64,000 bases of DNA, taken from Olsenella profusa F0195 (GTDB lineage: Bacteria > Actinomycetota > Coriobacteriia > Coriobacteriales > Atopobiaceae). Position numbers and translations under genes: made by a program. The first letter of the stretch is position 1. Every line of letters begins with the position of its first letter. The notes beneath the pieces were generated by a model that saw only the letters and a program-made list of their open reading frames with translations, made no database searches and was not told the DNA's origin. The stretch is from positions 53,126 through 117,125 of the forward strand of contig NZ_AWEZ01000006.1 of NCBI RefSeq assembly GCF_000468755.1. The letters run 5' to 3'. Positions 1 to 64,000 of this stretch are shown here, one piece after another.

Positions 1-940
1 CGGCGAACCACTTCTGCCATTCGCCCTCGGCCAGCACGTCGTCATGCTCGTCAGAGAGGTAGACGTCGATGGCGTTGTCGCGGTTGGCGCGGTGGATGCC
101 CTCCACAAACTCGAGGCCCAGCACCTTGGGATGCTGGCGCAGCCACCAGGTGTCGGCCTTGCTGCCGGCGAGGCGGGTGCAGTGCACGCGGCTCTGCTGG
201 CCGGCGCCCACGCCGATGGCCTGGCCGTCCTTCACATAGCAGACGGAGTTGGACTGCGTGTACTTGAGCGTGATGAGCGAGACGATCATATCGACCTGCG
301 CGGCCTCGGGAATCTCCTTGTTTGTGGTCACGATGTTGGTGAGCAGCGCGCGATCTATCTTGAAGTCATTGTGCCCCTGCTCGAAGGTGATGCCAAAGAC
401 ATCCTTCTGCTCGATGGGTGCGCATTGGTAGGTGGGGTCGATCTGCACCACGTTGTATCTGCCGCCCTTCTTGGAGCGCAGGATCTCGAGCGCCTCGTCG
501 GTGTAGGCGGGGGCGATGACGCCATCGGAGACCTCGTGCTTGAGGTATTGGGCCGTTCTTGCGTCGCAGGTGTCGGAGAGGGCCGCCCAGTCGCCGTAGG
601 AGCTCATGCGGTCGGCGCCGCGAGCGCGGATGTAGGCGCAGGCGATGGGGGAGAGCTCGCCCTCGTCGTCCACGAAGTAGATCTTCCTGTCCGTCTCGGA
701 GAGGGGGAGTCCCACGGCGGCGCCGGCGGGCGAGACATGCTTGAAGCTTGCCGCGGCAGGCATGCCCGTGGCCTCCTTGAGCTCGCGCACGAGCTGCCAC
801 GAGTTGAGGGCGTCGAGGAAGTTGATGTAGCCTGGCTTGCCGGAGAGCACGGTGACGGGGAGGTTCGAGCCGTCCCTCATAAAGATGCGGGAGGGCTTCT
901 GGTTGGGGTTGCAGCCGTACTTGAGTTCCAGCTCGTTCAT
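1..940 (-). CDS. purH: AICAR formyltransferase, stand-alone PurH-type (3' end outside window)
   Basis: The reading frame starts at ATG 940-938 and runs off the left edge, so the C-terminus is missing. The N-terminus (MNELELKYGCNPNQKPSRIF) and the segment SFKHVSPAGAAVG match the formyltransferase domain of PurH, which moves a formyl group from 10-formyl-THF to AICAR in purine synthesis. The IMP cyclohydrolase domain that precedes it in bifunctional PurH is absent. That step is supplied by the upstream neighbour at 1077-1754. A Shine-Dalgarno AAAGGA lies 4-9 bases after a 21-bp inverted repeat. Both genes sit downstream of a ZTP riboswitch on the same strand, so co-regulation by the purine intermediate ZMP/ZTP is likely. 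The formyltransferase call is firm; the single-domain form is read directly from the start position. Confidence 0.9.
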   Translation of the reverse strand, partial: MNELELKYGCNPNQKPSRIFMRDGSNLPVTVLSGKPGYINFLDALNSWQLVRELKEATGMPAAASFKHVSPAGAAVGLPLSETDRKIYFVDDEGELSPIACAYIRARGADRMSSYGDWAALSDTCDARTAQYLKHEVSDGVIAPAYTDEALEILRSKKGGRYNVVQIDPTYQCAPIEQKDVFGITFEQGHNDFKIDRALLTNIVTTNKEIPEAAQVDMIVSLITLKYTQSNSVCYVKDGQAIGVGAGQQSRVHCTRLAGSKADTWWLRQHPKVLGLEFVEGIHRANRDNAIDVYLSDEHDDVLAEGEWQKWFA

Positions 941-954
941 GGGGGATCCTTTCG

Positions 955-1039
955 GGGGGTGCGTCACATCCTCAGTGCTCAGACATCCTCGCGCACAATG
1001 CGCGCCGCGGAACTGCGCCTGAGGATGTGACGCACCCCC
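955..1039. repeat. 21-bp perfect inverted repeat between purO and purH
   Basis: Arms 955-975 and 1019-1039 are exact reverse complements (21 of 21) around a 43-base centre. On the minus-strand transcript this folds into a very stable hairpin ending a few bases before the purH ribosome-binding site. There is no T-run, so it is not a standard intrinsic terminator. It could set relative purO/purH expression, or be a small palindromic mobile element. Confidence 0.85.
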
Positions 1040-1076
1040 GCATGAGGTAAAGATGAGAAAGAACCTATGCCATCGC

Positions 1077-1754
1077 CTAGTCCCCCAGGTTCTTGTTGAA
1101 GAGGGTGACGTGGCCGCCCACATTGACATATAGGGAGACCTTGTTGTCCGCATCGAGCGCGCTCCAGACGTCATGGGGGTCCTCGGGCAGAGTGACCTCG
1201 ATGGGCTCGCCTGCAAAGCTGGGCAAGGGGCTGCCATCCCCCTGATAGGTGCTGATGAGATAGCCCGTTCCCGCATCTGCGTCCTCGTAGGCAAAGAACT
1301 CGCGCAGACAGCGGTTGGAGGCGCCGTCGCTCACGTCGTTGCCTGCCTGGCGCTTGAGGATGGAGAGTGCGAACGAGCCCTCCCTGTGCAGGACGGCGGA
1401 GATGCGCGGGGTGAAGTTGGGGCTGTCAGGCTCGTACGTGCGGGCCATGCAGCCAGCATGGAAGCTGCCCTTCTCCACGATGGTGTCGGTCTGGTCGCCA
1501 TTGGTGACCACGAGGCTGTCCCCCATGGTGCGCACGGGATGGTAGATGACGAGTGTGGGATCCTCGAGCCTGTTGGGGTCATGCGCCTCGGTCTTGATGC
1601 CGTCCTCGGTGAGGGTGAAGACGCGGTTGCGACTGTTTATGCTGCGACCCATGATCCAGTAGCATGCGACGCGCTCACCTGTCGCACTCGTACCCACCAC
1701 GATGCCGCGCCCGGGATAGGGATTGCCCCTCAGAAGCTCACATAGGTCGTGCAT
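1077..1754 (-). CDS. purO: IMP cyclohydrolase, PurO-type
   Basis: A 225-residue protein that starts at ATG 1754-1752, behind AGGAAGG. The opening run NPYPGRGIVVG followed by YWIMGRSINSRNRVF is the signature of the IMP cyclohydrolase family related to archaeal PurO (PF07826), which closes the ring of FAICAR to give IMP, the last step of purine synthesis. It complements the single-domain AICAR formyltransferase encoded next, so together the two genes replace bifunctional PurH. An upstream in-frame extension to 1895 exists but lies inside the riboswitch and has no ribosome-binding site, so it was rejected. Cytoplasmic. Expected control is through the ZTP riboswitch at 1816-1898. Confidence 0.88.
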   Translation of the reverse strand: MHDLCELLRGNPYPGRGIVVGTSATGERVACYWIMGRSINSRNRVFTLTEDGIKTEAHDPNRLEDPTLVIYHPVRTMGDSLVVTNGDQTDTIVEKGSFHAGCMARTYEPDSPNFTPRISAVLHREGSFALSILKRQAGNDVSDGASNRCLREFFAYEDADAGTGYLISTYQGDGSPLPSFAGEPIEVTLPEDPHDVWSALDADNKVSLYVNVGGHVTLFNKNLGD

Positions 1755-1815
1755 GATCGTCCTTCCTGGTGGTCGTATGCCCAAGGAAACAGGTAGGCCC
1801 CTCCCTTGCGGAGAG

Positions 1816-1898
1816 ACGTGCCCAGACGGTCGGCGCTCCGTTGCGTGCCACCCCACCGTGGTGCCCCACGAAGCCCCATCAGTCACGGCACGCAACCT
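1816..1898 (-). promoter_or_regulatory. ZTP (pfl) riboswitch aptamer
   Basis: Read on the minus strand, P1 arms GTTGCGTGCC (1896-1887) and GGCACGCAAC (1849-1840) pair perfectly. Inside lie the conserved GTGACTG and a CACCACGGTGGGGTG segment. After a short linker comes CCGACCGTCTGGGCAC (1833-1818), matching the pseudoknot element CCGCCTGGGCA of the ZTP/pfl class. Known ZTP riboswitches turn on purine and one-carbon genes when ZMP/ZTP accumulates, and the gene immediately downstream makes IMP. A small CTCC-GGAG hairpin follows (about 1800-1814) and may be part of the expression platform. No covariance-model search was possible. Confidence 0.85.
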
Positions 1899-2049
1899 GA
1901 TATGACTGTATCACGTGATGGCGGCCTTGCCACCCTGCGGGTGCCGTGGGAAACGAGATGCACATCAGAGTTCTCCCGCGTCTCGACGCATGCGGCACAG
2001 GAGAGCGGGGACGAGGGAGATGTCAGCGTCTACGGAAGAGGGATGTGCC

Positions 2050-2463
2050 ATGGCAGAGCTCAAGGATGTCTACGACTTTCTCAAGCAATCAAGCAGGCAG
2101 ACACGTATCATCTGGCTACCGTCGCGGGTGACCAGCCGCATGTGTGCCCCTTTGGGACGATTGACCTGTTCGAGGGCGGGTTCTACCTTCACATGGGCAA
2201 GGGAAAGGACGTGTTCCAGCAGATTGTGGCCAATCCCACGGTTGAGATCGAGGCGCGCCAGGGAGCCGATTGGCTCCGCGTGAGCAGTGGGCTCACGGTG
2301 GATGGTCGCGTGGAGGCAAAGAGGCACATGCTGGACGCCTATCCCAACCTGTGCGGCATTGTATGACGAGCACGATCCCAACGCGGCAGTGCTCTGCTTC
2401 AGGCATGGTACGGCCCCGCTTGCCTCACTGGTGCGCATCCCCGGCTGGTCCGTGGCATGGTAG
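2050..2463 (+). pseudogene. pyridoxamine 5'-phosphate oxidase-like flavoprotein, two frameshifts
   Basis: ATG 2050 opens MAELKDVYDFLKQ. The frame then breaks at about 2090, where an 8-base near-duplication (CAATCAAG) is inserted. The body resumes in another frame with TYHLATVAGDQPHVCPFGTI and a VEIEARQGADWLRVSSG segment, typical of the short PNPOx-like FMN proteins. A second +1 shift near 2359 puts YDEHDPNAAVLCFRHG back in the frame ending at TAG 2461-2463. All three pieces line up with one 130-140 residue family member, so this is a recently broken gene, or two sequencing errors. Function in intact relatives is generally unassigned. Nothing else overlaps it. Confidence 0.75.
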
Positions 2464-2614
2464 CTCGCGTGCGGGTTTGCGTGTCCATAACCTCTGAGAG
2501 CATCTCTCGGCCAATCGTAGGTGAGACATCATAAAGTTTTCCATCTGATGAAACATCGATTCCTGGTGCGCGCGAATGCTCGCCTTGTGGCATGGTAGAT
2601 GCTGATACAAAAAA

Positions 2615-2650
2615 TTGTGCATAAATAGTGAATAGCATTCGATATATAAG
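2615..2650 (+). promoter_or_regulatory. AT-rich promoter/operator region of the arg operon
   Basis: This is the only AT-rich stretch near argC. It holds TGCATAAATA, then TGAATAGCATTCGATA, the latter an imperfect palindrome (GAAT-AGC-ATTC) resembling ArgR box half-sites, then TATATAAG. An arginine-repressor operator overlapping the promoter is plausible, but no argR gene lies in the window and the match is loose. Confidence 0.35.
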
Positions 2651-2697
2651 AAAATTGTTCCTCAAACATGAGTTTTCTGCAAGGGGAGATGTCCGGC

Positions 2698-3780
2698 ATG
2701 AGTGAGGAAGTCGTCAACATTTGCGTCGTGGGGGCCACGGGCTATGCGGGCGTGGAGGTGGCTCGCCTGGTGCTCGACCATCCCACGCTGCGGCTGGTCA
2801 TGGTGACGGATCGCAAGATCGCCGGTACGCCCCTTGCCGAGGCGTATCCGTCCCTGAGGGGCATCACGGATCTTGCGTTCTCTCTGCCTGAGCCTGATGC
2901 CATCGCGAAGACGGCAGACGTCGCCTTCCTGGCTGTGCCCCATACGGCGTCCCTCTCCCTCACGCCTCAGCTTCTGGCGCGTGGTGTGACGGTCATCGAC
3001 CTCTCCGCTGACTATCGCCTCAAGGATGCGGCTACCTATGAGGCCTGGTACGGCGTGCCCCACACAAGCCCCTCCCTGCTGGCGGAGGCGGTCTACGGCC
3101 TGCCCGAGCTCAATCGGGACAAGCTCACGGACCTTGCCCGGACACGTGCCGCCGGCAGGCCCGTCCTGGTGGCGGCTCCCGGTTGCTATCCCACGGCGAC
3201 TGCGCTGGCGGCCGCCCCGGCACTTGCGGCGGGACTCACGACCACCTCGCTCGTGATCTCCGATTGCATCTCGGGGGTCTCGGGTGCTGGGCGCGCCCCC
3301 TCGGAGCGCACGCACTACTGCCATGCCGCCGAGTCCGTCGAGGCGTATGGCGTAGGCAGGCACCGTCATACGCCCGAGATCGAGCAGACGCTCACGGGCG
3401 TGGCGGGCCGTCCGATGGATGTGGTCTTCACGCCGCACCTGGCGCCGCTCACGAGGGGGCTGCTCTCCACGGTGTACCTGGAGGCCGCTTCCGGTGTGAC
3501 CACTGCGCAGGTTCAGCAGGCCTATGGGGATGCCTATGCCCATGAGGCCCTGGTGACCACCCTGCCTTCCGGCCAGATGCCACGGACGGGCTCGGTCGCC
3601 GGATCCGCCCGCGCCCAGGTGGGCGTGGCACTCGACCAGCGACGACGGGGCATGATCGTTGCGTCCTGTGCCATCGACAACCTGGGTAAGGGTGCGGCGA
3701 GTCAGGCCGTGCAGTGCGCCAACGTCGTACTGGGCCTCCCCGAGACCTGTGGTCTCGACTTTACCGCCCCCGTACTCTAG
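2698..3780 (+). CDS. argC: N-acetyl-gamma-glutamyl-phosphate reductase
   Basis: A 360-residue protein. It reduces N-acetylglutamyl-phosphate to the semialdehyde with NADPH, the third step of arginine synthesis. The Rossmann motif GATGYAG is at residues 12-18, and the catalytic Cys163 lies in PGCYPTATAL. The start at ATG 2698 was chosen because AAGGGGAG (2681-2688) sits nine bases upstream; ATGs at 2668 and 2689 have no usable spacing. First gene of argC-argJ-argB-argD, all on the plus strand with short gaps. No argF, argG or argH is present, so the last steps are encoded elsewhere. Confidence 0.95.
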   Translation: MSEEVVNICVVGATGYAGVEVARLVLDHPTLRLVMVTDRKIAGTPLAEAYPSLRGITDLAFSLPEPDAIAKTADVAFLAVPHTASLSLTPQLLARGVTVIDLSADYRLKDAATYEAWYGVPHTSPSLLAEAVYGLPELNRDKLTDLARTRAAGRPVLVAAPGCYPTATALAAAPALAAGLTTTSLVISDCISGVSGAGRAPSERTHYCHAAESVEAYGVGRHRHTPEIEQTLTGVAGRPMDVVFTPHLAPLTRGLLSTVYLEAASGVTTAQVQQAYGDAYAHEALVTTLPSGQMPRTGSVAGSARAQVGVALDQRRRGMIVASCAIDNLGKGAASQAVQCANVVLGLPETCGLDFTAPVL

Positions 3781-3798
3781 CACCCCAAGGAGGTAGCT

Positions 3799-5088
3799 GT
3801 GACTTCCTACCAGCCTTTGGATATTCCCGCATATGGCCACGCGGAGTCCGCCTATGGATTCGCGCCCTGCGATGGTGGCGTGTGTGCCGCCGCGGGCATC
3901 AGGGCAGCGGGGTTCTCCGCGGGGTTCCGCCGCAATCCCAACCGCCGCGACCTTGCCCTGGTGGTTGCTGACGAGACCTGCGTATGTGCCGGAACCTTCA
4001 CCAAGAATCGCTTCTGTGCCGCTCCCGTGCAGGTGTCGCGCGAGCGTGCCGCCGCCGGCCGTGCGCGTGCGGTGGTGCTCAACTCCGGCAACGCCAATGC
4101 TGCTACGGGGGATGAGGGGCTCGAGGTGGCCCGTACGTCCGCGCGCCTCGTGGCAGAGGCCGTGGGCTGTTCCGAGGAGGAGGTGCTCGTTGCCTCCACG
4201 GGCGTCATCGGCGTGCCCCTGGGCTTGGACAACTTCAGGACGGGCGTTCCTGCCTGCGTAGCACAGCTCGATCGCTCCGCCGCGGCGGCCCACCATGCCG
4301 CTCGGGCGGTCATGACCACCGACACCCACTCCAAGCAGGCGGCCGTCGTGGGGCAGCTTCCTGGCAGGGATGGAACGCCTGGCACAACCATCCATGTGGG
4401 AGGTTTCTGCAAGGGCTCCGGCATGATACAGCCCAACATGGCAACCATGCTGGCCGTTCTCTCCACCGATGCCTCGCTCACGGCAGCGGCCGCGCATGCC
4501 GCCCTGCTCTCGTCGGTCAAGCGCACCTTCAACAAGGTGACGGTGGACTCCGACACCTCCACCAACGACACCTGCGTCCTGCTGGCCACAGGCAGGGCCA
4601 CCGTCGACCCCATCGACGAGGCGTCTCCCGCCTTCCCGGTGGTCGCCGCTGCCGTGCGGGCGGTGTGCGAGTCGCTGGCCCGCCAGATTGCGGCTGACGG
4701 GGAGGGCTCCACCAAGCTCGTGACCGTGGACGTGCTGGGCGCCGCCACGGACGAGGATGCCGATGTCGTGGCGCGCTCCATCGCCAATTCGCCCCTCGTG
4801 AAGACGGCCGTCTTTGGTCACGATGCCAACTGGGGCAGGGTCGCCATGGCGGCCGGCAAGTGCGGGGTCGCGTTCGACCAGCGCAGGGTGGACATCGACC
4901 TTTTGGGCGTGCCCGTGTGCCGCGGCGGGCTCACGGTACCCATGGACGAGGAGGACATGCTCCGCCGCTTCGAGGCCCCCGAGGTCTCCATCGCCATCGA
5001 CCTGGGCATGGGCACGTGCCACACGCGCATCTGGACCTGCGACCTCACGCACGACTACGTGACCATCAATGGGGACTATCGCACCTAA
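3799..5088 (+). CDS. argJ: bifunctional glutamate N-acetyltransferase / ornithine acetyltransferase
   Basis: A 429-residue protein with GTG start 3799 behind AAGGAGG. It recycles the acetyl group from N-acetylornithine to glutamate; in many species it also uses acetyl-CoA. The proenzyme is self-cleaved before a nucleophilic threonine: the motif QPNMATML puts the cleavage between Ala215 and Thr216, which matches the family. The C-terminus DYVTINGDYRT is also typical. Its presence implies the cyclic, acetyl-recycling arginine pathway. It lies 18 bases after argC and is followed by argB, so it is almost certainly co-transcribed. Confidence 0.95.
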   Translation: MTSYQPLDIPAYGHAESAYGFAPCDGGVCAAAGIRAAGFSAGFRRNPNRRDLALVVADETCVCAGTFTKNRFCAAPVQVSRERAAAGRARAVVLNSGNANAATGDEGLEVARTSARLVAEAVGCSEEEVLVASTGVIGVPLGLDNFRTGVPACVAQLDRSAAAAHHAARAVMTTDTHSKQAAVVGQLPGRDGTPGTTIHVGGFCKGSGMIQPNMATMLAVLSTDASLTAAAAHAALLSSVKRTFNKVTVDSDTSTNDTCVLLATGRATVDPIDEASPAFPVVAAAVRAVCESLARQIAADGEGSTKLVTVDVLGAATDEDADVVARSIANSPLVKTAVFGHDANWGRVAMAAGKCGVAFDQRRVDIDLLGVPVCRGGLTVPMDEEDMLRRFEAPEVSIAIDLGMGTCHTRIWTCDLTHDYVTINGDYRT

Positions 5089-5133
5089 TGTCCCGGCGCG
5101 GGGATGGTGCAACTCCAACGGGAGGGACAGGCT

Positions 5134-6033
5134 ATGGCGATACGCAGGGGACAGCCCTCACGGGCGTCACAGGAGCAGGCGGAGGTGCTCATCGAGGCGC
5201 TGCCTTGGATCAATGCGTGGTCGGGCAGCACCTTTGTGGTGAAGTACGGTGGCTCGGCCATGGAGAGGCCCGAGCTGCGGGCCAAGGTCATCGAGGACGT
5301 GCTCATGCTCAAGCTCATGGGCGTGCGCGTGGTGCTCGTGCACGGTGGCGGCAAGGCCATCTCTGCACTGAGCGACCAACTCGATCTCAGCGTGCAGTTC
5401 AAGGACGGGCTGCGCGTGACCGATGACGCCACCATGGACGTGGTGCAGATGGTGCTCGTGGGCAAGGTGAACGCCCAGCTCGTGGGTGCCATCAACAGCT
5501 ATGGCAACTACGCCCTGGGCATCACGGGTGCCGATGGCCGCACGCTGATGGCCGCCCAGCAGGACCCCAGCCTGGGCCGGGTGGGCAAGGTGACCGAGGT
5601 CAACGTCGACCTCATCGACAAGATCCTGGAGGATGGCTACATCCCCGTACTGGCGGGCGTGGGCTTTGGCGAGGATGGTGGCTCCTACAACGTGAACGCC
5701 GACCTCGCAGCGAGTAGGGTCGCCGCTGCCCTCAAGGCCGACAAGCTCTTCTTCCTCACCGACGTCGATGGCCTCTACGCCGACTTCGACGACAGGGACA
5801 GCCTCATCGCAGGCATGAGCGTCGCCGAGGCGCGCAAACTCGTGGATGCGGGTACGCTCACGCATGGCATGATCCCCAAGATCGAGAGCGCCATCGACGC
5901 CATCGATGCGGGGGTGGGGCAGGTCACCATCCTCAATGGGACCGTGCCCCACTCGATGATCATCGAGACCTTCACCGATGCCGGCATCGGCACCGAGATC
6001 TCCGAACACTACGAGGCACCCGAGGAGGACTAG
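5134..6033 (+). CDS. argB: acetylglutamate kinase
   Basis: A 299-residue protein that phosphorylates N-acetylglutamate. The start at ATG 5134 is supported by GGGAGGG eight bases upstream; the earlier ATG at 5104 has no ribosome-binding site. KYGG (37-40) and HGGGK (70-74) form the amino-acid-kinase phosphate-binding site, and LTDVDGLYAD and GGVGQ-like segments follow as in the family (here AGVGQ). The N-terminal helix ahead of KYGG (about residues 8-30) is the feature found in hexameric, arginine-inhibited kinases, so feedback control by arginine is inferred. Only two bases separate its stop from the argD start. Confidence 0.95.
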   Translation: MAIRRGQPSRASQEQAEVLIEALPWINAWSGSTFVVKYGGSAMERPELRAKVIEDVLMLKLMGVRVVLVHGGGKAISALSDQLDLSVQFKDGLRVTDDATMDVVQMVLVGKVNAQLVGAINSYGNYALGITGADGRTLMAAQQDPSLGRVGKVTEVNVDLIDKILEDGYIPVLAGVGFGEDGGSYNVNADLAASRVAAALKADKLFFLTDVDGLYADFDDRDSLIAGMSVAEARKLVDAGTLTHGMIPKIESAIDAIDAGVGQVTILNGTVPHSMIIETFTDAGIGTEISEHYEAPEED

Positions 6034-6035
6034 CC

Positions 6036-7292
6036 ATGTACGAGTTTGACAGGCACGCCGAGTTCATCGGTCAGGACGACACCTATCTCATGCATACGTA
6101 CGGACGCCTGCCCGTGGAGTTCGTCTCGGGCAGGGGTGCCGTGCTCACGGACAGCGAGGGTCGAGAGTACCTGGACTTCCTGGGGGGCATCGGCTCGGTG
6201 AGCCTGGGTCACTGCCATCCCGCGCTGGTCGCGGCCGTGCAGGAGCAGGCGGGCAGGCTCTGGCAGGTGGGCAACTACTACTACGTGGAGAATCGCAACG
6301 AGCTCGCGCGTGACCTCTCGGATATCCTGAGTGCCACGACAGATGAGGCGGGGCACATCACGGGATCCACGGGGGAGACGTGGAAGACCTTCTTCGCCAA
6401 CTCCGGGGCCGAGGCCAACGAGGGTGCCATCAAGCTGGCACGCAGGTGGGGTGAGCGCACGCTGGGCGGTGCCACGGGCATCATCACGGCCAAGAAGAGC
6501 TTCCATGGCCGCACGCTGGCCACGCTCTCGGCAACCGGTCAGGAGGCCTTCCATCAGAGCTTCTTGCCCCTGCCTGCCGGCTTCGAGGCGGTGCCGCTCA
6601 ACGATCTGGCGGCGCTTGAGGAGGCCGTCGCACACCCCTCCGACCAGTGCGGCCCCGTGTGCGCGGTCATGCTCGAGTGCGTGCAGGGCGAGGGGGGCGT
6701 GTGGCCGGTGACCAAGGAGTACCTGCAGGGCGTCTCCCGGCTGTGCCACGAGAGGGGCCTCGTGCTCGTGGTGGACGAGGTGCAGGCGGGCATCTTCCGC
6801 TGCGGTGCGCCCTTTGCCTATCAGCTCTTTGACGTCGTGCCCGATATCGTGAGCATGGCCAAGGGCATTGGCGGTGGCTTCCCCATGGGGGCCTTCGCCG
6901 CGCGCGACGAGGTGGCCGCCCTGTTTGGGCCGGGCGACCACGGCTCCACCTTTGGCGGCAACGCCCTGGCGTCCGTCGTGGGGCGCGCGGTCATCGAGAC
7001 CCTCGTGGGCGAGCATGTGGGCGGGCATGTGATTGCCACCGGTGCACATCTTACCCAGGCCTTGGCAACCCTGCCTCACGTGAGCGAGGTGCGTGGCCGC
7101 GGCCTCATGCGGGCAGCCCAGTTTGACGCGCCCATCGCCACCGAGCTGGTGGAACAGGGCCTCTCTGCCGGTCTGGTGCTCAACCACATCGGTGACTCCA
7201 TCCTGCGCTTCCTGCCGCCACTGGTGGTGACCGACGAGCAGGTGGATGCCATGGCCAGCCGCCTGCGCGGGCTCATCGAGGGGTTGGCCTAG
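6036..7292 (+). CDS. argD: acetylornithine aminotransferase
   Basis: A 418-residue class III, PLP-dependent transaminase that converts N-acetylglutamate semialdehyde to N-acetylornithine. The PLP lysine is Lys276 in SMAKGIGGGFPMG. VVDEVQAG (residues 245-252) holds the aspartate that pairs with the pyridine nitrogen, and NSGAEANEG (122-130) binds phosphate. The start ATG 6036 follows AGGAGGA. Residues 97-117 carry a short insertion (SATTDEAGHITGSTGET) not common in the family. Last gene of argCJBD; no clear intrinsic terminator follows. Confidence 0.94.
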   Translation: MYEFDRHAEFIGQDDTYLMHTYGRLPVEFVSGRGAVLTDSEGREYLDFLGGIGSVSLGHCHPALVAAVQEQAGRLWQVGNYYYVENRNELARDLSDILSATTDEAGHITGSTGETWKTFFANSGAEANEGAIKLARRWGERTLGGATGIITAKKSFHGRTLATLSATGQEAFHQSFLPLPAGFEAVPLNDLAALEEAVAHPSDQCGPVCAVMLECVQGEGGVWPVTKEYLQGVSRLCHERGLVLVVDEVQAGIFRCGAPFAYQLFDVVPDIVSMAKGIGGGFPMGAFAARDEVAALFGPGDHGSTFGGNALASVVGRAVIETLVGEHVGGHVIATGAHLTQALATLPHVSEVRGRGLMRAAQFDAPIATELVEQGLSAGLVLNHIGDSILRFLPPLVVTDEQVDAMASRLRGLIEGLA

Positions 7293-7546
7293 GTTCATGC
7301 GCCCCTTGCCGGGATGGGGCCGCGTGCCTGCATGGCCGCGATCCCCTTTGCATAGATGAACCACCTGTATGAATGGCGGTACATGGCGAGTGCGTTCAAA
7401 GTGTACATTTCTGTCATCTTGCGTGATGTTTGCCCAGGATCGCAATTCTGGAAGTTACGCATGCGTACAGTTTGGGGGCTACCCGTCAGGTGCGGAGAGC
7501 ATAGACTCACCCGGAGTATCAGGTGCCAGACATTCGGAGGACCTCC

Positions 7547-8689
7547 ATGCCCCACAAGCGACTCGTCAAGGTCATCCTGCTCACCGGTTACCTCGGTGCG
7601 GGCAAGACCACGCTGCTCAACCATATCCTCGCCAACGACGAGGGCATCCATGCCGCCGTCATCGTCAACGACATCGGCGAGGTCAACGTGGACGCCACCC
7701 TCATCGCCGATGGGGGCCTGTCCGAGACGGACGACCTCATCCCCATGACCAACGGCTGCATCTGCTGCACGCTGTCAAGCGACCTCACCGACCAGCTGCA
7801 GTCCATCGCCGACTCCGGTACGTTCGACTACATCATCATCGAGGCATCGGGCATCTGCGAGCCCATCCCCATCGCCTATACCATCAGCGCCTTCTGCGAC
7901 CAGGAGCGGGCGGGTGGCCAGGCGCCGCTTGCGCTCGACAACATCGTGGCGGTGGTGGACTGCAAGCGCATGTACGACGAGTTCAATGGTGGCCATGCGC
8001 TCTTGGGCGACGACATCGACGAGGACGACATCGAGAACCTGCTCATCCAGCAGATCGAGTTCTGCTCCACGCTCATCCTCAACAAGTGCGACCTCGTGAG
8101 CCCCAACCAGATCGCCGAGCTCAAGGCCCTCATCCGCAGCCTGCAGAGGGATGCCGTCATCGTGGAGGCCGAGCGCGGGGAGATCCCGATGGGCGAGCTG
8201 CTCGACACGGGACGCTTCGACTTCGACAGGGCATACAATTCGGCGGCGTGGATGGATGCCATGGAGCATCCCGAGGAGCATGATGACCCCGAGGTGCTGG
8301 AGTACGACATCACCACATTCGTGTACGAGCGCCGCCACCCCTTTGACGTCGACGCCTTCGCCGCCTACGTCAAGACCTGGCCCGACAGCGTCATTCGCGC
8401 CAAGGGCATGCTGTGGGCCAACCAGGATCCGGACATGTGCTACGTGTTCGAGACGGCTGGGCGCCAGGCAAACATGCAGGCGAATGGCCTCTTCGTGGCC
8501 TCGGCTCCCGAGGACGAGATGCGGCGGATCGTCGAGGCCAACCCCGAGGTGCTCAAGGACTGGGATCCCGTGCTGGGCGACCGCATGACCAAGCTATGCT
8601 TCATTGGCAGGCACATGGATCGCGCGGCGTTGGAGCGAGGCCTGGACGAGTGCCTGGTGGCGTGGGATCCGGGGCGTGCCCGCGCCTAG
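7547..8689 (+). CDS. G3E-family GTPase (CobW/COG0523 metallochaperone)
   Basis: A 380-residue protein. Walker A GYLGAGKT (14-21) and the metal-binding CICC motif (Cys71, 73, 74 in NGCICCTL) define the COG0523 group, which hands zinc or other metals to client enzymes at the cost of GTP. The C-terminal third (from about residue 285: AKGMLWANQDPDMCYVFE) is the CobW C-terminal domain. The acidic, histidine-containing segments expected of metal chaperones are present. The start ATG 7547 has CGGAGG six bases upstream; the GTG at 7523 was rejected. The neighbours do not identify a client and no Zur box was recognised, so the metal is unknown. Confidence 0.9.
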   Translation: MPHKRLVKVILLTGYLGAGKTTLLNHILANDEGIHAAVIVNDIGEVNVDATLIADGGLSETDDLIPMTNGCICCTLSSDLTDQLQSIADSGTFDYIIIEASGICEPIPIAYTISAFCDQERAGGQAPLALDNIVAVVDCKRMYDEFNGGHALLGDDIDEDDIENLLIQQIEFCSTLILNKCDLVSPNQIAELKALIRSLQRDAVIVEAERGEIPMGELLDTGRFDFDRAYNSAAWMDAMEHPEEHDDPEVLEYDITTFVYERRHPFDVDAFAAYVKTWPDSVIRAKGMLWANQDPDMCYVFETAGRQANMQANGLFVASAPEDEMRRIVEANPEVLKDWDPVLGDRMTKLCFIGRHMDRAALERGLDECLVAWDPGRARA

Positions 8690-8800
8690 CGTGAGGGATC
8701 CCTCGGCCGGGGCGTGCCGACTTGGTATACACTGCCTGAAGTCGTGTCGGAGGGCGCGGGAGGGACTCTCGGCGTCCGCACTCATGAATGGAAGCCGTCT

Positions 8801-9220
8801 GTGATCAGGGAACTCTGCAAGGACGAGAAGGTGCTCTCCATCCGCTGCGAGAGGGCAATGCCGGAGGATGCGCCCATTGCGCAGGATCTCATTGACACCA
8901 TCGAGTCCATCGAGGACGGTGCCTGTCTGGCGGCCAACCAGATTGGTGTCACCAAGCAGGTTGTGGCCTACCTGGACGAGGATAAGGGGCCTCACGTGCT
9001 CTACAACCCCCGCGTGGTGATGGGCCTGGGCGCCCAGCGCGTGGAGGAGGGCTGCCTCACGCGTGACGGGACCTCCAAGGTCACGCGCTACGCCAAGGTG
9101 AAGGTGACCTTCGATGACCTTGTGGATGGTGCCTTCAAGCGGCGCACCTACGACTTCGAGGGCTGGACGGCGCAGATGGTCCAGCATATGGTCGACCACT
9201 GCCAGGGCAAGCTGGTGTAG
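8801..9220 (+). CDS. peptide-deformylase-like protein with altered HExxH
   Basis: A 139-residue protein. GACLAANQIG (40-49) and EEGCLT (82-87) match deformylase motifs 1 and 2, including the metal-ligand Cys85. Motif 3 reads HMVDH (129-133) instead of HExDH, so both metal histidines are kept but the catalytic glutamate is methionine. True deformylases remove formyl from nascent N-formylmethionine. This one may be inactive, or belong to a divergent subgroup. The start GTG 8801 has GGAAG upstream; the longer frame from 8714 has no ribosome-binding site. A palindrome GAGGGATCCCTC lies at 8693-8704 in front. Confidence 0.8.
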   Translation: MIRELCKDEKVLSIRCERAMPEDAPIAQDLIDTIESIEDGACLAANQIGVTKQVVAYLDEDKGPHVLYNPRVVMGLGAQRVEEGCLTRDGTSKVTRYAKVKVTFDDLVDGAFKRRTYDFEGWTAQMVQHMVDHCQGKLV

Positions 9221-9319
9221 CGAGGCGCCCGCGGCGCCAACGGCGGGGAGTCCGGCACGAGCGCGCGGACAAGGAATAGAATCAGGGCAGCCACTGCTGG
9301 CGCGATGAAGGAGGACCCT

Positions 9320-10681
9320 ATGCTTGTCAAGGACTACACCCTGCATGGTGAGGGAGCCAACCGCGACTTTGACCTGGTGGTGTATGGCTCCAAGGGTCAG
9401 CCGGTGATCGCCTTCCCCGAGGCCGATGCCTCATGCGTGTGCTGGGAGAACAACGGCATGGTCGCGGCGCTCGCCGACCTCATCGAGGCCGGCACCATCC
9501 AGCTCTTCTGCGTCGACTCCCTCGATGACGAGAGCTGGCATGCGACGGGGGCGCTCGACGAGTATCGCCGTCAGAACCTTGCCGATTGGTTCGACTTCAT
9601 AGAGCATGAGCTGCTTGCCTTCGTGGGCACGACGTCCACCTCTCGTAGGAGGCCCCTTCTCGTGGGGGCGGGCATGGGTGCCATGAACGTTACGGTCGCC
9701 CTGCTACGCAAGCCCGCCGCCTACGCGGGGCTGCTTGCCCTTTCCGGGACCTATGACGTCCGCGCCTTGGTGGGCGACTGGGCGGTGCCTGAGTGGCTTG
9801 CCTTCTCGCCGGTGGACCTTGTCGCCAACCTCGATCCCGCATCCGATGTCGTCAAGGCGCTCAAGGACGGCCAGCTTGCCTTCGTAAGTGGCCAGGAAGG
9901 CAGCGAGACGGGGGCGTGGAGCCAGAGCCTCCTTGAGGAGCGCATGGCTGCGCTTGGCATAGACGCCACCTTCGAGCTGTGGGGCTACGACGTGAGTCAC
10001 GACTGGTGCTGGTGGCAGGAGATGTGCCGCCAGCTCCTGCCGTGCCTGCTCAAGCGCAATGGCCTCGAGCAGCGCAGGCTCACGGCGCGGGTCTCCCGCG
10101 CCGAGGTCGAGGCCCAGCACGCCGAGGAGGTGCTGGCCGCGCGCGAGGCGGAGCTTGCGGTCGTCGAGGCTTCCCTCAGCCAGACCAAGGGCGAGGTAAA
10201 GGTCACCGCTGCCCGTCAGGAGGCGGAGGAGCACGTGGTGCTCGAGCACGAAAGGGAGCTCAAGCGCCTTGCCGACCTCGCCACCGAGGCGTGGGCCGAG
10301 CGCGATCGCATCGCCCAGCTCCTCGCCCATGCCAACGATGCGGGCAACGAGGCACAGGCCAAGGCTGATGCTGCCGCCGAGGCGCTCTCCGAGGCCGAGT
10401 GGATTGCCGGCGAGGCCAAGGGGGCCGCCGAACGTGCCGCGGCCGAACATGCTGCCGCGAAGGAACGGGTGAGGGAGGCTCGCACGGCGGCCCAGGCCGC
10501 CAAGAAGGCCAAGGCCGCTGCCGACAAAGCCTTGGTGGACGTGCAGGCGGAGCTCAAGGCCAAGAAGGAGGCACACACGGCGGCCAAGCCAAAGGCTCGC
10601 AAGGCGTCCGCCAAGGCCACGAAGAAGCCCACGGCGAAGAAGATGGCTGCCAAGCGGTCTGCCGATGCGCCCGCCACGTAG
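9320..10681 (+). CDS. esterase-fold protein without nucleophile, fused to a coiled coil and Lys/Ala-rich tail
   Basis: A 453-residue protein. Residues 1 to about 245 follow the putative-esterase alpha/beta-hydrolase pattern, but the nucleophile elbow GxSxG reads GAGMG (116-120), so serine is replaced by glycine and hydrolysis is unlikely. Residues from about 255 to 410 are an Ala/Glu-rich coiled coil (repeats like AEEVLAAREAELAVVEA). The last 40 residues are rich in Lys, Ala and Thr (AKKPTAKK-type runs), as in histone H1-like tails that bind nucleic acid or polyphosphate. Start ATG 9320 is preceded by AAGGAGG. No signal peptide. Role unknown; a binding or scaffold protein is inferred. Confidence 0.7.
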   Translation: MLVKDYTLHGEGANRDFDLVVYGSKGQPVIAFPEADASCVCWENNGMVAALADLIEAGTIQLFCVDSLDDESWHATGALDEYRRQNLADWFDFIEHELLAFVGTTSTSRRRPLLVGAGMGAMNVTVALLRKPAAYAGLLALSGTYDVRALVGDWAVPEWLAFSPVDLVANLDPASDVVKALKDGQLAFVSGQEGSETGAWSQSLLEERMAALGIDATFELWGYDVSHDWCWWQEMCRQLLPCLLKRNGLEQRRLTARVSRAEVEAQHAEEVLAAREAELAVVEASLSQTKGEVKVTAARQEAEEHVVLEHERELKRLADLATEAWAERDRIAQLLAHANDAGNEAQAKADAAAEALSEAEWIAGEAKGAAERAAAEHAAAKERVREARTAAQAAKKAKAAADKALVDVQAELKAKKEAHTAAKPKARKASAKATKKPTAKKMAAKRSADAPAT

Positions 10682-10725
10682 GGCCACATCACCGGAAAGG
10701 GGCACAGGCCATTCGGATGCCGCGC

Positions 10726-11340
10726 CTATGCCTCCACGTCGTAGCGCACGGCATACTGCGTGAAGATGCGATCGAAGAAGTAGGTGACGCCAAACGTGGC
10801 GTAGATGCGGTGGAGCGGCCCGCCCTCGATGGCGTGCTGTCCCAGTTGAAAGACCTCGTCAAAGGTCCGTCTCGTCCCCTCGTCCTCGCTGGCCGTGACC
10901 ACCACCTTGTGGGCGCCGCTGCGTGCGATGACGTCGTGCTGGCGCTGGGCGAAGGCATTGGACGTGGTGACCACGACCAGAAGGTCGCCCGCACCGAGCG
11001 CCCTGATGCCATTGATGTCCGGGGAGTTCTCGCTCACCATGCGAACGAATCGGCTCTCGGCGTGCATGGCCTGCTGGAACTCCCTCAGGGAGAGCGTGGA
11101 TGCCTCGGTGGCAAAGAGCACCACGTGGGATGCATCGTGCAGCATGCTCACGAGCCGCGCCACCTGGTCGGTGAGGAGCACCCTGTCGATCTGCGTGTAG
11201 ATGGCATCGAGGTCCGCATGGAGGTTGCGGTGCTGACTGCGCTCGGCGCGCACATAGGCAAGGTAGTGCGCACGGAGTTCCTGCTGCTCCTCCTTGCTCA
11301 GGACGCGGTTCTGGGTGATGGAAAAGCCGATCTCGCTCAT
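10726..11340 (-). CDS. SIS-domain protein (RpiR-like sugar-binding half, no HTH)
   Basis: A 204-residue protein with start ATG 11340-11338 behind AAGGAGG. The central part (SHVVLFATEASTLSLREFQQ, then AGDLLVVVTTSNAF) fits a SIS phosphosugar-binding domain as in MurR/RpiR regulators. The usual N-terminal helix-turn-helix of about 75 residues is absent; only about 50 residues of charged helix precede the SIS part. It may act as a sensor partner or be a shortened regulator. It converges with the gene at 9320 and is divergent from proA. Cytoplasmic; the ligand is not predictable. Confidence 0.65.
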   Translation of the reverse strand: MSEIGFSITQNRVLSKEEQQELRAHYLAYVRAERSQHRNLHADLDAIYTQIDRVLLTDQVARLVSMLHDASHVVLFATEASTLSLREFQQAMHAESRFVRMVSENSPDINGIRALGAGDLLVVVTTSNAFAQRQHDVIARSGAHKVVVTASEDEGTRRTFDEVFQLGQHAIEGGPLHRIYATFGVTYFFDRIFTQYAVRYDVEA

Positions 11341-11456
11341 GGAGGCCTCCTTGTGCGGTGCCGTGTTGCACCTTGTCGCCGATCCCATTGTAGGAGTTGT
11401 GCACCTGTCGCAGCGAGGCTATCCTGAGGAAGAGTCGCACGTGAGAAAGGTATGGT

Positions 11457-12746
11457 ATGGCCACGCAACCCATCCGTGACGTCGCCGCCCGCATGAGGCT
11501 CGAGAGTCCCGCCATGGCGGCCTCTCCCGTCGAGACGCGCAATGCCGCGCTTGTCCGCATCAAGCAGGCGCTCCTGGCCTCCCAGGACGACGTCTTTGCC
11601 GCCAATGCCCATGACCTCGAGCGTGCCCGGCGGGGCGCTGTCGCCCCCGCCGTCATCAAACGCCTGCGCTTCGGTGAGCACAAGCTGGCGGACGTGGTCG
11701 CTGGGCTTGACAGCCTGAGGGGGCTGCCCGATCCGCTCGGGCGCACGCTGCTCTCCCGTGAGCTGGACGAGGGTCTCACGCTCACGCGCGTGAGCTGTCC
11801 CATCGGCGTGATCGGCGTCATGTTCGAGGCGCGGCCCGACGCGCTCGTGCAGATTGCCTCGCTCTGCATCAAGAGCGGCAACGTGGCCATCCTCAAGGGC
11901 GGATCCGAGACGGCCGAGACCAACCGTGTGATCTTCGGCCTCGTGCATGCGGCGGCGGTCGGGGCGGGCCTCCCCGCAAGCTGTCTCTTCCAGGCCGAGG
12001 CCCACAGCGAGATCGACGAGCTGCTCGCTTGCTATGGCCTCGTTGACCTGCTCATCCCACGCGGCTCCAACGCCTTCGTGCGCCACATCATGGACAACAC
12101 CAAGATTCCCGTGATGGGCCATGCCGATGGCATCTGCCACATCTACGTGGATGCGGCAGCGGACGTGGAGCGTGCCGTGCCCCTGTGCGTGGACGCCAAG
12201 TGCCAATACACCGCGGCCTGCAACGCGGTGGAGACCCTCCTCGTGCATGCCGACGCTGCCGAGCGCTTCCTGCCCGCCCTCGCCGCGGCCTACGATGCGG
12301 CGGGCGTGGAGATGCGCGGCGACGAGCGCACGCGAGCCCTCATCCCCTGCGCGCCCGCCACGAGCGAGGACTGGGACAGCGAGTACCTGGCGCCCATCAT
12401 CTCCATCAAGGTGGTGGACTCGCTGGACGAGGCCATCGCCCACATCAACCGTCATGGCTCCCATCACACGGACGCCATCCTCACCGAGGACGCGGTGGCG
12501 GCCGGGCGCTTCATGGATCTGGTGGATTCCGCCGGCGTGTACCAGAACGCCTCCACGCGCTTTGCCGACGGCTTCCGCTACGGCTTTGGCGCCGAGGTGG
12601 GCATCTCCACGAGCAAGCTGCATGCGCGTGGTCCCGTGGGGCTGGATGGTCTCGTGACCTACAAGTACAGGCTGCGCGGCCATGGCCAAGTCGTGGGCGA
12701 CTATGCCGAGGGCAGACGTCAGTTCCACTTCAGGGACCTGGCGTAG
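11457..12746 (+). CDS. proA: glutamate-5-semialdehyde dehydrogenase (gamma-glutamyl phosphate reductase)
   Basis: A 429-residue aldehyde-dehydrogenase-superfamily enzyme that reduces gamma-glutamyl phosphate with NADPH, the second step of proline synthesis. The catalytic Cys255 sits in YTAACNAVET. The signatures GVIGVMFEARPDA (117-129) and the PRGSNAFVRHI stretch are characteristic of ProA. The length is typical. GAGAAAGGT lies just before the ATG. No proB neighbour is visible, so glutamate 5-kinase is elsewhere. Confidence 0.95.
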   Translation: MATQPIRDVAARMRLESPAMAASPVETRNAALVRIKQALLASQDDVFAANAHDLERARRGAVAPAVIKRLRFGEHKLADVVAGLDSLRGLPDPLGRTLLSRELDEGLTLTRVSCPIGVIGVMFEARPDALVQIASLCIKSGNVAILKGGSETAETNRVIFGLVHAAAVGAGLPASCLFQAEAHSEIDELLACYGLVDLLIPRGSNAFVRHIMDNTKIPVMGHADGICHIYVDAAADVERAVPLCVDAKCQYTAACNAVETLLVHADAAERFLPALAAAYDAAGVEMRGDERTRALIPCAPATSEDWDSEYLAPIISIKVVDSLDEAIAHINRHGSHHTDAILTEDAVAAGRFMDLVDSAGVYQNASTRFADGFRYGFGAEVGISTSKLHARGPVGLDGLVTYKYRLRGHGQVVGDYAEGRRQFHFRDLA

Positions 12747-12771
12747 GGACGCCGCGGCCCCACGTGCGGGA

Positions 12772-13644
12772 CTATCGGGTCAGGCGCTCGCGCACCTCCT
12801 CGAGGAGCCTGCGGTAGTCGGAGAGGCGTGCCTGCGGGAACGCCCGCAGCACGCGCCGTTCCTGGTCGCTCAGCATCCCGGCGAACGTCCTGGCGAGCTC
12901 GTCAAGCGAGGGCAGGCTGGGCCATCTGGCTGCCTCGCGCAGGCTGGGGAGCGGGGAGAGCTGCCGTGTGGTGGCGTGCACCCGGGCGGCGGCGCCCTCC
13001 ACATAGGCGCGGATGCGTCCCCTGATCAGCTCGTCCATGTCCGGCGTGGTGAGCGCGGGCAGGCCCTCGCGCAGGCTCGCCAGTCTTAGCAGGCTCTCCT
13101 CGCGCAGGTAGTCCATCTTCTGGCGCAGCCCCGCCATGCCCGTCACGGTGATGGCGGCATCCGTGGCAAAGAGGGCCAGGCTTGCCGCGCCCACCAGCTT
13201 GAGCAGGGGATGCGGCAGGCCCTCGAGGGCGTCCAGCAGGTATGGGTTGACCAGCACCACGGCCACGCAGCAGGCACCGAACTCGGCGAAGCCGCCGATC
13301 CAGACGCGCCCGTTGATGTTGAGGGGCTTGTCGGAGTAGTCCCACCAGCGCGCATGGTAGGCGCGCTCCATGGCCCAGGACGTCACGTACTCCAGCCCGC
13401 AGCTCGCGAGGCCACCAGCACAGAACACCATTCCCAACCTGTCCAGCCCGGAGAGCCCGAGGGCCGCGATCATGGCCCCACAGCCGTAGATGGGGATGTA
13501 GGGCCCGTTGAGGAAGCCACGATTGATGGGGCGACCGACGTGGAGGGAGCAGTAGGTGCTCTCGATGACCCAGCCGCACATGCTGTAGGCAAGGAAGAGC
13601 AGCCAGAGGAGGTCAGGCTGCGTCAGAGGGCTGCCGTCCGGCAC
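12772..13644 (-). CDS. PF06541-type multi-pass membrane protein (putative ABC transporter permease family)
   Basis: About 290 residues. The N-terminal half has several hydrophobic helices, and LFLAYSMCGWVIESTYCSL followed by NRGFLNGPYIPIYGCGA is the pattern of PF06541, a family common in Firmicutes and Coriobacteriia whose transport role has not been shown. The C-terminal 110 residues are soluble and Arg/Leu-rich. The start is uncertain: GTG 13644 has GGGAGAGGGG at good spacing, while GTG 13665 is an alternative. Either start overlaps the preceding HD gene, so translation is probably coupled. It is last in icd - HD protein - this gene. Confidence 0.75.
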   Translation of the reverse strand: MPDGSPLTQPDLLWLLFLAYSMCGWVIESTYCSLHVGRPINRGFLNGPYIPIYGCGAMIAALGLSGLDRLGMVFCAGGLASCGLEYVTSWAMERAYHARWWDYSDKPLNINGRVWIGGFAEFGACCVAVVLVNPYLLDALEGLPHPLLKLVGAASLALFATDAAITVTGMAGLRQKMDYLREESLLRLASLREGLPALTTPDMDELIRGRIRAYVEGAAARVHATTRQLSPLPSLREAARWPSLPSLDELARTFAGMLSDQERRVLRAFPQARLSDYRRLLEEVRERLTR

Positions 13645-14155
13645 GGCGTGCGTCCCCTCTCCCACGAAGGCGCCGCACGAGGCCCCGCGCCGTCTCGCGG
13701 GTGGCGACGTACTTGTCCGCCATGCAGAGCAGCCAGGCCTCGCGACAGGTGGGTGGCACCGGCGTGAGCGGGAACATGTGGCGCAGGATCATGTTCCCCT
13801 CGATGGCCGTGAGGGCAAAGTCGCGTCGCGCGTTCTCATAGGCGGTGCGAGGATGCCTGAAGCCATGCAGGCGGTGCGCGGGGTCGCTCTCATGCCAGTC
13901 GTAGAGGAAGTAGTCGTGCAGGAGCGCCCCACGCAGGAGGTCGCGCTCGTGCACGGGGACGCGCAGGCGGCATGCCAGGGAGACGCAGGCGTGCGTGACG
14001 GCGACGGAATGCCTGAAGACCGAGGTGGTGCCATGCTGCATGCAGCGACGCTCGATGGCGATGCCCTCGGAGGCGAGGATGTCCATGCAGTGGCGCTCCA
14101 TCAGGCCTTGGATGGAGCGACCAGCTGCAAGAGGCGTCCTGCGAGGAATTGGCAT
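13613..14155 (-). CDS. HD-domain phosphohydrolase family protein
   Basis: A 180-residue protein. The segments VFRHSVAVTHACVSLA and LLHDYFLYDWHE place the H...HD metal site of the HD superfamily; FRHPRTAYENA and a later ADKYVAT complete it. Members hydrolyse phosphomonoesters or nucleotides; the substrate here is unknown. Start ATG 14155-14153 is preceded by CAGGAGG with eight bases spacing. It lies 28 bases after icd on the same strand and its 3' end overlaps the PF06541 gene. The C-terminus is Arg-rich because it is read through that overlap. Confidence 0.75.
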   Translation of the reverse strand: MPIPRRTPLAAGRSIQGLMERHCMDILASEGIAIERRCMQHGTTSVFRHSVAVTHACVSLACRLRVPVHERDLLRGALLHDYFLYDWHESDPAHRLHGFRHPRTAYENARRDFALTAIEGNMILRHMFPLTPVPPTCREAWLLCMADKYVATRETARGLVRRLRGRGDARRAGRQPSDAA

Positions 14156-14183
14156 GGGCGTGGGCCTCCTGTGGCCCTGCGGG

Positions 14184-15392
14184 CTAGGCCCTCAGGCGCT
14201 CCGCGATGGCCAGGATGAACTCCTCGGTGCCCAGCGTCTGGGGGCGGGGGAGCGTGGTGATGCGCGCGAGGTCGCCCGTCATCCGTCCGGCCTCGATCGT
14301 GGCGATCGTGGCGGCCTCGAGACGGTCGGCAAAGTCCACGAGCTCGGGCGTCCCGTCCAGCTCGCCGCGCTTGCGGAGCGCTCCCGACCAGGCGAAGATC
14401 GTGGCGACGGAGTTGGTGGAGGTTGGCTCGCCCTTGAGGTGGCGGTAGTAGTGGCGCTGCACCGTGCCGTGGGCCGCCTCGTACTCGTAGTAGCCATGGG
14501 GTGAGACCAGCACCGACGTCATCATGGCGAGGCTGCCGAAGGCGGAGGAGAGCATGTCGCTCATCACATCGCCATCGTAGTTCTTGCAGGCCCAGATGAA
14601 GCCGCCCTCGCTGCGCATGACGCGGGCCACGGCGTCGTCGATGAGGGTGTAGAAGTACTCGATGCCCGCCTGATCGAAGCGTGCCTGGTAGTCCGTTGCA
14701 TAGACGTCCGCAAAGATGTCCTTGAAGCGGTGGTCGTAGGTCTTGGAGATGGTGTCCTTGGTGGCAAACCAGAGGTCCTGCCCGGTGGAGAGGGCGTACT
14801 CGAAGCAGCTGCGCGCGAAGCTCTCGATGGAGGCATCGAGGTTGTGCATGCCCTGGATGACGCCGGGCCCCTCGAAGCGGTGGATGAGCTCGCGGGTCTC
14901 GCTGCCGTCCTCGGCCGTGAACACGAGCTCGGCCGTGCCGGCTCTGGGTATGCGCATCTCGCTGTTGCGATACACGTCGCCGTAGGCGTGGCGCGCGATG
15001 GTGATGGGCCGCCTCCAGCTGCGTACCTGTGGCTCGATGCCCCTGACCTGGATGGGTGCGCGGAACACGGTGCCGTCGAGCAGGGCGCGGATGGTGCCGT
15101 TGGGGCTCTTCCACATCCTCTTGAGGCCGTACTCGCTCACGCGCGCGGCATTGGGCGTGATGGTGGCGCACTTCACGGCCACGCCCAGGCGTCGCGTCGC
15201 CTCGGCGGAGTCGATGGTCACCTGGTCATCCGTCTCGTCGCGATGCTTGAGGCCCAGATCGAAGTACTCGGTCCTGAGATCGACGAAGGGGCAGATGAGG
15301 TCGTCCTTTATCATCTGCCAGATGATCCGGGTCATCTCGTCGCCGTCCATCTCAACGAGCGCGGTCTTCATCTGGACTTTGGGTTCTGCCAT
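14184..15392 (-). CDS. icd: isocitrate dehydrogenase, NADP-dependent, eukaryotic-like type II
   Basis: A 402-residue protein. It oxidises isocitrate to 2-oxoglutarate. Sequence hallmarks of the homodimeric type II enzyme are visible: [20 protein letters not shown] at the N-terminus, [15 protein letters not shown], the substrate-binding [16 protein letters not shown], and [19 protein letters not shown] with the metal-binding aspartates. [10 protein letters not shown] is the NADP-side motif. In an anaerobe this enzyme usually serves glutamate synthesis rather than a full TCA cycle (inference). It begins a minus-strand operon with the HD and PF06541 genes. Confidence 0.95.
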
Positions 15393-15702
15393 GCATGCCT
15401 CCCTGATGATACGTGTACCCCCATGATACTTGAGGAACCCGCCCCCGCCTCATGTGGATACGCCTTGGCAACGAAGGGGGCATCGGCGTCTCAAGCGCCG
15501 ATGTATGCATAGTGGGGGTCGGCTCTACGAAAGGCGCTCGCCTACAGGGTGCGTTTCCGTCACATTCGACGAGGCAATCCTGGGCAGATGTCGGCGCGCG
15601 GAACGCAGGCGTACACCTTGGATTGCCCACCAACGCATGGCTATGCATGCGCGCATTGCTAGAATGGGAGACAGGGTAATCCTCGCGAGGAAGGCAGCTC
15701 CC
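15393..15702. other. divergent intergenic region icd / phosphofructokinase
   Basis: 310 bases between divergent genes with no supported ORF. A TAGAAT at 15660-15665 could be a -10 element for the plus-strand gene, but no -35 element at proper spacing was recognised. No riboswitch or strong palindrome was seen. Confidence 0.4.
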
Positions 15703-16632
15703 ATGATTTACACGGTTACGCTCAACCCGGCACTCGACAAGACGGCAACGGTCGAGAACCTCCGTCTCGACTTCGTCAATCGCATCAGCGAGCTGCGCGT
15801 CGATCCAGGTGGCAAGGGCATCAACGTCTCCAAGGTCGTCAAGGAGCTGGGTGGCACCTCGGTTGCCTATGCGCTCCTGGCGGGCAACACGGGTGCGACC
15901 ATCAAGAACATGCTTGACGAGCTTGGCGTCAGCTGCGAGGTGCTCGAGGTCCCGGGAGAGACGCGCGCCAACCTCAAGATCAAGGATCCCATCAACAAGA
16001 CGAACACGGATATCAACGAGCCCGGTCCGGAGGTGACGGACGAGCAGCTGAACGGCATGCTTGAGCGGCTCGCCGCCAAGGTTGGCACGGGCGACATCGT
16101 GGTGCTCTCGGGCTCGCTGCCGCGCGGTGCCGCCACGGGCACCTACAGGACGTGGGTCACGGCCCTCAAGGCCGCAGGTGCCAGGGTCTACCTGGATGCC
16201 GATGGCGACAAGCTCGCGGCAGGCATCGAGGCCAAGCCCGACCTCATCAAGCCCAACGAGATCGAGCTCGGTGCCATGTTCGGCCGCACGCTCGATGCGG
16301 ACGGGGAGGTCGCGTCCGCCGCCCGCGAGCTCATCGACGGGGGGCTTGATCGCGTGATGGTCTCCATGGGCGGTGCCGGGGCCCTCTATGTGACCAAGGA
16401 CGTGACGGTGAAGGCCAGTCCCGTGAAGGTGAGGGTGGGCTCCACCGTCGGTGCGGGCGACTCCGTGGTGGCGGCGCTTGCCTATGCGGAGGATACGGGC
16501 TTGGGCCTGGAGGAGACCATGAGGCTCGCCATGGCCACGGGCGCCGCCAACGTGATGCAGTCCGGGACGCAGGCCGCCCCGCGCGACCTGATCGACTCCC
16601 TCGTGGACAAGGTGCAGGTCACGCAGCTGTAG
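15703..16632 (+). CDS. fruK: 1-phosphofructokinase family kinase
   Basis: A 309-residue PfkB-family kinase. MIYTVTLNPALDKT is the standard start of FruK/LacC-type enzymes. PGGKGINVSK (35-44) binds the sugar, and GAGDS (250-254, catalytic Asp253) is the PfkB signature 2. It phosphorylates fructose 1-phosphate, or possibly tagatose 6-phosphate, at the expense of ATP. The start ATG 15703 has GAGGAAGG upstream; the long in-frame extension to 15430 is not coding-like. No PTS fructose transporter or DeoR regulator is adjacent, unlike classic fru operons, so the exact substrate is inferred. Confidence 0.85.
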   Translation: MIYTVTLNPALDKTATVENLRLDFVNRISELRVDPGGKGINVSKVVKELGGTSVAYALLAGNTGATIKNMLDELGVSCEVLEVPGETRANLKIKDPINKTNTDINEPGPEVTDEQLNGMLERLAAKVGTGDIVVLSGSLPRGAATGTYRTWVTALKAAGARVYLDADGDKLAAGIEAKPDLIKPNEIELGAMFGRTLDADGEVASAARELIDGGLDRVMVSMGGAGALYVTKDVTVKASPVKVRVGSTVGAGDSVVAALAYAEDTGLGLEETMRLAMATGAANVMQSGTQAAPRDLIDSLVDKVQVTQL

Positions 16633-16972
16633 GTGCCTGAGAGTCCCCACCTGCGGGAGGGGTGGGAATCGATGCCCTGACGGGGCGCCTGCGCCTGGCG
16701 CGCGCCGACAAGCCAGGCGGGTCGCCCGGGAGCGACCACAGCCTCGGTGGCGGCCAGCGCGGCAAGCCCTCCGAGGCAGGAGGCCCATGGGCCAATGACT
16801 GCGTGACGCACGAGCCCTCATCCAAGGTTTCGAGAGAGGGCTCGTCCCTGCGGAGCACCTCCCGCCGGAAGTCCTGGGGAAGGTCCTGCGGCAGGTGCCC
16901 TGCCGCCCCGAGCTCCTAGGAGAGCAGCCGATAGAAGTACAGGCGGTCTTCTGGTGTGATATGCGGCACGGG
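16633..16972. other. intergenic region with possible gene remnant on the minus strand
   Basis: A 6-bp-stem hairpin (CCCACC 16646-16651 / GGTGGG 16661-16666) follows the kinase gene without a T-run. On the minus strand, directly after the hydrolase stop, a frame reads ITPEDRLYFYRLLS, a stop, then LPQDLPQDFRREVLRRDEPS. This is coding-like and could be the decayed end of a small protein. No family was recognised. Confidence 0.3.
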
Positions 16973-17992
16973 CTATCGGGTCTCCTGCACGCCGGCGTGG
17001 ATGATGCTGGCAATCTGCCGGACGGCATTCCGTGCCTCCGGGATGAGGGCAAGCGGCCACTCGTGCGAGAGGCCCTCTCCCGTGACGAGGCGGTGTGTCA
17101 CGCCGGCCTTCTCCAGCAGCTGGTCCCATGTGGCGCAGTCGGGGTAGAGGATCTCGCGCGCGCCCACAAAGGTGGTCACGTTGCGCAGGACGGAGACGTC
17201 ACCGTTGATGGGGCTCAGGCGTGGCGAGGAGATGTCGTCCCCGTCGGCCCAGAGGTCCCCTGCCTGTGCCAGTCCCCAGGGGGCCAGCGATGGGTCGCGG
17301 TCAAAGTAGTCGCTGATTGCGTCGTTGCGCAGGGAGAGGTCAAGCTCCGGCGAGATCAACACGAGCTGGCCAGGCTGGGGCAGCTGGTAGTGCTTGAGCG
17401 CCTCCACGATGCCCGCGGCAAGCCCGCCGCCCGACGAGCTGCCCACCAGGGAGAGATCGTCCGCCCCGTAGCGGTTGACCATACCCTCGTACAAGTCTAT
17501 GAGCAGCGAGTACGCCTCATCGTAGTCGTGCGCTGGCGCCAGGGGATAGATGGGCACGCACACCTCCGCGCCGCTGAGGCGGCAGAGCCTATCGGCAAAG
17601 AGCCAATCGATGGGGCGCATCTGGGTGAGATAGTCACCGCCATGCAGGAAGAGCACGGCCCGCGTGTTCTTGCCGGTGGTTCCCAGGTGGTACGTCCTCA
17701 TGCCATCGCGCGTCTCCTCGAAGACGAGCGACTTGATGGGCAGCCACGAGGGGATGGCATATTCCTGCTCGTTCCGGACGCGGTTGCGCGCGACGTAGTC
17801 CTCGAAGCGCTCCAGGTCGTCACCGAGGAGGTTCTTGCGGGAGCCCGTGGCCCGCCGACCGACCTCCCACAGGCTCGCGACGCCGGTGCGGTGCCATCTG
17901 AGACGCGAGAGCGCCTCGAACCCCACTACCGTGCCCGTGGCGATGACCGCAGCGGCTGCGGCTTTGATGAGAGACCTTGTCGACCTGTCCAT
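16973..17992 (-). CDS. membrane-anchored alpha/beta hydrolase (HSL/acetyl-esterase type)
   Basis: A 339-residue protein. A hydrophobic segment at residues 8-26 after a basic start suggests an N-terminal membrane anchor. The oxyanion-hole motif HGGDY (117-121) and the nucleophile elbow GSSSGG (184-189, Ser186) place it in the hormone-sensitive-lipase/alpha-beta-hydrolase-3 family. The late SHEWPL segment supplies the catalytic histidine. It probably cleaves carboxylesters or short acyl groups; the substrate is unknown. The start at ATG 17992-17990 is chosen because GGAGG lies at the right distance; the extension to 18073 lacks one. Separate from trmB by 77 bases. Confidence 0.82.
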   Translation of the reverse strand: MDRSTRSLIKAAAAAVIATGTVVGFEALSRLRWHRTGVASLWEVGRRATGSRKNLLGDDLERFEDYVARNRVRNEQEYAIPSWLPIKSLVFEETRDGMRTYHLGTTGKNTRAVLFLHGGDYLTQMRPIDWLFADRLCRLSGAEVCVPIYPLAPAHDYDEAYSLLIDLYEGMVNRYGADDLSLVGSSSGGGLAAGIVEALKHYQLPQPGQLVLISPELDLSLRNDAISDYFDRDPSLAPWGLAQAGDLWADGDDISSPRLSPINGDVSVLRNVTTFVGAREILYPDCATWDQLLEKAGVTHRLVTGEGLSHEWPLALIPEARNAVRQIASIIHAGVQETR

Positions 17993-18069
17993 GGTGCCTC
18001 CATTCCCGTGACGCGGTCGCGTCGCACGTATTCCCTCCAGTCTACTCTGAGTGGGGCACGCCAACCTCC

Positions 18070-18981
18070 TCAACCACCCTGTGGTGGCAGATGGATGTCA
18101 TGTCGCAGGTCCCTGGCGGGGCGAGCGTCCGCGTGGGGCTGTCCGTGCGTCGCGGCCCTGAGGCGCTGGTTGCGTAGGTTGGTGACGGTGCCCCGCATGC
18201 CGTGGGGCACGTAGGTGGCGGCCATGGCATCGAGGTCTGCGGGCAGGTAGTCGACGAGGCTCATCGATCCCCTCTGCCCCACGCAGGCTGGGATGGGAGT
18301 GGTCTGGGGCGTGGCCTCCACGGCGTAGACCGTGGCGCCCTGAGCGGAGAGGCGTCTTTCGTACCAGCTCATGACATCGTCCGACCGCTCGGCGCGCGCG
18401 TCCTCGCTCTGCCAGAGCACGTCGTAGCCGGCCAGATCGAGCTGGTCGAGCGAGAAGCGCCAGAGCGGATAGCTGTCCGTCTTCAGGAGCAGGCGCGCGT
18501 CGGGCGCCAGGAGCCTGCGGTATTCCAGCAGGCGGTCCGCATGCGTGAGGCGCAGGTGAGCCTCCTTGCGCCTAGGGAAGGGCGTCGGGAAGTTGAGGTA
18601 GATGCCGTCGAGCTCACCGGGGGCAAAGGCGTCTGAGAGACGGTCCGCCGAGCGCGGTACGAGCACCATGTTGTGAAGATGCCGTCTGACGGCCTTCTCC
18701 GCTGCGTAGGCCATGCAGACGGGCTCGAAGTCCACGCCCACGAAGAGGGTCGTGGGGTCGCGCTTGGCCATGTCCGCCGTGAAGCCACCCTTGCCACAGC
18801 CCAGGTCAAGCCACAGCCCTTGGTAGGCGTGCGGCCCGTCTTGGCCCTCCCTGAGGGGATGGCAGGCCTCGCGCCAGCGCCCGGCGTAGCTCTGGGGCCG
18901 CACCTCGATGGCATCCGCATACCGCTCGAGGCGCTCCTCGAGCACGAAGTGCTTGGGAAGTCTGGTGCGGATTGCATGCAT
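18070..18981 (-). CDS. trmB: tRNA (guanine-N7-)-methyltransferase
   Basis: A 303-residue protein. It methylates G46 of tRNA using SAM. LWLDLGCGKGGFTADMAKRD (57-76) is the SAM-binding loop, FVGVDFEP follows as expected, and YLNFPTPFPRRKEAHLRLTH corresponds to the TrmB DPWPKKRH region, here with a divergent NFPTPF. The C-terminal 90 residues extend past the usual enzyme end (about 215-240 residues) and include a basic tail. Start ATG 18981-18979 has AGGAGG five bases upstream. Confidence 0.85.
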   Translation of the reverse strand: MHAIRTRLPKHFVLEERLERYADAIEVRPQSYAGRWREACHPLREGQDGPHAYQGLWLDLGCGKGGFTADMAKRDPTTLFVGVDFEPVCMAYAAEKAVRRHLHNMVLVPRSADRLSDAFAPGELDGIYLNFPTPFPRRKEAHLRLTHADRLLEYRRLLAPDARLLLKTDSYPLWRFSLDQLDLAGYDVLWQSEDARAERSDDVMSWYERRLSAQGATVYAVEATPQTTPIPACVGQRGSMSLVDYLPADLDAMAATYVPHGMRGTVTNLRNQRLRAATHGQPHADARPARDLRHDIHLPPQGG

Positions 18982-19062
18982 GTGGCCTCCTATCTTCCAT
19001 TTGTTGCATTTGGGAGCTGAGTATCGAATGCCTCCAGGTGCAATGCAGATCGTGTCGAGAAA

Positions 19063-19168
19063 GTAGGTGCCCCCAGGTAGGGAAACGGCCACTGCCTCTC
19101 GTCGCATCCATTGTCTCGCAACTGCGAACTCTAAGGCGGCGGCCGTTGCCCTACCTGGGGGCACCTAC
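19063..19168. repeat. 28-bp near-perfect inverted repeat element (106 bp)
   Basis: Arms 19063-19090 and 19141-19168 match at 27 of 28 positions, with a 50-base centre. The outer ends read GTAGGTGC...GCACCTAC. It lies between divergent trmB and the decayed aldolase gene. It resembles a small palindromic mobile element or a bidirectional hairpin. No transposase is nearby. Confidence 0.85.
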
Positions 19169-19240
19169 ACCAGAGACTCCGATGTGATCCCCACTCCTTG
19201 GCAAAGGCAATGGGAATATGGGATCAAACCAATGTAAGTA

Positions 19241-19560
19241 CAGTTTAAAATTGTCATCACGCCAACTGGCGTCGATCGCGAGTGGCTGTCACCCAGCGAC
19301 TTGGTCGTGATCGACCTTGACGGCCACGTCGTTGAGAATCTCTCGTGACTCAGGCCTACGAGCGAGGCGACGATGCACAGGACATGTCCGAGGCATATCT
19401 CAAGGCCCCATACGTGGAAGAGGTGGCACATCTCTATTACAATGCGCTGAGTATTTCGGATGGTACGGAGATGCATGGCCCTTCTCAGGAGGAGCTGGAT
19501 GCGTGGAGATATCCTTCGGGGGCTATCACAGAGGGGATAGCACATGACGAGGGCAAACTC
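19241..19560 (+). pseudogene. class II aldolase remnant (probable methylthioribulose/deoxyribulose-phosphate aldolase)
   Basis: One frame reads VITPTGVDREWLSPSDLVV then DLDGHVVENLS, stop, LRPTSEATMH, which is the middle of a class II aldolase. The N-terminus is missing, there is an in-frame stop at 19346-19348, and a large internal deletion follows. The C-terminal piece SEAYLKAPYVEEVAHLYYNA ... PSQEELDAW then appears in another frame. Complete members have about 210-230 residues and use a metal ion to split ulose phosphates to DHAP. Its place directly before mtnK and mtnA matches the DHAP-shunt order for salvage of methylthioadenosine or 5'-deoxyadenosine. Here it cannot be functional. Confidence 0.75.
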
Positions 19561-19597
19561 GGATACAGGGCAAGGGAAGTGGAAAGGGCGAGGCAGG

Positions 19598-20821
19598 ATG
19601 TCACGTTTTACCAAGTATTTTGAGATGAGTCCAGATGATGTTGTGGAGTATGCGCTTGAGAAGACACCAGAGATAGGGTGGGATCGCGCATCCATCAAGG
19701 CGGTCGTGCCTCCTGAGCATGGAAACCTGAATTACGTCTTCCGCGTGACGGATGACGTCGGTCACTCGCTCTACATTAAGCAGGCTGGGATGGAGACGCG
19801 CATCTCGAAGGACATGAAGCCCTCGACTGATAGAAACCGCATCGAATCTGAGATCCTTGAGGTGGAGGGCAAGCTGGCACCTGGCATGGTTCCACACGTA
19901 TATTTCTATGACACCATCATGTGCGCCTGTGGGCTCGAGGATTGCAGTGACTTCGAAGTCATGAGGGATGCGATGCTCAGGCATGAGACGTTTCCACACT
20001 TTGCGGAGGCCATCTCGACGTTCATGGTCGACACGCTTCTGCTGAGTAGTGATGTCGTCATGAACCATCAGGAGAAGAAACGCCTCGTACAGAGGTTCGT
20101 CTCTCCAGACTTGTGTGACATTACCGAGAAGCTCGTGCTGATGGAACCATATGGTGACCATGAGGGACGTAACAACGTTTTTCCTCCCAACAGGCAGTTC
20201 GTTGAGGAACAGCTTTATGCGGATCAGAGGTTGCATCTGGAGGTCGCGAAACTCAAGTTCAAGTTTATGACAGACGCCCAAGCCCTTCTGCACGGTGACT
20301 TGCATACAGGATCGATCTTCATCGCACCAGACGCTATGAAGGTGTTCGATTCGGAATTTGGTACCTATGCACCGATGGGATATGACACGGGCAATGTCGT
20401 CGCAAACCTCATTTTTGCCTATGACAATGGACTGGCGACAGAGGATGAGCCATTCTGCACATGGGTACTCGATACCATCGAACAGACGGTCGACAAATTC
20501 GTCACAAAGTTCAACAAGAGGTTCGACGAACGTGTGACCGAGCCGATGGCCCAGGTACCTGGCTTCAAGGAATGGTACCTCGAAAGCATACTTGATGATA
20601 CGGCTGGTTATGCGGGCACAGAACTCCACCGCCGGACCGTGGGCCTTGCCAATGTTGCTGACGTTACAAGCATCAAGGATGAAAAGAGACGCCTATTGGC
20701 GGAACGCATCAATATCCTTGCCGGAAAGGACTACATACTGCATCAACGTGCATTTCGCTCGGGCAAGGACTTCGTCGGTGCGGTCAGGCGCGCCGAGGAC
20801 GCTGCCATGAGGACCCTGTAA
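19598..20821 (+). CDS. mtnK: S-methyl-5-thioribose kinase
   Basis: A 407-residue protein-kinase-like enzyme that phosphorylates methylthioribose (and probably 5-deoxyribose) at C1. EHGNLNYVFRV (40-50) is the nucleotide loop, HGDLH (232-236) the catalytic loop, and DSEFGTYAPMGYDTGNV (251-267) the Mg-binding DFG equivalent; all are typical of MtnK. The start at ATG 19598 was chosen over 19544, since the upstream residues overlap the aldolase remnant. mtnA follows after 31 bases. GC content is lower than in the flanking housekeeping genes. Confidence 0.9.
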   Translation: MSRFTKYFEMSPDDVVEYALEKTPEIGWDRASIKAVVPPEHGNLNYVFRVTDDVGHSLYIKQAGMETRISKDMKPSTDRNRIESEILEVEGKLAPGMVPHVYFYDTIMCACGLEDCSDFEVMRDAMLRHETFPHFAEAISTFMVDTLLLSSDVVMNHQEKKRLVQRFVSPDLCDITEKLVLMEPYGDHEGRNNVFPPNRQFVEEQLYADQRLHLEVAKLKFKFMTDAQALLHGDLHTGSIFIAPDAMKVFDSEFGTYAPMGYDTGNVVANLIFAYDNGLATEDEPFCTWVLDTIEQTVDKFVTKFNKRFDERVTEPMAQVPGFKEWYLESILDDTAGYAGTELHRRTVGLANVADVTSIKDEKRRLLAERINILAGKDYILHQRAFRSGKDFVGAVRRAEDAAMRTL

Positions 20822-20852
20822 CAGCCAGTGGGAACGCAAGAGGAGCTTAGTC

Positions 20853-21953
20853 ATGAACGTTGAGGAATTCTTTAACAAGGTCGTTACCGTTCGCATGAGC
20901 CCTGATGAGAGCGCACTCGACATCATAGACCAGACGCTTCTTCCCGGCACCATCAAGCGCATTGAGATATCAAGCAGGGTGGAGATCTGGGACGCCATCA
21001 AGCGGCTGCGCGTGCGTGGTGCACCTGCAATTGGTGTTGCGGCTGCATATGGCATCGCGCTTCTGGCGTCTCGTATCGAGTCGAACGGCCTTGATGACTT
21101 CTATGCCAAGTTTACAGAGGAAAAAGACTATCTTGCCTCCTCTCGTCCTACGGCAGTGAATCTGTTCTGGGCGCTCGATCGCATGGACCGTGTCGTCAAG
21201 AACCATGCGGATGATTCTCCTGATGACATCAAAGAGGCGCTCTTTGCCGAGGCTGACGCCATTCGAGAAGAGGATGTGCAGATAAGCCGTGCGATTGGCG
21301 AGATTGGCTTTGGGCTGCTCAGGGATCTCAAGAGGAACGGCCAAGCGGTTGGGATTCTGACGCACTGCAATGCCGGTACGCTTGCCACTGCAAAGTATGG
21401 TACGGCCACCGCACCTATGTACCTGGCTCTCGAACACGGGTGGGCTGGAACGGACATGCATGTGTACTGCGATGAGACGAGGCCGCTGTTGCAAGGTGCA
21501 CGCCTGACATCCTTTGAGCTTTACCATGCGGGAATCACTACTACGCTGCAGTGTGACAACATGGCCTCCATCCTCATGAGATCCGGCAAGATCGACGTCA
21601 TCTTCGTTGGGTGCGATCGTGTGGCAAGGAATGGTGACACGGCAAACAAAATTGGAACATCCGGGGTAGCGATTCTTGCCCACCATTACGGGATTCCATT
21701 CTATGTCTGTGCGCCAAGCTCGACCATTGACATGGACACACCAACAGGAGAGCAGATTCCCATCGAGATGCGCAATCCCGACGAAGTGACGGAGATGTGG
21801 TATCGAGAGCGTATGGCCCCTGAGGGCGTTGACGTCTTCAATCCGGCTTTTGACGTGACGGATCACGGCCTCATCACGGGCGTCATTACGGAAAAGGGTC
21901 TGTGCCACACCCCTTATGACGAGGCTTTCCTCGACCTTGGCATGGGTCCATAG
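20853..21953 (+). CDS. mtnA: S-methyl-5-thioribose-1-phosphate isomerase
   Basis: A 366-residue protein. It isomerises methylthioribose 1-phosphate to the ribulose form. RVRGAPAIGVAAAYG (53-67) is the family signature, and the catalytic pair is Cys172 (LTHCNAG) and Asp255 (GCDRV). The NKIGTSGVAILAHHYGIPFYV-like region also matches related eIF2B-type proteins, but the catalytic residues support MtnA. GAGGAGC lies before the ATG. With mtnK it gives methylthioribulose phosphate. The next enzyme expected, a class II aldolase, is broken at 19241-19560. Confidence 0.92.
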   Translation: MNVEEFFNKVVTVRMSPDESALDIIDQTLLPGTIKRIEISSRVEIWDAIKRLRVRGAPAIGVAAAYGIALLASRIESNGLDDFYAKFTEEKDYLASSRPTAVNLFWALDRMDRVVKNHADDSPDDIKEALFAEADAIREEDVQISRAIGEIGFGLLRDLKRNGQAVGILTHCNAGTLATAKYGTATAPMYLALEHGWAGTDMHVYCDETRPLLQGARLTSFELYHAGITTTLQCDNMASILMRSGKIDVIFVGCDRVARNGDTANKIGTSGVAILAHHYGIPFYVCAPSSTIDMDTPTGEQIPIEMRNPDEVTEMWYRERMAPEGVDVFNPAFDVTDHGLITGVITEKGLCHTPYDEAFLDLGMGP

Positions 21954-21975
21954 GGGGTCACCTACCTGAGGTGCA

Positions 21976-22001
21976 CGAGGCGGAGGCACGGATCCGCCTC
22001 G
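21976..22001 (+). terminator. hairpin after mtnA
   Basis: CGAGGCGGA (21976-21984) pairs with TCCGCCTCG (21993-22001) around an eight-base loop, 22 bases after the mtnA stop. The T-run is weak, so termination strength is uncertain. Confidence 0.5.
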
Positions 22002-22089
22002 TTGCCCCGGCTGATTCGTTCCCCTCGCCTCCGTCCCTGCATGCCGTACGATGACCAGTGACCGTCACACGCCATTGGAAGGATAGCCC

Positions 22090-22692
22090 ATGGATCGCCA
22101 GCAGTCGCACTTCTCGGCGATACTCTCACGCCTCAGGTACATCGATCGCTGGGCGCTCATGCGCAACGCGCGCACGGAGAACCTCAGCGAGCACTCGCTG
22201 GAGGTGGCCATGATCGCGCACCTGCTGTGTGTGATCGGCAACGTGCGCCATGCCCGGAGGCTCGACGCCAACCGTGCCGCGCTTGTGGGCATGTACCATG
22301 ATGTGGCGGAGATCATCACCGGCGACATGCCCACGCCGGTCAAGTATGCCAACGGGCATATCCGTGATGCCTACAGGGACGTGGAGGCAGCGGCCGAGGA
22401 GCGCCTCCTGGACACGCTGCCTGCCGACCTACGGCCCACCTTCGTGGAGACGCTCGCGACGGGGGAGGGCGAGGCGGACCAGTACCTCGCACGCCTGGTG
22501 AAGGCGGCCGACAAGCTCTCCGCGCTCATCAAGTGCCTCGAGGAGCGCGCGGCAGGCAACACCGAGTTTGCGACGGCAGAGGCCGCCACCCGCGCCAAGC
22601 TCGACGAGATGGCGGCGGAGCTTCCCGAGGTGGCCGACTTCATGGAGGAGTTCCTGCCATCGTATGGCAGCACGCTCGACCAGCTGCTGTGA
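22090..22692 (+). CDS. yfbR: HD-domain 5'-deoxynucleotidase, YfbR-like
   Basis: A 200-residue protein. The N-terminal run LRYIDRWALMRNARTENLSEHSLE-type sequence (about residues 15-38), MYHDVAEIITGDMPTPVKY, and AADKLSALIKC give the four metal ligands of the YfbR group. In E. coli this enzyme removes phosphate from dNMPs. Start ATG 22090 follows GGAAGGATAG. Single gene; it converges with ppaC over a shared hairpin. Confidence 0.88.
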   Translation: MDRQQSHFSAILSRLRYIDRWALMRNARTENLSEHSLEVAMIAHLLCVIGNVRHARRLDANRAALVGMYHDVAEIITGDMPTPVKYANGHIRDAYRDVEAAAEERLLDTLPADLRPTFVETLATGEGEADQYLARLVKAADKLSALIKCLEERAAGNTEFATAEAATRAKLDEMAAELPEVADFMEEFLPSYGSTLDQLL

Positions 22693-22726
22693 CGGTCGTT
22701 CGGGTCTGCGGGACGACGCAGGCCGT

Positions 22727-22758
22727 ACCCACCGCCCCGTGGCGCCCAGGCGGTGGGT
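22727..22758. terminator. bidirectional hairpin between yfbR and ppaC
   Basis: ACCCACCGCC (22727-22736) and GGCGGTGGGT (22749-22758) form a perfect 10-bp stem between two convergent genes. No clear T-run on either side, but position and symmetry suit a shared terminator. Confidence 0.6.
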
Positions 22759-22777
22759 CGGTCGGGGGGATCTGTGG

Positions 22778-24439
22778 CTACTCCTTCTGGTAGTCCTGCA
22801 GCGTCGCCATGAGTGCGGGGATGACCTGCTTCTTGCGGCTCACGACGCCCGGTAGCATGGCGACGCCATCGACGGGTTCCACGTCGAACGCCTGCCTGAC
22901 GATGCGCTCGGCGTTGGTGCCAAAGTAGAGCATCTCACTCGAGGCGTGCTTGACATCGGTGAACAGGTAGAACACCATCGGCAGCTCATCGGCGGCGGCA
23001 CCCTCCTCGAGGTAGGGACCCACGAGCGCCTCGGCGGCCTTGCGGCTCCGCTCGGTCATGAAGCTGCCCTGGCCCACGCCAAAGCGTGCGGAGCCGCGGG
23101 AGAACACCTTGAAGTCCTGGTGGAAGACCTCCTCGGCGGTGCGGCCGTCGAGCGCGGCCCCGGCATCGAACATGTCATCGGCGTAGGCGTCGATGTCCTC
23201 GCCACAGATCCGGGCCAGCTCGCGGGCCGCATGCTCGTCGCGCGGGGTGCAGGTGGGGGAGCGGAACGCCAGCGTGTCGGACAGGATGGCGCTCATCATG
23301 AGGCCCGCGATGTCGTGCGGAATCTCCACGCCCTGCTCGTGGTACATGCTGAAGAGGATCGTGCAGGTGCATCCCACGGGTTCGTTGCGGAAGAGGGCGG
23401 GTGACTCCGTCTCTATCGTGCCGATGCGGTGGTGGTCGATGATCTCCATGATGACGGCCTGCTCCAGGCCATCGACCGCCTGCGAGCGCTCGTTGTGGTC
23501 CACGAGGATGACGTGCTTCTTGTTGACGCTGAGCAGGTTGGGCGTGGAGACCAGGCCGCTGTAGTGACCGTCCTCGTCAATTACGGGGAAGAAGCGGTGG
23601 CGCGACTGCGTGATGGTCCTGCGCGCCTCGTCCACGGTGGTGTTGACGGAGAAGCGCAGGACGTCCGCCGCATCGAGCATCCTGGCGCGCACGGGGACGG
23701 ACATGCTGATGAGACGCGCGGCAGAGAAGGTGTCGTAGGGTGTGACGATGACGGTGCAGCCCCTGTCCCTGGCGGCGTCGAGCACCACGTTGGAGATGCG
23801 CGCGTCATTGCAGACCACGAGGCAGCTCGCGCCGGACTCGACGGCAAAGCGTTGCGTCTCGTAGCGGTTGGTCACCAGGACGGTATCGCCCTCCTGGATG
23901 TTGCCCTCCATCATCTCGGGCGTCGTGCCCACGACGACCTTGCCGACGGCGACCTTGTCCACGAGGTCCCCCAGGAGCAGCTCGCCCTTGAGCGTGGAGA
24001 CGATGTTGGAGTAGAGCGTGTGCGCCTCGGAGAGGGCCGTCTTGTCGAAGACGTCCATGTTGGCGTTGGCGATGTCCTTCACGGCGATGAGGCCCTTGAG
24101 GTCACCCGTGGGATCGGTGATGCAGAGCGTGTCGGTCTTGCTCTCGCCCATGAGATTCCAGGCGGAGAACAGGCTCATCTCGGGATCGATGCCTCGCATG
24201 TCCTGGATCTGGATGTCCTTGATCTGCGGACGCACCGACGTGATGAGGGCGGGCTCCTTAAAGCCGAAGTGCTTGAGCACGAAGGAGGTCTCGCGGTTGA
24301 TGGTGCCGGCGCGTCGTGGCTCGTATTCGGTGTCGTCCGTCTGGCCCTTGAGGTAGGCCAGCGAGATGGCCGAGCAGATGCTGTCGGTGTCGGGATGCAG
24401 GTGGCCGATGACGTTGACCTTGCGAATGGATTCGGACAC
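22778..24439 (-). CDS. ppaC: manganese-dependent inorganic pyrophosphatase with CBS and DRTGG domains
   Basis: A 553-residue protein with GTG start 24439-24437 behind AAAGGAGG. It hydrolyses pyrophosphate. The DHH-type catalytic half starts at GHLHPDTDSICSA (12-24). A long insert (about residues 65-300) holds two CBS motifs and a DRTGG domain, then VDHNERSQ and IDHHRIG resume the catalytic domain. CBS-containing family II pyrophosphatases are known to be inhibited or activated by adenine nucleotides, so regulation by AMP/ADP and possibly Ap4A is inferred. A longer open frame reaching 25543 is a shadow of the MATE gene. Confidence 0.93.
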   Translation of the reverse strand: MSESIRKVNVIGHLHPDTDSICSAISLAYLKGQTDDTEYEPRRAGTINRETSFVLKHFGFKEPALITSVRPQIKDIQIQDMRGIDPEMSLFSAWNLMGESKTDTLCITDPTGDLKGLIAVKDIANANMDVFDKTALSEAHTLYSNIVSTLKGELLLGDLVDKVAVGKVVVGTTPEMMEGNIQEGDTVLVTNRYETQRFAVESGASCLVVCNDARISNVVLDAARDRGCTVIVTPYDTFSAARLISMSVPVRARMLDAADVLRFSVNTTVDEARRTITQSRHRFFPVIDEDGHYSGLVSTPNLLSVNKKHVILVDHNERSQAVDGLEQAVIMEIIDHHRIGTIETESPALFRNEPVGCTCTILFSMYHEQGVEIPHDIAGLMMSAILSDTLAFRSPTCTPRDEHAARELARICGEDIDAYADDMFDAGAALDGRTAEEVFHQDFKVFSRGSARFGVGQGSFMTERSRKAAEALVGPYLEEGAAADELPMVFYLFTDVKHASSEMLYFGTNAERIVRQAFDVEPVDGVAMLPGVVSRKKQVIPALMATLQDYQKE

Positions 24440-24621
24440 GGTGTCCTCCTTTGTGCAGTGCCTCCGGTTTCGGATGCTACCATCGCCGTCGATTGTACAC
24501 GTCTGCGGTGCAGCCATGATGGTCGGGCTGGTAGAAGGGGTAAGACGTTCCGTCGGGGCCTGGTGCCGGACGCCAGTGCCCCAGGCCGACGACGGGGGAT
24601 GCGTCCCATGGCGTCTTGGGG

Positions 24622-26004
24622 CTATACGCGGGTGGGCCTGAGGCCCCGTTCCTCTTGGCGCAGCTCGCGCAGCACCTGCCAGGCAAGCGGCAGGGCGATG
24701 AGGCCCGTGATGACGTCGGTGACGGGCTGTGCCAGCTGCACGCCCAGAAGTCCCCAAAGGTGGGGGAGCACGAGCACGACCGGCCCCAGCACGAGGCCCA
24801 GCCGACAGGCGCCCAGGATGGTGGCGCGCCACATGCGTCCCGTGGTCTGCAGCAGGAAGTTGGTGATCATGGCCACGCCGGTGATGGCCATGGTGAAGCT
24901 CTCCACGCGCAGGCTCAGCGTGGCTATCTGGATCGCCTCGGCGTCGGGGGTGAAGGCGGAGACCAGCTGGGGTGCGAACGTGCAGGTGAGAATGCCCACC
25001 ATCAGCACCGATACCACGGCGGCCCCAACGGAGAAGAAGTAGCCCCTGCGGATGCGCGAGAACTTGCGCGCGCCGTAGTTGTAGCCCACCACGGGCTGAT
25101 AGCCCTGACCGATGCCGATCTGGATGTAGTTGCCAAAGGCACAGATGCGCTGCACGATGGCCAGGCCGGCGATGGCGGGGTCGCCAAAGGGACGGGCGGC
25201 ATCGTTGAGCAGCGTGGTGGCGATGCCCAGCATCACCTGGCGCACGAACGAGGGAACGCCGCCATTGTTTATCTCGCGCAGCATGGCGGCGCTGGGTGGC
25301 TGCAGCCATGCGGGCGAGAGGGTGGTGATGCCCGTGCGCTGGAGCTGTATGACCAGGATGACGAAGCTGATGGCCTGGCAGATGATGGTGGAGAGGGCGC
25401 TGCCGGCGATGCCCATGCCCAGGACGTAGATGAAGAGCGGTTCCAGGCCGATGTTGAGGATGGCACCCGTCATGATGGCGACCATGGCGTAGAACGCCTC
25501 GCCTTCGAAGCGCATGAGCGTGTTGAGCATGAGCGCTCCGCACATGAAGGGGGCACCCAGCAGCGTGAGGCCGATGAACGTGCGCGCGTAGGGCAGGATG
25601 GTCTTCGTGGAGCCGGCAAGCCGACAGAGCGGGTCGATGAACACGTTGCCGACGATGGCGATGAGCACGCCCATCATGAGGGTGTAGGCCAGGCCATTCG
25701 TCGCGAGGCGGCAGGCGTGCTCCGTCTCCTGCTTGCCGAGGCCACGCGAGGCGGCGTTGCCTATGCCCTGTCCAAAGTAGAAGCCCACGGCCTGGATGGC
25801 GGTCATGGCGACGAACGAGATGCCGATGGCACCCGATGCCTCAACGCCCAGGCTTCCCACGAAGAAGGTGTCCGAGAGGTTGTAGATGCTGGTGACCAGG
25901 TTGGAAAGGATGGACGGTGCCGCAAGGGTGAGGATGAGCCGCCGCACGGGCGACTCCGTCATCTGCCGGAACTTCTCCTCTTGGGAGCCCTCTTCTGACT
26001 TCAT
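24622..26004 (-). CDS. MATE-family multidrug/toxin exporter
   Basis: A 460-residue protein with about 12 hydrophobic segments. RRLILTLAAPSILSNLVTSI and YNLSDTFFVGSLG at the N-terminus, and the mid-protein GQGYQPVVGYNYGAR (the repeated MATE motif), identify the family. It exports cationic drugs or metabolites by Na+ or H+ antiport. The start at ATG 26004 has AGGGA close upstream; ATG 26022 is an alternative. Divergent from the ABC importer genes. The substrate is unknown. Confidence 0.9.
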   Translation of the reverse strand: MKSEEGSQEEKFRQMTESPVRRLILTLAAPSILSNLVTSIYNLSDTFFVGSLGVEASGAIGISFVAMTAIQAVGFYFGQGIGNAASRGLGKQETEHACRLATNGLAYTLMMGVLIAIVGNVFIDPLCRLAGSTKTILPYARTFIGLTLLGAPFMCGALMLNTLMRFEGEAFYAMVAIMTGAILNIGLEPLFIYVLGMGIAGSALSTIICQAISFVILVIQLQRTGITTLSPAWLQPPSAAMLREINNGGVPSFVRQVMLGIATTLLNDAARPFGDPAIAGLAIVQRICAFGNYIQIGIGQGYQPVVGYNYGARKFSRIRRGYFFSVGAAVVSVLMVGILTCTFAPQLVSAFTPDAEAIQIATLSLRVESFTMAITGVAMITNFLLQTTGRMWRATILGACRLGLVLGPVVLVLPHLWGLLGVQLAQPVTDVITGLIALPLAWQVLRELRQEERGLRPTRV

Positions 26005-26388
26005 GGTATCCCTATGTCGCATTCCTATGCCTCGTATCGGTTCTCTTGATAGTGTCACAAACGATGCCGGCTCGCACACGTTGGCTTTCCGACATGGTTG
26101 AGCATGGGGGCATGCCACAATGAAGGTGACAGGTACGGGGTCTGAGGGAGAGTGGCACATGAGCGAGGGGCTATCTTTGCCTGCCATGGCACGACGGATG
26201 GGGTGGCATACCATCGCGACCTGGTGTCCGTGGCATAGGCACTGGCGTCAGCGTGCTAGCGGCCGCTGCGTTCGGTAGTGACGATGGCCGATGCCCGGGA
26301 GTTTCCACGACGGGCGCCGACTCCTGCTGGCCTACACTGGCCTCGGGGACGCGGAGGTACCATGCGATGGCACCAGGGGGGGAGGCCC
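26005..26388. other. divergent intergenic region MATE / ABC importer
   Basis: 384 bases without a supported ORF. It should hold promoters for both sides. No convincing cobalamin riboswitch (no full B12 box), no iron box and no strong palindrome was recognised. A repeated GTGGCAT-like word occurs at 26153, 26201 and 26230. Confidence 0.35.
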
Positions 26389-27285
26389 ATGCTGGACAGA
26401 CGAGCCTTCGTTGCGGCGGCGCTGTGCGCTGCGGGTGGCCTTGTGGGCTGCTCGGGCGCGGGCGGCGCACAGGGGCAGGATGGTGCCCCTGAGCAGGGCA
26501 GTGCCACGGAGCCGCAGAACGTGGTGGCACTCATGCGCTCGCTTGCGGACATGTGGCTGCTTGCGGGCGGCACGCTCGTGGGTGTGACCGAGGATGCCAC
26601 GGACCTCGACGGCGTGGGCTCTGCGACCACGGTGGGAACCGATGCCAAGCCCAGCCTCGAGGCCATCGTGGGCCTCGATCCCGGCCTCGTGCTGCTCTCG
26701 AGGGAGATACCCGCGCAGGTGGAGCTCAGGGACTCCCTGGACGGACAGGGCGTCACCACCCAGGCGGTCACGATCGAGTCCTTTGGGGACTATGCTAGCG
26801 TCATGGCGCAGCTCTGTGCCATGACGGGGCGCGGCGACCTCTACGACCAGAACGTCACCACCGTACAGGCGGACATCGATGAGGTCAGGAACCAGGCGGG
26901 CAAGCTCCCTCAGGCGAGCTACCTGGCATTGCGTACCTCCGCTGCCAAGAGCAAGGTGCTCAAGGACGACCACTTCGCCTGCGAGATCCTCGATGACCTC
27001 GCCCTGGCCAACGTCGCCGAGGGCACCTCGAGCCTGGACGACCTCTCGCTCGAGGCCATCGCGGCGGCTGACCCAGACAACGTGTTCGTCATCTATCAGG
27101 GCAGGGAGGACGAGGCGGCATCCGCCTTCGAGGAGGGCTTCTCCAGCCAGCCCATGTGGCAGGATCTCTCGGCGACCAAGACAGGTCATGTGTACGTGCT
27201 GCCCAAGGACCTCTTCCAGTACAAGCCCAACGCTCGCTGGGCCGAGGCCTATCGCTACATCCTCGATCTCAGGGAGCAGGGGTAG
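26389..27285 (+). CDS. ABC importer substrate-binding lipoprotein (siderophore/cobalamin/heme class)
   Basis: A 298-residue protein. The signal sequence MLDRRAFVAAALCAAGGLVGC ends in a lipobox (LVGC, Cys21). The twin arginine at 4-5 suggests possible Tat export. The mature part has the TroA/BtuF-type fold features: VVALMRSLADMWLLAGG, then LEAIVGLDPGLVLL and ATKTGHVYVLPKDLF. The start ATG 26389 has GGGGAGG just upstream. It is followed by a FecCD permease and an ATPase. Iron-siderophore, heme or corrinoid uptake fits the family; the sequence does not decide which. Confidence 0.85.
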   Translation: MLDRRAFVAAALCAAGGLVGCSGAGGAQGQDGAPEQGSATEPQNVVALMRSLADMWLLAGGTLVGVTEDATDLDGVGSATTVGTDAKPSLEAIVGLDPGLVLLSREIPAQVELRDSLDGQGVTTQAVTIESFGDYASVMAQLCAMTGRGDLYDQNVTTVQADIDEVRNQAGKLPQASYLALRTSAAKSKVLKDDHFACEILDDLALANVAEGTSSLDDLSLEAIAAADPDNVFVIYQGREDEAASAFEEGFSSQPMWQDLSATKTGHVYVLPKDLFQYKPNARWAEAYRYILDLREQG

Positions 27286-27290
27286 TGTCG

Positions 27291-28304
27291 ATGTCCTCCC
27301 CACGTGGCGTGCGCCAGCGCCCAGCCGCGGCCTCGGCGCTCGGCGCGCTCGTGCTCGCCTGCGCGCTCGTCGCCTCTGCGGTGGTGGGCACCGACGCCCT
27401 GGGCACCGGTGACGCCCTGGGGGCGCTGCTGCGTCCGGACGTCGCGTCGCGTGTGGCCGTGACCATCGTGTGGCAGCTGCGCCTGCCCCGTGCGCTGGGC
27501 GGCGTCGTGTGTGGCGCCGCCCTCGCCGTGTCGGGCCTCCTGCTGCAGGCGGTGCTCGACAACCGGCTCGCGGCGCCAAGCGTGATGGGCATCAATGCCG
27601 GTGCCGGCCTCGCCGTGCTCGTCTGCGGGCTCGCGCTTCCGTTCGTGCCCCTGGCGCGGCAGCTGTCCGCCTTGGCGGGGGCCCTCGTCGCAACGCTTGC
27701 CGTCATGCTCGTGGCGCGCCGGGCGGGGGTCTCGCGCACCACGCTGGTGCTTGCCGGCGTCGCCGTGGCCTCGCTCTTCTCTGCCGGGTCCGACGCGCTG
27801 GTGACCGCCCGTCCCGACCTGGTGGCCGACAGGGTCGCCTTCCAGCTGGGTGGATTGGCGGGCGTCTCCTGGCAGCAGCTCCAGGTGGCCGCGGCCATCA
27901 CGCTGGTGGGAATCGTGGCGGCCTATGCCCTGGGTCCAGGGGTCGACCTGCTTGCCCTGGGCGACCAGACCGCATTTGGCCTGGGACTCGACGCACGTCT
28001 CCATCGCGCGTGCGCCGTGGTGATTGCGGCGGCGCTTGCCTCGGCCGCCGTCTCGGTGGCAGGTCTCGTGGGCTTCGTGGGGCTCATCGTCCCCAACCTC
28101 GTGCGCATGGTGGCGCGGGGCGGCTTTCGTGAGGAGGCCGTGGCCTGCGCCATCTGGGGCGCGTGCCTGCTCGTGGGCTGCGACCTGGTCGGTCGGCTCG
28201 TGCTCTATCCCTACGAGCTGCCGGTGGGGCTGGTGCTCTCGCTGCTGGGTGCGCCCTTCTTCCTAGCGATGCTCATGCGGGGGCGAGGGGGGATGCGCCG
28301 ATGA
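27291..28304 (+). CDS. FecCD-type ABC importer permease
   Basis: A 337-residue protein with 9-10 membrane helices. LRLPRALGGVVCGAALAVSG and the GLVGFVGLIVPNLVRMVARG motif are diagnostic for the FecCD/BtuC permease family. The start is either ATG 27291 or GTG 27285, the latter overlapping the stop of the binding-protein gene; AGGGG at 27278-27282 fits ATG 27291 best. The stop overlaps the ATPase start (ATGA). It works with the lipoprotein and ATPase as one importer. Confidence 0.9.
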   Translation: MSSPRGVRQRPAAASALGALVLACALVASAVVGTDALGTGDALGALLRPDVASRVAVTIVWQLRLPRALGGVVCGAALAVSGLLLQAVLDNRLAAPSVMGINAGAGLAVLVCGLALPFVPLARQLSALAGALVATLAVMLVARRAGVSRTTLVLAGVAVASLFSAGSDALVTARPDLVADRVAFQLGGLAGVSWQQLQVAAAITLVGIVAAYALGPGVDLLALGDQTAFGLGLDARLHRACAVVIAAALASAAVSVAGLVGFVGLIVPNLVRMVARGGFREEAVACAIWGACLLVGCDLVGRLVLYPYELPVGLVLSLLGAPFFLAMLMRGRGGMRR

Positions 28305-29071
28305 TCGAGCTCTCCCATGTCACCTGCGGCTATGGTGGCAGAGCGGTCGTGAGCGTGGATGACCTGTGCTTTGGGGACGGTGAGCTCACCTGTGTGGTGG
28401 GGACCAACGGCAGCGGCAAGTCCACGCTGCTCAAGGCCATCGCCGGCGCACTGCCGCACGAGGGCTCGATACGTGTGGACGGTCTGGACGTGAGGGGCCT
28501 CTCGCACCGTGAGCGCGCGCATCATCTGGGCTTCCTGCCGCAGCGCCTCGCCGTGCCCGCGATGAGCGTCCGCACGCTTGTGGGGCATGGGCGCTTCTCG
28601 CGTATGGGCGTCTCCAAGGTGCTCGGCGAGGGGGATCGTGCCGTCGTACGTGAGGCCCTCGAGCTCTGCGAGCTGGAGGGTCTTGAGGAGCGGCAGCTGG
28701 AGAGCCTCTCGGGAGGGGAGCTGCAGCGGGCCTACCTGGCCATGGCCATTGCACAGGAGCCGGGAGCGCTGCTGCTGGACGAGCCGTGCGCCAGCATGGA
28801 CGTACGGCATCGCCGGTGGGCAACCGACATGCTCTCCCGTCTCGCGCACGAGCGGGGCATGGCGGTGGTGGAGTGCACGCACGACCTCGTGGAGTGCTTC
28901 TCCACGGCGGATGACGTGGTACTCATCGATGGGGGGTGGGTACGCGCGGCAGGGACGCCAGCGGAGCTGGCCCGGATGCCCCGGCCCCTGTATGAGTCGT
29001 TTGGCGTCAGCGTTAGAAAAACGACAGACAATGATGCCGTCTTCCCGTACGTTCTCGTGGACGAGTCATAG
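28301..29071 (+). CDS. ABC importer ATPase (FepC/BtuD class)
   Basis: A 256-residue protein. Walker A GTNGSGKST is at about residues 35-43, the signature is LSGGELQRAYLA, Walker B is ALLLDEPCASMD, and the switch histidine lies in ECTHDLV. It energises the FecCD importer. Translation is coupled to the permease gene by an ATGA overlap. The asr operon follows after 57 bases, so read-through transcription is possible. Confidence 0.92.
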   Translation: MIELSHVTCGYGGRAVVSVDDLCFGDGELTCVVGTNGSGKSTLLKAIAGALPHEGSIRVDGLDVRGLSHRERAHHLGFLPQRLAVPAMSVRTLVGHGRFSRMGVSKVLGEGDRAVVREALELCELEGLEERQLESLSGGELQRAYLAMAIAQEPGALLLDEPCASMDVRHRRWATDMLSRLAHERGMAVVECTHDLVECFSTADDVVLIDGGWVRAAGTPAELARMPRPLYESFGVSVRKTTDNDAVFPYVLVDES

Positions 29072-29128
29072 GCCGCTTACGGCATGCCGGCCGTGACGTG
29101 AGGGCGTCACGGCCGGGGAGGGGGAGAC

Positions 29129-30175
29129 ATGGGCTACGTGCTGAGCGCCGCGGGCTTCTCGCGCGCCATGGGACGTCTGGGAGAGGATCGCCTGATCTAT
29201 GCGCCCCAGCTCAAAAGGGGCGAGGGCCGCTTTGCCGACGTGGATGTCGTGCGCTACGACTTCACGGCCGACGTCAGTGCCATGGAGCTGGAGAGACGCT
29301 CTGACTACCCCTTCAAGGAGGTGCTCACGCCACTCTCTCAGACGCTGTTCTTCTTTACGGAGGATGACGTCAAGGTGGCGGACGCGGACGAGCGCGAGGT
29401 CGTGGTGGTGCTGAGGGCCTGTGACCTCAATGCCGTGCGCCGCCTGGACGCCCTGTACCTCGAGAATGGCCGTCCCGACCCCTTCTACCAGCGCCTGCGC
29501 TCCAGGATGCGCTTTGCCCTCCTAGGCTGCGACCACAGCCAGGAGGACTGCTTCTGCGTGAGCATGGGCACGAACGTGGCCACGGGGTACGACCTCTCGT
29601 TTGACCGCCCCGCCGATGGCGGTGGGTATCGCGTGGACGTGAAGGCGGACGACCTGCGCCCCTACTTTGTCGCCGAGGCCACGGGCGAGGAGGACGTGAC
29701 GCCCACCCATGTGGCGTCAAACGACGTCTCCGTGCGCGTGCCCGAGGCCGTTCCCAACGCCATCTACGGGCACGATATGTGGAACGAGTACACCGAACGC
29801 TGCATCACCTGCGGTCGCTGCAACCTGGTGTGCCCGACCTGCACCTGCTTCACCATGCAGGATGCCTACTACACGGACAACGGCCGCGTGGGCGAGCGTC
29901 GGCGCGTCATGGCCAGCTGCATGATCGATGGCTACACCGACGTCGCCGGTGGTGGCTCGTACCGCAAGGCCGCTGGCGATCGCATGCGCTTCAAGGTGCT
30001 GCACAAGGTGTACGACTTCCGTCGGCGTTTCGGCTTTGACATGTGTGTGGGCTGTGGCCGCTGCGACACGGTGTGCCCGGAGTACATCTCGTTCTCGGGC
30101 TGCATCAACAAGCTCGCGGATGCCGTCGACGGGCTTGCCCGGGACGCCTCCCAGGGGGTGGCCACCAATGCCTAG
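29129..30175 (+). CDS. asrA: anaerobic sulfite reductase subunit A
   Basis: A 348-residue protein. Two ferredoxin-like cluster motifs, CITCGRCNLVCPTC and CVGCGRCDTVCP, lie in the C-terminal third. The N-terminal part has cysteines in LLGCDHSQEDCFCVS. AsrA passes electrons to the catalytic AsrC in reduction of sulfite to sulfide. GGAGGGGGAG precedes the ATG. asrB starts inside its last codons. Confidence 0.92.
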   Translation: MGYVLSAAGFSRAMGRLGEDRLIYAPQLKRGEGRFADVDVVRYDFTADVSAMELERRSDYPFKEVLTPLSQTLFFFTEDDVKVADADEREVVVVLRACDLNAVRRLDALYLENGRPDPFYQRLRSRMRFALLGCDHSQEDCFCVSMGTNVATGYDLSFDRPADGGGYRVDVKADDLRPYFVAEATGEEDVTPTHVASNDVSVRVPEAVPNAIYGHDMWNEYTERCITCGRCNLVCPTCTCFTMQDAYYTDNGRVGERRRVMASCMIDGYTDVAGGGSYRKAAGDRMRFKVLHKVYDFRRRFGFDMCVGCGRCDTVCPEYISFSGCINKLADAVDGLARDASQGVATNA

Positions 30176-30998
30176 CAGTGCCACAGCTGCCGTCACGCTC
30201 GATGCGGCGACCAATCCCTACGTTCCCTTCCCATCCACGATCCTCGAGGTCATCCGCCATACCAAGAGGGAGTACACCTTCCGCATGGCCTTCGCGGGCG
30301 ACGTGCGGCCCGGACAGTTCTTCGAGGTCTCCCTCCCCAAGTTCGGCGAGGCACCCATCAGCGTGTCGGGCATCGTACCGGGCGTGTCGGTGGATCTCAC
30401 CATCCGCCGCGTGGGCGTGGTCACCAATGAGGTGTTCGAGCATTACGAGGGTCAGATCCTCCTGCTGCGCGGACCCTATGGCAACGGCTTCGACACCTCG
30501 CTCTTTGAGCGAGGTGAGGTCGTGGTGGTGGCCGGCGGCACGGGCGTGAGTCCGGTGCGCGGTGTCGTCGACTTCCTCTCACGGTGCGTCGACGCCGCGG
30601 ACAAGCACGTGATCGTGGGCTTCCGCAGCCCTGACGACCTGCTCTTCCGTGATGACCTCACACGGTGGGACAAGGCGCTCGACCTCACGCTCACCGTGGA
30701 CGCGGCTCCCGAGGGCTATGGGGGCAACATCGGCCTGGTGACCAAGTACATCCCCGACCTGTCACTGCGGGACCCTGCGACGGTGCAGGCCGTCGTCGTG
30801 GGACCACCCCCCATGATGCGCTTCACCATCAGGGGGCTGCTCGGGCGCGGCCTTGCGGAGGGAAACGTCTGGGTCTCCCAGGAGCGCCGCATGTGCTGCG
30901 GCCTTGGCAAGTGCGGCCACTGCCGCATCGGTGACACGTACGTGTGCCTGGACGGCCCGGTGTTCAACTACACCGAGTCCAAGGACCTGTTGGACTAG
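30168..30998 (+). CDS. asrB: anaerobic sulfite reductase subunit B (FAD/NADH electron-input)
   Basis: A 276-residue protein. The FAD-binding reductase fold shows in VRPGQFFEVSLPKFGEAPIS. VVAGGTGVSPVRG binds NAD(P)H. The C-terminal CCGLGKCGHCRIGDTYVC holds the [2Fe-2S] cysteines, as in dihydroorotate dehydrogenase electron-transfer subunits. It overlaps the asrA end by eight bases, so expression is coupled. It feeds NADH electrons into the AsrA/AsrC complex. Confidence 0.93.
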   Translation: MPSSATAAVTLDAATNPYVPFPSTILEVIRHTKREYTFRMAFAGDVRPGQFFEVSLPKFGEAPISVSGIVPGVSVDLTIRRVGVVTNEVFEHYEGQILLLRGPYGNGFDTSLFERGEVVVVAGGTGVSPVRGVVDFLSRCVDAADKHVIVGFRSPDDLLFRDDLTRWDKALDLTLTVDAAPEGYGGNIGLVTKYIPDLSLRDPATVQAVVVGPPPMMRFTIRGLLGRGLAEGNVWVSQERRMCCGLGKCGHCRIGDTYVCLDGPVFNYTESKDLLD

Positions 30999-31011
30999 GG
31001 GGCAGCTCGTT

Positions 31012-32001
31012 ATGACCATGGACGTCAACGTCAAGAGGCTTAAGAGGAACGCCTTCCGCCAGTCCAAGGTGCGCGGCGAGACGGCCAGTCGCGTGCGTGT
31101 GCCGGGTGGTCTCGTGAGTGCCAGGAGCATGGCGCGCATCGTGGGGATCGCGGAGGAGTTTGGCAACGGCGAGATCTTCCTCACCAACCGCCAGGGCGTG
31201 GAGATCCCCGGCATCAGGCTGGAGGACATGCCCCAGGTGAATGCACGGCTCAAGGCCATCATCGAGGACACGCGCATCAACCAGGAGGACACCGACCACG
31301 GCTATCTGGCGAGCGGCACGCGCAACGTCGTGGCGTGTCCCGGCAAGCGCCTGTGCCCCTTTGGCTGCTATGACACCACGGCCTTTGCCCGGCGCATGGA
31401 TCAGGCGATCTTCCCCAATAACCGCCACGTGAAGGTGGCCTTCACGGGCTGTTCCAATGACTGCGCGCACGTGGCGCTCAATGACTTTGGCATCATCGGC
31501 ATGACGGAGCCGCAGTACGATCCCACCCGCTGCATCGGCTGCGGCCAGTGCGTGGACTGGTGCCGGCGTCGTTCCGTGAGCGCGCTCAAGCTGGTGGGTG
31601 GCAAGGTCGTGCGCAGCGAGGATCGCTGCATCGGCTGCGGCGTGTGCGTGGTGTACTGCCCCACGCGCGCCTGGACCCGTTCCCGGGAGCACTACTTCCG
31701 CGTCAAGATCCTCGGGCGCACGGGCAAGCAGAACCCACGCCTGGCCGAGGACTGGCTGCGCTGGGCGGACGAGGACTCCATCGTCAGGATCGTGCAGAAC
31801 ACGTACGCCTTCATCGAGGAGCACATCGACCCCCATGCCCCGGAGGGCAAGGAGCACATCGGCTACATCGTGGATCGCGTGGGCTTCGACGAGTTCGTGA
31901 GGTACGCGCTTGACGGCGTGGAGCTGGGCGAGAAGTGCCAGCGTGCGAGCCATGTGTACTGGGGTGGCAAGCGCTATGATCGAGACAACGACCTGAGGTA
32001 A
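31012..32001 (+). CDS. asrC: anaerobic sulfite reductase subunit C (siroheme catalytic subunit)
   Basis: A 329-residue protein. The siroheme/[4Fe-4S] motif is split: ACPGKRLCPFGCYDT, then FTGCSNDCAHVALNDFGIIG. Two additional ferredoxin motifs follow (CIGCGQCVDWC and CIGCGVCVVYC), as in dissimilatory-type small sulfite reductases. It converts sulfite to sulfide in the cytoplasm. AGGGGG lies nine bases before the ATG. End of asrABC. It could serve as an electron sink or for sulfite detoxification. Confidence 0.93.
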   Translation: MTMDVNVKRLKRNAFRQSKVRGETASRVRVPGGLVSARSMARIVGIAEEFGNGEIFLTNRQGVEIPGIRLEDMPQVNARLKAIIEDTRINQEDTDHGYLASGTRNVVACPGKRLCPFGCYDTTAFARRMDQAIFPNNRHVKVAFTGCSNDCAHVALNDFGIIGMTEPQYDPTRCIGCGQCVDWCRRRSVSALKLVGGKVVRSEDRCIGCGVCVVYCPTRAWTRSREHYFRVKILGRTGKQNPRLAEDWLRWADEDSIVRIVQNTYAFIEEHIDPHAPEGKEHIGYIVDRVGFDEFVRYALDGVELGEKCQRASHVYWGGKRYDRDNDLR

Positions 32002-32040
32002 GCGCCTGGATCGGGCGGTGCTACGGCCTGCGGAGGTCCC

Positions 32041-32529
32041 ATGTTTCGTCCCATGCGTAGATTCAGGCAGGAGCTTCCTCGCGAGGAGTGCGACGAAGTG
32101 CTCCTGGATGGCATGCGTGGTGTCATGGCCTTGCTCGGCGACGACGACTATCCCTATGCCGTGCCGCTCGACTACCTGTACGAGCCCTCCGAGGGGCGCA
32201 TCTACTTCCACGGTGCCCGCGAGGGCCACAAGGTGGACGCCCTGCGCGCCCATGAGAAGGCCAGCTTCTGCGTCATGAGCGAGGGCGTGCCGGCGCAGGG
32301 CAGGCTTGGACTCGATGTGAGGAGCGTCATCTGCTTTGGCCGCCTGCATGAGATGGAGCCGGGCGCCGCCACCATCGAGGCCGTGCGTGCGCTGGGTTTG
32401 CGCTACGTCCATAGGGTCTATCCCGACGTGGCTGCCGTCGATGAGGAGGTGCGGCAGGCAGGCAAGCGGGTGCTCTGCTACTACCTGGACATCGAGCACA
32501 TGACGGGCAAGCTCGTCAATGAGTCGTAG
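32041..32529 (+). CDS. Nim-like pyridoxamine-phosphate-oxidase-fold flavoprotein
   Basis: A 162-residue protein. MFRPMRRFRQELPREECDEVL then DYPYAVPLDYLYE, FHGAREGHKVDAL and SVICFGRLH follow the pattern of the NimA/FMN-binding split-barrel family, some of which reduce 5-nitroimidazoles. Full length with no visible lesion, unlike the broken relative at 2050-2463. It starts 39 bases after asrC on the same strand, so it may be co-transcribed. The substrate is unknown. Confidence 0.8.
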   Translation: MFRPMRRFRQELPREECDEVLLDGMRGVMALLGDDDYPYAVPLDYLYEPSEGRIYFHGAREGHKVDALRAHEKASFCVMSEGVPAQGRLGLDVRSVICFGRLHEMEPGAATIEAVRALGLRYVHRVYPDVAAVDEEVRQAGKRVLCYYLDIEHMTGKLVNES

Positions 32530-32666
32530 GAACGACCGCGATGCCCGACCCCGCCCGTTCAGTAATTCAGTAATATGGTTATCCTGACGGACCCTATGAT
32601 TCATACTATGGTTCCCTGTGGGGTATGGATGCCCCGTGCCAGAGAGGCCTCAAAAGAAAGGGCGTT

Positions 32667-33335
32667 ATGGGGAGCATGAAGAAGTACGTTGCCGAGTTCA
32701 TTGGAACGTGTGTCCTGGTGACCTTTGGCTGCGGTACCGCCGCCGCACTTGGCTGCAATGGTGCGGAGCCCAATGGCGCCTATCTTGCGACGGCACTGGC
32801 ATTCGGCCTGTCCGTCGTGGCCATGGCCTACTCCATTGGTAACGTCTCGGGCTGCCACGTCAACCCTGCCGTCTCGCTGGGCGTGTGGATGCGTGGCAAC
32901 ATGGACACGGCGAAGTTCGTCGGCTACCTGGTCTCGCAGTTCCTTGGTGGCCTTCTCGGTGCCGCCTTCGTGGGCCTCTTTGCCGGGTTTGGCAGCAGCA
33001 TGGGCACCAATGCCCTCTACCAGGGTAACGTTGGCCTCTCGCTGCTCATCGAGATCATTTTGACCTTTGTATTCGTGCTCGTGGTGCTTGGCGTCACCGA
33101 CAAGGTGGAAAACGGGGCGGTCGCCGGTCTCGTGATAGGCCTGTCGCTGACCTTCGTGCACATCCTGGGCATCCACTTTACGGGTACGTCCGTTAACCCC
33201 GCCCGCAGTCTTGGCCCCGCGCTCCTCAAGGGCGGCGAGGCACTCGGGTGCGCCTGGGTCTTCATTGTGGCTCCGCTCATTGGCGGTGCGTTGGCGGCCG
33301 CGGTGTACAACTACCTGGCTCCCAAGAATCACTAG
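32667..33335 (+). CDS. aquaporin / MIP-family channel
   Basis: A 222-residue protein with six membrane helices and two half-helices. The two NPA boxes are GCHVNPAVSLG and TSVNPARSLGPAL. An arginine after the second NPA (NPAR) and the histidine in HFTG favour a water channel of AqpZ type over a glycerol facilitator. Start ATG 32667 lies after AAGAAAGGG. It is followed by a good intrinsic terminator. Confidence 0.92.
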   Translation: MGSMKKYVAEFIGTCVLVTFGCGTAAALGCNGAEPNGAYLATALAFGLSVVAMAYSIGNVSGCHVNPAVSLGVWMRGNMDTAKFVGYLVSQFLGGLLGAAFVGLFAGFGSSMGTNALYQGNVGLSLLIEIILTFVFVLVVLGVTDKVENGAVAGLVIGLSLTFVHILGIHFTGTSVNPARSLGPALLKGGEALGCAWVFIVAPLIGGALAAAVYNYLAPKNH

Positions 33336-33386
33336 GTCTCCCGTTCTCAGAGTCCGATGGTGTCCTGAGGGGCATCCGGTCGCACA

Positions 33387-33418
33387 GCCGCCCCAAGCTT
33401 GGCGTTGGGGCGGCTTTT
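33387..33418 (+). terminator. intrinsic terminator after the aquaporin gene
   Basis: GCCGCCCCAA (33387-33396) and TTGGGGCGGC (33405-33414) form a perfect 10-bp stem followed by TTTT, 52 bases after the stop. Confidence 0.92.
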
Positions 33419-33483
33419 GTTGACGAGCCCTGTCACCGGGCCGAGGCGTGTGTCAGTTTTTTGGTGGTATGGGGCGACGCACT

Positions 33484-33539
33484 GTACATCTGATGACAGC
33501 ACAAGCGCACTTTCGCGCTCATACCGCCATCAGATGTAC
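33484..33539. repeat. palindromic element, left copy (GTACATCTGATG arms)
   Basis: GTACATCTGATG (33484-33495) and CATCAGATGTAC (33528-33539) are perfect 12-bp arms. The centre holds a second hairpin, GCGCACTTTCGCGC. A related element lies at 34879-34932, on the other side of the nuclease-like pseudogene. The remaining sequence to 33755 contains no gene. Confidence 0.85.
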
Positions 33540-33755
33540 GATTCATAAGATGGTTGGTCACGGGAACCTCAGATTCTCCATCTGCCACTGCAGGGGCGCA
33601 TAGCTGACCCCACTATGTGAGTTTGTGCGTTTGAGCAGATAAACAGTTGTGTCTGTGTCCACGTTCTGCCCATATTGATAGATTTCTGCCAGTTTGCTAC
33701 ACGTAAGGCATAGAAAATCCGTCCACCAGGGCCCAAGGACTCCCATCATGGGGGC

Positions 33756-34836
33756 ATGGATATCTGGATTGGCGGACATAGCGCGGTCGAACTGCTGCGC
33801 ATGGCGCGAAGCGGCCGGTGGCCGCGCCTGCACGAGTCCAACAGTCATATCGTTGGGCACTCCTCTGCAGGCGTTGGCAGGACATGGCGGGAGGCGGTGA
33901 GCGAGCTCGGACAATACCTGGACGTCTTCCCATCGCATCCATTGATGGTGCGCGTTGCGGACGGGGCGCATAGGATACGGAGTTCGGTGGTTGATTGCAA
34001 GGTGAATGCCTCCGTGCTTCCCAGCGGGTCGTTCCTGATAGCCGAGCTTGACGCCTTTGGCACGTCCGTCCATATCGACGCCCCGGAGCACCAGCTGCTC
34101 TCCCTTGCCCGTCACCTGAGCCCCCTTGTCTCCATGGGGCGCATGGATCGTCCGGTTGCCCTGGCCGTGCTGGCGGAGTTTGGCATGGAGCTCTGCGGAA
34201 CCTATGCCCGCAATCCCAGGAATCCCTATGGCGAGGACTGCCACTACGGGACGAATCCCGTCACAGATCCGAATCGGCTGAGTCTATGGCTGAATGGGGT
34301 CTCCCATGTTAAGGGCGCACGACTTGCCAAGGCGTCCGTGCGTCACATCCGCGCCAGCTCCGCCTCGCCCGTGGAGTCGACCCACGCCATCCTGCTGGGG
34401 TTTCCGGTGCGTTGGGGTGGAATCGCCCTTGGAGACTTCCAGCTGAATGCCCAGCTGGTGATGAGCCGTAAGGACATGAGCATGCTCGGGCGGACGTCGT
34501 TTCGTCCGGACCTGTACTTTCCGAGGCATCGGCTTGCCATAGAGCACTATGGGGCGGAGTGGCACGGTGGGATTGATCGCATGGCGGAGGACGCCACGAG
34601 GACCCAATTGCTATGCCGCCCTAGGCATCAGGGTGTATCCAACCACTGCGCGCGACTGCGGAACCGCTGTGGCATACGAATCGTTTCTCAGGAAGCTGGC
34701 GGAGGGGTTGGGGCATGACCTTGGCGAGCGTCACCGCAGGATGATCCTTGGCCGCCTCGAGGACTTCGATGGCTCGCGCATGCGCGCCGCGATCATTGAC
34801 GAGCTGGCGCACGGTGCCAGCGTGCGTTCCTATTGA
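33756..34836 (+). pseudogene. DUF559/AbiEi-like nuclease-type protein, frameshifted
   Basis: The first frame (33756-34718) starts MDIWIGGHSAVELLRMARSG and runs to RPDLYFPRHRLAIEHYGAEW, the typical start of a small PD-(D/E)XK or DUF559-like nuclease domain (D and E in RPDL...AIEHYG). Near 34600, in ACGAGGACCCAATTG, the frame slips by one base. The rest continues in the next frame as YAALGIRVYPTTARDCGT and a helical C-terminus ending at 34836. Joined, the protein would be about 360 residues. N-terminal parts of this kind occur in Coriobacterial proteins with a DNA-binding-like first half. Possible defence or toxin-like role is inference. A sequencing error cannot be excluded. Confidence 0.65.
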
Positions 34837-34878
34837 CGGTCGAGGGTTCCTGGGCGCGAGGACTACATGCGAAAGTGC

Positions 34879-34932
34879 GCATCTGATGGCATTCGCAGCC
34901 AAAATCTGGGTTCAGGATGTCATCAGATGTAC
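34879..34932. repeat. palindromic element, right copy
   Basis: GCATCTGATGGC (34879-34890) opposes CATCAGATGTAC (34921-34932). Read on the other strand it starts GTACATCTGATGAC like the 33484 copy and also carries a GCGCACTTTCGC block. So the two copies are related and inverted around the pseudogene. The following 248 bases to ettA hold a short direct repeat (GGGCCTTCCTGG) but no gene. Confidence 0.75.
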
Positions 34933-35180
34933 ACTCGCACGGGTATGGCTGGGCTGCCCATGACGAATACGACGCTTGCTCACGAGGGCCTTCCTGGGCG
35001 GCGGCACGTCCGGGCCCTTGGAAGCGGAGGGCCTTCCTGGCGCAGCCCATGCGGCATGGGTGGACGGCGTATCCTTCCTGCGGCGTGACTTGTGAAAGGC
35101 CTGCGGAAGCGCCGGGGCTCCCGTAGAATGGCGGGGACGGCACGACGGCTGCGTGGGCAGCCATACGCAGGGAACGGCAT

Positions 35181-36860
35181 ATGGCAGAGTTCATCTACCA
35201 GATGGAGAAGGTTCGCAAGGCCTTTGATGGCAAGGTCGTCCTGGATGACGTGACGATGGGATTCTTGCCGGGCGCCAAGATCGGCGTGGTGGGGCCCAAC
35301 GGCATGGGCAAGTCCACCCTGCTCAAGATCATGGCAGGCAGGGAGGGCATCTCCAATGGCGAGGCCAGGCTCTCACCCGGTTACAGCGTGGGCCTGCTCG
35401 AGCAGGAACCGCCTTTGGACGAGGCCAAGACCGTGGGGGAGGACATCCGCCTGGCCTTTGGGGACCTTCTGGCCAAGGTCGAGCGCTTCAACAGGATTGG
35501 CGAGGAGATGGCGGATCCTGACGCCGACTGCGATGCCCTCATGGCGGAGATGGGGACGCTGCAGGACGAGATTGACGCCGCGGGTGGCTGGGACATCGAC
35601 TCCCAGCTCTCGCAGGCCATGGATGCCCTGCAGTGCCCCGATCCCGACGAGGGCGTGAGCCACCTCTCAGGCGGCGAGCGCCGTCGCGTGGCCCTCTGCA
35701 GGCTGTTGCTTGAGGCACCGGACCTGCTGCTGCTGGACGAGCCCACCAACCACCTTGACGCCGAGAGCGTCCTGTGGCTGGAGCAGTTCCTCAAGAGCTA
35801 CCAGGGCGCCGTCCTGGCCGTCACGCACGACCGCTACTTCCTGGACAACGTGGCCGAGTGGATCTGCGAGGTGGACCGCGGCACGCTCTATCCCTACAGG
35901 GGGAACTACTCCACCTACCTGGAGACCAAAGCCGCGCGCATGGAGATGGAGTCCAAGCAGAACGCCAGGCGCGCCAAGCGAATGCAGGACGAGCTCGCGT
36001 GGGCGCGCAGCTCGCAGAAGGCACGTCAGGCCAAGAGCAAGGCCCGTCTGGCCGCCTACGAGCAGATGGAGGCCGAGGCCCGTCGCGCCACCAAGACGGA
36101 CTTCATGGACATCCACATTCCCGTGGGCCCGCGCCTGGGTGCCAAGGTGCTCGAGGTGGAGCATCTGCACAAGGCCTTCGGCGATCGCACGCTCATCGAC
36201 GACCTCTCCTTCACCCTGCCGCGCAACGGCATCGTGGGCGTCATCGGCCCCAATGGCGTGGGCAAGTCCACGCTGTTCAAGATGATCGTGGGCCGGGAGC
36301 GGCCCACATCGGGCACCCTCGAGCTGGGCGAGACGGTACGGCTCTCCTACGTGGACCAGGGACGCGAGGGCCTGGACGCCCAGAGGAGCGTGTGGGAGGT
36401 CGTGTCGGACGGCAACGACTACATCCAGGTGGGCGATGCCGTGATCCCGAGTCGCGCCTATGTGGGCGCCTTTGGCTTCAAGGGTTCCGACCAGCAGAAG
36501 CGTGCGGGCGTGCTCTCCGGGGGCGAGCGCAACCGCCTGAACCTGGCTGTCACGTTGCGCCAGGGCGGCAACCTCCTGCTGCTTGACGAGCCCACCAACG
36601 ATCTCGACACCGAGACCCTGTCCTCCCTCGAAGAGGCGCTCCTGGCGTTCCCGGGCTGTGCCGTGATCACGAGCCACGACCGCTGGTTCATGGATCGCGT
36701 GGCCACGCACATCCTGGCCTGGGAGGGCACGGACGAGAACCCCGGCAGCTGGCACTGGTTCGAGGGCAACTTCGAGGACTACCAGAAGGATCGCGAGCGG
36801 CGCCTGGGACCCGACCTCTCTCGCCCGCACCGCCTGCACCGCAAGCTCACGCGCGACTAG
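35181..36860 (+). CDS. ettA: ABC-F ATPase EttA (energy-dependent translational throttle)
   Basis: A 559-residue protein with two ABC domains and no membrane part. Walker A motifs are GPNGMGKST and GPNGVGKST. Signatures are LSGGERRRVAL and LSGGERNRLNL. Walker B motifs are LLLLDEPTNHLD and LLLLDEPTNDLD. The arm insertion and a Lys/Arg-rich linker (QNARRAKRMQDELAW) are as in EttA, which binds the ribosomal E site and gates elongation by ATP/ADP ratio. MAEFIYQMEKVRKAFDGK is the usual start of EttA. Confidence 0.95.
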   Translation: MAEFIYQMEKVRKAFDGKVVLDDVTMGFLPGAKIGVVGPNGMGKSTLLKIMAGREGISNGEARLSPGYSVGLLEQEPPLDEAKTVGEDIRLAFGDLLAKVERFNRIGEEMADPDADCDALMAEMGTLQDEIDAAGGWDIDSQLSQAMDALQCPDPDEGVSHLSGGERRRVALCRLLLEAPDLLLLDEPTNHLDAESVLWLEQFLKSYQGAVLAVTHDRYFLDNVAEWICEVDRGTLYPYRGNYSTYLETKAARMEMESKQNARRAKRMQDELAWARSSQKARQAKSKARLAAYEQMEAEARRATKTDFMDIHIPVGPRLGAKVLEVEHLHKAFGDRTLIDDLSFTLPRNGIVGVIGPNGVGKSTLFKMIVGRERPTSGTLELGETVRLSYVDQGREGLDAQRSVWEVVSDGNDYIQVGDAVIPSRAYVGAFGFKGSDQQKRAGVLSGGERNRLNLAVTLRQGGNLLLLDEPTNDLDTETLSSLEEALLAFPGCAVITSHDRWFMDRVATHILAWEGTDENPGSWHWFEGNFEDYQKDRERRLGPDLSRPHRLHRKLTRD

Positions 36861-36876
36861 CCTGGCGCTGAGGGCG

Positions 36877-37428
36877 ATGAGGGCACAGGCATCACAGCCG
36901 CAGCGCCGCCTGGCATGGCTCACCACGAGTCGTGAGACGGCGCGGCAGTATGTACGATGGACGGCGGGCCTGCGCGCGCACCCTGGGGCGCGCGCGGCTC
37001 TGTTGGGGGCAAACCGCTGGCTCAAGGTACTGTGCTACGTGCTCTACCCGCTGTTGCTGGTGCTCACCTGGTTCGGCGTGGGATGTGAGACGGCAGGGGC
37101 ATCCTTCTGGCACGCACTGCTGGCTCCCGTCGTGGGCTTTGTCTTGGAGACGGCCCTGCGCGCCTGGCTTGACGCACCGCGTCCCTACGAGGTCTTGGCC
37201 ATCGACCCGCTCATCCGCAAGAAGACGCGCGGCAAGTCGTTCCCCAGCAGGCATGTCTTCTCGGCCTTCGTGATCGCCACCAGCTGGCTTTCCTATAGCG
37301 TGCCGGTGGGGTGTGCGCTCCTTGCCGTCGGCGTGATGCTGGCGGTGGTGCGTGTGCTCGGTGGCGCGCACTTCCCACGTGACGTGGTGGCGGGAGCGCT
37401 TTTGGGCATCCTGATCGGGATTATCTAG
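36877..37428 (+). CDS. PAP2-family membrane phosphatase
   Basis: A 183-residue protein with about four membrane helices. PAP2 motifs are RAWLDAPRPYE (motif 1), PSRHVFSAF (motif 2, PSRH in place of PSGH) and RVLGGAHFPRDVVAG (motif 3). Members dephosphorylate lipid phosphates such as undecaprenyl pyrophosphate or phosphatidylglycerophosphate. The gene lies 16 bases after ettA and is likely co-transcribed. The N-terminal 40 residues are basic and probably cytoplasmic. Confidence 0.85.
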   Translation: MRAQASQPQRRLAWLTTSRETARQYVRWTAGLRAHPGARAALLGANRWLKVLCYVLYPLLLVLTWFGVGCETAGASFWHALLAPVVGFVLETALRAWLDAPRPYEVLAIDPLIRKKTRGKSFPSRHVFSAFVIATSWLSYSVPVGCALLAVGVMLAVVRVLGGAHFPRDVVAGALLGILIGII

Positions 37429-37446
37429 CGGTCGCTCGCGGCAGGG

Positions 37447-37690
37447 CTATCCGAGGCCCTTCGCAGACGCCAGGAGCCCGCCCACATCGTCATTGCCCGT
37501 GGCCTAGGAGCATGAGGCGGATAACCTTCTCGCCCGAGGGCGGCGTGACAAAGGTCCCGGCACCCGCGGTCCGTCCGAACGCCTGTGCCATCGTTGGTGA
37601 GACCACAAAGAGCCACCGGTTGGTGGGGGGTCTGGACAGGGATGGAGGCCCGGTTCCACCATGCCCTGACGGGGGCGCCGGGCATGGTCC
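37447..37690 (-). pseudogene. possible gene remnant upstream of nadA
   Basis: The 377-base gap between the PAP2 gene and nadA has no intact gene. On the minus strand a coding-like frame reads NRWLFVVSPTMAQAFGRTAG then TFVTPPSGEKVIRLMLLGH. After a one-base shift it continues GNDDVGGLLASAKGLG and stops at 37447. The two parts join naturally, which suggests a frameshifted C-terminal fragment. Family not recognised. Confidence 0.3.
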
Positions 37691-37725
37691 CTCCTTGGCG
37701 TCCCGGTACTGACAAGACACATGAC

Positions 37726-37754
37726 TTTACAGTTACCTCATCTCCTGTCATACT
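37726..37754 (+). promoter_or_regulatory. predicted promoter of nadABC-niaR
   Basis: TTTACA (37726-37731), 17 bases, CATACT (37749-37754), about 50 bases before nadA. A GACAAGACAC word just upstream and a CTGTCATACTGTCAC direct repeat overlapping the -10 are possible NiaR operator half-sites. Confidence 0.45.
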
Positions 37755-37805
37755 GTCACGCCAACCGGCGGTTGTCCCTAAGGGATCCGAGGTGGGGAGG
37801 GGCAC

Positions 37806-38825
37806 ATGGGCGACTATGTCATGACGCCGTTGGAGCGGCAGAGCCTCGAGCGGGCGCTGCGACGCCTCCACGAGGATGGCGGCCCCGTCCCGCAGGACTT
37901 CGGATCGGGGTTCGGGGCGCTCCGTGAGCGCGTGGAGCGGCTCAAGCGCGAGCGCGATGCGGTGGTGCTCGCGCACTACTACGTGCCGGCCGAGACGCAG
38001 GCGCTGGCCGACCACGTGGGCGACTCGTTCTACCTCGCGCGCCTGGCGAAGACGCTGACGGCCGAGACCATCGTGCTCTGCGGCGTCTCGTTCATGGCCG
38101 AGAGCGTCAAGCTCCTCAACCCTGACCGCCGCGTGCTCATGCCTGTCCCCGCGGCCGATTGCCCCATGGCGCACATGGTGCGCGAGGCCGACGTGGACAG
38201 GGTGCGCACCCAGTACGACGACCTTGCCATCGTGGCCTACGTGAACACGACGGCCCGCATCAAGCGCTGGGCGGACGTGTGCGTGACGTCCTCGAACGCC
38301 CTCAAGGTGGTGCGTGCCCTGCCGCAGCACAACATCCTCTTCCTGCCCGACATGAACCTGGGCCGCTACGTGGCGCACCAGCTTCCCGAGAAGAACGTCA
38401 TCCTCAACCGTGGCTATTGTCCCACGCACATGCGCATCGCGCTGGCGGAGGTGGAGGCGTTGGAGCTGGCATATCCCGATGCCGAGGTGCTGGCTCACCC
38501 CGAGTGCAGCGAGGAGGTGCTTGCCGAGGCGGACTTCATCGGCTCCACCAAGCAGATCATCGAGCACATCGCGGCGAGCAGCCGGAAGGAGTTCATCGTG
38601 CTCACCGTCATGGGTGTCTCGTACGAGATAGAGCGGCAGACGCAGGGCCAACACAAGCGTGTCCACTATCCGGCGACGCCACCCATCTGTCCCAACATGG
38701 CCATGGTCACGCCGCAGAGCCTGCTCGCCTGCCTTGAGGACCGCTCGGGCGAGATGCAGCTTCCCGAGGACGCGGATCGTGCCAACGCGCCCCTTGAGCG
38801 CATGCTCGAGCTGGCGGCGCTCTGA
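37806..38825 (+). CDS. nadA: quinolinate synthase
   Basis: A 339-residue protein. It condenses iminoaspartate with DHAP to quinolinate using a [4Fe-4S] cluster. The three ligand cysteines are Cys92 (VLCGVSFMAES), Cys205 (RGYCPTH) and Cys295 (PPICPNM). AHYYVPAE (residues 56-63) is the usual N-terminal active-site motif. GGGGAGGGG is just before ATG 37806. It is first in nadA-nadB-nadC-niaR; the nadB start overlaps its stop. Confidence 0.95.
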   Translation: MGDYVMTPLERQSLERALRRLHEDGGPVPQDFGSGFGALRERVERLKRERDAVVLAHYYVPAETQALADHVGDSFYLARLAKTLTAETIVLCGVSFMAESVKLLNPDRRVLMPVPAADCPMAHMVREADVDRVRTQYDDLAIVAYVNTTARIKRWADVCVTSSNALKVVRALPQHNILFLPDMNLGRYVAHQLPEKNVILNRGYCPTHMRIALAEVEALELAYPDAEVLAHPECSEEVLAEADFIGSTKQIIEHIAASSRKEFIVLTVMGVSYEIERQTQGQHKRVHYPATPPICPNMAMVTPQSLLACLEDRSGEMQLPEDADRANAPLERMLELAAL

Positions 38826-40018
38826 TGGCGGGCGAGGCGCAGGACATGCGCGCGGACGTGACGATCGTGGGCTGTGGCGTCGCGGGCCTCTATGCGGCCC
38901 TCAACCTGCCGCGGGCTCTCTCGGTGGCCATGCTCTGCAAGGAGGATGTGGCCAGCTGCGACTCCATGCTGGCGCAGGGTGGCATCTGCGTGATGCGTGA
39001 CTATGACGACTACGCCCCCTGGTTTGACGACACGCTGCGCGCCGGTCACGGCGAGAACCGCATCGCGAGCGTTGACGTCATGATCTGGGAGAGCCGTGGC
39101 ATCATCCGCGACCTCACATGCCTGGGCGTGTCGTTCGACCGCACGCCGACGGGCGACCTGGACTACACGCGCGAGGGCGCCCATTCGCGACCGCGCATCG
39201 TGCACCATGCGGACGTCACGGGCAGGGAGATCACCACCACGCTTCTGGCGCGCGTGCGTGAGTTGTCCAACGTGCGCATCCTCGAGGGACACCCGATGGT
39301 GGACCTCCTTGAGGGGGACGGTGCCTGCACGGGCGTCGTCTGCGAGCGGCCTGGCGGCGGGCACCTTGCCATCCGTGCCACGGACACCCTCATGGCCACG
39401 GGGGGCGTGGGCGGGCTCTATGAGCGCTCCACCAACTTCCGCAGCCTGACGGGGGATGGCTGCCGCATCTGCGCCGCGCATGGGGTCGAGCTGGAGCACA
39501 TGGACTACGTGCAGCTGCATCCCACCTCGCTCTATACCACGCGACCGGGGCGCGCCTTTCTCATCAGCGAGTCGTGTCGTGGGGAGGGGGCCATCCTCCT
39601 GGATGCGAGGGGCGAGCGCTTCGTGGACGAGCTGCTGCCCCGTGACATGGTCTCCGAGGCCATTCGGGCGCAGATGTGCGAGGATGGCATGCCGTACGTG
39701 CGCCTCTCGTTCGAACGGGTGGCACCGGAGGTCATAACGGGACACTTTGCCAATATCTACCAGCGCTGTCGCGACGAGGGCTACGATATCCTGCGCGAGC
39801 CCATTCCCGTGGTTCCCGCCCAACACTACCTCATGGGCGGCATCCATGTGGACCAGGACTCCCGTACCACCCTGCCGCATCTCTATGCGGCGGGGGAGAC
39901 CAGCTGCAATGGCGTGCATGGCAGGAACCGCCTTGCGAGCAACTCGCTTTTGGAAAGCCTGGTATTCTCACGGTTGGCGGCGCGGGACATCGTGCGAAGG
40001 AGGCATGCCCATGCGTGA
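38825..40018 (+). CDS. nadB: L-aspartate oxidase, short form
   Basis: A 397-residue flavoprotein that makes iminoaspartate for NadA. The FAD-binding VTIVGCGVAGLYAALNL, AQGGICV, LMATGGVGGLYERSTN, and the active-site region VQLHPTSLYT with the later GGIHVD are typical. It is much shorter than the roughly 530 residues of E. coli NadB because the C-terminal helical domain is missing. The end LLESLVFSRLAARDIVRRR is where short forms normally stop. In anaerobes fumarate is the likely electron acceptor (inference). Confidence 0.92.
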   Translation: MAGEAQDMRADVTIVGCGVAGLYAALNLPRALSVAMLCKEDVASCDSMLAQGGICVMRDYDDYAPWFDDTLRAGHGENRIASVDVMIWESRGIIRDLTCLGVSFDRTPTGDLDYTREGAHSRPRIVHHADVTGREITTTLLARVRELSNVRILEGHPMVDLLEGDGACTGVVCERPGGGHLAIRATDTLMATGGVGGLYERSTNFRSLTGDGCRICAAHGVELEHMDYVQLHPTSLYTTRPGRAFLISESCRGEGAILLDARGERFVDELLPRDMVSEAIRAQMCEDGMPYVRLSFERVAPEVITGHFANIYQRCRDEGYDILREPIPVVPAQHYLMGGIHVDQDSRTTLPHLYAAGETSCNGVHGRNRLASNSLLESLVFSRLAARDIVRRRHAHA

Positions 40019-40877
40019 GACGACCCTACGGCTGCAGGCGGAGCCGCTCATCCGCTCCGCCCTGCGCGAGGACATCACGAACGAGGACGTCTCGACCATC
40101 TCGGTGGTGGATGGCACGGAGCGTGGCCGGGTGCATCTGCTGGCCAAGGAGGATGGTGTCATCTGCGGCCTGGACGTGTTCGAGCGCACCTTCCAGCTGC
40201 TTGACCCCACGGCCCGTCTTAAGGCCGCCGTGCGTGAGGGCGATGACGTGACCGTCGGCGAGGAGCTGGGCGTCGTGCATGGGCATGTGGAGGCCCTGCT
40301 CTCGGGCGAGCGCGTGGCGCTCAACTTCCTGCAGCGCATGAGCGGCATCGCCACGCTCACGCGCGCCATGGCCCGCGAGCTTGCGGGCACCAGGACACGT
40401 CTGGTGGACACGCGCAAGACCACGCCCAACATGCGCGTCTTCGAGAGGGAGGCCGTGCGCGTGGGCGGTGGCGCCAACCATCGCTACAACCTCTCGGACG
40501 GCGTGATGCTCAAGGACAACCACATCGATGCGGCGGGTGGCATCTCCCAGGCCGTGGCCGCGGCGCGTGCCCGTGCGCCCTTCGTGCGCAAGGTCGAGGT
40601 GGAGGTCGAGAACCTCGTCCAGCTTCGCGAGGCCTTGGCCGCTGGCGCGGACATCGTGATGCTTGACAACATGGACCTTGCCACCATGCGCACGGCCGTG
40701 GGCATGGTGGATGGCAGGGCAGAGGTCGAGGTCTCGGGCAACGTGACGTTGGGGCGCCTGCACGACCTTGCCGAACTGGGAGTCGACGTCATCTCGTGCG
40801 GGGCGCTCACGCATTCGGCACCCATACTGGACCTTTCCCTCAAGCATCTCGTCGTCACGGGGCGGCGCGCATCATGA
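40011..40877 (+). CDS. nadC: nicotinate-nucleotide pyrophosphorylase (carboxylating)
   Basis: A 288-residue protein. It converts quinolinate and PRPP to nicotinate mononucleotide with loss of CO2. LNFLQRMSGIAT, DTRKTTPNMR, KDNHI and GADIVMLDNM are the conserved quinolinate and PRPP contacts. The start ATG 40011 lies inside the nadB end and has AAGGAGG seven bases upstream. It completes the three-gene route from aspartate to NaMN. Confidence 0.95.
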   Translation: MRETTLRLQAEPLIRSALREDITNEDVSTISVVDGTERGRVHLLAKEDGVICGLDVFERTFQLLDPTARLKAAVREGDDVTVGEELGVVHGHVEALLSGERVALNFLQRMSGIATLTRAMARELAGTRTRLVDTRKTTPNMRVFEREAVRVGGGANHRYNLSDGVMLKDNHIDAAGGISQAVAAARARAPFVRKVEVEVENLVQLREALAAGADIVMLDNMDLATMRTAVGMVDGRAEVEVSGNVTLGRLHDLAELGVDVISCGALTHSAPILDLSLKHLVVTGRRAS

Positions 40878-41413
40878 CGGGCGAGGAGCGCAGGAGTCGG
40901 GCGCTGACTCTGCTGGAGCGGAGTGTGGCCCCCCTGACGGGGACGGAGCTCGCGCGTCGCCTTGGCGTGAGTCGTCAGGTGATCGTGCAGGACATCGCCC
41001 TGCTCAAGGCGCAGGGGGCGGACGTCGTCTCGACCAGTCGCGGCTATCGTCTCATGCCGGCCACCAGTCGTCCGATGCGGCTCCTCAAGGTGTTCCATGG
41101 GCCCGGGCGCGTGGGCGAGGAGCTGCGGCTCATCGTCGATCTGGGTGGGACGGTGGAGGACACGCTGGTGAGCCACCGCGCCTACGGGCGCCTGAGCGCC
41201 CCTTTGGGCATCTCCAGCCGGAGTGACGTGACGCACTTCGAGCACGAGCTGGCAAGCAGCAAGTCGGGGCTGCTCAGCGAGGTCACCTCGGGCTATCACT
41301 TCCATCATGTGAGCGCCCGTGACGAGGCAACGCTCGACGCCATCGAGGAGGCCCTGGGGTCGGCGGGGTTTTTGGCCGAGCGCAGCGATTGGGAGCGTAC
41401 GGAGCTGGGCTAG
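40874..41413 (+). CDS. niaR: NiaR-type transcriptional repressor of NAD synthesis
   Basis: A 179-residue protein. The N-terminal winged helix (LTGTELARRLGVSRQVIVQD, about residues 21-40) is followed by a 3H domain named for its three histidines; here SHRAYGR, HFEHEL and HFHHV provide them. NiaR binds nicotinic acid and metal and represses nad genes and niacin uptake. The ATGA overlap with nadC and position at the operon end imply autoregulation. Its operator is expected near 37700-37765. Confidence 0.88.
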   Translation: MTGEERRSRALTLLERSVAPLTGTELARRLGVSRQVIVQDIALLKAQGADVVSTSRGYRLMPATSRPMRLLKVFHGPGRVGEELRLIVDLGGTVEDTLVSHRAYGRLSAPLGISSRSDVTHFEHELASSKSGLLSEVTSGYHFHHVSARDEATLDAIEEALGSAGFLAERSDWERTELG

Positions 41414-41548
41414 GCCCCAGCGGACGGTCGCACGCTCGCAAGGATGTTTCAGGCATATCTCGTGCGTTTGGGTTTGACGTGGCAGATGGTGTATGCGCGT
41501 ACACTCTAGGGCAGGCACTACAGGGTGTCGTCACCAGTGGAGGAAAGC

Positions 41549-42580
41549 ATGGAGAAGAAGGATCTGGACTGGGGCAAGCTCAGCTTTGCCTACATGCACA
41601 CGGACTACAGCTACGTGTCCGACTATAGGGATGGCGCGTGGGATGCGGGCACGCTGACCACCGACCACTCCCTGCACCTCTCCGAATGCGCGGGCATCTT
41701 CCACTACTGCCAGGAGGTCTTCGAGGGCCTCAAGGCCTACACCACCAAGGGTGGTGACATCGTCTGCTTCCGTCCCGACCAGAACGCCCGGCGCATGCAC
41801 GATTCCGCCAAGCGCCTGATCATGCCGCCCTTCCCCGAGGACCGCTTCGTGGACGCCGTCGAGCAGGTCGTGAGAGCCAACGCTGCCTGGGTGCCGCCCT
41901 TCGGATCCGGTGCCACGCTCTATATCCGCCCGTTCATGGTGGCCACGGGCGACGTCATTGGCGTCGCCCCTGCCGACGAGTACCAGTTCCGCATCCTCGT
42001 GACCCCGGTGGGTCCGTACTACGCAGGTGGCATCAAGCCTGTCAAGCTGCAGGTCTCCAAGTACGACCGCGCCGCGCCCCATGGCACCGGCAACATCAAG
42101 GCCGGCCTCAACTATGCCATGAGTCTGCTTCCCTCCGTCGAGGCGCACGCGGCAGGCTATGCGGACAACATGTTCCTCGATCCCGAGACCCGTACGTACG
42201 TGGAGGAGTCCGGCGGCGCCAACATCCTCTTCGTCACCAAGGATGGCAGGCTCGTCGTGCCGCAGTCGCACACGGACTCCATCCTGCCCTCCGTCACGCG
42301 TCGCTCCCTGGTGGACGTGGCTCAGAGGATGCTGGGCATGGAGGTCGAGCAGCGCCCCGTCACGTTTGCGGAGATCGACCAGTTCGTCGAGTGCGGCATG
42401 TGCGGCACCGCGGCCGTCATCTCGCCGGTGGGCGAGGTCGACGCCGACGGGCGGAAGGTCGTCTACGGCATGGACCATGTGGGTCCCGTGATGGCAAAGC
42501 TGCGTGAGACCCTCGTGGGCATCCAGTCGGGCGAGATCGAGGACCGGTTCGGCTGGGTCCACAGGATCGACGTGGGGTAG
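41549..42580 (+). CDS. ilvE: branched-chain amino-acid aminotransferase
   Basis: A 343-residue class IV PLP transaminase for Leu, Ile and Val. The PLP lysine is in NIKAGLNYA. EVFEGLKAYTTKGG, ATLYIRPFMVATG and ECGMCGTAAVISPVG are conserved in the BCAT type 2 group. Start ATG 41549 follows GGAGG. A possible promoter (TTGACG 41474, TACACT 41500) has poor 20-base spacing. It ends in a strong terminator. Confidence 0.95.
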   Translation: MEKKDLDWGKLSFAYMHTDYSYVSDYRDGAWDAGTLTTDHSLHLSECAGIFHYCQEVFEGLKAYTTKGGDIVCFRPDQNARRMHDSAKRLIMPPFPEDRFVDAVEQVVRANAAWVPPFGSGATLYIRPFMVATGDVIGVAPADEYQFRILVTPVGPYYAGGIKPVKLQVSKYDRAAPHGTGNIKAGLNYAMSLLPSVEAHAAGYADNMFLDPETRTYVEESGGANILFVTKDGRLVVPQSHTDSILPSVTRRSLVDVAQRMLGMEVEQRPVTFAEIDQFVECGMCGTAAVISPVGEVDADGRKVVYGMDHVGPVMAKLRETLVGIQSGEIEDRFGWVHRIDVG

Positions 42581-42613
42581 ATCCTGACCCCTCGCCCCTT
42601 GCTTTACAAACTA

Positions 42614-42653
42614 CGGTCGGACCGCAGCAACGAGGTAACGGTCCGACCGCTTT
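42614..42653. terminator. bidirectional intrinsic terminator ilvE / oxidoreductase operon
   Basis: CGGTCGGACCG (42614-42624) pairs with CGGTCCGACCG (42639-42649); ACAAA and TTTGT extend the stem. T-rich sequence follows on the plus strand, and AAA precedes it for the minus strand. Confidence 0.88.
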
Positions 42654-42754
42654 GTTTGTCGAATGGCCAGTATGCCCACACCGGCGTGGTTCAGAGGCCT
42701 ACGGCAATGTCTGCCCATCTATATTGCATACAGGACATGGCTCCTGAGGCATGG

Positions 42755-43681
42755 CTACTCATCCACCGGGACAAAGTTGCGTAAGTACCTTGCTGCAAGC
42801 TGCACGGCGCGCTTCGCCTCTTCGAGGCTGCCCTCAAAGGCCTTGTCCTCGATTTCGATACAGGTGTAGCCGTTGTAGCCAATGTCCGTGAGCGCGGAGA
42901 CGAACGCGCCCCAGTCGATGTCCCCTAGGCCAGGGATCTTGGGGGACATGTACTCGAGTGGATAGGCCATCACACCAACATCGTGTAACTTGTCGGTAAG
43001 CAGCTTGATGTCCTTGTAGTGGGCGTGGAAGATTCTGTCCCTGAACTCATAGAGAGGCTTGATGTAGTCAATCTGCTGCCATACAAAGTGGGACGGGTCA
43101 TAGTTGATGCCAAGGTTGTCATAGGGGAGCACCTCAAAGATCTTGCGCCAGTTGGAAGGTGAGGTCATGAGGTTCTGCCCGCCAGGCCACTCGTCCTTGG
43201 TGAAGAGCATGGGGCAGTTCTCAATGGCAATTCTGACATTCTTTGCCTGTGCATACTCGAGGATGGGAGGCCAAACCATCCTGACTTCCTCAAGATTGTC
43301 CTCTAGATTCTTGGTGGGGATACGGCCTATGAACGTAGAGACCATGTTGACGCCCAGCATATGGGAGGCATCGATGAGCGCATAGAGGTGCTTGACATAC
43401 TCCTCGCGCCTTGCAAGGTCGGGTTCGAGGGTGTTGGGGTAGTAGCCGAGGGAGGAAATCTCGACGTGCCTCTTGGCACAGTACTCGTTGATCTGGCGGG
43501 CACGCTCCAAGGTGAGCGCCTCGGCATCGATATGGCAGACGCCGGCGTAACGGCGCTTCGCGCCGCCCGCATTGGGCCAGCAGGCGACCTCAAGGCACCG
43601 TAGGCCATTCTCGGAGGCAAAGTCGACGGCCTTCTCGAAGGTTGTGCCTTCCAGGATAGAAGTAAGCAGGCCAAACTTCAT
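42755..43681 (-). CDS. sugar phosphate isomerase/epimerase-family TIM barrel
   Basis: A 308-residue protein. The AP-endonuclease-2-type barrel ligands are visible in RIAIENCPM (Glu), GINYDPSHF (Asp, His), IFHAHYKDIK (His) and TCIEIEDKAF (Glu). MKFGLLTSILEGTTFEKAVD is the usual start. Members isomerise or cleave keto-sugars; in C-glycoside and 3-keto-glucoside pathways, similar proteins act after 3-oxidation. It is paired with a Gfo/Idh oxidoreductase 21 bases upstream on the same strand, and that pair is mirrored by the genes at 49325-51801. Confidence 0.82.
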   Translation of the reverse strand: MKFGLLTSILEGTTFEKAVDFASENGLRCLEVACWPNAGGAKRRYAGVCHIDAEALTLERARQINEYCAKRHVEISSLGYYPNTLEPDLARREEYVKHLYALIDASHMLGVNMVSTFIGRIPTKNLEDNLEEVRMVWPPILEYAQAKNVRIAIENCPMLFTKDEWPGGQNLMTSPSNWRKIFEVLPYDNLGINYDPSHFVWQQIDYIKPLYEFRDRIFHAHYKDIKLLTDKLHDVGVMAYPLEYMSPKIPGLGDIDWGAFVSALTDIGYNGYTCIEIEDKAFEGSLEEAKRAVQLAARYLRNFVPVDE

Positions 43682-43702
43682 GATGGAGTCCTTTCTCGCG
43701 TA

Positions 43703-44776
43703 TCACTCGAAGTCGATGGACTTGCCGGTGCGCCCAGACTCCCGGATGGCGTCCATGAGGCGCAGCACGCGGCGAACCTCGGGAATCTTGACAAAGAGTT
43801 TCTCCTTGCCATGACGTGCTCTGACATAGTGCTCAAAGTAGTTGCGATGGCAGGTGTTGACCGTGGGCAGGGGCTCGGTGACGAGAGTCCCCTCGGGGGC
43901 CGGCCCAAACGAGCGTGTGGGACCGGCGGCTGTCATGGTTCTGTGGCCGGGGACATTCGTGAGCAGATGCGTGGTTCGTACAATCTTGCCAGTGGGCTCG
44001 AAGCCATCAACATAGGCGCTGCCCCTGTCGCCGGCAACAAACCAGTGACGTTCGAACCACTTCTCGTCGGCCTTGTCGGCAAGATAGTATGTGCCAAGCT
44101 CCACAGTCGTCGTAACACCGTTGTCAAAGCGCAGCATGATTTGGAAGTAGTCGTCGACCTCCTTGTTGATGACGCTGCGGATGTCGGCAAACACTGACCT
44201 GAGCTTGGCGCCTGGGAACATCCAGCACACCTGGTCGAGCAGGTGGACGCCCCAGTCATAGAGCATGCCACCGCCCTCGCTCGCAAAGACGTGCCAGTCA
44301 TGCATGGTGCCGTTGAAGCCGTAGAGCTGGTTCTTGATGGCATACACGTTGCCGAGCGTGCCGGAGTCGCAGACGGCCTTCGCGATACGGAAGTCGGGGT
44401 CAAAGCGACGTTGCTGGTGCACGGTAAACGTGACGCCGCACCCCTTGCAGACCGCCTCCATCTCGTCGAGTTCCCTGAGGCTCATCGCCGCGGGCTTCTC
44501 GCAGATGACGTGCTTGCCGGCACGCGCCGCCTGGATGACGAGATCATGATGTTGGTTGTTGTTGGCTGCGATGATGACCGTATCTACACTGGGGTCCGCT
44601 AGGAGCTCCTCGTTGCTGCCATAGCGCTTGAGGCCATCGCGGACATCTACGAGCTGCTCGGGATCCTTGTCGGCAAAGCCTGTGAGGGTGATGCCGGGAA
44701 AGTCAGAGAGCATCTTCTCATGTTCGTGGCCCATGAAGCCGTGCCCGATGATTGCCATGCGAATGTCATCTGCCAT
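43703..44776 (-). CDS. Gfo/Idh/MocA-family oxidoreductase
   Basis: A 357-residue protein. The NAD-binding start MAIIGHGFMGHEHEKML is followed by the substrate lysine motif CEKP (92-95) and EGGGMLYDWGVHLLDQV. Members oxidise or reduce sugars and cyclitols, often at C3. Start ATG 44776-44774 has GGAGG upstream. First gene of a two-gene minus-strand operon with the TIM-barrel protein at 42755, divergent from the AraC/GH39 regulator, which probably controls it. Confidence 0.85.
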   Translation of the reverse strand: MADDIRMAIIGHGFMGHEHEKMLSDFPGITLTGFADKDPEQLVDVRDGLKRYGSNEELLADPSVDTVIIAANNNQHHDLVIQAARAGKHVICEKPAAMSLRELDEMEAVCKGCGVTFTVHQQRRFDPDFRIAKAVCDSGTLGNVYAIKNQLYGFNGTMHDWHVFASEGGGMLYDWGVHLLDQVCWMFPGAKLRSVFADIRSVINKEVDDYFQIMLRFDNGVTTTVELGTYYLADKADEKWFERHWFVAGDRGSAYVDGFEPTGKIVRTTHLLTNVPGHRTMTAAGPTRSFGPAPEGTLVTEPLPTVNTCHRNYFEHYVRARHGKEKLFVKIPEVRRVLRLMDAIRESGRTGKSIDFE

Positions 44777-45086
44777 CTCTACCTCCAAGATAGACCGAGC
44801 AAAAGGGATCTGCCCTCTATATGAGTCTATGGAGGAGGACTGTCCTGCGTTTGCCTTCCGGCATTAGATATCGAACGGTATTTGCAGTACTTGAGGCGAG
44901 CAACCTAGCGATTACAACAAACATCATGCATTTCTTGCATTGCTGGTTATGAACGGTCGCAAAGGCCCGCTTACGGATTTTTTGATGAGCTATCGTGCGC
45001 CTTGCAGTAATTGTTTGGTGCGACAACCGCTTATCTACGTACAAGCTTCCTCAACGATTATTGAGTAAAAATAGGATGGTTATTGT
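44777..45086. other. AT-rich divergent control region of the C-glycoside locus
   Basis: 310 bases, clearly lower in GC than the neighbours, with no supported ORF. It holds ATGCA-TTTCT-TGCAT (44926-44940) and several A/T runs. It is the likely site for divergent promoters and AraC-type regulator binding. Confidence 0.5.
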
Positions 45087-47483
45087 ATGTTTTTGCAGAA
45101 TCTCGATTTTTCCATCGTACGGGCGAAGACAGGTGTCTCCTATGCCCAGACAAATCTCTTCGTCTTCTTCGTGCTCGAGGGCAGGATGACCGTGCGCTAT
45201 CGGGAGGAAGACATCAGTCTGGCAAAGGATGACGTGCTGCTTGTGGCCCCTGGCATGGGCTGCATGATACGGAAGTCTCAAGACGCCCTGTACGGGGTCG
45301 CGAGCTTTCCAATGGAGCTCATACATGCCGTCATAGGATCTCAGCATATCGTCCTGTACGCAAACTCGGTGAGGGATGCTTCCCATGCCTATGCAGATTT
45401 GCGTGAGGTCTTCAATGATTTGATAGCGGAGTATACGTCCGACACCAATCGGACCCATGCCCTACGGGATAGTCTCCTGCTGAAGTTACTCAACACCCTC
45501 ATAGAGAACTATCAGCTCAGCTTTGCGAACGTAGGAGAAGTTGGTGATGACGCCAGCAATGACGCCCGCATGGAAGAGGCCATACGATATGTGCTCAATA
45601 ATCTGACGACCAACATAACGCTCTCGAGGCTTGCCCGAAGCATGTACATCTCGCCATCGACGCTTTCACGGCTGTTCAAGCATGGCACGGGCATAAACTT
45701 TACGGAGTACGTGTCACGGCTTCGCGTGCAGATGTCCCTCGAACTTCTCGAGTCGTCCGATAAGAACCTCACGGAGATTGCGTTGGCCTGCGGCTTCTCA
45801 TCCCCTGTGACCTTTAACCGGGCCTTTCACAAGGTTATGGGAACGAGTCCCTCCGGGTTTCGCAAGACCAATCGGCAGAATGCCAAGCAGCTCAAGCAGC
45901 AGCGACAGAAGGACGAGCGGGAGGTTCGTCGTGAGCTTGTCGAAAAGGGCTACAGGGCCCCTCAATCCAGGCACCAGGAAGACTTATTGTTGGATATCGA
46001 GCGCACGCACATCGAGAGACATGCCTGCCTAGGTATCATAAATATGGGTAATATTGCTGATATTATGCAGATACAGCAGCATGTCCTGCACCTGCACAAG
46101 AACCTTCACTTCCGGTATTTCAGAATATGGAACATCTTCTCTCGGAGTCTCAAGGTGTCGGACGGCATGACGTTTGGCAGCTATAACTTCTATGAACTCG
46201 ACACTGTGCTGGACTTTTTCGTTACCAACAACCTCAAGCCATACATCTGCCTTGGAAGGCGTCCCAACATGGCTCTGAAATCGCTTGGGAACAACGTGTT
46301 CTATATGGACGACTGCGTGCAGTTCGTCTCGAAGCGCATATGGGCAGACTGCCTCTCGAGCCTGCTTGATGAGATGGTAAATCGCTATGGGCTCACGGAG
46401 GTGTCAACGTGGATCTTCGAGTTTGATCGTGACTATGACCATGATGACAGCATGGAGTCCTATGCGGGCGACCCCTTCGACTTCTTTGATGCGTGGAAGA
46501 CCGCCTATCGTATTGTCCATGAGAAGGTTCCCGGTGCTCTCTTTGGGGGCATTTCGGGTGAGGTTGTGGAGAACTACAGCTTTCTCAAGCGCTTCTACCA
46601 GCGCTGTATTGCCGAACACTGCGCTCCAGACTTCGCATCATTCCTCTTGTTTCCCTATTTCTCAGGCAGCGGAGACAAACAGCGTAGGAGGATCTGTCCA
46701 GATGTGTCGTTTGTCAAGCTGCTTGTAGAGAAGATGCGCTCCCTTATGGACGAATCGGGCATGGGCGGCAGAAGGCTCTTCATTTCCGAGTTCAATAGCT
46801 CAATCTCCAACAGAAACTACCTCAATGACAGCTGCATGCGTGCCGCGTGGACCATAGAGGCGATCCGGCATGTTGACACACAGGTTGACTGCGTATGCTT
46901 GATGGCCGGATCGGACTGGATCAGCAATTACTCGGACGCCAGCTGCATCATCGAAGGAAAGATCGGACTCCTCTCTCAGGATGGAATCCGCAAGCCCGTC
47001 TACTTTGCCATCGACTTTCTCAATCAGCTTGGGGAGAGGCTCATCGCCCAGGGGGACAACTATGTCGCTACCCTGCAGGATAACGGTGACATCTATATCC
47101 TGTGCTTCTATTATGCCTACCCACAGGCCATAAGAAATCTGACCAACGAGAACATTGGTCTTAACGAGTGCATCTCATACCATGCCGTTGGTGCACTGCC
47201 CCTTACGCTCAACTTTGCCATTGAGCACCTGTGCCTCCCGGGTGAGTATTGCGTGAAGAAGAGGGTCATTGACACGAGCCATGGCGACGTGGTGGGGGAG
47301 TGGCGAAAATTCCAGTTTGAGAGGCACCTCACTACTCGTGATGTGGATTATCTGCGAGCCGTGTGCTGCCCATGCATCAGCATTGACAGAAAGACCGTTG
47401 ATTCCCGCAAGAGGCTTTGGGTTCAAACGACACTGAAGCCCAACTCGATCGTCTCCCTGCACATCTATCGACACAAGAAATAG
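45087..47483 (+). CDS. AraC-family regulator fused to a GH39-like domain
   Basis: A 798-residue protein in three parts. Residues 1-100 are a cupin-like sensor (FFVLEGRMTVRYREEDISL, VAPGMGCMI). Residues about 165-265 are an AraC double helix-turn-helix (LARSMYISPSTLSRLFK, IALACGFSSPVTFNRAFHK). Residues about 310-798 resemble a GH39 beta-xylosidase barrel. In the latter the acid/base region reads WIFEFDRDYD in place of the usual FEVWNEPD pattern, so the acid/base Glu appears lost. The nucleophile-like Glu of LFISEFNSS is kept. A sugar-binding sensor role is therefore more likely than hydrolysis. It probably induces the adjacent catabolic genes. Confidence 0.85.
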   Translation: MFLQNLDFSIVRAKTGVSYAQTNLFVFFVLEGRMTVRYREEDISLAKDDVLLVAPGMGCMIRKSQDALYGVASFPMELIHAVIGSQHIVLYANSVRDASHAYADLREVFNDLIAEYTSDTNRTHALRDSLLLKLLNTLIENYQLSFANVGEVGDDASNDARMEEAIRYVLNNLTTNITLSRLARSMYISPSTLSRLFKHGTGINFTEYVSRLRVQMSLELLESSDKNLTEIALACGFSSPVTFNRAFHKVMGTSPSGFRKTNRQNAKQLKQQRQKDEREVRRELVEKGYRAPQSRHQEDLLLDIERTHIERHACLGIINMGNIADIMQIQQHVLHLHKNLHFRYFRIWNIFSRSLKVSDGMTFGSYNFYELDTVLDFFVTNNLKPYICLGRRPNMALKSLGNNVFYMDDCVQFVSKRIWADCLSSLLDEMVNRYGLTEVSTWIFEFDRDYDHDDSMESYAGDPFDFFDAWKTAYRIVHEKVPGALFGGISGEVVENYSFLKRFYQRCIAEHCAPDFASFLLFPYFSGSGDKQRRRICPDVSFVKLLVEKMRSLMDESGMGGRRLFISEFNSSISNRNYLNDSCMRAAWTIEAIRHVDTQVDCVCLMAGSDWISNYSDASCIIEGKIGLLSQDGIRKPVYFAIDFLNQLGERLIAQGDNYVATLQDNGDIYILCFYYAYPQAIRNLTNENIGLNECISYHAVGALPLTLNFAIEHLCLPGEYCVKKRVIDTSHGDVVGEWRKFQFERHLTTRDVDYLRAVCCPCISIDRKTVDSRKRLWVQTTLKPNSIVSLHIYRHKK

Positions 47484-47821
47484 GCGTGACGTCTCAAAGC
47501 GCACGTAACCTATCACTGCCACCATCACACATGAATGATGGCGTGCGACCGCTGCCGTCGCCCTCTGTTGGCGTGCCTTTTGGTGTAGGCCCCTCCTACA
47601 CACCTTCGTGTTCAAGAAAAGGATGCTATTTCTTGCAGCCCACGTCTCATGTCGCGGGAAGGCGCAAGAATCACGCCATCTTTGCGACTGATGTGGGTCG
47701 ATGCCGTGCATGGCCCCCCTCTAGACTTGATTTCAAGAGATGACGCAGGTGGTGTCACTCAAGGGCGAATCGATTCCCCCATTTTTTCGTTTCTTCGAAC
47801 ACTCAGAGATAGGGGAGGGAA
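47484..47821. other. promoter region ahead of the GPH symporter
   Basis: 338 bases without a gene. It contains GTGTAGG-CCCCT-CCTACAC (47583-47601), a likely end hairpin of the regulator gene. It also contains CAAGAAA...TTTCTTG (47613-47635), a possible operator. Confidence 0.45.
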
Positions 47822-49234
47822 ATGGAAGCGGATGGCATTAAAAAGCATATGGCCACACGCGCGGCAGTCATTTGCTATGGCTTTGGTGACCTGGCTTCGC
47901 AGTTTGTCTGGACATTTGTCGGCTCGTATCTAACCATCTACTATACCGACGTGGTGGGGATAGCGCCCTTTGCCGTTTCGGTCATCATGCTGGCGGCACG
48001 TGCCTGGGATGCCCTTAACGACCCAATGATGGGCGCTATCGCAGAACGTACTCGTTCGAGGTGGGGACGCTTCCGCCCATACATTGCCTTTGGATGCCCG
48101 TTCCTGGCGATTTTTTCCATCCTCACGTTTACCAATCCCTTTGGGGGAAGCACGACAGCGGGAGTGATTTGGGCAGCCGTCATCTACACGGTGGCCGGGA
48201 TGTGCTACACACTGGTCAATATTCCCTATGGTGCCATGGCTGCGGTCATGTCAGAGGATGCGGATCAGCGCAACAAGATCAATACCTCGCGCAACGTTGG
48301 CATGAACATCGGTATGACAATCGTCAATGCCGTGTCTCCCATACTGTTGCTTCATTTTTCAGCCCAAGGTTCCAGCACAGCTGATGCCCAGGGATACCTG
48401 GTGGTAGCGATTGTCTACGCGATCATATCAATCCCACTCTTCCTGATCGTGTTCTTCACCGCACGGGAAAACGTGCAGCCTCTCAAGGCCACGATGACCC
48501 GTAAGTTCTCGTTTAAAGAGACTGTCAAGAATCTTGTTACCAACAGATACCTCATGATTATCAGCGCTGTCATGCTCGTCCAGATGACGGCGTTCATGGG
48601 ACGCATTGCGGTCTGTGCCTTCTGGGTCATCTATGACTTAGGCTCATTCACGATGATTGCCCTCATCATGACGCTTCCGACGCTGCTGGGCGTTGTGGGA
48701 TCCTTGTTTGTTCCAGCCTGTGCGAAGAGGCTCGGCAAGCGAAACGTACTGATGGGCTCCATGCTCATACAGGCCATCGGGTTGCTTGTGATGTTCCTTG
48801 CCCCCTATGACAACATGGCGATGGTCATTGCGGGCGATGTGATCTTCGGCATTTTCAACGTCGGGTTTCCCATGTCCCTGTCGATGGTTGCAGACTCGGT
48901 CGACTACATGGAGGACAAGACGGGCGTGCGTACCGATGGCACCGCCTATGCTACCTACGGCCTGGCCACCAAGATCGGAAATGCCATCGGTGGCGCATTC
49001 GGAGTCACCATCATGTCAGTGTTTGGCTATGTCCCCAATGTGGCCCAGACCTCGTTTGCCCAGATGGGCATAAATTTTACGGTCAATCTCGTTCCCGCAA
49101 TCCTGTTCATCCTCGCCGCACTTCTGTGCCTGCTCTGGAAGATGACGGATGCTGACGCGGATGCCATTCGCACGAGGCTTAGGAAACGTCACGAGGAAGA
49201 GCAGAGAAGCCTTGAGGCCGCCACGGCCGAGTAG
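47822..49234 (+). CDS. GPH-family sugar:cation symporter (MFS)
   Basis: A 470-residue protein with 12 membrane helices. YGFGDLASQFVWTFVGSYLT, the loop DALNDPMMGAIAERTRSRWG with RPY following, and VNIPYGAMAAVMS are hallmarks of glycoside-pentoside-hexuronide symporters (MelB, XynP, UidB relatives). GGGGAGGG precedes the ATG. It heads the plus-strand cluster with an oxidoreductase and the deglycosidase subunits, so it most likely imports the glycoside or released sugar. Confidence 0.9.
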   Translation: MEADGIKKHMATRAAVICYGFGDLASQFVWTFVGSYLTIYYTDVVGIAPFAVSVIMLAARAWDALNDPMMGAIAERTRSRWGRFRPYIAFGCPFLAIFSILTFTNPFGGSTTAGVIWAAVIYTVAGMCYTLVNIPYGAMAAVMSEDADQRNKINTSRNVGMNIGMTIVNAVSPILLLHFSAQGSSTADAQGYLVVAIVYAIISIPLFLIVFFTARENVQPLKATMTRKFSFKETVKNLVTNRYLMIISAVMLVQMTAFMGRIAVCAFWVIYDLGSFTMIALIMTLPTLLGVVGSLFVPACAKRLGKRNVLMGSMLIQAIGLLVMFLAPYDNMAMVIAGDVIFGIFNVGFPMSLSMVADSVDYMEDKTGVRTDGTAYATYGLATKIGNAIGGAFGVTIMSVFGYVPNVAQTSFAQMGINFTVNLVPAILFILAALLCLLWKMTDADADAIRTRLRKRHEEEQRSLEAATAE

Positions 49235-49324
49235 GAAATCATGTCAGGTCAAATGCCTGGAATGGGGCTGGGGTTCCATACATGTGGGCAAGAGGTGCTC
49301 GCATGGTGACGATAGGAGGTAACG

Positions 49325-50431
49325 ATGAGCAAGGTGCGCATAGGCATCGTAGGCTGCGGAGGCATTGCCAACCAAAAGCACATGCCTGCCATGAGGAAGA
49401 ACGGCACCCTGTGCGAGATCGTAGCCACGTGCGACATCATCAAGGAGCGTGCGCAGAAGGCTGCCGAAGAGTACGGTGCAACGGGGTGCAAGGTCTACGA
49501 GGATTATCATGATCTGCTGGCTAATCCCAACGTGGAGGTCGTACACGTTTGCACACCGAACGTGTCTCATTCCGAGATCACGATTGCTGCCTTTGAGGCA
49601 GGCAAGCACGTGTATTGTGAGAAGCCTATGTCTCACAGCACCGAGGAGGCACAGAAGATGCTGGATGCCTGGCGTACGTCAGGAATGCAGTTTACGATTG
49701 GCTATCAAAACCGGTGCCGCGCAGAGGTGCAGAACCTACATGCCGCCTGTGAGGCAGGCGATCTGGGCGACATCTACTATGCCCAGGCTTGGGCCATCCG
49801 TCGGCGCGCCGTTCCTACGTGGGGCGTGTTCCCCAATAAGGCCCTTCAGGGTGGTGGACCCCTCATTGATATCGGGACTCATGCCCTGGACATCACCCTA
49901 TGGTGCATGAACAACTATGATGTCGAGTCTATCTCGGGCTCCGTGTTCTACAAGCTAGGCGGCCTGCAACAGGCAACCGAAGGCAACCTCTTTGGCCCCT
50001 GGGATCCCAAGACCTATGAGGTCGAGGACTCAGCATTTGGCTTCATCAAGATGAAGAACGGCGCGGCCATCAACCTGTTCGCCTCATGGGCCCTCAACCT
50101 ACTTGATTCGAGGGAGGCCTCCACGACGCTGTGCGGTACCAAGGAGGGCGCCGAGATTCACTCTGGCATGAGCTATCCACAGAACGAGCTCATCTATAAC
50201 CGTGGCCGCAACGGTCAGCTTATGGAGGAACGCCTGACGCCGCAGGGTGACGTCGCCTACTTTGGCGGTGGCGGTGACGTCGAGGGCGTCATCGACAACC
50301 GGCAGTGGCTCGAGGCCATCCAGAAGGGTACCGAGCCCCTCGTCAAGCCAGAGCAGGCCTTTGTGATTACCAAGGTCCTGGACAATATCTACAAGGCCGC
50401 ACGTGAGAACAGAGAGATTCGTTTCGACTAG
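49325..50431 (+). CDS. Gfo/Idh/MocA oxidoreductase, probable C-glycoside 3-oxidase
   Basis: A 368-residue protein. NAD-binding [23 protein letters not shown] (98-101) and [19 protein letters not shown] are the family motifs. In described C-glycoside pathways (DgpA of puerarin-degrading bacteria and relatives) a protein of this family oxidises the sugar C3-hydroxyl to a ketone, which makes the C-C bond cleavable. Located between the symporter and the two deglycosidase subunits, with 29 bases to the next gene. The role is inferred from family and neighbours. Confidence 0.82.
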
Positions 50432-50460
50432 ACGTGTCAGTAGGTAGGGAGACGGCAAAC

Positions 50461-51345
50461 ATGTATCAGTATGATCGAAGGGGACCAAAGCGTGGCGTCG
50501 CCATTTACAGCTATTCTGCCGATTTTGGCCTGACCAAGAACCTTGAGGACTGCTTCGAGGACGTGCACGACATGGACGCCCATGGTATCGAGATTCTGGC
50601 AAACACGCACATCGAGAACTATCCGTTCCCAACGGACGAGTGGGTGGACAGGTGGTTCCGCCTGTGTGACAAGTACGAGATCGTTCCGGTGGAGTATGGC
50701 AACTGGATTGACTCCCATGTCATGCGCAGCGTTCGCGAGCTGACGACGGAGGAGTCCGTGGCAATGCTCAAACGGGACATCAGGATTGCCCATCGCCTGG
50801 GCTTTACGGTCATGCGCACCAAGATGCCCGTCATTGCGGACTTCGGCCCCAATCAGTCGCCAGTCAAGAACTGGCGTGACATCATCCTCGGAGCTCTGCC
50901 CCTGGCGGAGGAGCTCGGTATCAAGATGTGCCCAGAGATTCATAATCCGGTTAATCTGGCCAGCCCAATCGTCCAGGATTACGTTGACTTCATCGATAGG
51001 ACGGGGACAAGGAACTTCGGGCTGAACATCGATTTCAGCGTGTTCAAGAATCATTTCGACCCAGGCGAATGGGTTGATCCGGCATTCACGACCAGCAAGC
51101 CCGAGGAGATCATTCCCCTGCTTCCGTACCTTTACTGTTGCCATGCCAAGTTCTTCCATATCAACGATGACTTTGAGGAGACAACGGTTCCGTATCCCGA
51201 GATCATCCAGATTCTGAAGGACCATGACTGGGATGGTTACCTCCTCAGCGAGTACGAGGGCGCCGACAAATATGACGAGGGTTATGAAGTCGGTCAGACC
51301 CTGCGCAAACATCACATTCTGATGAAGCGCTGTATCGGCGACTAG
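50461..51345 (+). CDS. C-glycoside deglycosidase alpha-subunit-like TIM barrel
   Basis: A 294-residue sugar-phosphate-isomerase-like barrel. Expected metal ligands are Glu159 (MCPEIHNP), Asp191 (GLNIDFSVF), His228 or His233 ([11 protein letters not shown]) and Glu264 (LLSEYEG). Catalytic alpha subunits of bacterial C-deglycosidases (DgpC/CarC type) are Mn-dependent barrels of this fold. The adjacent small gene at 51358 encodes the matching beta subunit, which favours this over a plain epimerase. Start ATG 50461 has AGGGAG upstream. Confidence 0.78.
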
Positions 51346-51357
51346 GAGGGACGAAAG

Positions 51358-51801
51358 ATGGAACGTGAAGTAATACAGTCTGTTGGCTTTAGGAATGTCA
51401 AGGACGAGTCCGGAGAGGTTACCGGCTTTCAGCTCAAGGTTCGCCTGCCCTATTATCGCGGTGTGTTTCTGAGCCAGATCATGCCTGGAACGCTGTATGT
51501 CGATGGTGAGAAGTTCGATAAGGATCAGATCCTCTGGCGTATCAAGGGCGAGGACTATACGGCCGAGGAAATGAGGTACGACATGACGACGCAGTGGGAT
51601 GTCACTGCCCCTGCCGTCCTTAAGGTCAAGAAACCGGGTGGCCTCGCCCAGGGATTCCATGACCTCACGTATGGCTTCTGCTTCACCTCGTCGTACATGC
51701 CACCCATCATTCAAGATCACCTCGATCCTGACAAGGAGAACGAGATCTTCATGCCTGAGTTCGGCCACCACGTGAACAGGCGCCGCTTGCTTATCGTGTA
51801 G
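51358..51801 (+). CDS. C-glycoside deglycosidase beta subunit (DUF6379 family)
   Basis: A 147-residue protein. SVGFRNVKDESGEVTGFQL followed by VRLPYYRGVFLSQIMPGTLY and VDGEKF is the characteristic N-terminal pattern of the DUF6379 / C-deglycosidase small subunit. The LTYGFCFTSSYMPP segment follows. In known enzymes this beta subunit binds the TIM-barrel alpha subunit and shapes the active site for C-glucosyl flavonoids or related compounds. It starts 12 bases after the alpha subunit with GGAGGGA upstream. The recognition is by pattern memory only. Confidence 0.8.
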   Translation: MEREVIQSVGFRNVKDESGEVTGFQLKVRLPYYRGVFLSQIMPGTLYVDGEKFDKDQILWRIKGEDYTAEEMRYDMTTQWDVTAPAVLKVKKPGGLAQGFHDLTYGFCFTSSYMPPIIQDHLDPDKENEIFMPEFGHHVNRRRLLIV

Positions 51802-52103
51802 CCTTCGACGTTCTTGCAAGAAGCCCTCTTGGCCCCCTGTGTCGCATCTGCGCGCAGGGGGTCTCGCATACTGGCGGCGCGCATAATATGATGGGGCAAC
51901 GTATCGGTGACGCTTGCGATGAGCCTCGCATCATCGGCGGGCTTCCTCTGGATGAGTTCGCACGTTCGATGTGGAAGAGGGGCGCACGACCGTCGCGGGC
52001 GGCTGTCCCTTTTGAGCTTGTTACAAGTCTGATCTGCGGCGGGACGTTCTGCTCGGTGGCGTCGTATGTGTAGCCACCGTTCTCGCTGGCAACGGCCACC
52101 GCT
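51802..52103. other. intergenic region after the deglycosidase operon
   Basis: Contains a 12-bp palindrome TTCTTGCAAGAA (51811-51822) and a CCCCCTG/CAGGGGG hairpin (51833-51861) that may end transcription. A 61-codon ORF at 51888-52073 has no recognisable family or ribosome-binding site and is not called. Confidence 0.45.
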
Positions 52104-52266
52104 CTGTGGGTGCTCTTCTCCACCTGTGTGGGTGCCAATCGGTCCGTGTGGGTGCGTATCTCCTGGGGTCGGCTCACGGAACCCCAGGTCGGCGGAGGCT
52201 GTCGCGGGAGAAAGGCACCCACACGCAGCAAAAGGCACCCACATGCAAATGAAAAGCGCCCACAGG
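52104..52266. repeat. GTGGGTGC palindromic repeat, copy 1
   Basis: Three direct GTGGGTGC words (about 52106, 52128, 52147) are mirrored by GGCACCCAC at 52214 and 52234 and GCGCCCAC at 52256. It can fold into a large branched hairpin. A second copy with clear similarity (TCTCCAC, GGTGCCA-TCGGT-CGTGTGGGTGCG, GGGAGAAA-GCACCCACA, GCAGCAAAAGGCACCCACA) lies at 57231-57373. Confidence 0.9.
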
Positions 52267-52298
52267 GGAGAGGGCCAGGCGGCTGTTCTCCTTGATTT

Positions 52299-52349
52299 AT
52301 CGAAAAACAATAAATTTATATTGATAAACGATAGATTTACGACTATAGT
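52299..52349 (+). promoter_or_regulatory. promoter with overlapping palindromic operator (DUF2975-HTH unit)
   Basis: TTGATA (52321-52326), 17 bases, TATAGT (52344-52349) is a near-consensus promoter, 36 bases before the DUF2975 gene. The palindrome ATCG....CAATA-AATTTA-TATTG....CGAT (52299-52332) overlaps the -35. Control by the HTH protein at 52846 is likely. Confidence 0.75.
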
Positions 52350-52384
52350 GTCCACACACACCACCTCGTGAGGGGGAGACGCCT

Positions 52385-52843
52385 ATGCCAAAGAGGGGGA
52401 TGGTCATCCTACTTGTGATCATGGACCTGGTGGCGGTGGTAGCCTGCCTGCTCATCGCCTTCGTGATCATGCCCGGTGCAGAGGGGGCGGGCCTTGTGCC
52501 ACCCTACTCGTCCGTTCTGTTCATCGTGGGGTCGGTACCACTGCTCGTGCTGGCCGTCGTGGCGCTGAGGCTTTTTGGTGCCATCGGCAGGGGAGAGGTG
52601 TTCACTGTCGCCAACGTGCGCACGCTCAAGGCGATGGGCTGGCTCTGTGGCGTGGATACGCTGATCTGGCTGGGCGAGTTCGTGGCGTATGCGCTCGTGG
52701 CTCAGCCGGTGCGCTTCTCGGTTGCCGCGGCACTCGCCGTTGCAGCGGCCTTCTCGTTCTCGCTGACCATCGTGAGCGCGACGCTTGCCGCCTTCACACG
52801 GTCGGCGGCCGAGCTCAAAGACGACAACGACCTGGTGGTGTAG
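52385..52843 (+). CDS. DUF2975 membrane protein
   Basis: A 152-residue protein with four membrane helices (starts about 6, 42, 85 and 115). LFGAIGRGEVFTVANVRTLK between helices 2 and 3 is the typical DUF2975 loop. Such proteins are nearly always paired with a very small Cro/CI-type HTH protein, as here (two bases to 52846), and may sense a membrane signal for it. Function unproven. Confidence 0.85.
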   Translation: MPKRGMVILLVIMDLVAVVACLLIAFVIMPGAEGAGLVPPYSSVLFIVGSVPLLVLAVVALRLFGAIGRGEVFTVANVRTLKAMGWLCGVDTLIWLGEFVAYALVAQPVRFSVAAALAVAAAFSFSLTIVSATLAAFTRSAAELKDDNDLVV

Positions 52844-52845
52844 AG

Positions 52846-53076
52846 ATGCCGGAGCAACCGCAGGGAGAGATTCGCGTGAACCTGGACGTCATGCTCGCCC
52901 GCCGCAGGATGACGCTCACGGAGCTCTCGGAGCGTGTGGGTGTGACCATCGCGAACCTCTCCATCCTCAAGAACGGGAAGGCTCGTGCCATACGCTTCAC
53001 CACGCTTGCCGCGATCTGTCGCGAGCTGGAATGCCAGCCCGGTGACGTGCTTGAGTACGTTCCACACCAGACGTAA
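52846..53076 (+). CDS. small Cro/CI-type HTH regulator (YozG-like)
   Basis: A 76-residue protein. RVNLDVMLARRRMTLTELSE then VGVTIANLSILKNGKARAIR is the HTH, and LECQPGDVLEY is the standard end of the HTH_26 group. It probably autoregulates the unit through the palindrome at 52299-52332. The DUF4153-like gene follows after 18 bases. Confidence 0.88.
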   Translation: MPEQPQGEIRVNLDVMLARRRMTLTELSERVGVTIANLSILKNGKARAIRFTTLAAICRELECQPGDVLEYVPHQT

Positions 53077-53094
53077 CGACGAAAGGAACAACCT

Positions 53095-53430
53095 ATGGCT
53101 ACGTATGAAGGGGCCGGGATCCCTCCCGTGCCCGAGGGCTACCATACCCAAAACGCAGATGCCGCCGCTGGACATGCCGGCGGGGAACGGCCCCCCATGA
53201 CCAGGGGAGACGTGCCAGTCCTCCTGCTTGCCCTGGCCTTCTCGCTCCTGTGGACGTGGGCATCCGATGCCGCGCAGTACTCCCTGTGGTTCCTCTTCTC
53301 GGGCGGCGCGACGCTTTCCGTGGGCGTCGTGAGCTTTCTGGCCTGTGCCATCATCGTGCGCAGGGGCCTCATGAATATTACGCGCCAATCGGTGCATGAT
53401 TCCATGAGCCGCCGGTGTGCCGTTCCATAG
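53095..53430 (+). pseudogene. DUF4153-like membrane protein, 5' fragment cut by IS21
   Basis: Start ATG 53095 behind AAAGGA. The host-derived part encodes a Pro/Gly-rich N-terminus, two membrane helices (DVPVLLLALAFSLLWTW, GVVSFLACAIIV) and RRGLMNITRQSV, matching the start of DUF4153/DUF4173-type proteins. At 53413 the IS element begins, and translation runs only to a stop at 53430. The rest of the gene is at 56018-57187. Confidence 0.75.
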
Positions 53431-53460
53431 CGCGTCGGTGCGCACCGACACTTTCATCCA

Positions 53461-53482
53461 AGCCCGGCATCGCCGGGCTTTT
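53461..53482 (+). terminator. intrinsic terminator inside the IS21 left end
   Basis: AGCCCGGC (53461-53468), three-base loop, GCCGGGCT (53472-53479), then TTT. Placed between the left end and istA, it would block host transcripts from entering the transposase genes. Confidence 0.85.
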
Positions 53483-53547
53483 CCTTTCTAGAATCGATTG
53501 CGGGGACGCAAGGGGCGTCCCGTGGCCATCGAGAGAAAGGAAGCAGA

Positions 53548-55110
53548 ATGGTCAAGTACAGAGAGATTCTGCGTTTGAGGGCAATGGGGGTGAGCCAGCA
53601 GAACACAGCCCACTCTTGCGGTTGCGCGGCATCGACTGTGCAGGAGGTCGAGAAGCGCGCGAGGGCCGTCGGGCTGGAATGGCCGCTGCCCCAGGAGATG
53701 GACGACGCCGCGATACGCGCGAGGCTGTACCCGAAGGCGCAATCGCGGTCCGCAAAGTTCCCGATTGACCACGAGAAGGTCGACGCCGAGCTGATGCGGC
53801 GCGGCATGACGCTCGCGCTGTGCTGGAACGAGTACTGCGAGGAGGCTGTCGCCTCGGGCGGCGAGCCGTACCAGTACTCGGCCTTCTGTCAGCGGCACCG
53901 CAAGTGGGCCGAGGCGAACGCGTTCACCATGCGCGTCGGTTGCAAGTGCGGCGAGAAGACCGAGGTCGACTGGGCGGGCGACCCCATGGAGTACTTCGAT
54001 CCGGACACGGGCCTTGCCGCGAAGGCGTGGGTGTCCGTCGCGTGCCTGCCGTGGTCGCAGTACACGTTCGCCGACGCCTTCCCCGACATGGGCGAGGAGT
54101 CGTGGATTGCCGCCCACGTGCACGCGTTCTCGTTCTTCGGCGGCTCCACGCCGATCCTGGTCCCGGACAACTGCAAGACGGGCGTGACCAGGAACACCGT
54201 GGACGAGCTGATCGTCAACGAGCGGTACCGCCGCATGGCCGGGCACTACGGCTGCGCCGTCGTCCCGGCGCGTCCGAGGCGCCCGCGCGACAAGGGGTCG
54301 GTCGAGGCGGCCGTCGGGCTGGTGGAGCGCCAGGCGATGGCGCCTTTGCGCGACCGCACCTTCCTGTCGCTCGCCGAGCTGAGCGCGGCGCTCGCCGCCA
54401 AGGTCGGCGTCATAAACGCCCGCCCGTTCCAGAAGCGCGAGGGCAGCAGGGAGAGCGAGTATCTCGGCCAGGAGAAGGGCTCGCTCATCCCGCTGCCGGC
54501 GCACCCGTACAGGATAGTCGTGCACAAGTCCGTCACCATACAGTTTAACTACCACGTCGCCTTCGAGGGCATGTTCTACTCGGTGCCGTTCACGTGCCTG
54601 CGCAAGAAGGCCGACATAGCGGCCACAGCCACCGCGCTCGCCATCGCCGTCGACGGCGAGCGCGTGGCGACGCACCCCCGCCTGCACGGCGCCAAGGGCC
54701 AGTACTCCACCAACCCCGAGCACATGCCCGACGCGCACCGCGACTACGCCGAGTGGAACGGCGACCGCTTCCGCCGCTGGGCAGTCGAGAAAGGCGCCCC
54801 GGTCGCGGCCGCCGTCGACGCGATGCTGCGGTCGCGCACCGTCGAGCAGCAAGCCTACCGGACATGCCGGGCATTGCTCGACCTGGGGCGACGCCACGGT
54901 GACGACGTGCTGGAGGAAGCCTGCTCGAAGGCGCTCGGATACTCGCGCAACCCCAGCTACAAGACCGTGAAGACAATCGCCGCCAAGCTCGCGTCCGACA
55001 AGCCCGGAGAGCCGGACGGCCACGCGTACCTGCGCGGCAGCGAGTACTACGACGGCGCGGGTACGGACGGCGGAGGCGAAGAAGCCGACGGAAACGACGA
55101 GGAGGAATAG
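53548..55110 (+). CDS. istA: IS21-family transposase IstA
   Basis: A 520-residue protein. An N-terminal HTH (RAMGVSQQNTAHSCGCAAST) binds the ends. The DDE catalytic core is visible as Asp in TEVDWAGDP, Asp in LVPDNCKTGV and Glu in DKGSVEAAVG. The C-terminus is acidic. It catalyses cut-and-join of the element together with the ATPase IstB, whose gene starts two bases after its stop. Intact, so the element may be active. Confidence 0.95.
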   Translation: MVKYREILRLRAMGVSQQNTAHSCGCAASTVQEVEKRARAVGLEWPLPQEMDDAAIRARLYPKAQSRSAKFPIDHEKVDAELMRRGMTLALCWNEYCEEAVASGGEPYQYSAFCQRHRKWAEANAFTMRVGCKCGEKTEVDWAGDPMEYFDPDTGLAAKAWVSVACLPWSQYTFADAFPDMGEESWIAAHVHAFSFFGGSTPILVPDNCKTGVTRNTVDELIVNERYRRMAGHYGCAVVPARPRRPRDKGSVEAAVGLVERQAMAPLRDRTFLSLAELSAALAAKVGVINARPFQKREGSRESEYLGQEKGSLIPLPAHPYRIVVHKSVTIQFNYHVAFEGMFYSVPFTCLRKKADIAATATALAIAVDGERVATHPRLHGAKGQYSTNPEHMPDAHRDYAEWNGDRFRRWAVEKGAPVAAAVDAMLRSRTVEQQAYRTCRALLDLGRRHGDDVLEEACSKALGYSRNPSYKTVKTIAAKLASDKPGEPDGHAYLRGSEYYDGAGTDGGGEEADGNDEEE

Positions 55111-55112
55111 CC

Positions 55113-55856
55113 ATGGCGGCAATGCAATCGACGATGGACAAGCTGTTCGAGATGAGGATGACGACGATGGCGAGGGCCTACCGCGACCTGGGCGACGCCC
55201 CCGGCGCGGCGGAGATGGACTTCGACGAGCTCCTGGCGATGATCGTGGACGCCGAGTGGGACGCGCGGCGCGTGAACAAGCGGATGCGCCTGCTGCGGCA
55301 GGCGGCGTTCTCCGCGCCCGACGCCAACGTCGCCGGCGTGCGTTACGACCCAGACCGCAAGCTCGACCGCGAGCGCATCGTCGACCTCGCCGGCTGCGGT
55401 TGGATACGCGACGTCCGCAACGTCGTCATCACCGGCGCAACCGGGTCCGGGAAGACCTGGATCGGCTGCGCGCTGGGCGTGGCCGCGTGCAACGCGTTCT
55501 TCAGCGTGCGCTACGTGCGGCTGCCCGAGATGCTCGACGACCTGTGCGTCAAGAAGGACGAAGAATGGGCGAAGGTCAAGAAGAAGTACGTGAGGTGCGA
55601 CCTGCTGATAGTCGACGACTGGATGCTCGAGCCGCTCAAGGACGGCGAGGCCCGCGAGGTGCTCGAGATCGTCGAGGCCCGCAACACGCGCGGATCGCTC
55701 ATGCTCTGCTCGCAGTTCGGAGCGGGCGGCTGGGCGAAGAAGCTCGGCGGCGACGCCATCGCCGAGGCGATCGCCGACCGCATCGTGCACAACTCCTACG
55801 TCATCCACATCGAGGGCGACGAGTCGATGCGCAAGCGCATGGGCGGCATCGGCTAG
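55113..55856 (+). CDS. istB: IS21-family helper ATPase IstB
   Basis: A 247-residue AAA+ ATPase of the DnaC-like group. Walker A is GATGSGKTW and Walker B is LLIVDDWML. The N-terminal helical segment TTMARAYRDLGDAPGA is typical. It binds target DNA and directs IstA. Full length. Codon use in istA/istB is more GC-rich than in the flanking genes, consistent with recent arrival. Confidence 0.95.
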   Translation: MAAMQSTMDKLFEMRMTTMARAYRDLGDAPGAAEMDFDELLAMIVDAEWDARRVNKRMRLLRQAAFSAPDANVAGVRYDPDRKLDRERIVDLAGCGWIRDVRNVVITGATGSGKTWIGCALGVAACNAFFSVRYVRLPEMLDDLCVKKDEEWAKVKKKYVRCDLLIVDDWMLEPLKDGEAREVLEIVEARNTRGSLMLCSQFGAGGWAKKLGGDAIAEAIADRIVHNSYVIHIEGDESMRKRMGGIG

Positions 55857-56017
55857 GCGTGCGCTAAGATAGCGGCACCGCGGGTGCGGGCGCGGTCATG
55901 TGGCCCGCCCGCACCGACTCTGCGCGCAGGCGCGCACCGACGCGCCGTGGAACGGCGCACCGATGAGCTGCGGAACACCACGCCGAGATAAACGTAATAA
56001 GCAGCCTCAGGGACCTT

Positions 56018-57187
56018 GTGCCCTACGAGTGGTTCCTGCTCGTGGCAACCGTTGCCCTTGCCATTGTTCCAGCGCTTTCGGCGAATGCGGTGGTTCGCGA
56101 GCTCAATGCCGTCGTGTTGGCGGCGGCCAGCATGCTCGCCTTCCTGGTTCTTGCGGGCGGACCGGAGAGCCTGGCACTGTCCATGGGTGGCATTTCCGCC
56201 GCACTGGGCGCATTCGTGGGCGGCCTGGTGCGCAACGTGCCCGTCCTGAGGCCCACGCACGCCATGACCGCGCAGGGTAGGCGCACGCTGGCGTCCGTGC
56301 TGTGGGGCGTCCTTGCCGCGGGTGCCGTGCTGGTTGTTGTCGTCCCGCTCCTGCTGCATGCCGACAGGAACTTTGGGTCGGCGCTCGATCACCTCTTTGG
56401 CTGGCTCGATGACGAGTGGTGGGTCTGGCGCGTCGTGCGGTTCCTCGTGGTTGCGCTGGCGACGTTCTCGCTGCTCTACGGTGTCGCACACGCCCAGGAG
56501 GCGCACCGTGTGACGGAGGGCGCGCACGTGCCGAGGCCCGCCAACACCGTCGCGCTCACCACGATGCTCGCGGCTCTCGATGCCGTGTACCTCATCTTCG
56601 TGGTCGTGCAGTTCCAGGAGCTGTTTGGCGGCTCTTCGATAGTGGATGCCACCGGTGCCTATGCGAGCTATGCGCGTCAGGGGTTCTTCGAGTTGGTGGG
56701 CGTTTCCGCCATCAACCTCGCGGTGGCCCTGGCATGCGTGTGGCGGCTCCACACTGGCAAACGTCCCATCATCCTGCTCGTGCTGCAGTGCGGGCTGCTC
56801 GCCGCCATCGCGGTCATGCTGGCCTCCTCGGCGCTGAGGATGGGGCTGTACGTCGAGCGCTATGGCCTCACGATGCTGCGCGCCCTCACGTACGTGGGTA
56901 TGGCGTCCATCCTCATGCTGGGCATCCTTACGGCCGTGCGCCTGTTCCGGCCGCGGTTCCGCCTGTACAGGTGGTCCCTGGCAGCCCTGCTCGTCATCTG
57001 GCTGGCCTTTGGGCTCTCCGTGCCCGCCGCTCGCATTGCGGAGTTCGACGTCAATGGCTACCTCAATGGCTCCATCGAGGAGATTGACGTCGACTACCTG
57101 TATGACCTCGGCTCCGACGCAGCTGATGCCCTCGACCACCTTGCCGAGGAGCGGCCGGGGCAGACCGCCTTCGATGCGGCGACCTAG
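56018..57187 (+). pseudogene. DUF4153-like membrane protein, 3' fragment beyond IS21
   Basis: A 389-residue frame with at least nine membrane helices. VATVALAIVPALSANAVVREL, then DDEWWVWRVVRFLVVALAT, and AALDAVYLIFVVVQFQELFGG fit DUF4153/DUF4173 proteins, with a soluble tail. It opens at a GTG (56018) and might still be translated. It lacks the N-terminal helices left at 53095-53412. Removing the IS with one duplication copy does not restore the frame (off by one), so an additional lesion is present. Confidence 0.7.
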
Positions 57188-57230
57188 GGGAGTCCCACAT
57201 CCGGGGGCATCGGGATGCGTCTGCCCCTTC

Positions 57231-57373
57231 GTGTGGGTGCGATTCTCCACCCCTGTGGGTGCCAGTCGGTTCGTGTGGGTGCGATTCTCCCGCATGCGGC
57301 TCACAAAATAGCAGGTCGCCAGAGGCTCGTTCGGGAGAAAAGCACCCACAGGCAGCAAAAGGCACCCACAGGT
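57231..57373. repeat. GTGGGTGC palindromic repeat, copy 2
   Basis: Three GTGGGTGC words (57233, 57255, 57274) face two GCACCCACA words (57342, 57362), in the same order and spacing as copy 1 at 52104-52266. It follows the DUF4153-like gene and precedes uvrA. The remaining bases to 57502 hold no gene. Confidence 0.9.
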
Positions 57374-57502
57374 AGGGCACGGCGCACGCGCGATGCCTGT
57401 GGACGGTCGTTCGCTGTCGCCCGTATTGGGTAGACTGGATGGGCATACAGCGGGCGCCGCCCGGTGGCGCCCCCACTCGGAATTCCGTCACAAGAGGTAC
57501 CC

Positions 57503-60394
<2,892 letters not shown>

Positions 60395-60397
60395 CCC

Positions 60398-60889
60398 ATG
60401 CCCAGGAGGGAGAGGATAGCCAAGACCAACGCCATGCGCGAGCTGGAGCGCGGTGGCGTTGCCTACACGGCCCACGAGCATGAGGAGGGCGACCTCTCGC
60501 GCGGCCTGGGACTGCGCATGGCCGAGGAGGCGGGCGAGGATCCCGCAAGCCAGTTCAAGACGCTCGTGTGTGTGGCCCCGAACGGCGACCACGTGGTGTG
60601 CTGCCTGCCCGTGGGCGAGGAGCTCGACTTCAAGAAGGCCGCGGCGGCGGCAGGGGAGAAGGCGCTCTCGATGCTACCCACCAGGGAGCTGGAGCCCCTC
60701 ACGGGCTACGTGCGGGGCGGCTGCACGTCCGTGGGCATGAGGAGGCGGTTTCCCACCCTCATCGACGAGACTGCGCAGCTCTTCGACCGCATCGGCATAT
60801 CGGGCGGCAGGCGCGGCCTGGGCCTGCGCGTGAATCCGGAGGAGCTGGCGGCTCTCATCGGCGCGACGTTTGCGGACATCTGCCGGTAG
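60398..60889 (+). CDS. ybaK: Cys-tRNA(Pro) deacylase YbaK/EbsC
   Basis: A 163-residue protein. KTNAMRELERGGVAYTAHEH at the N-terminus, SQFKTLVCV, and PLTGYVRGGCTSVGMRR are the YbaK signatures, including the invariant lysine in FKTL. It hydrolyses mischarged Cys-tRNA(Pro). It is translated right after uvrA, probably co-transcribed. It converges on the low-GC peptide locus. Confidence 0.93.
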   Translation: MPRRERIAKTNAMRELERGGVAYTAHEHEEGDLSRGLGLRMAEEAGEDPASQFKTLVCVAPNGDHVVCCLPVGEELDFKKAAAAAGEKALSMLPTRELEPLTGYVRGGCTSVGMRRRFPTLIDETAQLFDRIGISGGRRGLGLRVNPEELAALIGATFADICR

Positions 60890-60934
60890 CGAGACCTTCT
60901 TAGAGGTAAGGTGTGCTAGAGATGTTCATATGGG

Positions 60935-61090
60935 CTACAACTTGGAATCTCCCCGCTGTTTGAGAGCGGCAATGAGATAGAGGGTTACATTGAGAGCGAG
61001 CAGCCCGATGACGATTGCCATGTCTGGTAGCGCTCCCGGAGTACCAGACAGATAGCGATCAACGCTGTTTTTTACCAGTACAAAGTTCAT
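60935..61090 (-). CDS. 51-residue membrane peptide, coupled to the M50-like gene
   Basis: Starts at ATG 61090-61088, overlapping the stop of the preceding gene (ATGA). After SVDRYLSGTPGALPDM there is one hydrophobic helix (AIVIGLLALNVTLYLIAAL) and a basic end KQRGDSKL. It could be a true small membrane protein. It could equally be the C-terminal end of a larger membrane protein, such as an ABC-2 permease or the M50-like protein, left after a deletion. Confidence 0.45.
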   Translation of the reverse strand: MNFVLVKNSVDRYLSGTPGALPDMAIVIGLLALNVTLYLIAALKQRGDSKL

Positions 61091-61686
61091 GGGCAGCGTG
61101 CAAAGGGGTTGGTCTGTACGATAGGGAATCGCATCCTGATACCAAGAGATACTTCCGCATGTAAGTCAAGCGACCTGGCAGCGAGTATATGGAATGACTC
61201 ATGCACGGCAATAATTATCCAGGAGAGTACCGTCAAAATAAGCAAGTTCACGGCGCTGCTCTGGGTTACTAAGACGGTATCATATGTAGGAAAAGGAATG
61301 ATCCCGAGCATATACGATCCGATGGCCATGACTAGAAGGGCTATAAAAAGAATATAGGCAGGTGCGCAAAAAGGAATGCCTGCATAGTTGCTTTGGATAT
61401 GATCGAACATGTTATTCTTCACCTGTGGCCGATCAAGAATTTGCGCACTTCTCAGAGTCTTGAGGAACGCTTCTATATCTATGTCTGCATCGAATCTCTC
61501 GAGCGTAAGGTCATGAATCTCCGGGATGCTCCGTGTGCCGTCCATCATGGAGATAACCTGGATGCCAATCTCTGGTACCTGTACGAACTTCTGGCCATTC
61601 CCAAGGAGGAATATTCCATTCTCTTCTTCAGTGATGATGAGAGATTTCAGGTTAGGATATGTCATTAACTCATCATCTTGCGTCAT
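61087..61686 (-). CDS. PqqD-like domain fused to M50-like (HExxH) membrane segment, ends early
   Basis: A 199-residue protein. Residues about 10-88 (IITEEENGIFLLGNGQKFVQ to LKTLRSAQIL) resemble a PqqD/RRE winged helix, which binds leader peptides in peptide-modifying systems. Two hydrophobic helices follow (about 107-131 and 140-162). The second leads into VHESFHILAARSLDLHAEVSLG, with an HExxH zinc motif at 162-166 as in site-2-protease-like M50 proteins. Normal members continue for 150 or more residues; this one stops at TNPFARCP, so a deletion is suspected. Its start overlaps the M14 gene stop (ATGA). Confidence 0.6.
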   Translation of the reverse strand: MTQDDELMTYPNLKSLIITEEENGIFLLGNGQKFVQVPEIGIQVISMMDGTRSIPEIHDLTLERFDADIDIEAFLKTLRSAQILDRPQVKNNMFDHIQSNYAGIPFCAPAYILFIALLVMAIGSYMLGIIPFPTYDTVLVTQSSAVNLLILTVLSWIIIAVHESFHILAARSLDLHAEVSLGIRMRFPIVQTNPFARCP

Positions 61687-62906
61687 ATCTGTTCACCCAC
61701 AAACGCCCGAATGATGCCGTCAGCGACGCGCTCCACGTCCGATGTACCAATCGTGCTCACAGCGGGCGCGAGATGGGCCAGTTCGGCGAAGCACTGTGCG
61801 CTGCCACCAATCTCTCTTCCGAGAGCGCGCGCCATCTGGGCATATTGAGTTGCTATCGAGAATACGAGTCCGAAATAGCGATCAACCGCCTCGTCTCTGG
61901 GCCACTCTTGCATTTGATTGCAAACCGAATGTACGTAGGCGCTATCGCTTGTGCGTCGTTCCCAGAATTCTCTAGGTGACGAAAGGAGCAGGTCAGTGGT
62001 TGTACCAGCATTCTTGCGCGGGAAAACTGTGCAGAGATCGTCTTCGAAGTGAGACCATAGAATTTTTAGACGCACTGCGAACTCATCCGGCGTACCGGGG
62101 ACAAGGGCGGCGTCAAGCGAAAAGAGTGGCAACTCGAGCACGAGTGATCGGCAGGACTTACCCATGTATTCAAAACTCGCAGCTCCATTTGTGTAGTCCG
62201 AGCCGAAGTCACCCGCACTCTTGAGGAAATCAATCTCATGCTCGGCGAGGGGTAAGCTGAACACACCTTTGGCGAGGCTGTTACAGTAGGGAACGGGTGT
62301 ATGTCGTAGGACCTCAAGGCCGGAGTCAGCAAGGACTCCGGCAATAGCCAGTGCGAGGGATGCGTCAGGACCACCTGCATAGGCGTAGGCTGCCCCGACG
62401 GTTCCGTTGTGCAATGAGATGAGTCCGTCCGGATGGATACGGTCGATGAGCCGAGCCACGGCAGCCGTTTCCGGTAGCACCGTCTCATGCTCATAGTCGT
62501 TGTAAGAGAGGGGAAAGTCCCATTCCACCTGGTACCTCGTTGCCGCCCTGAACCAGCCTTCGACCATGCCAGTAAGCGTTAGACCATTTGGTTGTGACCA
62601 CCAAAGCTCGTTCATGTGCGCGCCGTCAACATCCCAGACTGGCACCAACCACCAAGTGTCCCTGCCTGTTCCAGTCATTAGTGCTGCTCGTTCGAGTAAA
62701 TGGAGGATCACAACCTGCGAGAGCGGCTCATTGGGATGTGGGAAGCCGAGAATCAACAGCTTTCTGGGCAGGCCATCGATAGCATATGCAACGACTTCCC
62801 GTCCTTGAGAGCTCGTGCCGATTCGCACTCTTCGTATGTCTAGCCCGAAGCCAGCGGCAGTTCTCTCTATACCCGCCAGGTAATCATCGACTGTTTCGAG
62901 TCGCAT
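61683..62906 (-). CDS. M14-family zinc carboxypeptidase-like protein
   Basis: A 407-residue protein. The zinc ligands HxxE (His57-Pro-Asn-Glu60 in GFPHPNEP) and His166 (ISLHNGTVG), with a likely catalytic Glu258 (LVLELP), fit M14 peptidases. RIGTSSQGREVVAYAIDG is the standard lead-in. No signal peptide, so it acts in the cytoplasm. Start ATG 62906-62904 has GGGAGGAGAAGG; the longer frame to 63116 overlaps the ThiF-like gene. Given its neighbours it may trim a modified peptide or act as an immunity enzyme. GC content is lower than average. Confidence 0.78.
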   Translation of the reverse strand: MRLETVDDYLAGIERTAAGFGLDIRRVRIGTSSQGREVVAYAIDGLPRKLLILGFPHPNEPLSQVVILHLLERAALMTGTGRDTWWLVPVWDVDGAHMNELWWSQPNGLTLTGMVEGWFRAATRYQVEWDFPLSYNDYEHETVLPETAAVARLIDRIHPDGLISLHNGTVGAAYAYAGGPDASLALAIAGVLADSGLEVLRHTPVPYCNSLAKGVFSLPLAEHEIDFLKSAGDFGSDYTNGAASFEYMGKSCRSLVLELPLFSLDAALVPGTPDEFAVRLKILWSHFEDDLCTVFPRKNAGTTTDLLLSSPREFWERRTSDSAYVHSVCNQMQEWPRDEAVDRYFGLVFSIATQYAQMARALGREIGGSAQCFAELAHLAPAVSTIGTSDVERVADGIIRAFVGEQI

Positions 62907-63966
62907 CCTTCTCCTCCCTTGACGAGCAGACGGGGCATGTGTCCATCCGTTGCCATCTCTGTCGAGTTGTCGTATACGTGGCCATATCAAGCATGAGTGA
63001 CGTACCCATGAGAGAGCATGGAGCATATCCTGACACGTACCTGATGACTTCGTCGCTCGTGATGGCTCCGATCGAAAGGCATAGAGGTCCATAGGACGGA
63101 ATCTTGCGACCTGCATTCATTGCTATATCATCGACCTCACCGATTTGCTCAAGGATACATTGGTAGCAAGCGGTTTCCCCCGGTACGACAAGAGGGCCTG
63201 CGATGCCGACATGTTCGCTGAAACCAGCGAAGATGAATGACGTGCCCGTGCTGACGCACAAGCGATTGACCATCTCCCTAGCGCTTCGTACCGGTCGATC
63301 TATTGTGGAGACAACAATATCAGAATCATGAACCGTTTCGGCCAAGAAGCCATCCGTCTTGACTGTTGTCATCAATGCTGAGATGGTAATGGATGGGTTA
63401 ATGCGCTTCAGCGCATCAGTAGCAGCCTCGACCTTAGGCCTGTCGATATCTGCGTAGGAAAAGAGAGTTTGCTGAATGAGGTTACTTTCCTCAACTTGGT
63501 CGTCATCTATAATTGTCGGTCTTCCGACCCCAGCGCGAGCAAGCGTCTCTGCGATAATTGATCCGATGCCTCCAATCCCAAGGATAGTGACATGTGAATG
63601 CATGATGGCGCTTAGCATATTTGGTACTCGCAGATAATTGCCCTGCATCGCGAAGTAAAGCGCCTCACGCATAAGCCGACTATTATCGAGAACTCGCGAA
63701 GCGGCATCCGCATCGATAAGGTACCCAACATCAAGTAGTTGTTGGATAAGCGACTCTACATTGTCTACGGGCATTCCAAAAGTACTACTCAGGGTAGATG
63801 CAACAGCTTTCCTGTCGGCAGGTATCAAGAAATGCGAAAGAATGCCAAGTACTTGAAAGGGCGCATTCTCTATCTTCGTGCCCGTTCCAGGATGATTGCC
63901 CAATCGGATATCGTTCGTTTTAGAATTCAGATAGAGTGGTCTAAACTGGTTTATCACACATCTCAT
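62884..63966 (-). CDS. MccB/ThiF-like E1 adenylating enzyme (5' end near window edge)
   Basis: A 360-residue protein. Residues 1-115 form a winged-helix-like peptide-binding part. LGIGGIGSII (129-138) is the ATP loop, then IIDDDQVEESNLIQQ and DIDRPKVEAA. Zinc is held by Cys267, Cys270, Cys344 and Cys347 (TACYQC, TCPVC). The layout matches MccB, which adenylates the C-terminus of a microcin peptide, better than ThiF or MoeB. The frame stays open upstream to the window edge, so the start at ATG 63966 is provisional. It overlaps the M14 gene by 23 bases. A precursor peptide is expected beyond the right edge. Confidence 0.75.
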   Translation of the reverse strand: MRCVINQFRPLYLNSKTNDIRLGNHPGTGTKIENAPFQVLGILSHFLIPADRKAVASTLSSTFGMPVDNVESLIQQLLDVGYLIDADAASRVLDNSRLMREALYFAMQGNYLRVPNMLSAIMHSHVTILGIGGIGSIIAETLARAGVGRPTIIDDDQVEESNLIQQTLFSYADIDRPKVEAATDALKRINPSITISALMTTVKTDGFLAETVHDSDIVVSTIDRPVRSAREMVNRLCVSTGTSFIFAGFSEHVGIAGPLVVPGETACYQCILEQIGEVDDIAMNAGRKIPSYGPLCLSIGAITSDEVIRYVSGYAPCSLMGTSLMLDMATYTTTRQRWQRMDTCPVCSSREEKDATRNSR

Positions 63967-64000
63967 TTTCGTTATCCCATAGTAAGAAGCCCGGGATTCC

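Follow-up and report, generated by a model that had tools for sequence, protein, structure and literature searches.

The window analysed here, a stretch of 64,000 nucleotides from Olsenella profusa F0195, ends in a cassette of four ORFs on the minus strand, coding for an E1-type adenylating enzyme fused to an RRE domain, an M14-type carboxypeptidase, and the two ends of an M50 protease. Its features are as follows:

60935..61090, minus strand: 51-aa ORF, C-terminal remnant of the M50 protease, by homology to the end of full-length M50 relatives
61087..61686, minus strand: N-terminal part of the RRE(PqqD)-M50 protease, 199 aa, by Pfam PqqD, HESFH, and homology
residues 32–84 of that part, minus strand: PqqD domain, Pfam score 23.5 against a cut-off of 23.4 bits
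61189–61203, minus strand: HESFH motif of the M50 protease, read from the sequence
61683..62906, minus strand: M14-type carboxypeptidase, 407 aa, ATG at 62906, by predicted fold and invariant putative metal ligands
62884..63966, minus strand: RRE-E1, an MccB-like adenylating enzyme, 360 aa, by Pfam ThiF and by PDB sequence and fold matches
residues 119–342 of E1, minus strand: ThiF domain, by Pfam
63442..63444, minus strand: E1 residue 175, Asp in the window, Gly in 14 other alignment rows
63472..63474, minus strand: E1 residue 165, Gln in the window, Arg in 14 other rows (NLxRQ, ATP site)
about 63688–63966, minus strand: RRE-like domain, E1 residues 1–93, by fold prediction
63988..64000, no strand assigned: 3' arm of a hairpin between the precursor gene and E1, folded in the complete genome G039

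The ORFs overlap, from E1 to the 60935 ORF, by 23, 4, and 4 bases, and the G+C content across the operon is 0.47–0.57, versus about 0.65–0.72 over uvrA/ybaK. An earlier note had described overlapping minus-strand E1, M14, and PqqD/HExxH genes of low G+C content, and the ORF and G+C data agree with it; its set of four genes holds as four overlapping ORFs, but those at 61087 and 60935 are two ends of one M50 protein. Position 64000 is the exact end of contig C6, the break falling within the precursor–E1 hairpin, and the gene preceding E1 sits on contig C29 of the same genome (joined by a DNA match). Upstream of the cassette a Pfam scan found a histidine operon, not the thiamine, molybdopterin, or cysteine genes that would have spoken against a peptide-modification system. 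The cassette is carried by 2 of the 396 genomes of the class, both from the window's species, and was likely acquired horizontally.

A precursor peptide and an exporter had been expected beyond position 64000. The former is found there, on C29 and in G039, the complete genome of another strain of the species: a 22-aa ORF (MTTIEVKPVEEVSTTCHVDQHC; C29:48-116) lies just before E1, 73 bases away, with a ribosome-binding site ahead of it and the hairpin after it, and the two strains have the same peptide. Neither reading and a Pfam scan of the larger ORFs in 20 kb of G039 nor inspection by eye of the 6.9-kb contig of a Bacillota MAG, which carries the related locus L014, revealed a recognisable exporter. 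The L014 counterpart of the peptide (MKIQVKKVEDVQTTCHVDQNC) has 21 aa and likewise contains TTCHVDQ..C; 6 of the 8 codons for these conserved residues differ from those of the window, every change being synonymous. The enzymes of the two loci are about 36% identical, yet these residues are unchanged, which suggests that the product is under strong selection. The C-terminus is HC in the window and NC in L014.

A leader profile was trained on 10 other peptides, with those of the window and L014 left out, and used to rank 5,236 small ORFs. The L014 peptide came 14th (E 0.039) and that of the window 16th (E 0.39, by itself a weak match), and the top 16 matches all adjoin an E1 or M50 gene. Peptides bearing the leader were present beside E1+M50 pairs in 11 of the 11 distinct locus types opened. 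Next to the enzyme genes there is, as in ThiF-type RiPP systems, a short precursor whose leader is conserved and whose core varies. Each of the 12 peptides found beside E1 ends in a small residue (G, A, S, T, V, or C), and some peptides of the family (in L023 and L037) end in GG or GGG; no one nucleophile is common to the family peptides, so that closure of a thiolactone is a guess for the window peptide.

The MccB layout ascribed to E1 is confirmed by Pfam (ThiF, E 9.7e-47), by the best PDB sequence matches (MccB, 3h5a, E 1.4e-28; PaaA, 5ff5, E 3.3e-14), and by a Foldseek search, in which 24 MccB chains come first and PaaA next (TM about 0.64). The match to MccB and PaaA is near full-length, with an RRE fused to the ThiF-like enzyme; the model of the N-terminal domain, where confidence is low to moderate (pLDDT about 52–77), has strands at residues 2–5, 11–14, and 19–22 and helices at 37–45, 52–63, and 67–80. 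With such peptides alongside and MccB as the nearest solved relative of E1, the cassette is regarded as a ThiF-type RiPP cassette. A defence-system reading was set aside: of 32 PADLOC matches, the 25 listed are all E1–E2 models that touch E1 alone. ThiF and MoeB are likewise strong relatives of E1; this kinship, together with the glycine ends mentioned above, would suit a sulfur-carrier system of the ThiS, CysO, or QbsE type, in which a carrier peptide, activated by E1 to form a thiocarboxylate, has its end trimmed by M14. Such a system is very improbable here, as the peptides, 18–40 aa long with a conserved leader, are too short for a ubiquitin fold, their C-termini vary, they are accompanied by an RRE domain and an RRE-M50 protease, and histidine genes lie upstream.

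The ATP-site residues are retained in the E1 relatives of the alignment, which has 14 rows besides the window, some of them of one species or near-identical. The usual residues at positions 165 and 175 are kept in G039 and also in P0069, the representative of a 52-sequence cluster.

The PqqD and HExxH assignments of the next gene stand, the former just over the Pfam cut-off. The 61087 and 60935 ORFs match residues 6–188 and the last ~60 residues, respectively, of one ~380-aa RRE-M50 family; the homology of the former ends at residue 188 of a full-length relative, while the open frame and homology of the latter begin slightly upstream of its ATG. About 128 residues are missing, including FxMRTDxYY, which is present in the full-length relatives and which we take to be the second metal motif. 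The window copy therefore has the HExxH of a site-2-type M50 protease and lacks the second motif in a later membrane helix, and the membrane processing proposed in the earlier note cannot be assumed. The truncation is common to both strains of the species. The pieces have an excess at third codon positions (p 0.0016 and 0.035) and dN/dS values of 0.25 and 0.28, which speaks against plain decay and weakens their reading as dead remnants. The truncation and the two E1 changes at conserved positions indicate that the window copy is probably impaired, and production in the window strain is probably lost or weak.

The cassette might even be silent in the whole species, with M14, and perhaps a leader-binding piece of M50, kept against producing neighbours. 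This is possible, if rather unlikely: the E1 changes at two otherwise invariant positions, the M50 truncation in both strains, and the constraint on the window-species M14 (dN/dS 0.27; third-position excess p 0.0012) are in line with it, as is the retention of M14 beside a broken E1 in Bacillota, whereas the usual E1 residues in G039 and in the representative of 52 sequences, and the identity of the peptide in both strains, are not.

The M14 protein falls under the Pfam cut-off by sequence (18.0 versus 21.6 bits), and its identification as a carboxypeptidase is upheld by the predicted fold (pLDDT 91), for which the best Foldseek match is carboxypeptidase A4 (E 9.5e-9, query TM about 0.3–0.42). 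H57, E60, H166, and Glu258, which we take, from the M14 family, to be the metal ligands and the catalytic Glu of an HxxE...H site, are invariant in alignments of 16 and 9 rows. The fold, with its modest TM-scores, indicates a carboxypeptidase and not its substrate. Distant relatives, present in 14 of 246 genomes, are common; viral contigs yielded no relative of M14. Those of genus g33 of the same family (L010–L012) were rejected as cassette members, being about 33% identical over part of the protein and having no E1 or M50 match in 20 kb; the plasmid matches H2–H4 were judged generic from their listing.

In seven of the eight genomes in the order to which the L014 genome belongs, an intact M14 gene occurs without an intact E1 alongside, and none of the seven has an L014-type E1 elsewhere; their M14 retains the metal site, with dN/dS of 0.16–0.23. 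This points to self-protection rather than trimming, and M14 likely hydrolyses the product. Some of the seven (G785, G807, and G813) carry distant RRE-E1 genes elsewhere, which their M14 could serve. Standalone M14s could also hold an older, unrelated role.

Trimming, the role proposed earlier for M14, appears unlikely. As a maturation enzyme M14 would remove the C-terminal Cys, leaving ...VDQN or ...VDQH for adenylation by E1 to a peptide-nucleotide; the NC end of the L014 peptide would then become the Asn C-terminus of MccA in microcin C, MccB is the nearest solved relative of E1, and M14 lies within the operon, overlapping E1, in both lineages. Nevertheless, trimming would leave His, not Asn, at the end of the window peptide, the small last residue of all 12 E1-adjacent peptides needs no trimming, and M14 stays intact where the L014-type E1 is lost.

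That the genes are unrelated neighbours in a low-G+C island is extremely improbable. In favour is the frequent occurrence in Bacillota of M14 with no intact E1 as its neighbour; the same four-gene order, peptide included, and the E1–M14–M50 overlaps, however, recur in L014, an Actinacidiphila plasmid carries M14 adjoining E1+M50 and divergent from them, and in Streptosporangiaceae M14 (locus tag 07405) neighbours M50 (07410). The homologues co-occur and a short conserved precursor adjoins them, which supports a peptide-modification set.

On balance, we favour a RiPP cassette that was acquired horizontally and has partly decayed, in which E1 would activate the peptide, the M50 protease release it, and M14 protect the cell. 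The RRE domains of E1 and M50 would bind the leader, and E1, by analogy with MccB, PaaA, GrcB, EnfB, and IndF, would activate the peptide C-terminus with ATP by adenylation. Ring closure would follow, most plausibly as a thiolactone formed by the conserved CHVDQxC end; the RRE-M50 membrane protease, full length in the relatives, would free the modified end, and M14 would hydrolyse the product, shielding the cell from it. A wider proposal, of somewhat less than even probability, is that an undescribed superfamily of RiPPs in Actinomycetota and Bacillota has the leader micro-peptide (I-x-V-R-x-L-E-K-V-E-T-T) and the RRE-protease as its constant core, with RRE-E1 and hydrolases exchangeable, the window branch being marked by a cyclised CHVDQxC conserved across phyla and by M14 resistance outliving the producer genes. 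The exchangeable tailoring or protective partners in such a superfamily would be M14, arginase plus isochorismatase, and substrate-binding-like proteins. The bonds that enzymes of ThiF-type RiPPs form are unusual (phosphoramidate, thiolactone, indolylamide, imide), with only a handful of examples worked out, and the new branch adds its own protease, a candidate protective enzyme, and a 21–22-residue substrate small enough to synthesise, as well as a testable rule that standalone M14s of this family would be traces of exposure to such products.

The closest known system is microcin C (MccA, MccB, MccC, and the immunity peptidases MccF and MccG), which the cassette resembles in the RRE-fused E1 nearest to MccB and in a very short precursor directly before E1 with a hairpin between; a hairpin between mccA and mccB is also known. 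The microcin C precursor has 7 aa and ends in Asn, while those of the cassette have 21–22 aa with a leader and end in HC or NC; MccF or the S51-family MccG takes the place of M14, and the RRE-M50 protease is extra. In the accessible part of PMC9239234, standalone immunity peptidases are described for MccB-type products, MccG among them, as here for M14, and the minimal three-gene set includes a dedicated exporter; here, none was recognised in the 20 kb, as far as its larger ORFs go. The GRC, enterofaecin, and indolylamide ThiF-type RiPPs (GrcB, EnfB, IndF) also combine an RRE-E1 with a short peptide, and Arg167, Lys180, and Asp225 of EnfB (PMC12250964, in part) have the spacing of residues 165, 178, and 223 of the cassette E1, by spacing alone, EnfB being unaligned. 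Their radical SAM enzyme, M16 protease, and WYFI or WWIVI end are absent here, where the core is TTCHVDQxC, and neither radical SAM enzymes nor a standalone RRE were recognised beside E1 in L009 and L014. Pantocin A shares the RRE-E1 fold (PaaA, 5ff5, Foldseek E 1.9e-23) and differs in its precursor; its partner genes were not noticed in L009 or L014. Among named models, those closest to the M50 family are the intramembrane RiPP metalloproteases of daptides (11 of 25 members) and epipeptides (1 of 25; NCBIfam NF041824, NF058609). The family differs from them in the added N-terminal PqqD domain and the E1 partner, and the L014 protein scores 42 bits where the cut-off is 300. According to the available portion of PMC10885120, the M50 proteases of RiPP clusters either cleave and perhaps also export, as EpeP does, or remove residues from the C-terminus, as do TglG and TmoG. 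A ThiF-type RiPP with an RRE-M50 or M14 partner was not found in the literature covered, chiefly search listings and passages of papers outside subscription. The system is undescribed in part: the ThiF-type RiPPs whose E1 is fused to an RRE already form a recognised class that is still expanding (PMC12150305 and PMC12250964, as far as accessible), within which the RRE-M50 protease and M14 mark a new variant.

The cassette at the right end of the window comprises four ORFs:

62884-63966, minus strand, E1, an MccB-like RRE-ThiF adenylating enzyme (Pfam ThiF, 9.7e-47)
61683-62906, minus strand, M14, a carboxypeptidase-type enzyme (M14 match, sub-threshold)
61087-61686, minus strand, N-terminal part of M50, an RRE (PqqD)-fused membrane protease (PqqD slightly over the cut-off; residues 6-188 of the protein of L014, a Bacillota MAG locus)
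60935-61090, minus strand, C-terminal part of M50 (frame resembling the last ~60 residues of the L014 protein)

As reported in the earlier note, the ORFs overlap (by 23, 4, and 4 bases) and their G+C content is low (0.47-0.57 versus about 0.65-0.72 outside). The right end of the window coincides with the end of contig C6, and the DNA absent past position 64000 is supplied by contig C29 of the same genome. The short precursor expected there was found, a 22-aa ORF, MTTIEVKPVEEVSTTCHVDQHC (C29:48-116), identical in sequence in G039, the complete genome of the same species, where it ends 73 bases upstream of the E1 start and is preceded by GAGGAGGTGA, the same place in the window's genome reading GAGGAGATGA. 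Between the peptide ORF and E1 lies a hairpin (folding of the G039 sequence: -26.7 kcal/mol, z -3.58), within which the assembly of the window's genome is broken. The G039 locus is flanked by uvrA/ybaK on one side and the histidine operon (genes assigned by Pfam) on the other. An exporter, also expected beyond 64000, did not emerge: the ORFs read at 4.5-14.5 kb of the 20-kb G039 stretch include no recognisable exporter or further biosynthetic gene, and neither do its ten larger ORFs that were scanned, one of which had no family.

When each GTDB species, represented by one genome, was scanned for relatives, four Bacillota MAG loci resulted. L014 carries overlapping genes for E1, M14, and a full-length RRE-M50 of 380 aa in the order found in the window (identity about 36% for E1 and M14, 33% for the M50 part), with a 21-aa peptide, MKIQVKKVEDVQTTCHVDQNC, upstream of E1. 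Six of the eight codons of the conserved TTCHVDQ and final C differ between the two peptides and all six changes are synonymous, which is strong evidence, at the level of codons, that the peptide is translated and under selection.

Full-length M50 relatives led to plasmid-collection records, of which 10 of the 27 in the final listing were opened. With the genome loci added, the E1+M50 loci fall into 11 distinct types (L014, L023, L029, L037, L030, L031, L032, L033/L036/L039, L034/L035, L038, and that of the window's species), all with one or more leader-bearing peptides, each preceded by a GGAG- or GGGG-type ribosome-binding site. Four M50 loci had no E1 match in the stretch examined, and in two of them a leader-type peptide lies directly upstream of M50:

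L021, 2812-2916, leader-like peptide before RRE-M50, clear binding site absent
L022, 2764-2841, leader-like peptide before RRE-M50

Since these peptides adjoin M50 with no E1 neighbour in the stretch, RRE-M50 may serve other modification enzymes there. The third locus, L040, has one candidate leader peptide, picked by eye, and none was found in the fourth, L024. When the window and L014 peptides were excluded from the training of a leader profile, they placed 16th (E 0.39) and 14th (E 0.039), respectively, in a set of 5,236 distinct small ORFs drawn from the loci retrieved, and all 16 top-ranked ORFs adjoin an E1 or M50 gene.

The partner genes differ by locus. M14 is the partner in L014, Actinacidiphila, and the window's species, whereas Macrococcus has an arginase with an isochorismatase, and Priestia has an MFS pump with substrate-binding-like proteins. 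A further M14 and M50 pair, judged by adjacent locus tags, occurs in a Streptosporangiaceae MAG. In Macrococcus armenti pJEK46-1 (L032 2572-6681), genes for E1, a 25-aa Arg-containing peptide, arginase-family and isochorismatase-family proteins, and RRE-M50 follow one another, and the peptide Arg may be a substrate for the arginase, which would turn it into ornithine, by analogy with BipC, described as doing so (PMC12707348). On a Priestia koreensis plasmid (L038 3003-3279) the 21-aa peptide gene occurs in three identical tandem copies upstream of E1, the substrate-binding-like proteins and MFS transporter being encoded downstream.

Among solved sequences, E1 is nearest to MccB (3h5a, E 1.4e-28), followed by MoeB and ThiF, with PaaA lower in the list. 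The best fold matches of its structural model (mean pLDDT 79.9, N-domain 52-77) are 24 MccB chains, followed by PaaA, with alignments covering almost the whole protein at TM about 0.64. The ATP-site residues are conserved in the aligned E1 relatives with the single exception of the window E1: its residues 165 and 175 are Gln and Asp, as against Arg and Gly in the other 14 rows, several of which are closely related to each other and which include G039 and P0069, the latter standing for a cluster of 52 sequences. Positions 165, 178, and 223 are spaced in the same way as Arg167, Lys180, and Asp225 in EnfB (PMC12250964). G039 has a second ThiF locus (L070 7177-12420; G039:C1, about 31-36 kb), in which two RRE-ThiF-like genes are accompanied by a UvrA-like gene and an ORF for a Cys-rich peptide of 72 aa; the E1 search found no counterpart of these E1 matches in the window's genome. 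Other RRE-E1 genes in Bacillota MAGs adjoin short peptides ending in WYFI or WYII (L067 10783-10848 and 11030-11104; L069 9250-9306), resembling the NWYFI end reported for the IndA peptide (PMC12150305).

In both the window strain and G039, M50 lacks about 128 residues, including the FxMRTDxYY motif, with an identical junction. The 60935 frame scored 46 against the relative P0012 (shuffle maximum 37); among ten relatives, its score was reached by none of 300 shuffles in three and by 1 to 70 in the other seven. The M50 pieces may still be in use, because the differences between the strains fall in excess at third codon positions (p 0.0016 and 0.035) and dN/dS is 0.25 and 0.28. The 25 full-length relatives match Pfam M50 (21), PqqD (8), the daptide protease model (11), and the epipeptide model (1).

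The cassette is present in 2 of 396 genomes of the class, both of the window's species, in line with its probable acquisition from elsewhere; three other hits represent a different M14. Comparison of the two strains gives a dS of 0.14-0.20 in M14, the M50 pieces, and ybaK (window 60398-62883 against the same-species locus L009) but 0.01-0.02 in E1 and uvrA, a difference suggesting that the former block recombined.

The metal-site residues of M14 are invariant in a 16-row alignment, and the fold matches of its model (pLDDT 91) are carboxypeptidases and putative metallopeptidases of the same fold, with modest TM-scores. In the order of L014's genome, an M14 of the L014 type occurs in 8 of 42 genomes, with the whole operon in one (L014), E1 fragments beside M14 in two (L015, L083), and no E1 or M50 match beside it in the 15-18 kb read in five (L082, L084, L085, L086, L087). 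None of the seven genomes other than L014's has another L014-type E1 (best scores elsewhere about 118 bits or less versus 704), while in all eight the M14 frame is open and its metal site intact, with dN/dS of 0.16-0.23 (six pairs). In L017, a MAG outside the 42, both E1 and M14 are broken. Because M14 is retained after loss of its operon, its role looks like protection. It might instead serve a more distant RRE-E1 elsewhere in the genome, such as those carried by three of the seven (G785, G807, G813), or have an unrelated older role. For protection there is a parallel in MccB-type systems, whose immunity peptidases are described both in clusters and standalone (PMC9239234).

The cassette, with its gene set and peptide, is a further variant of the ThiF-type RiPP systems, its chemistry being predicted. 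The leader would be held by the RRE domains of both E1 and M50, and M50 would cleave near TT and, by analogy, may take part in export, a role suggested for EpeP (PMC10885120). M14 would hydrolyse the product. The E1 substitutions and the M50 truncation make production in the window strain itself doubtful. In the proposed modification, E1 would adenylate the peptide C-terminus, which would be attacked probably by the Cys of CHVDQxC to give a seven-residue thiolactone, whereas GrcB is described as joining an internal Glu and a C-terminal Cys (PMC12250964).
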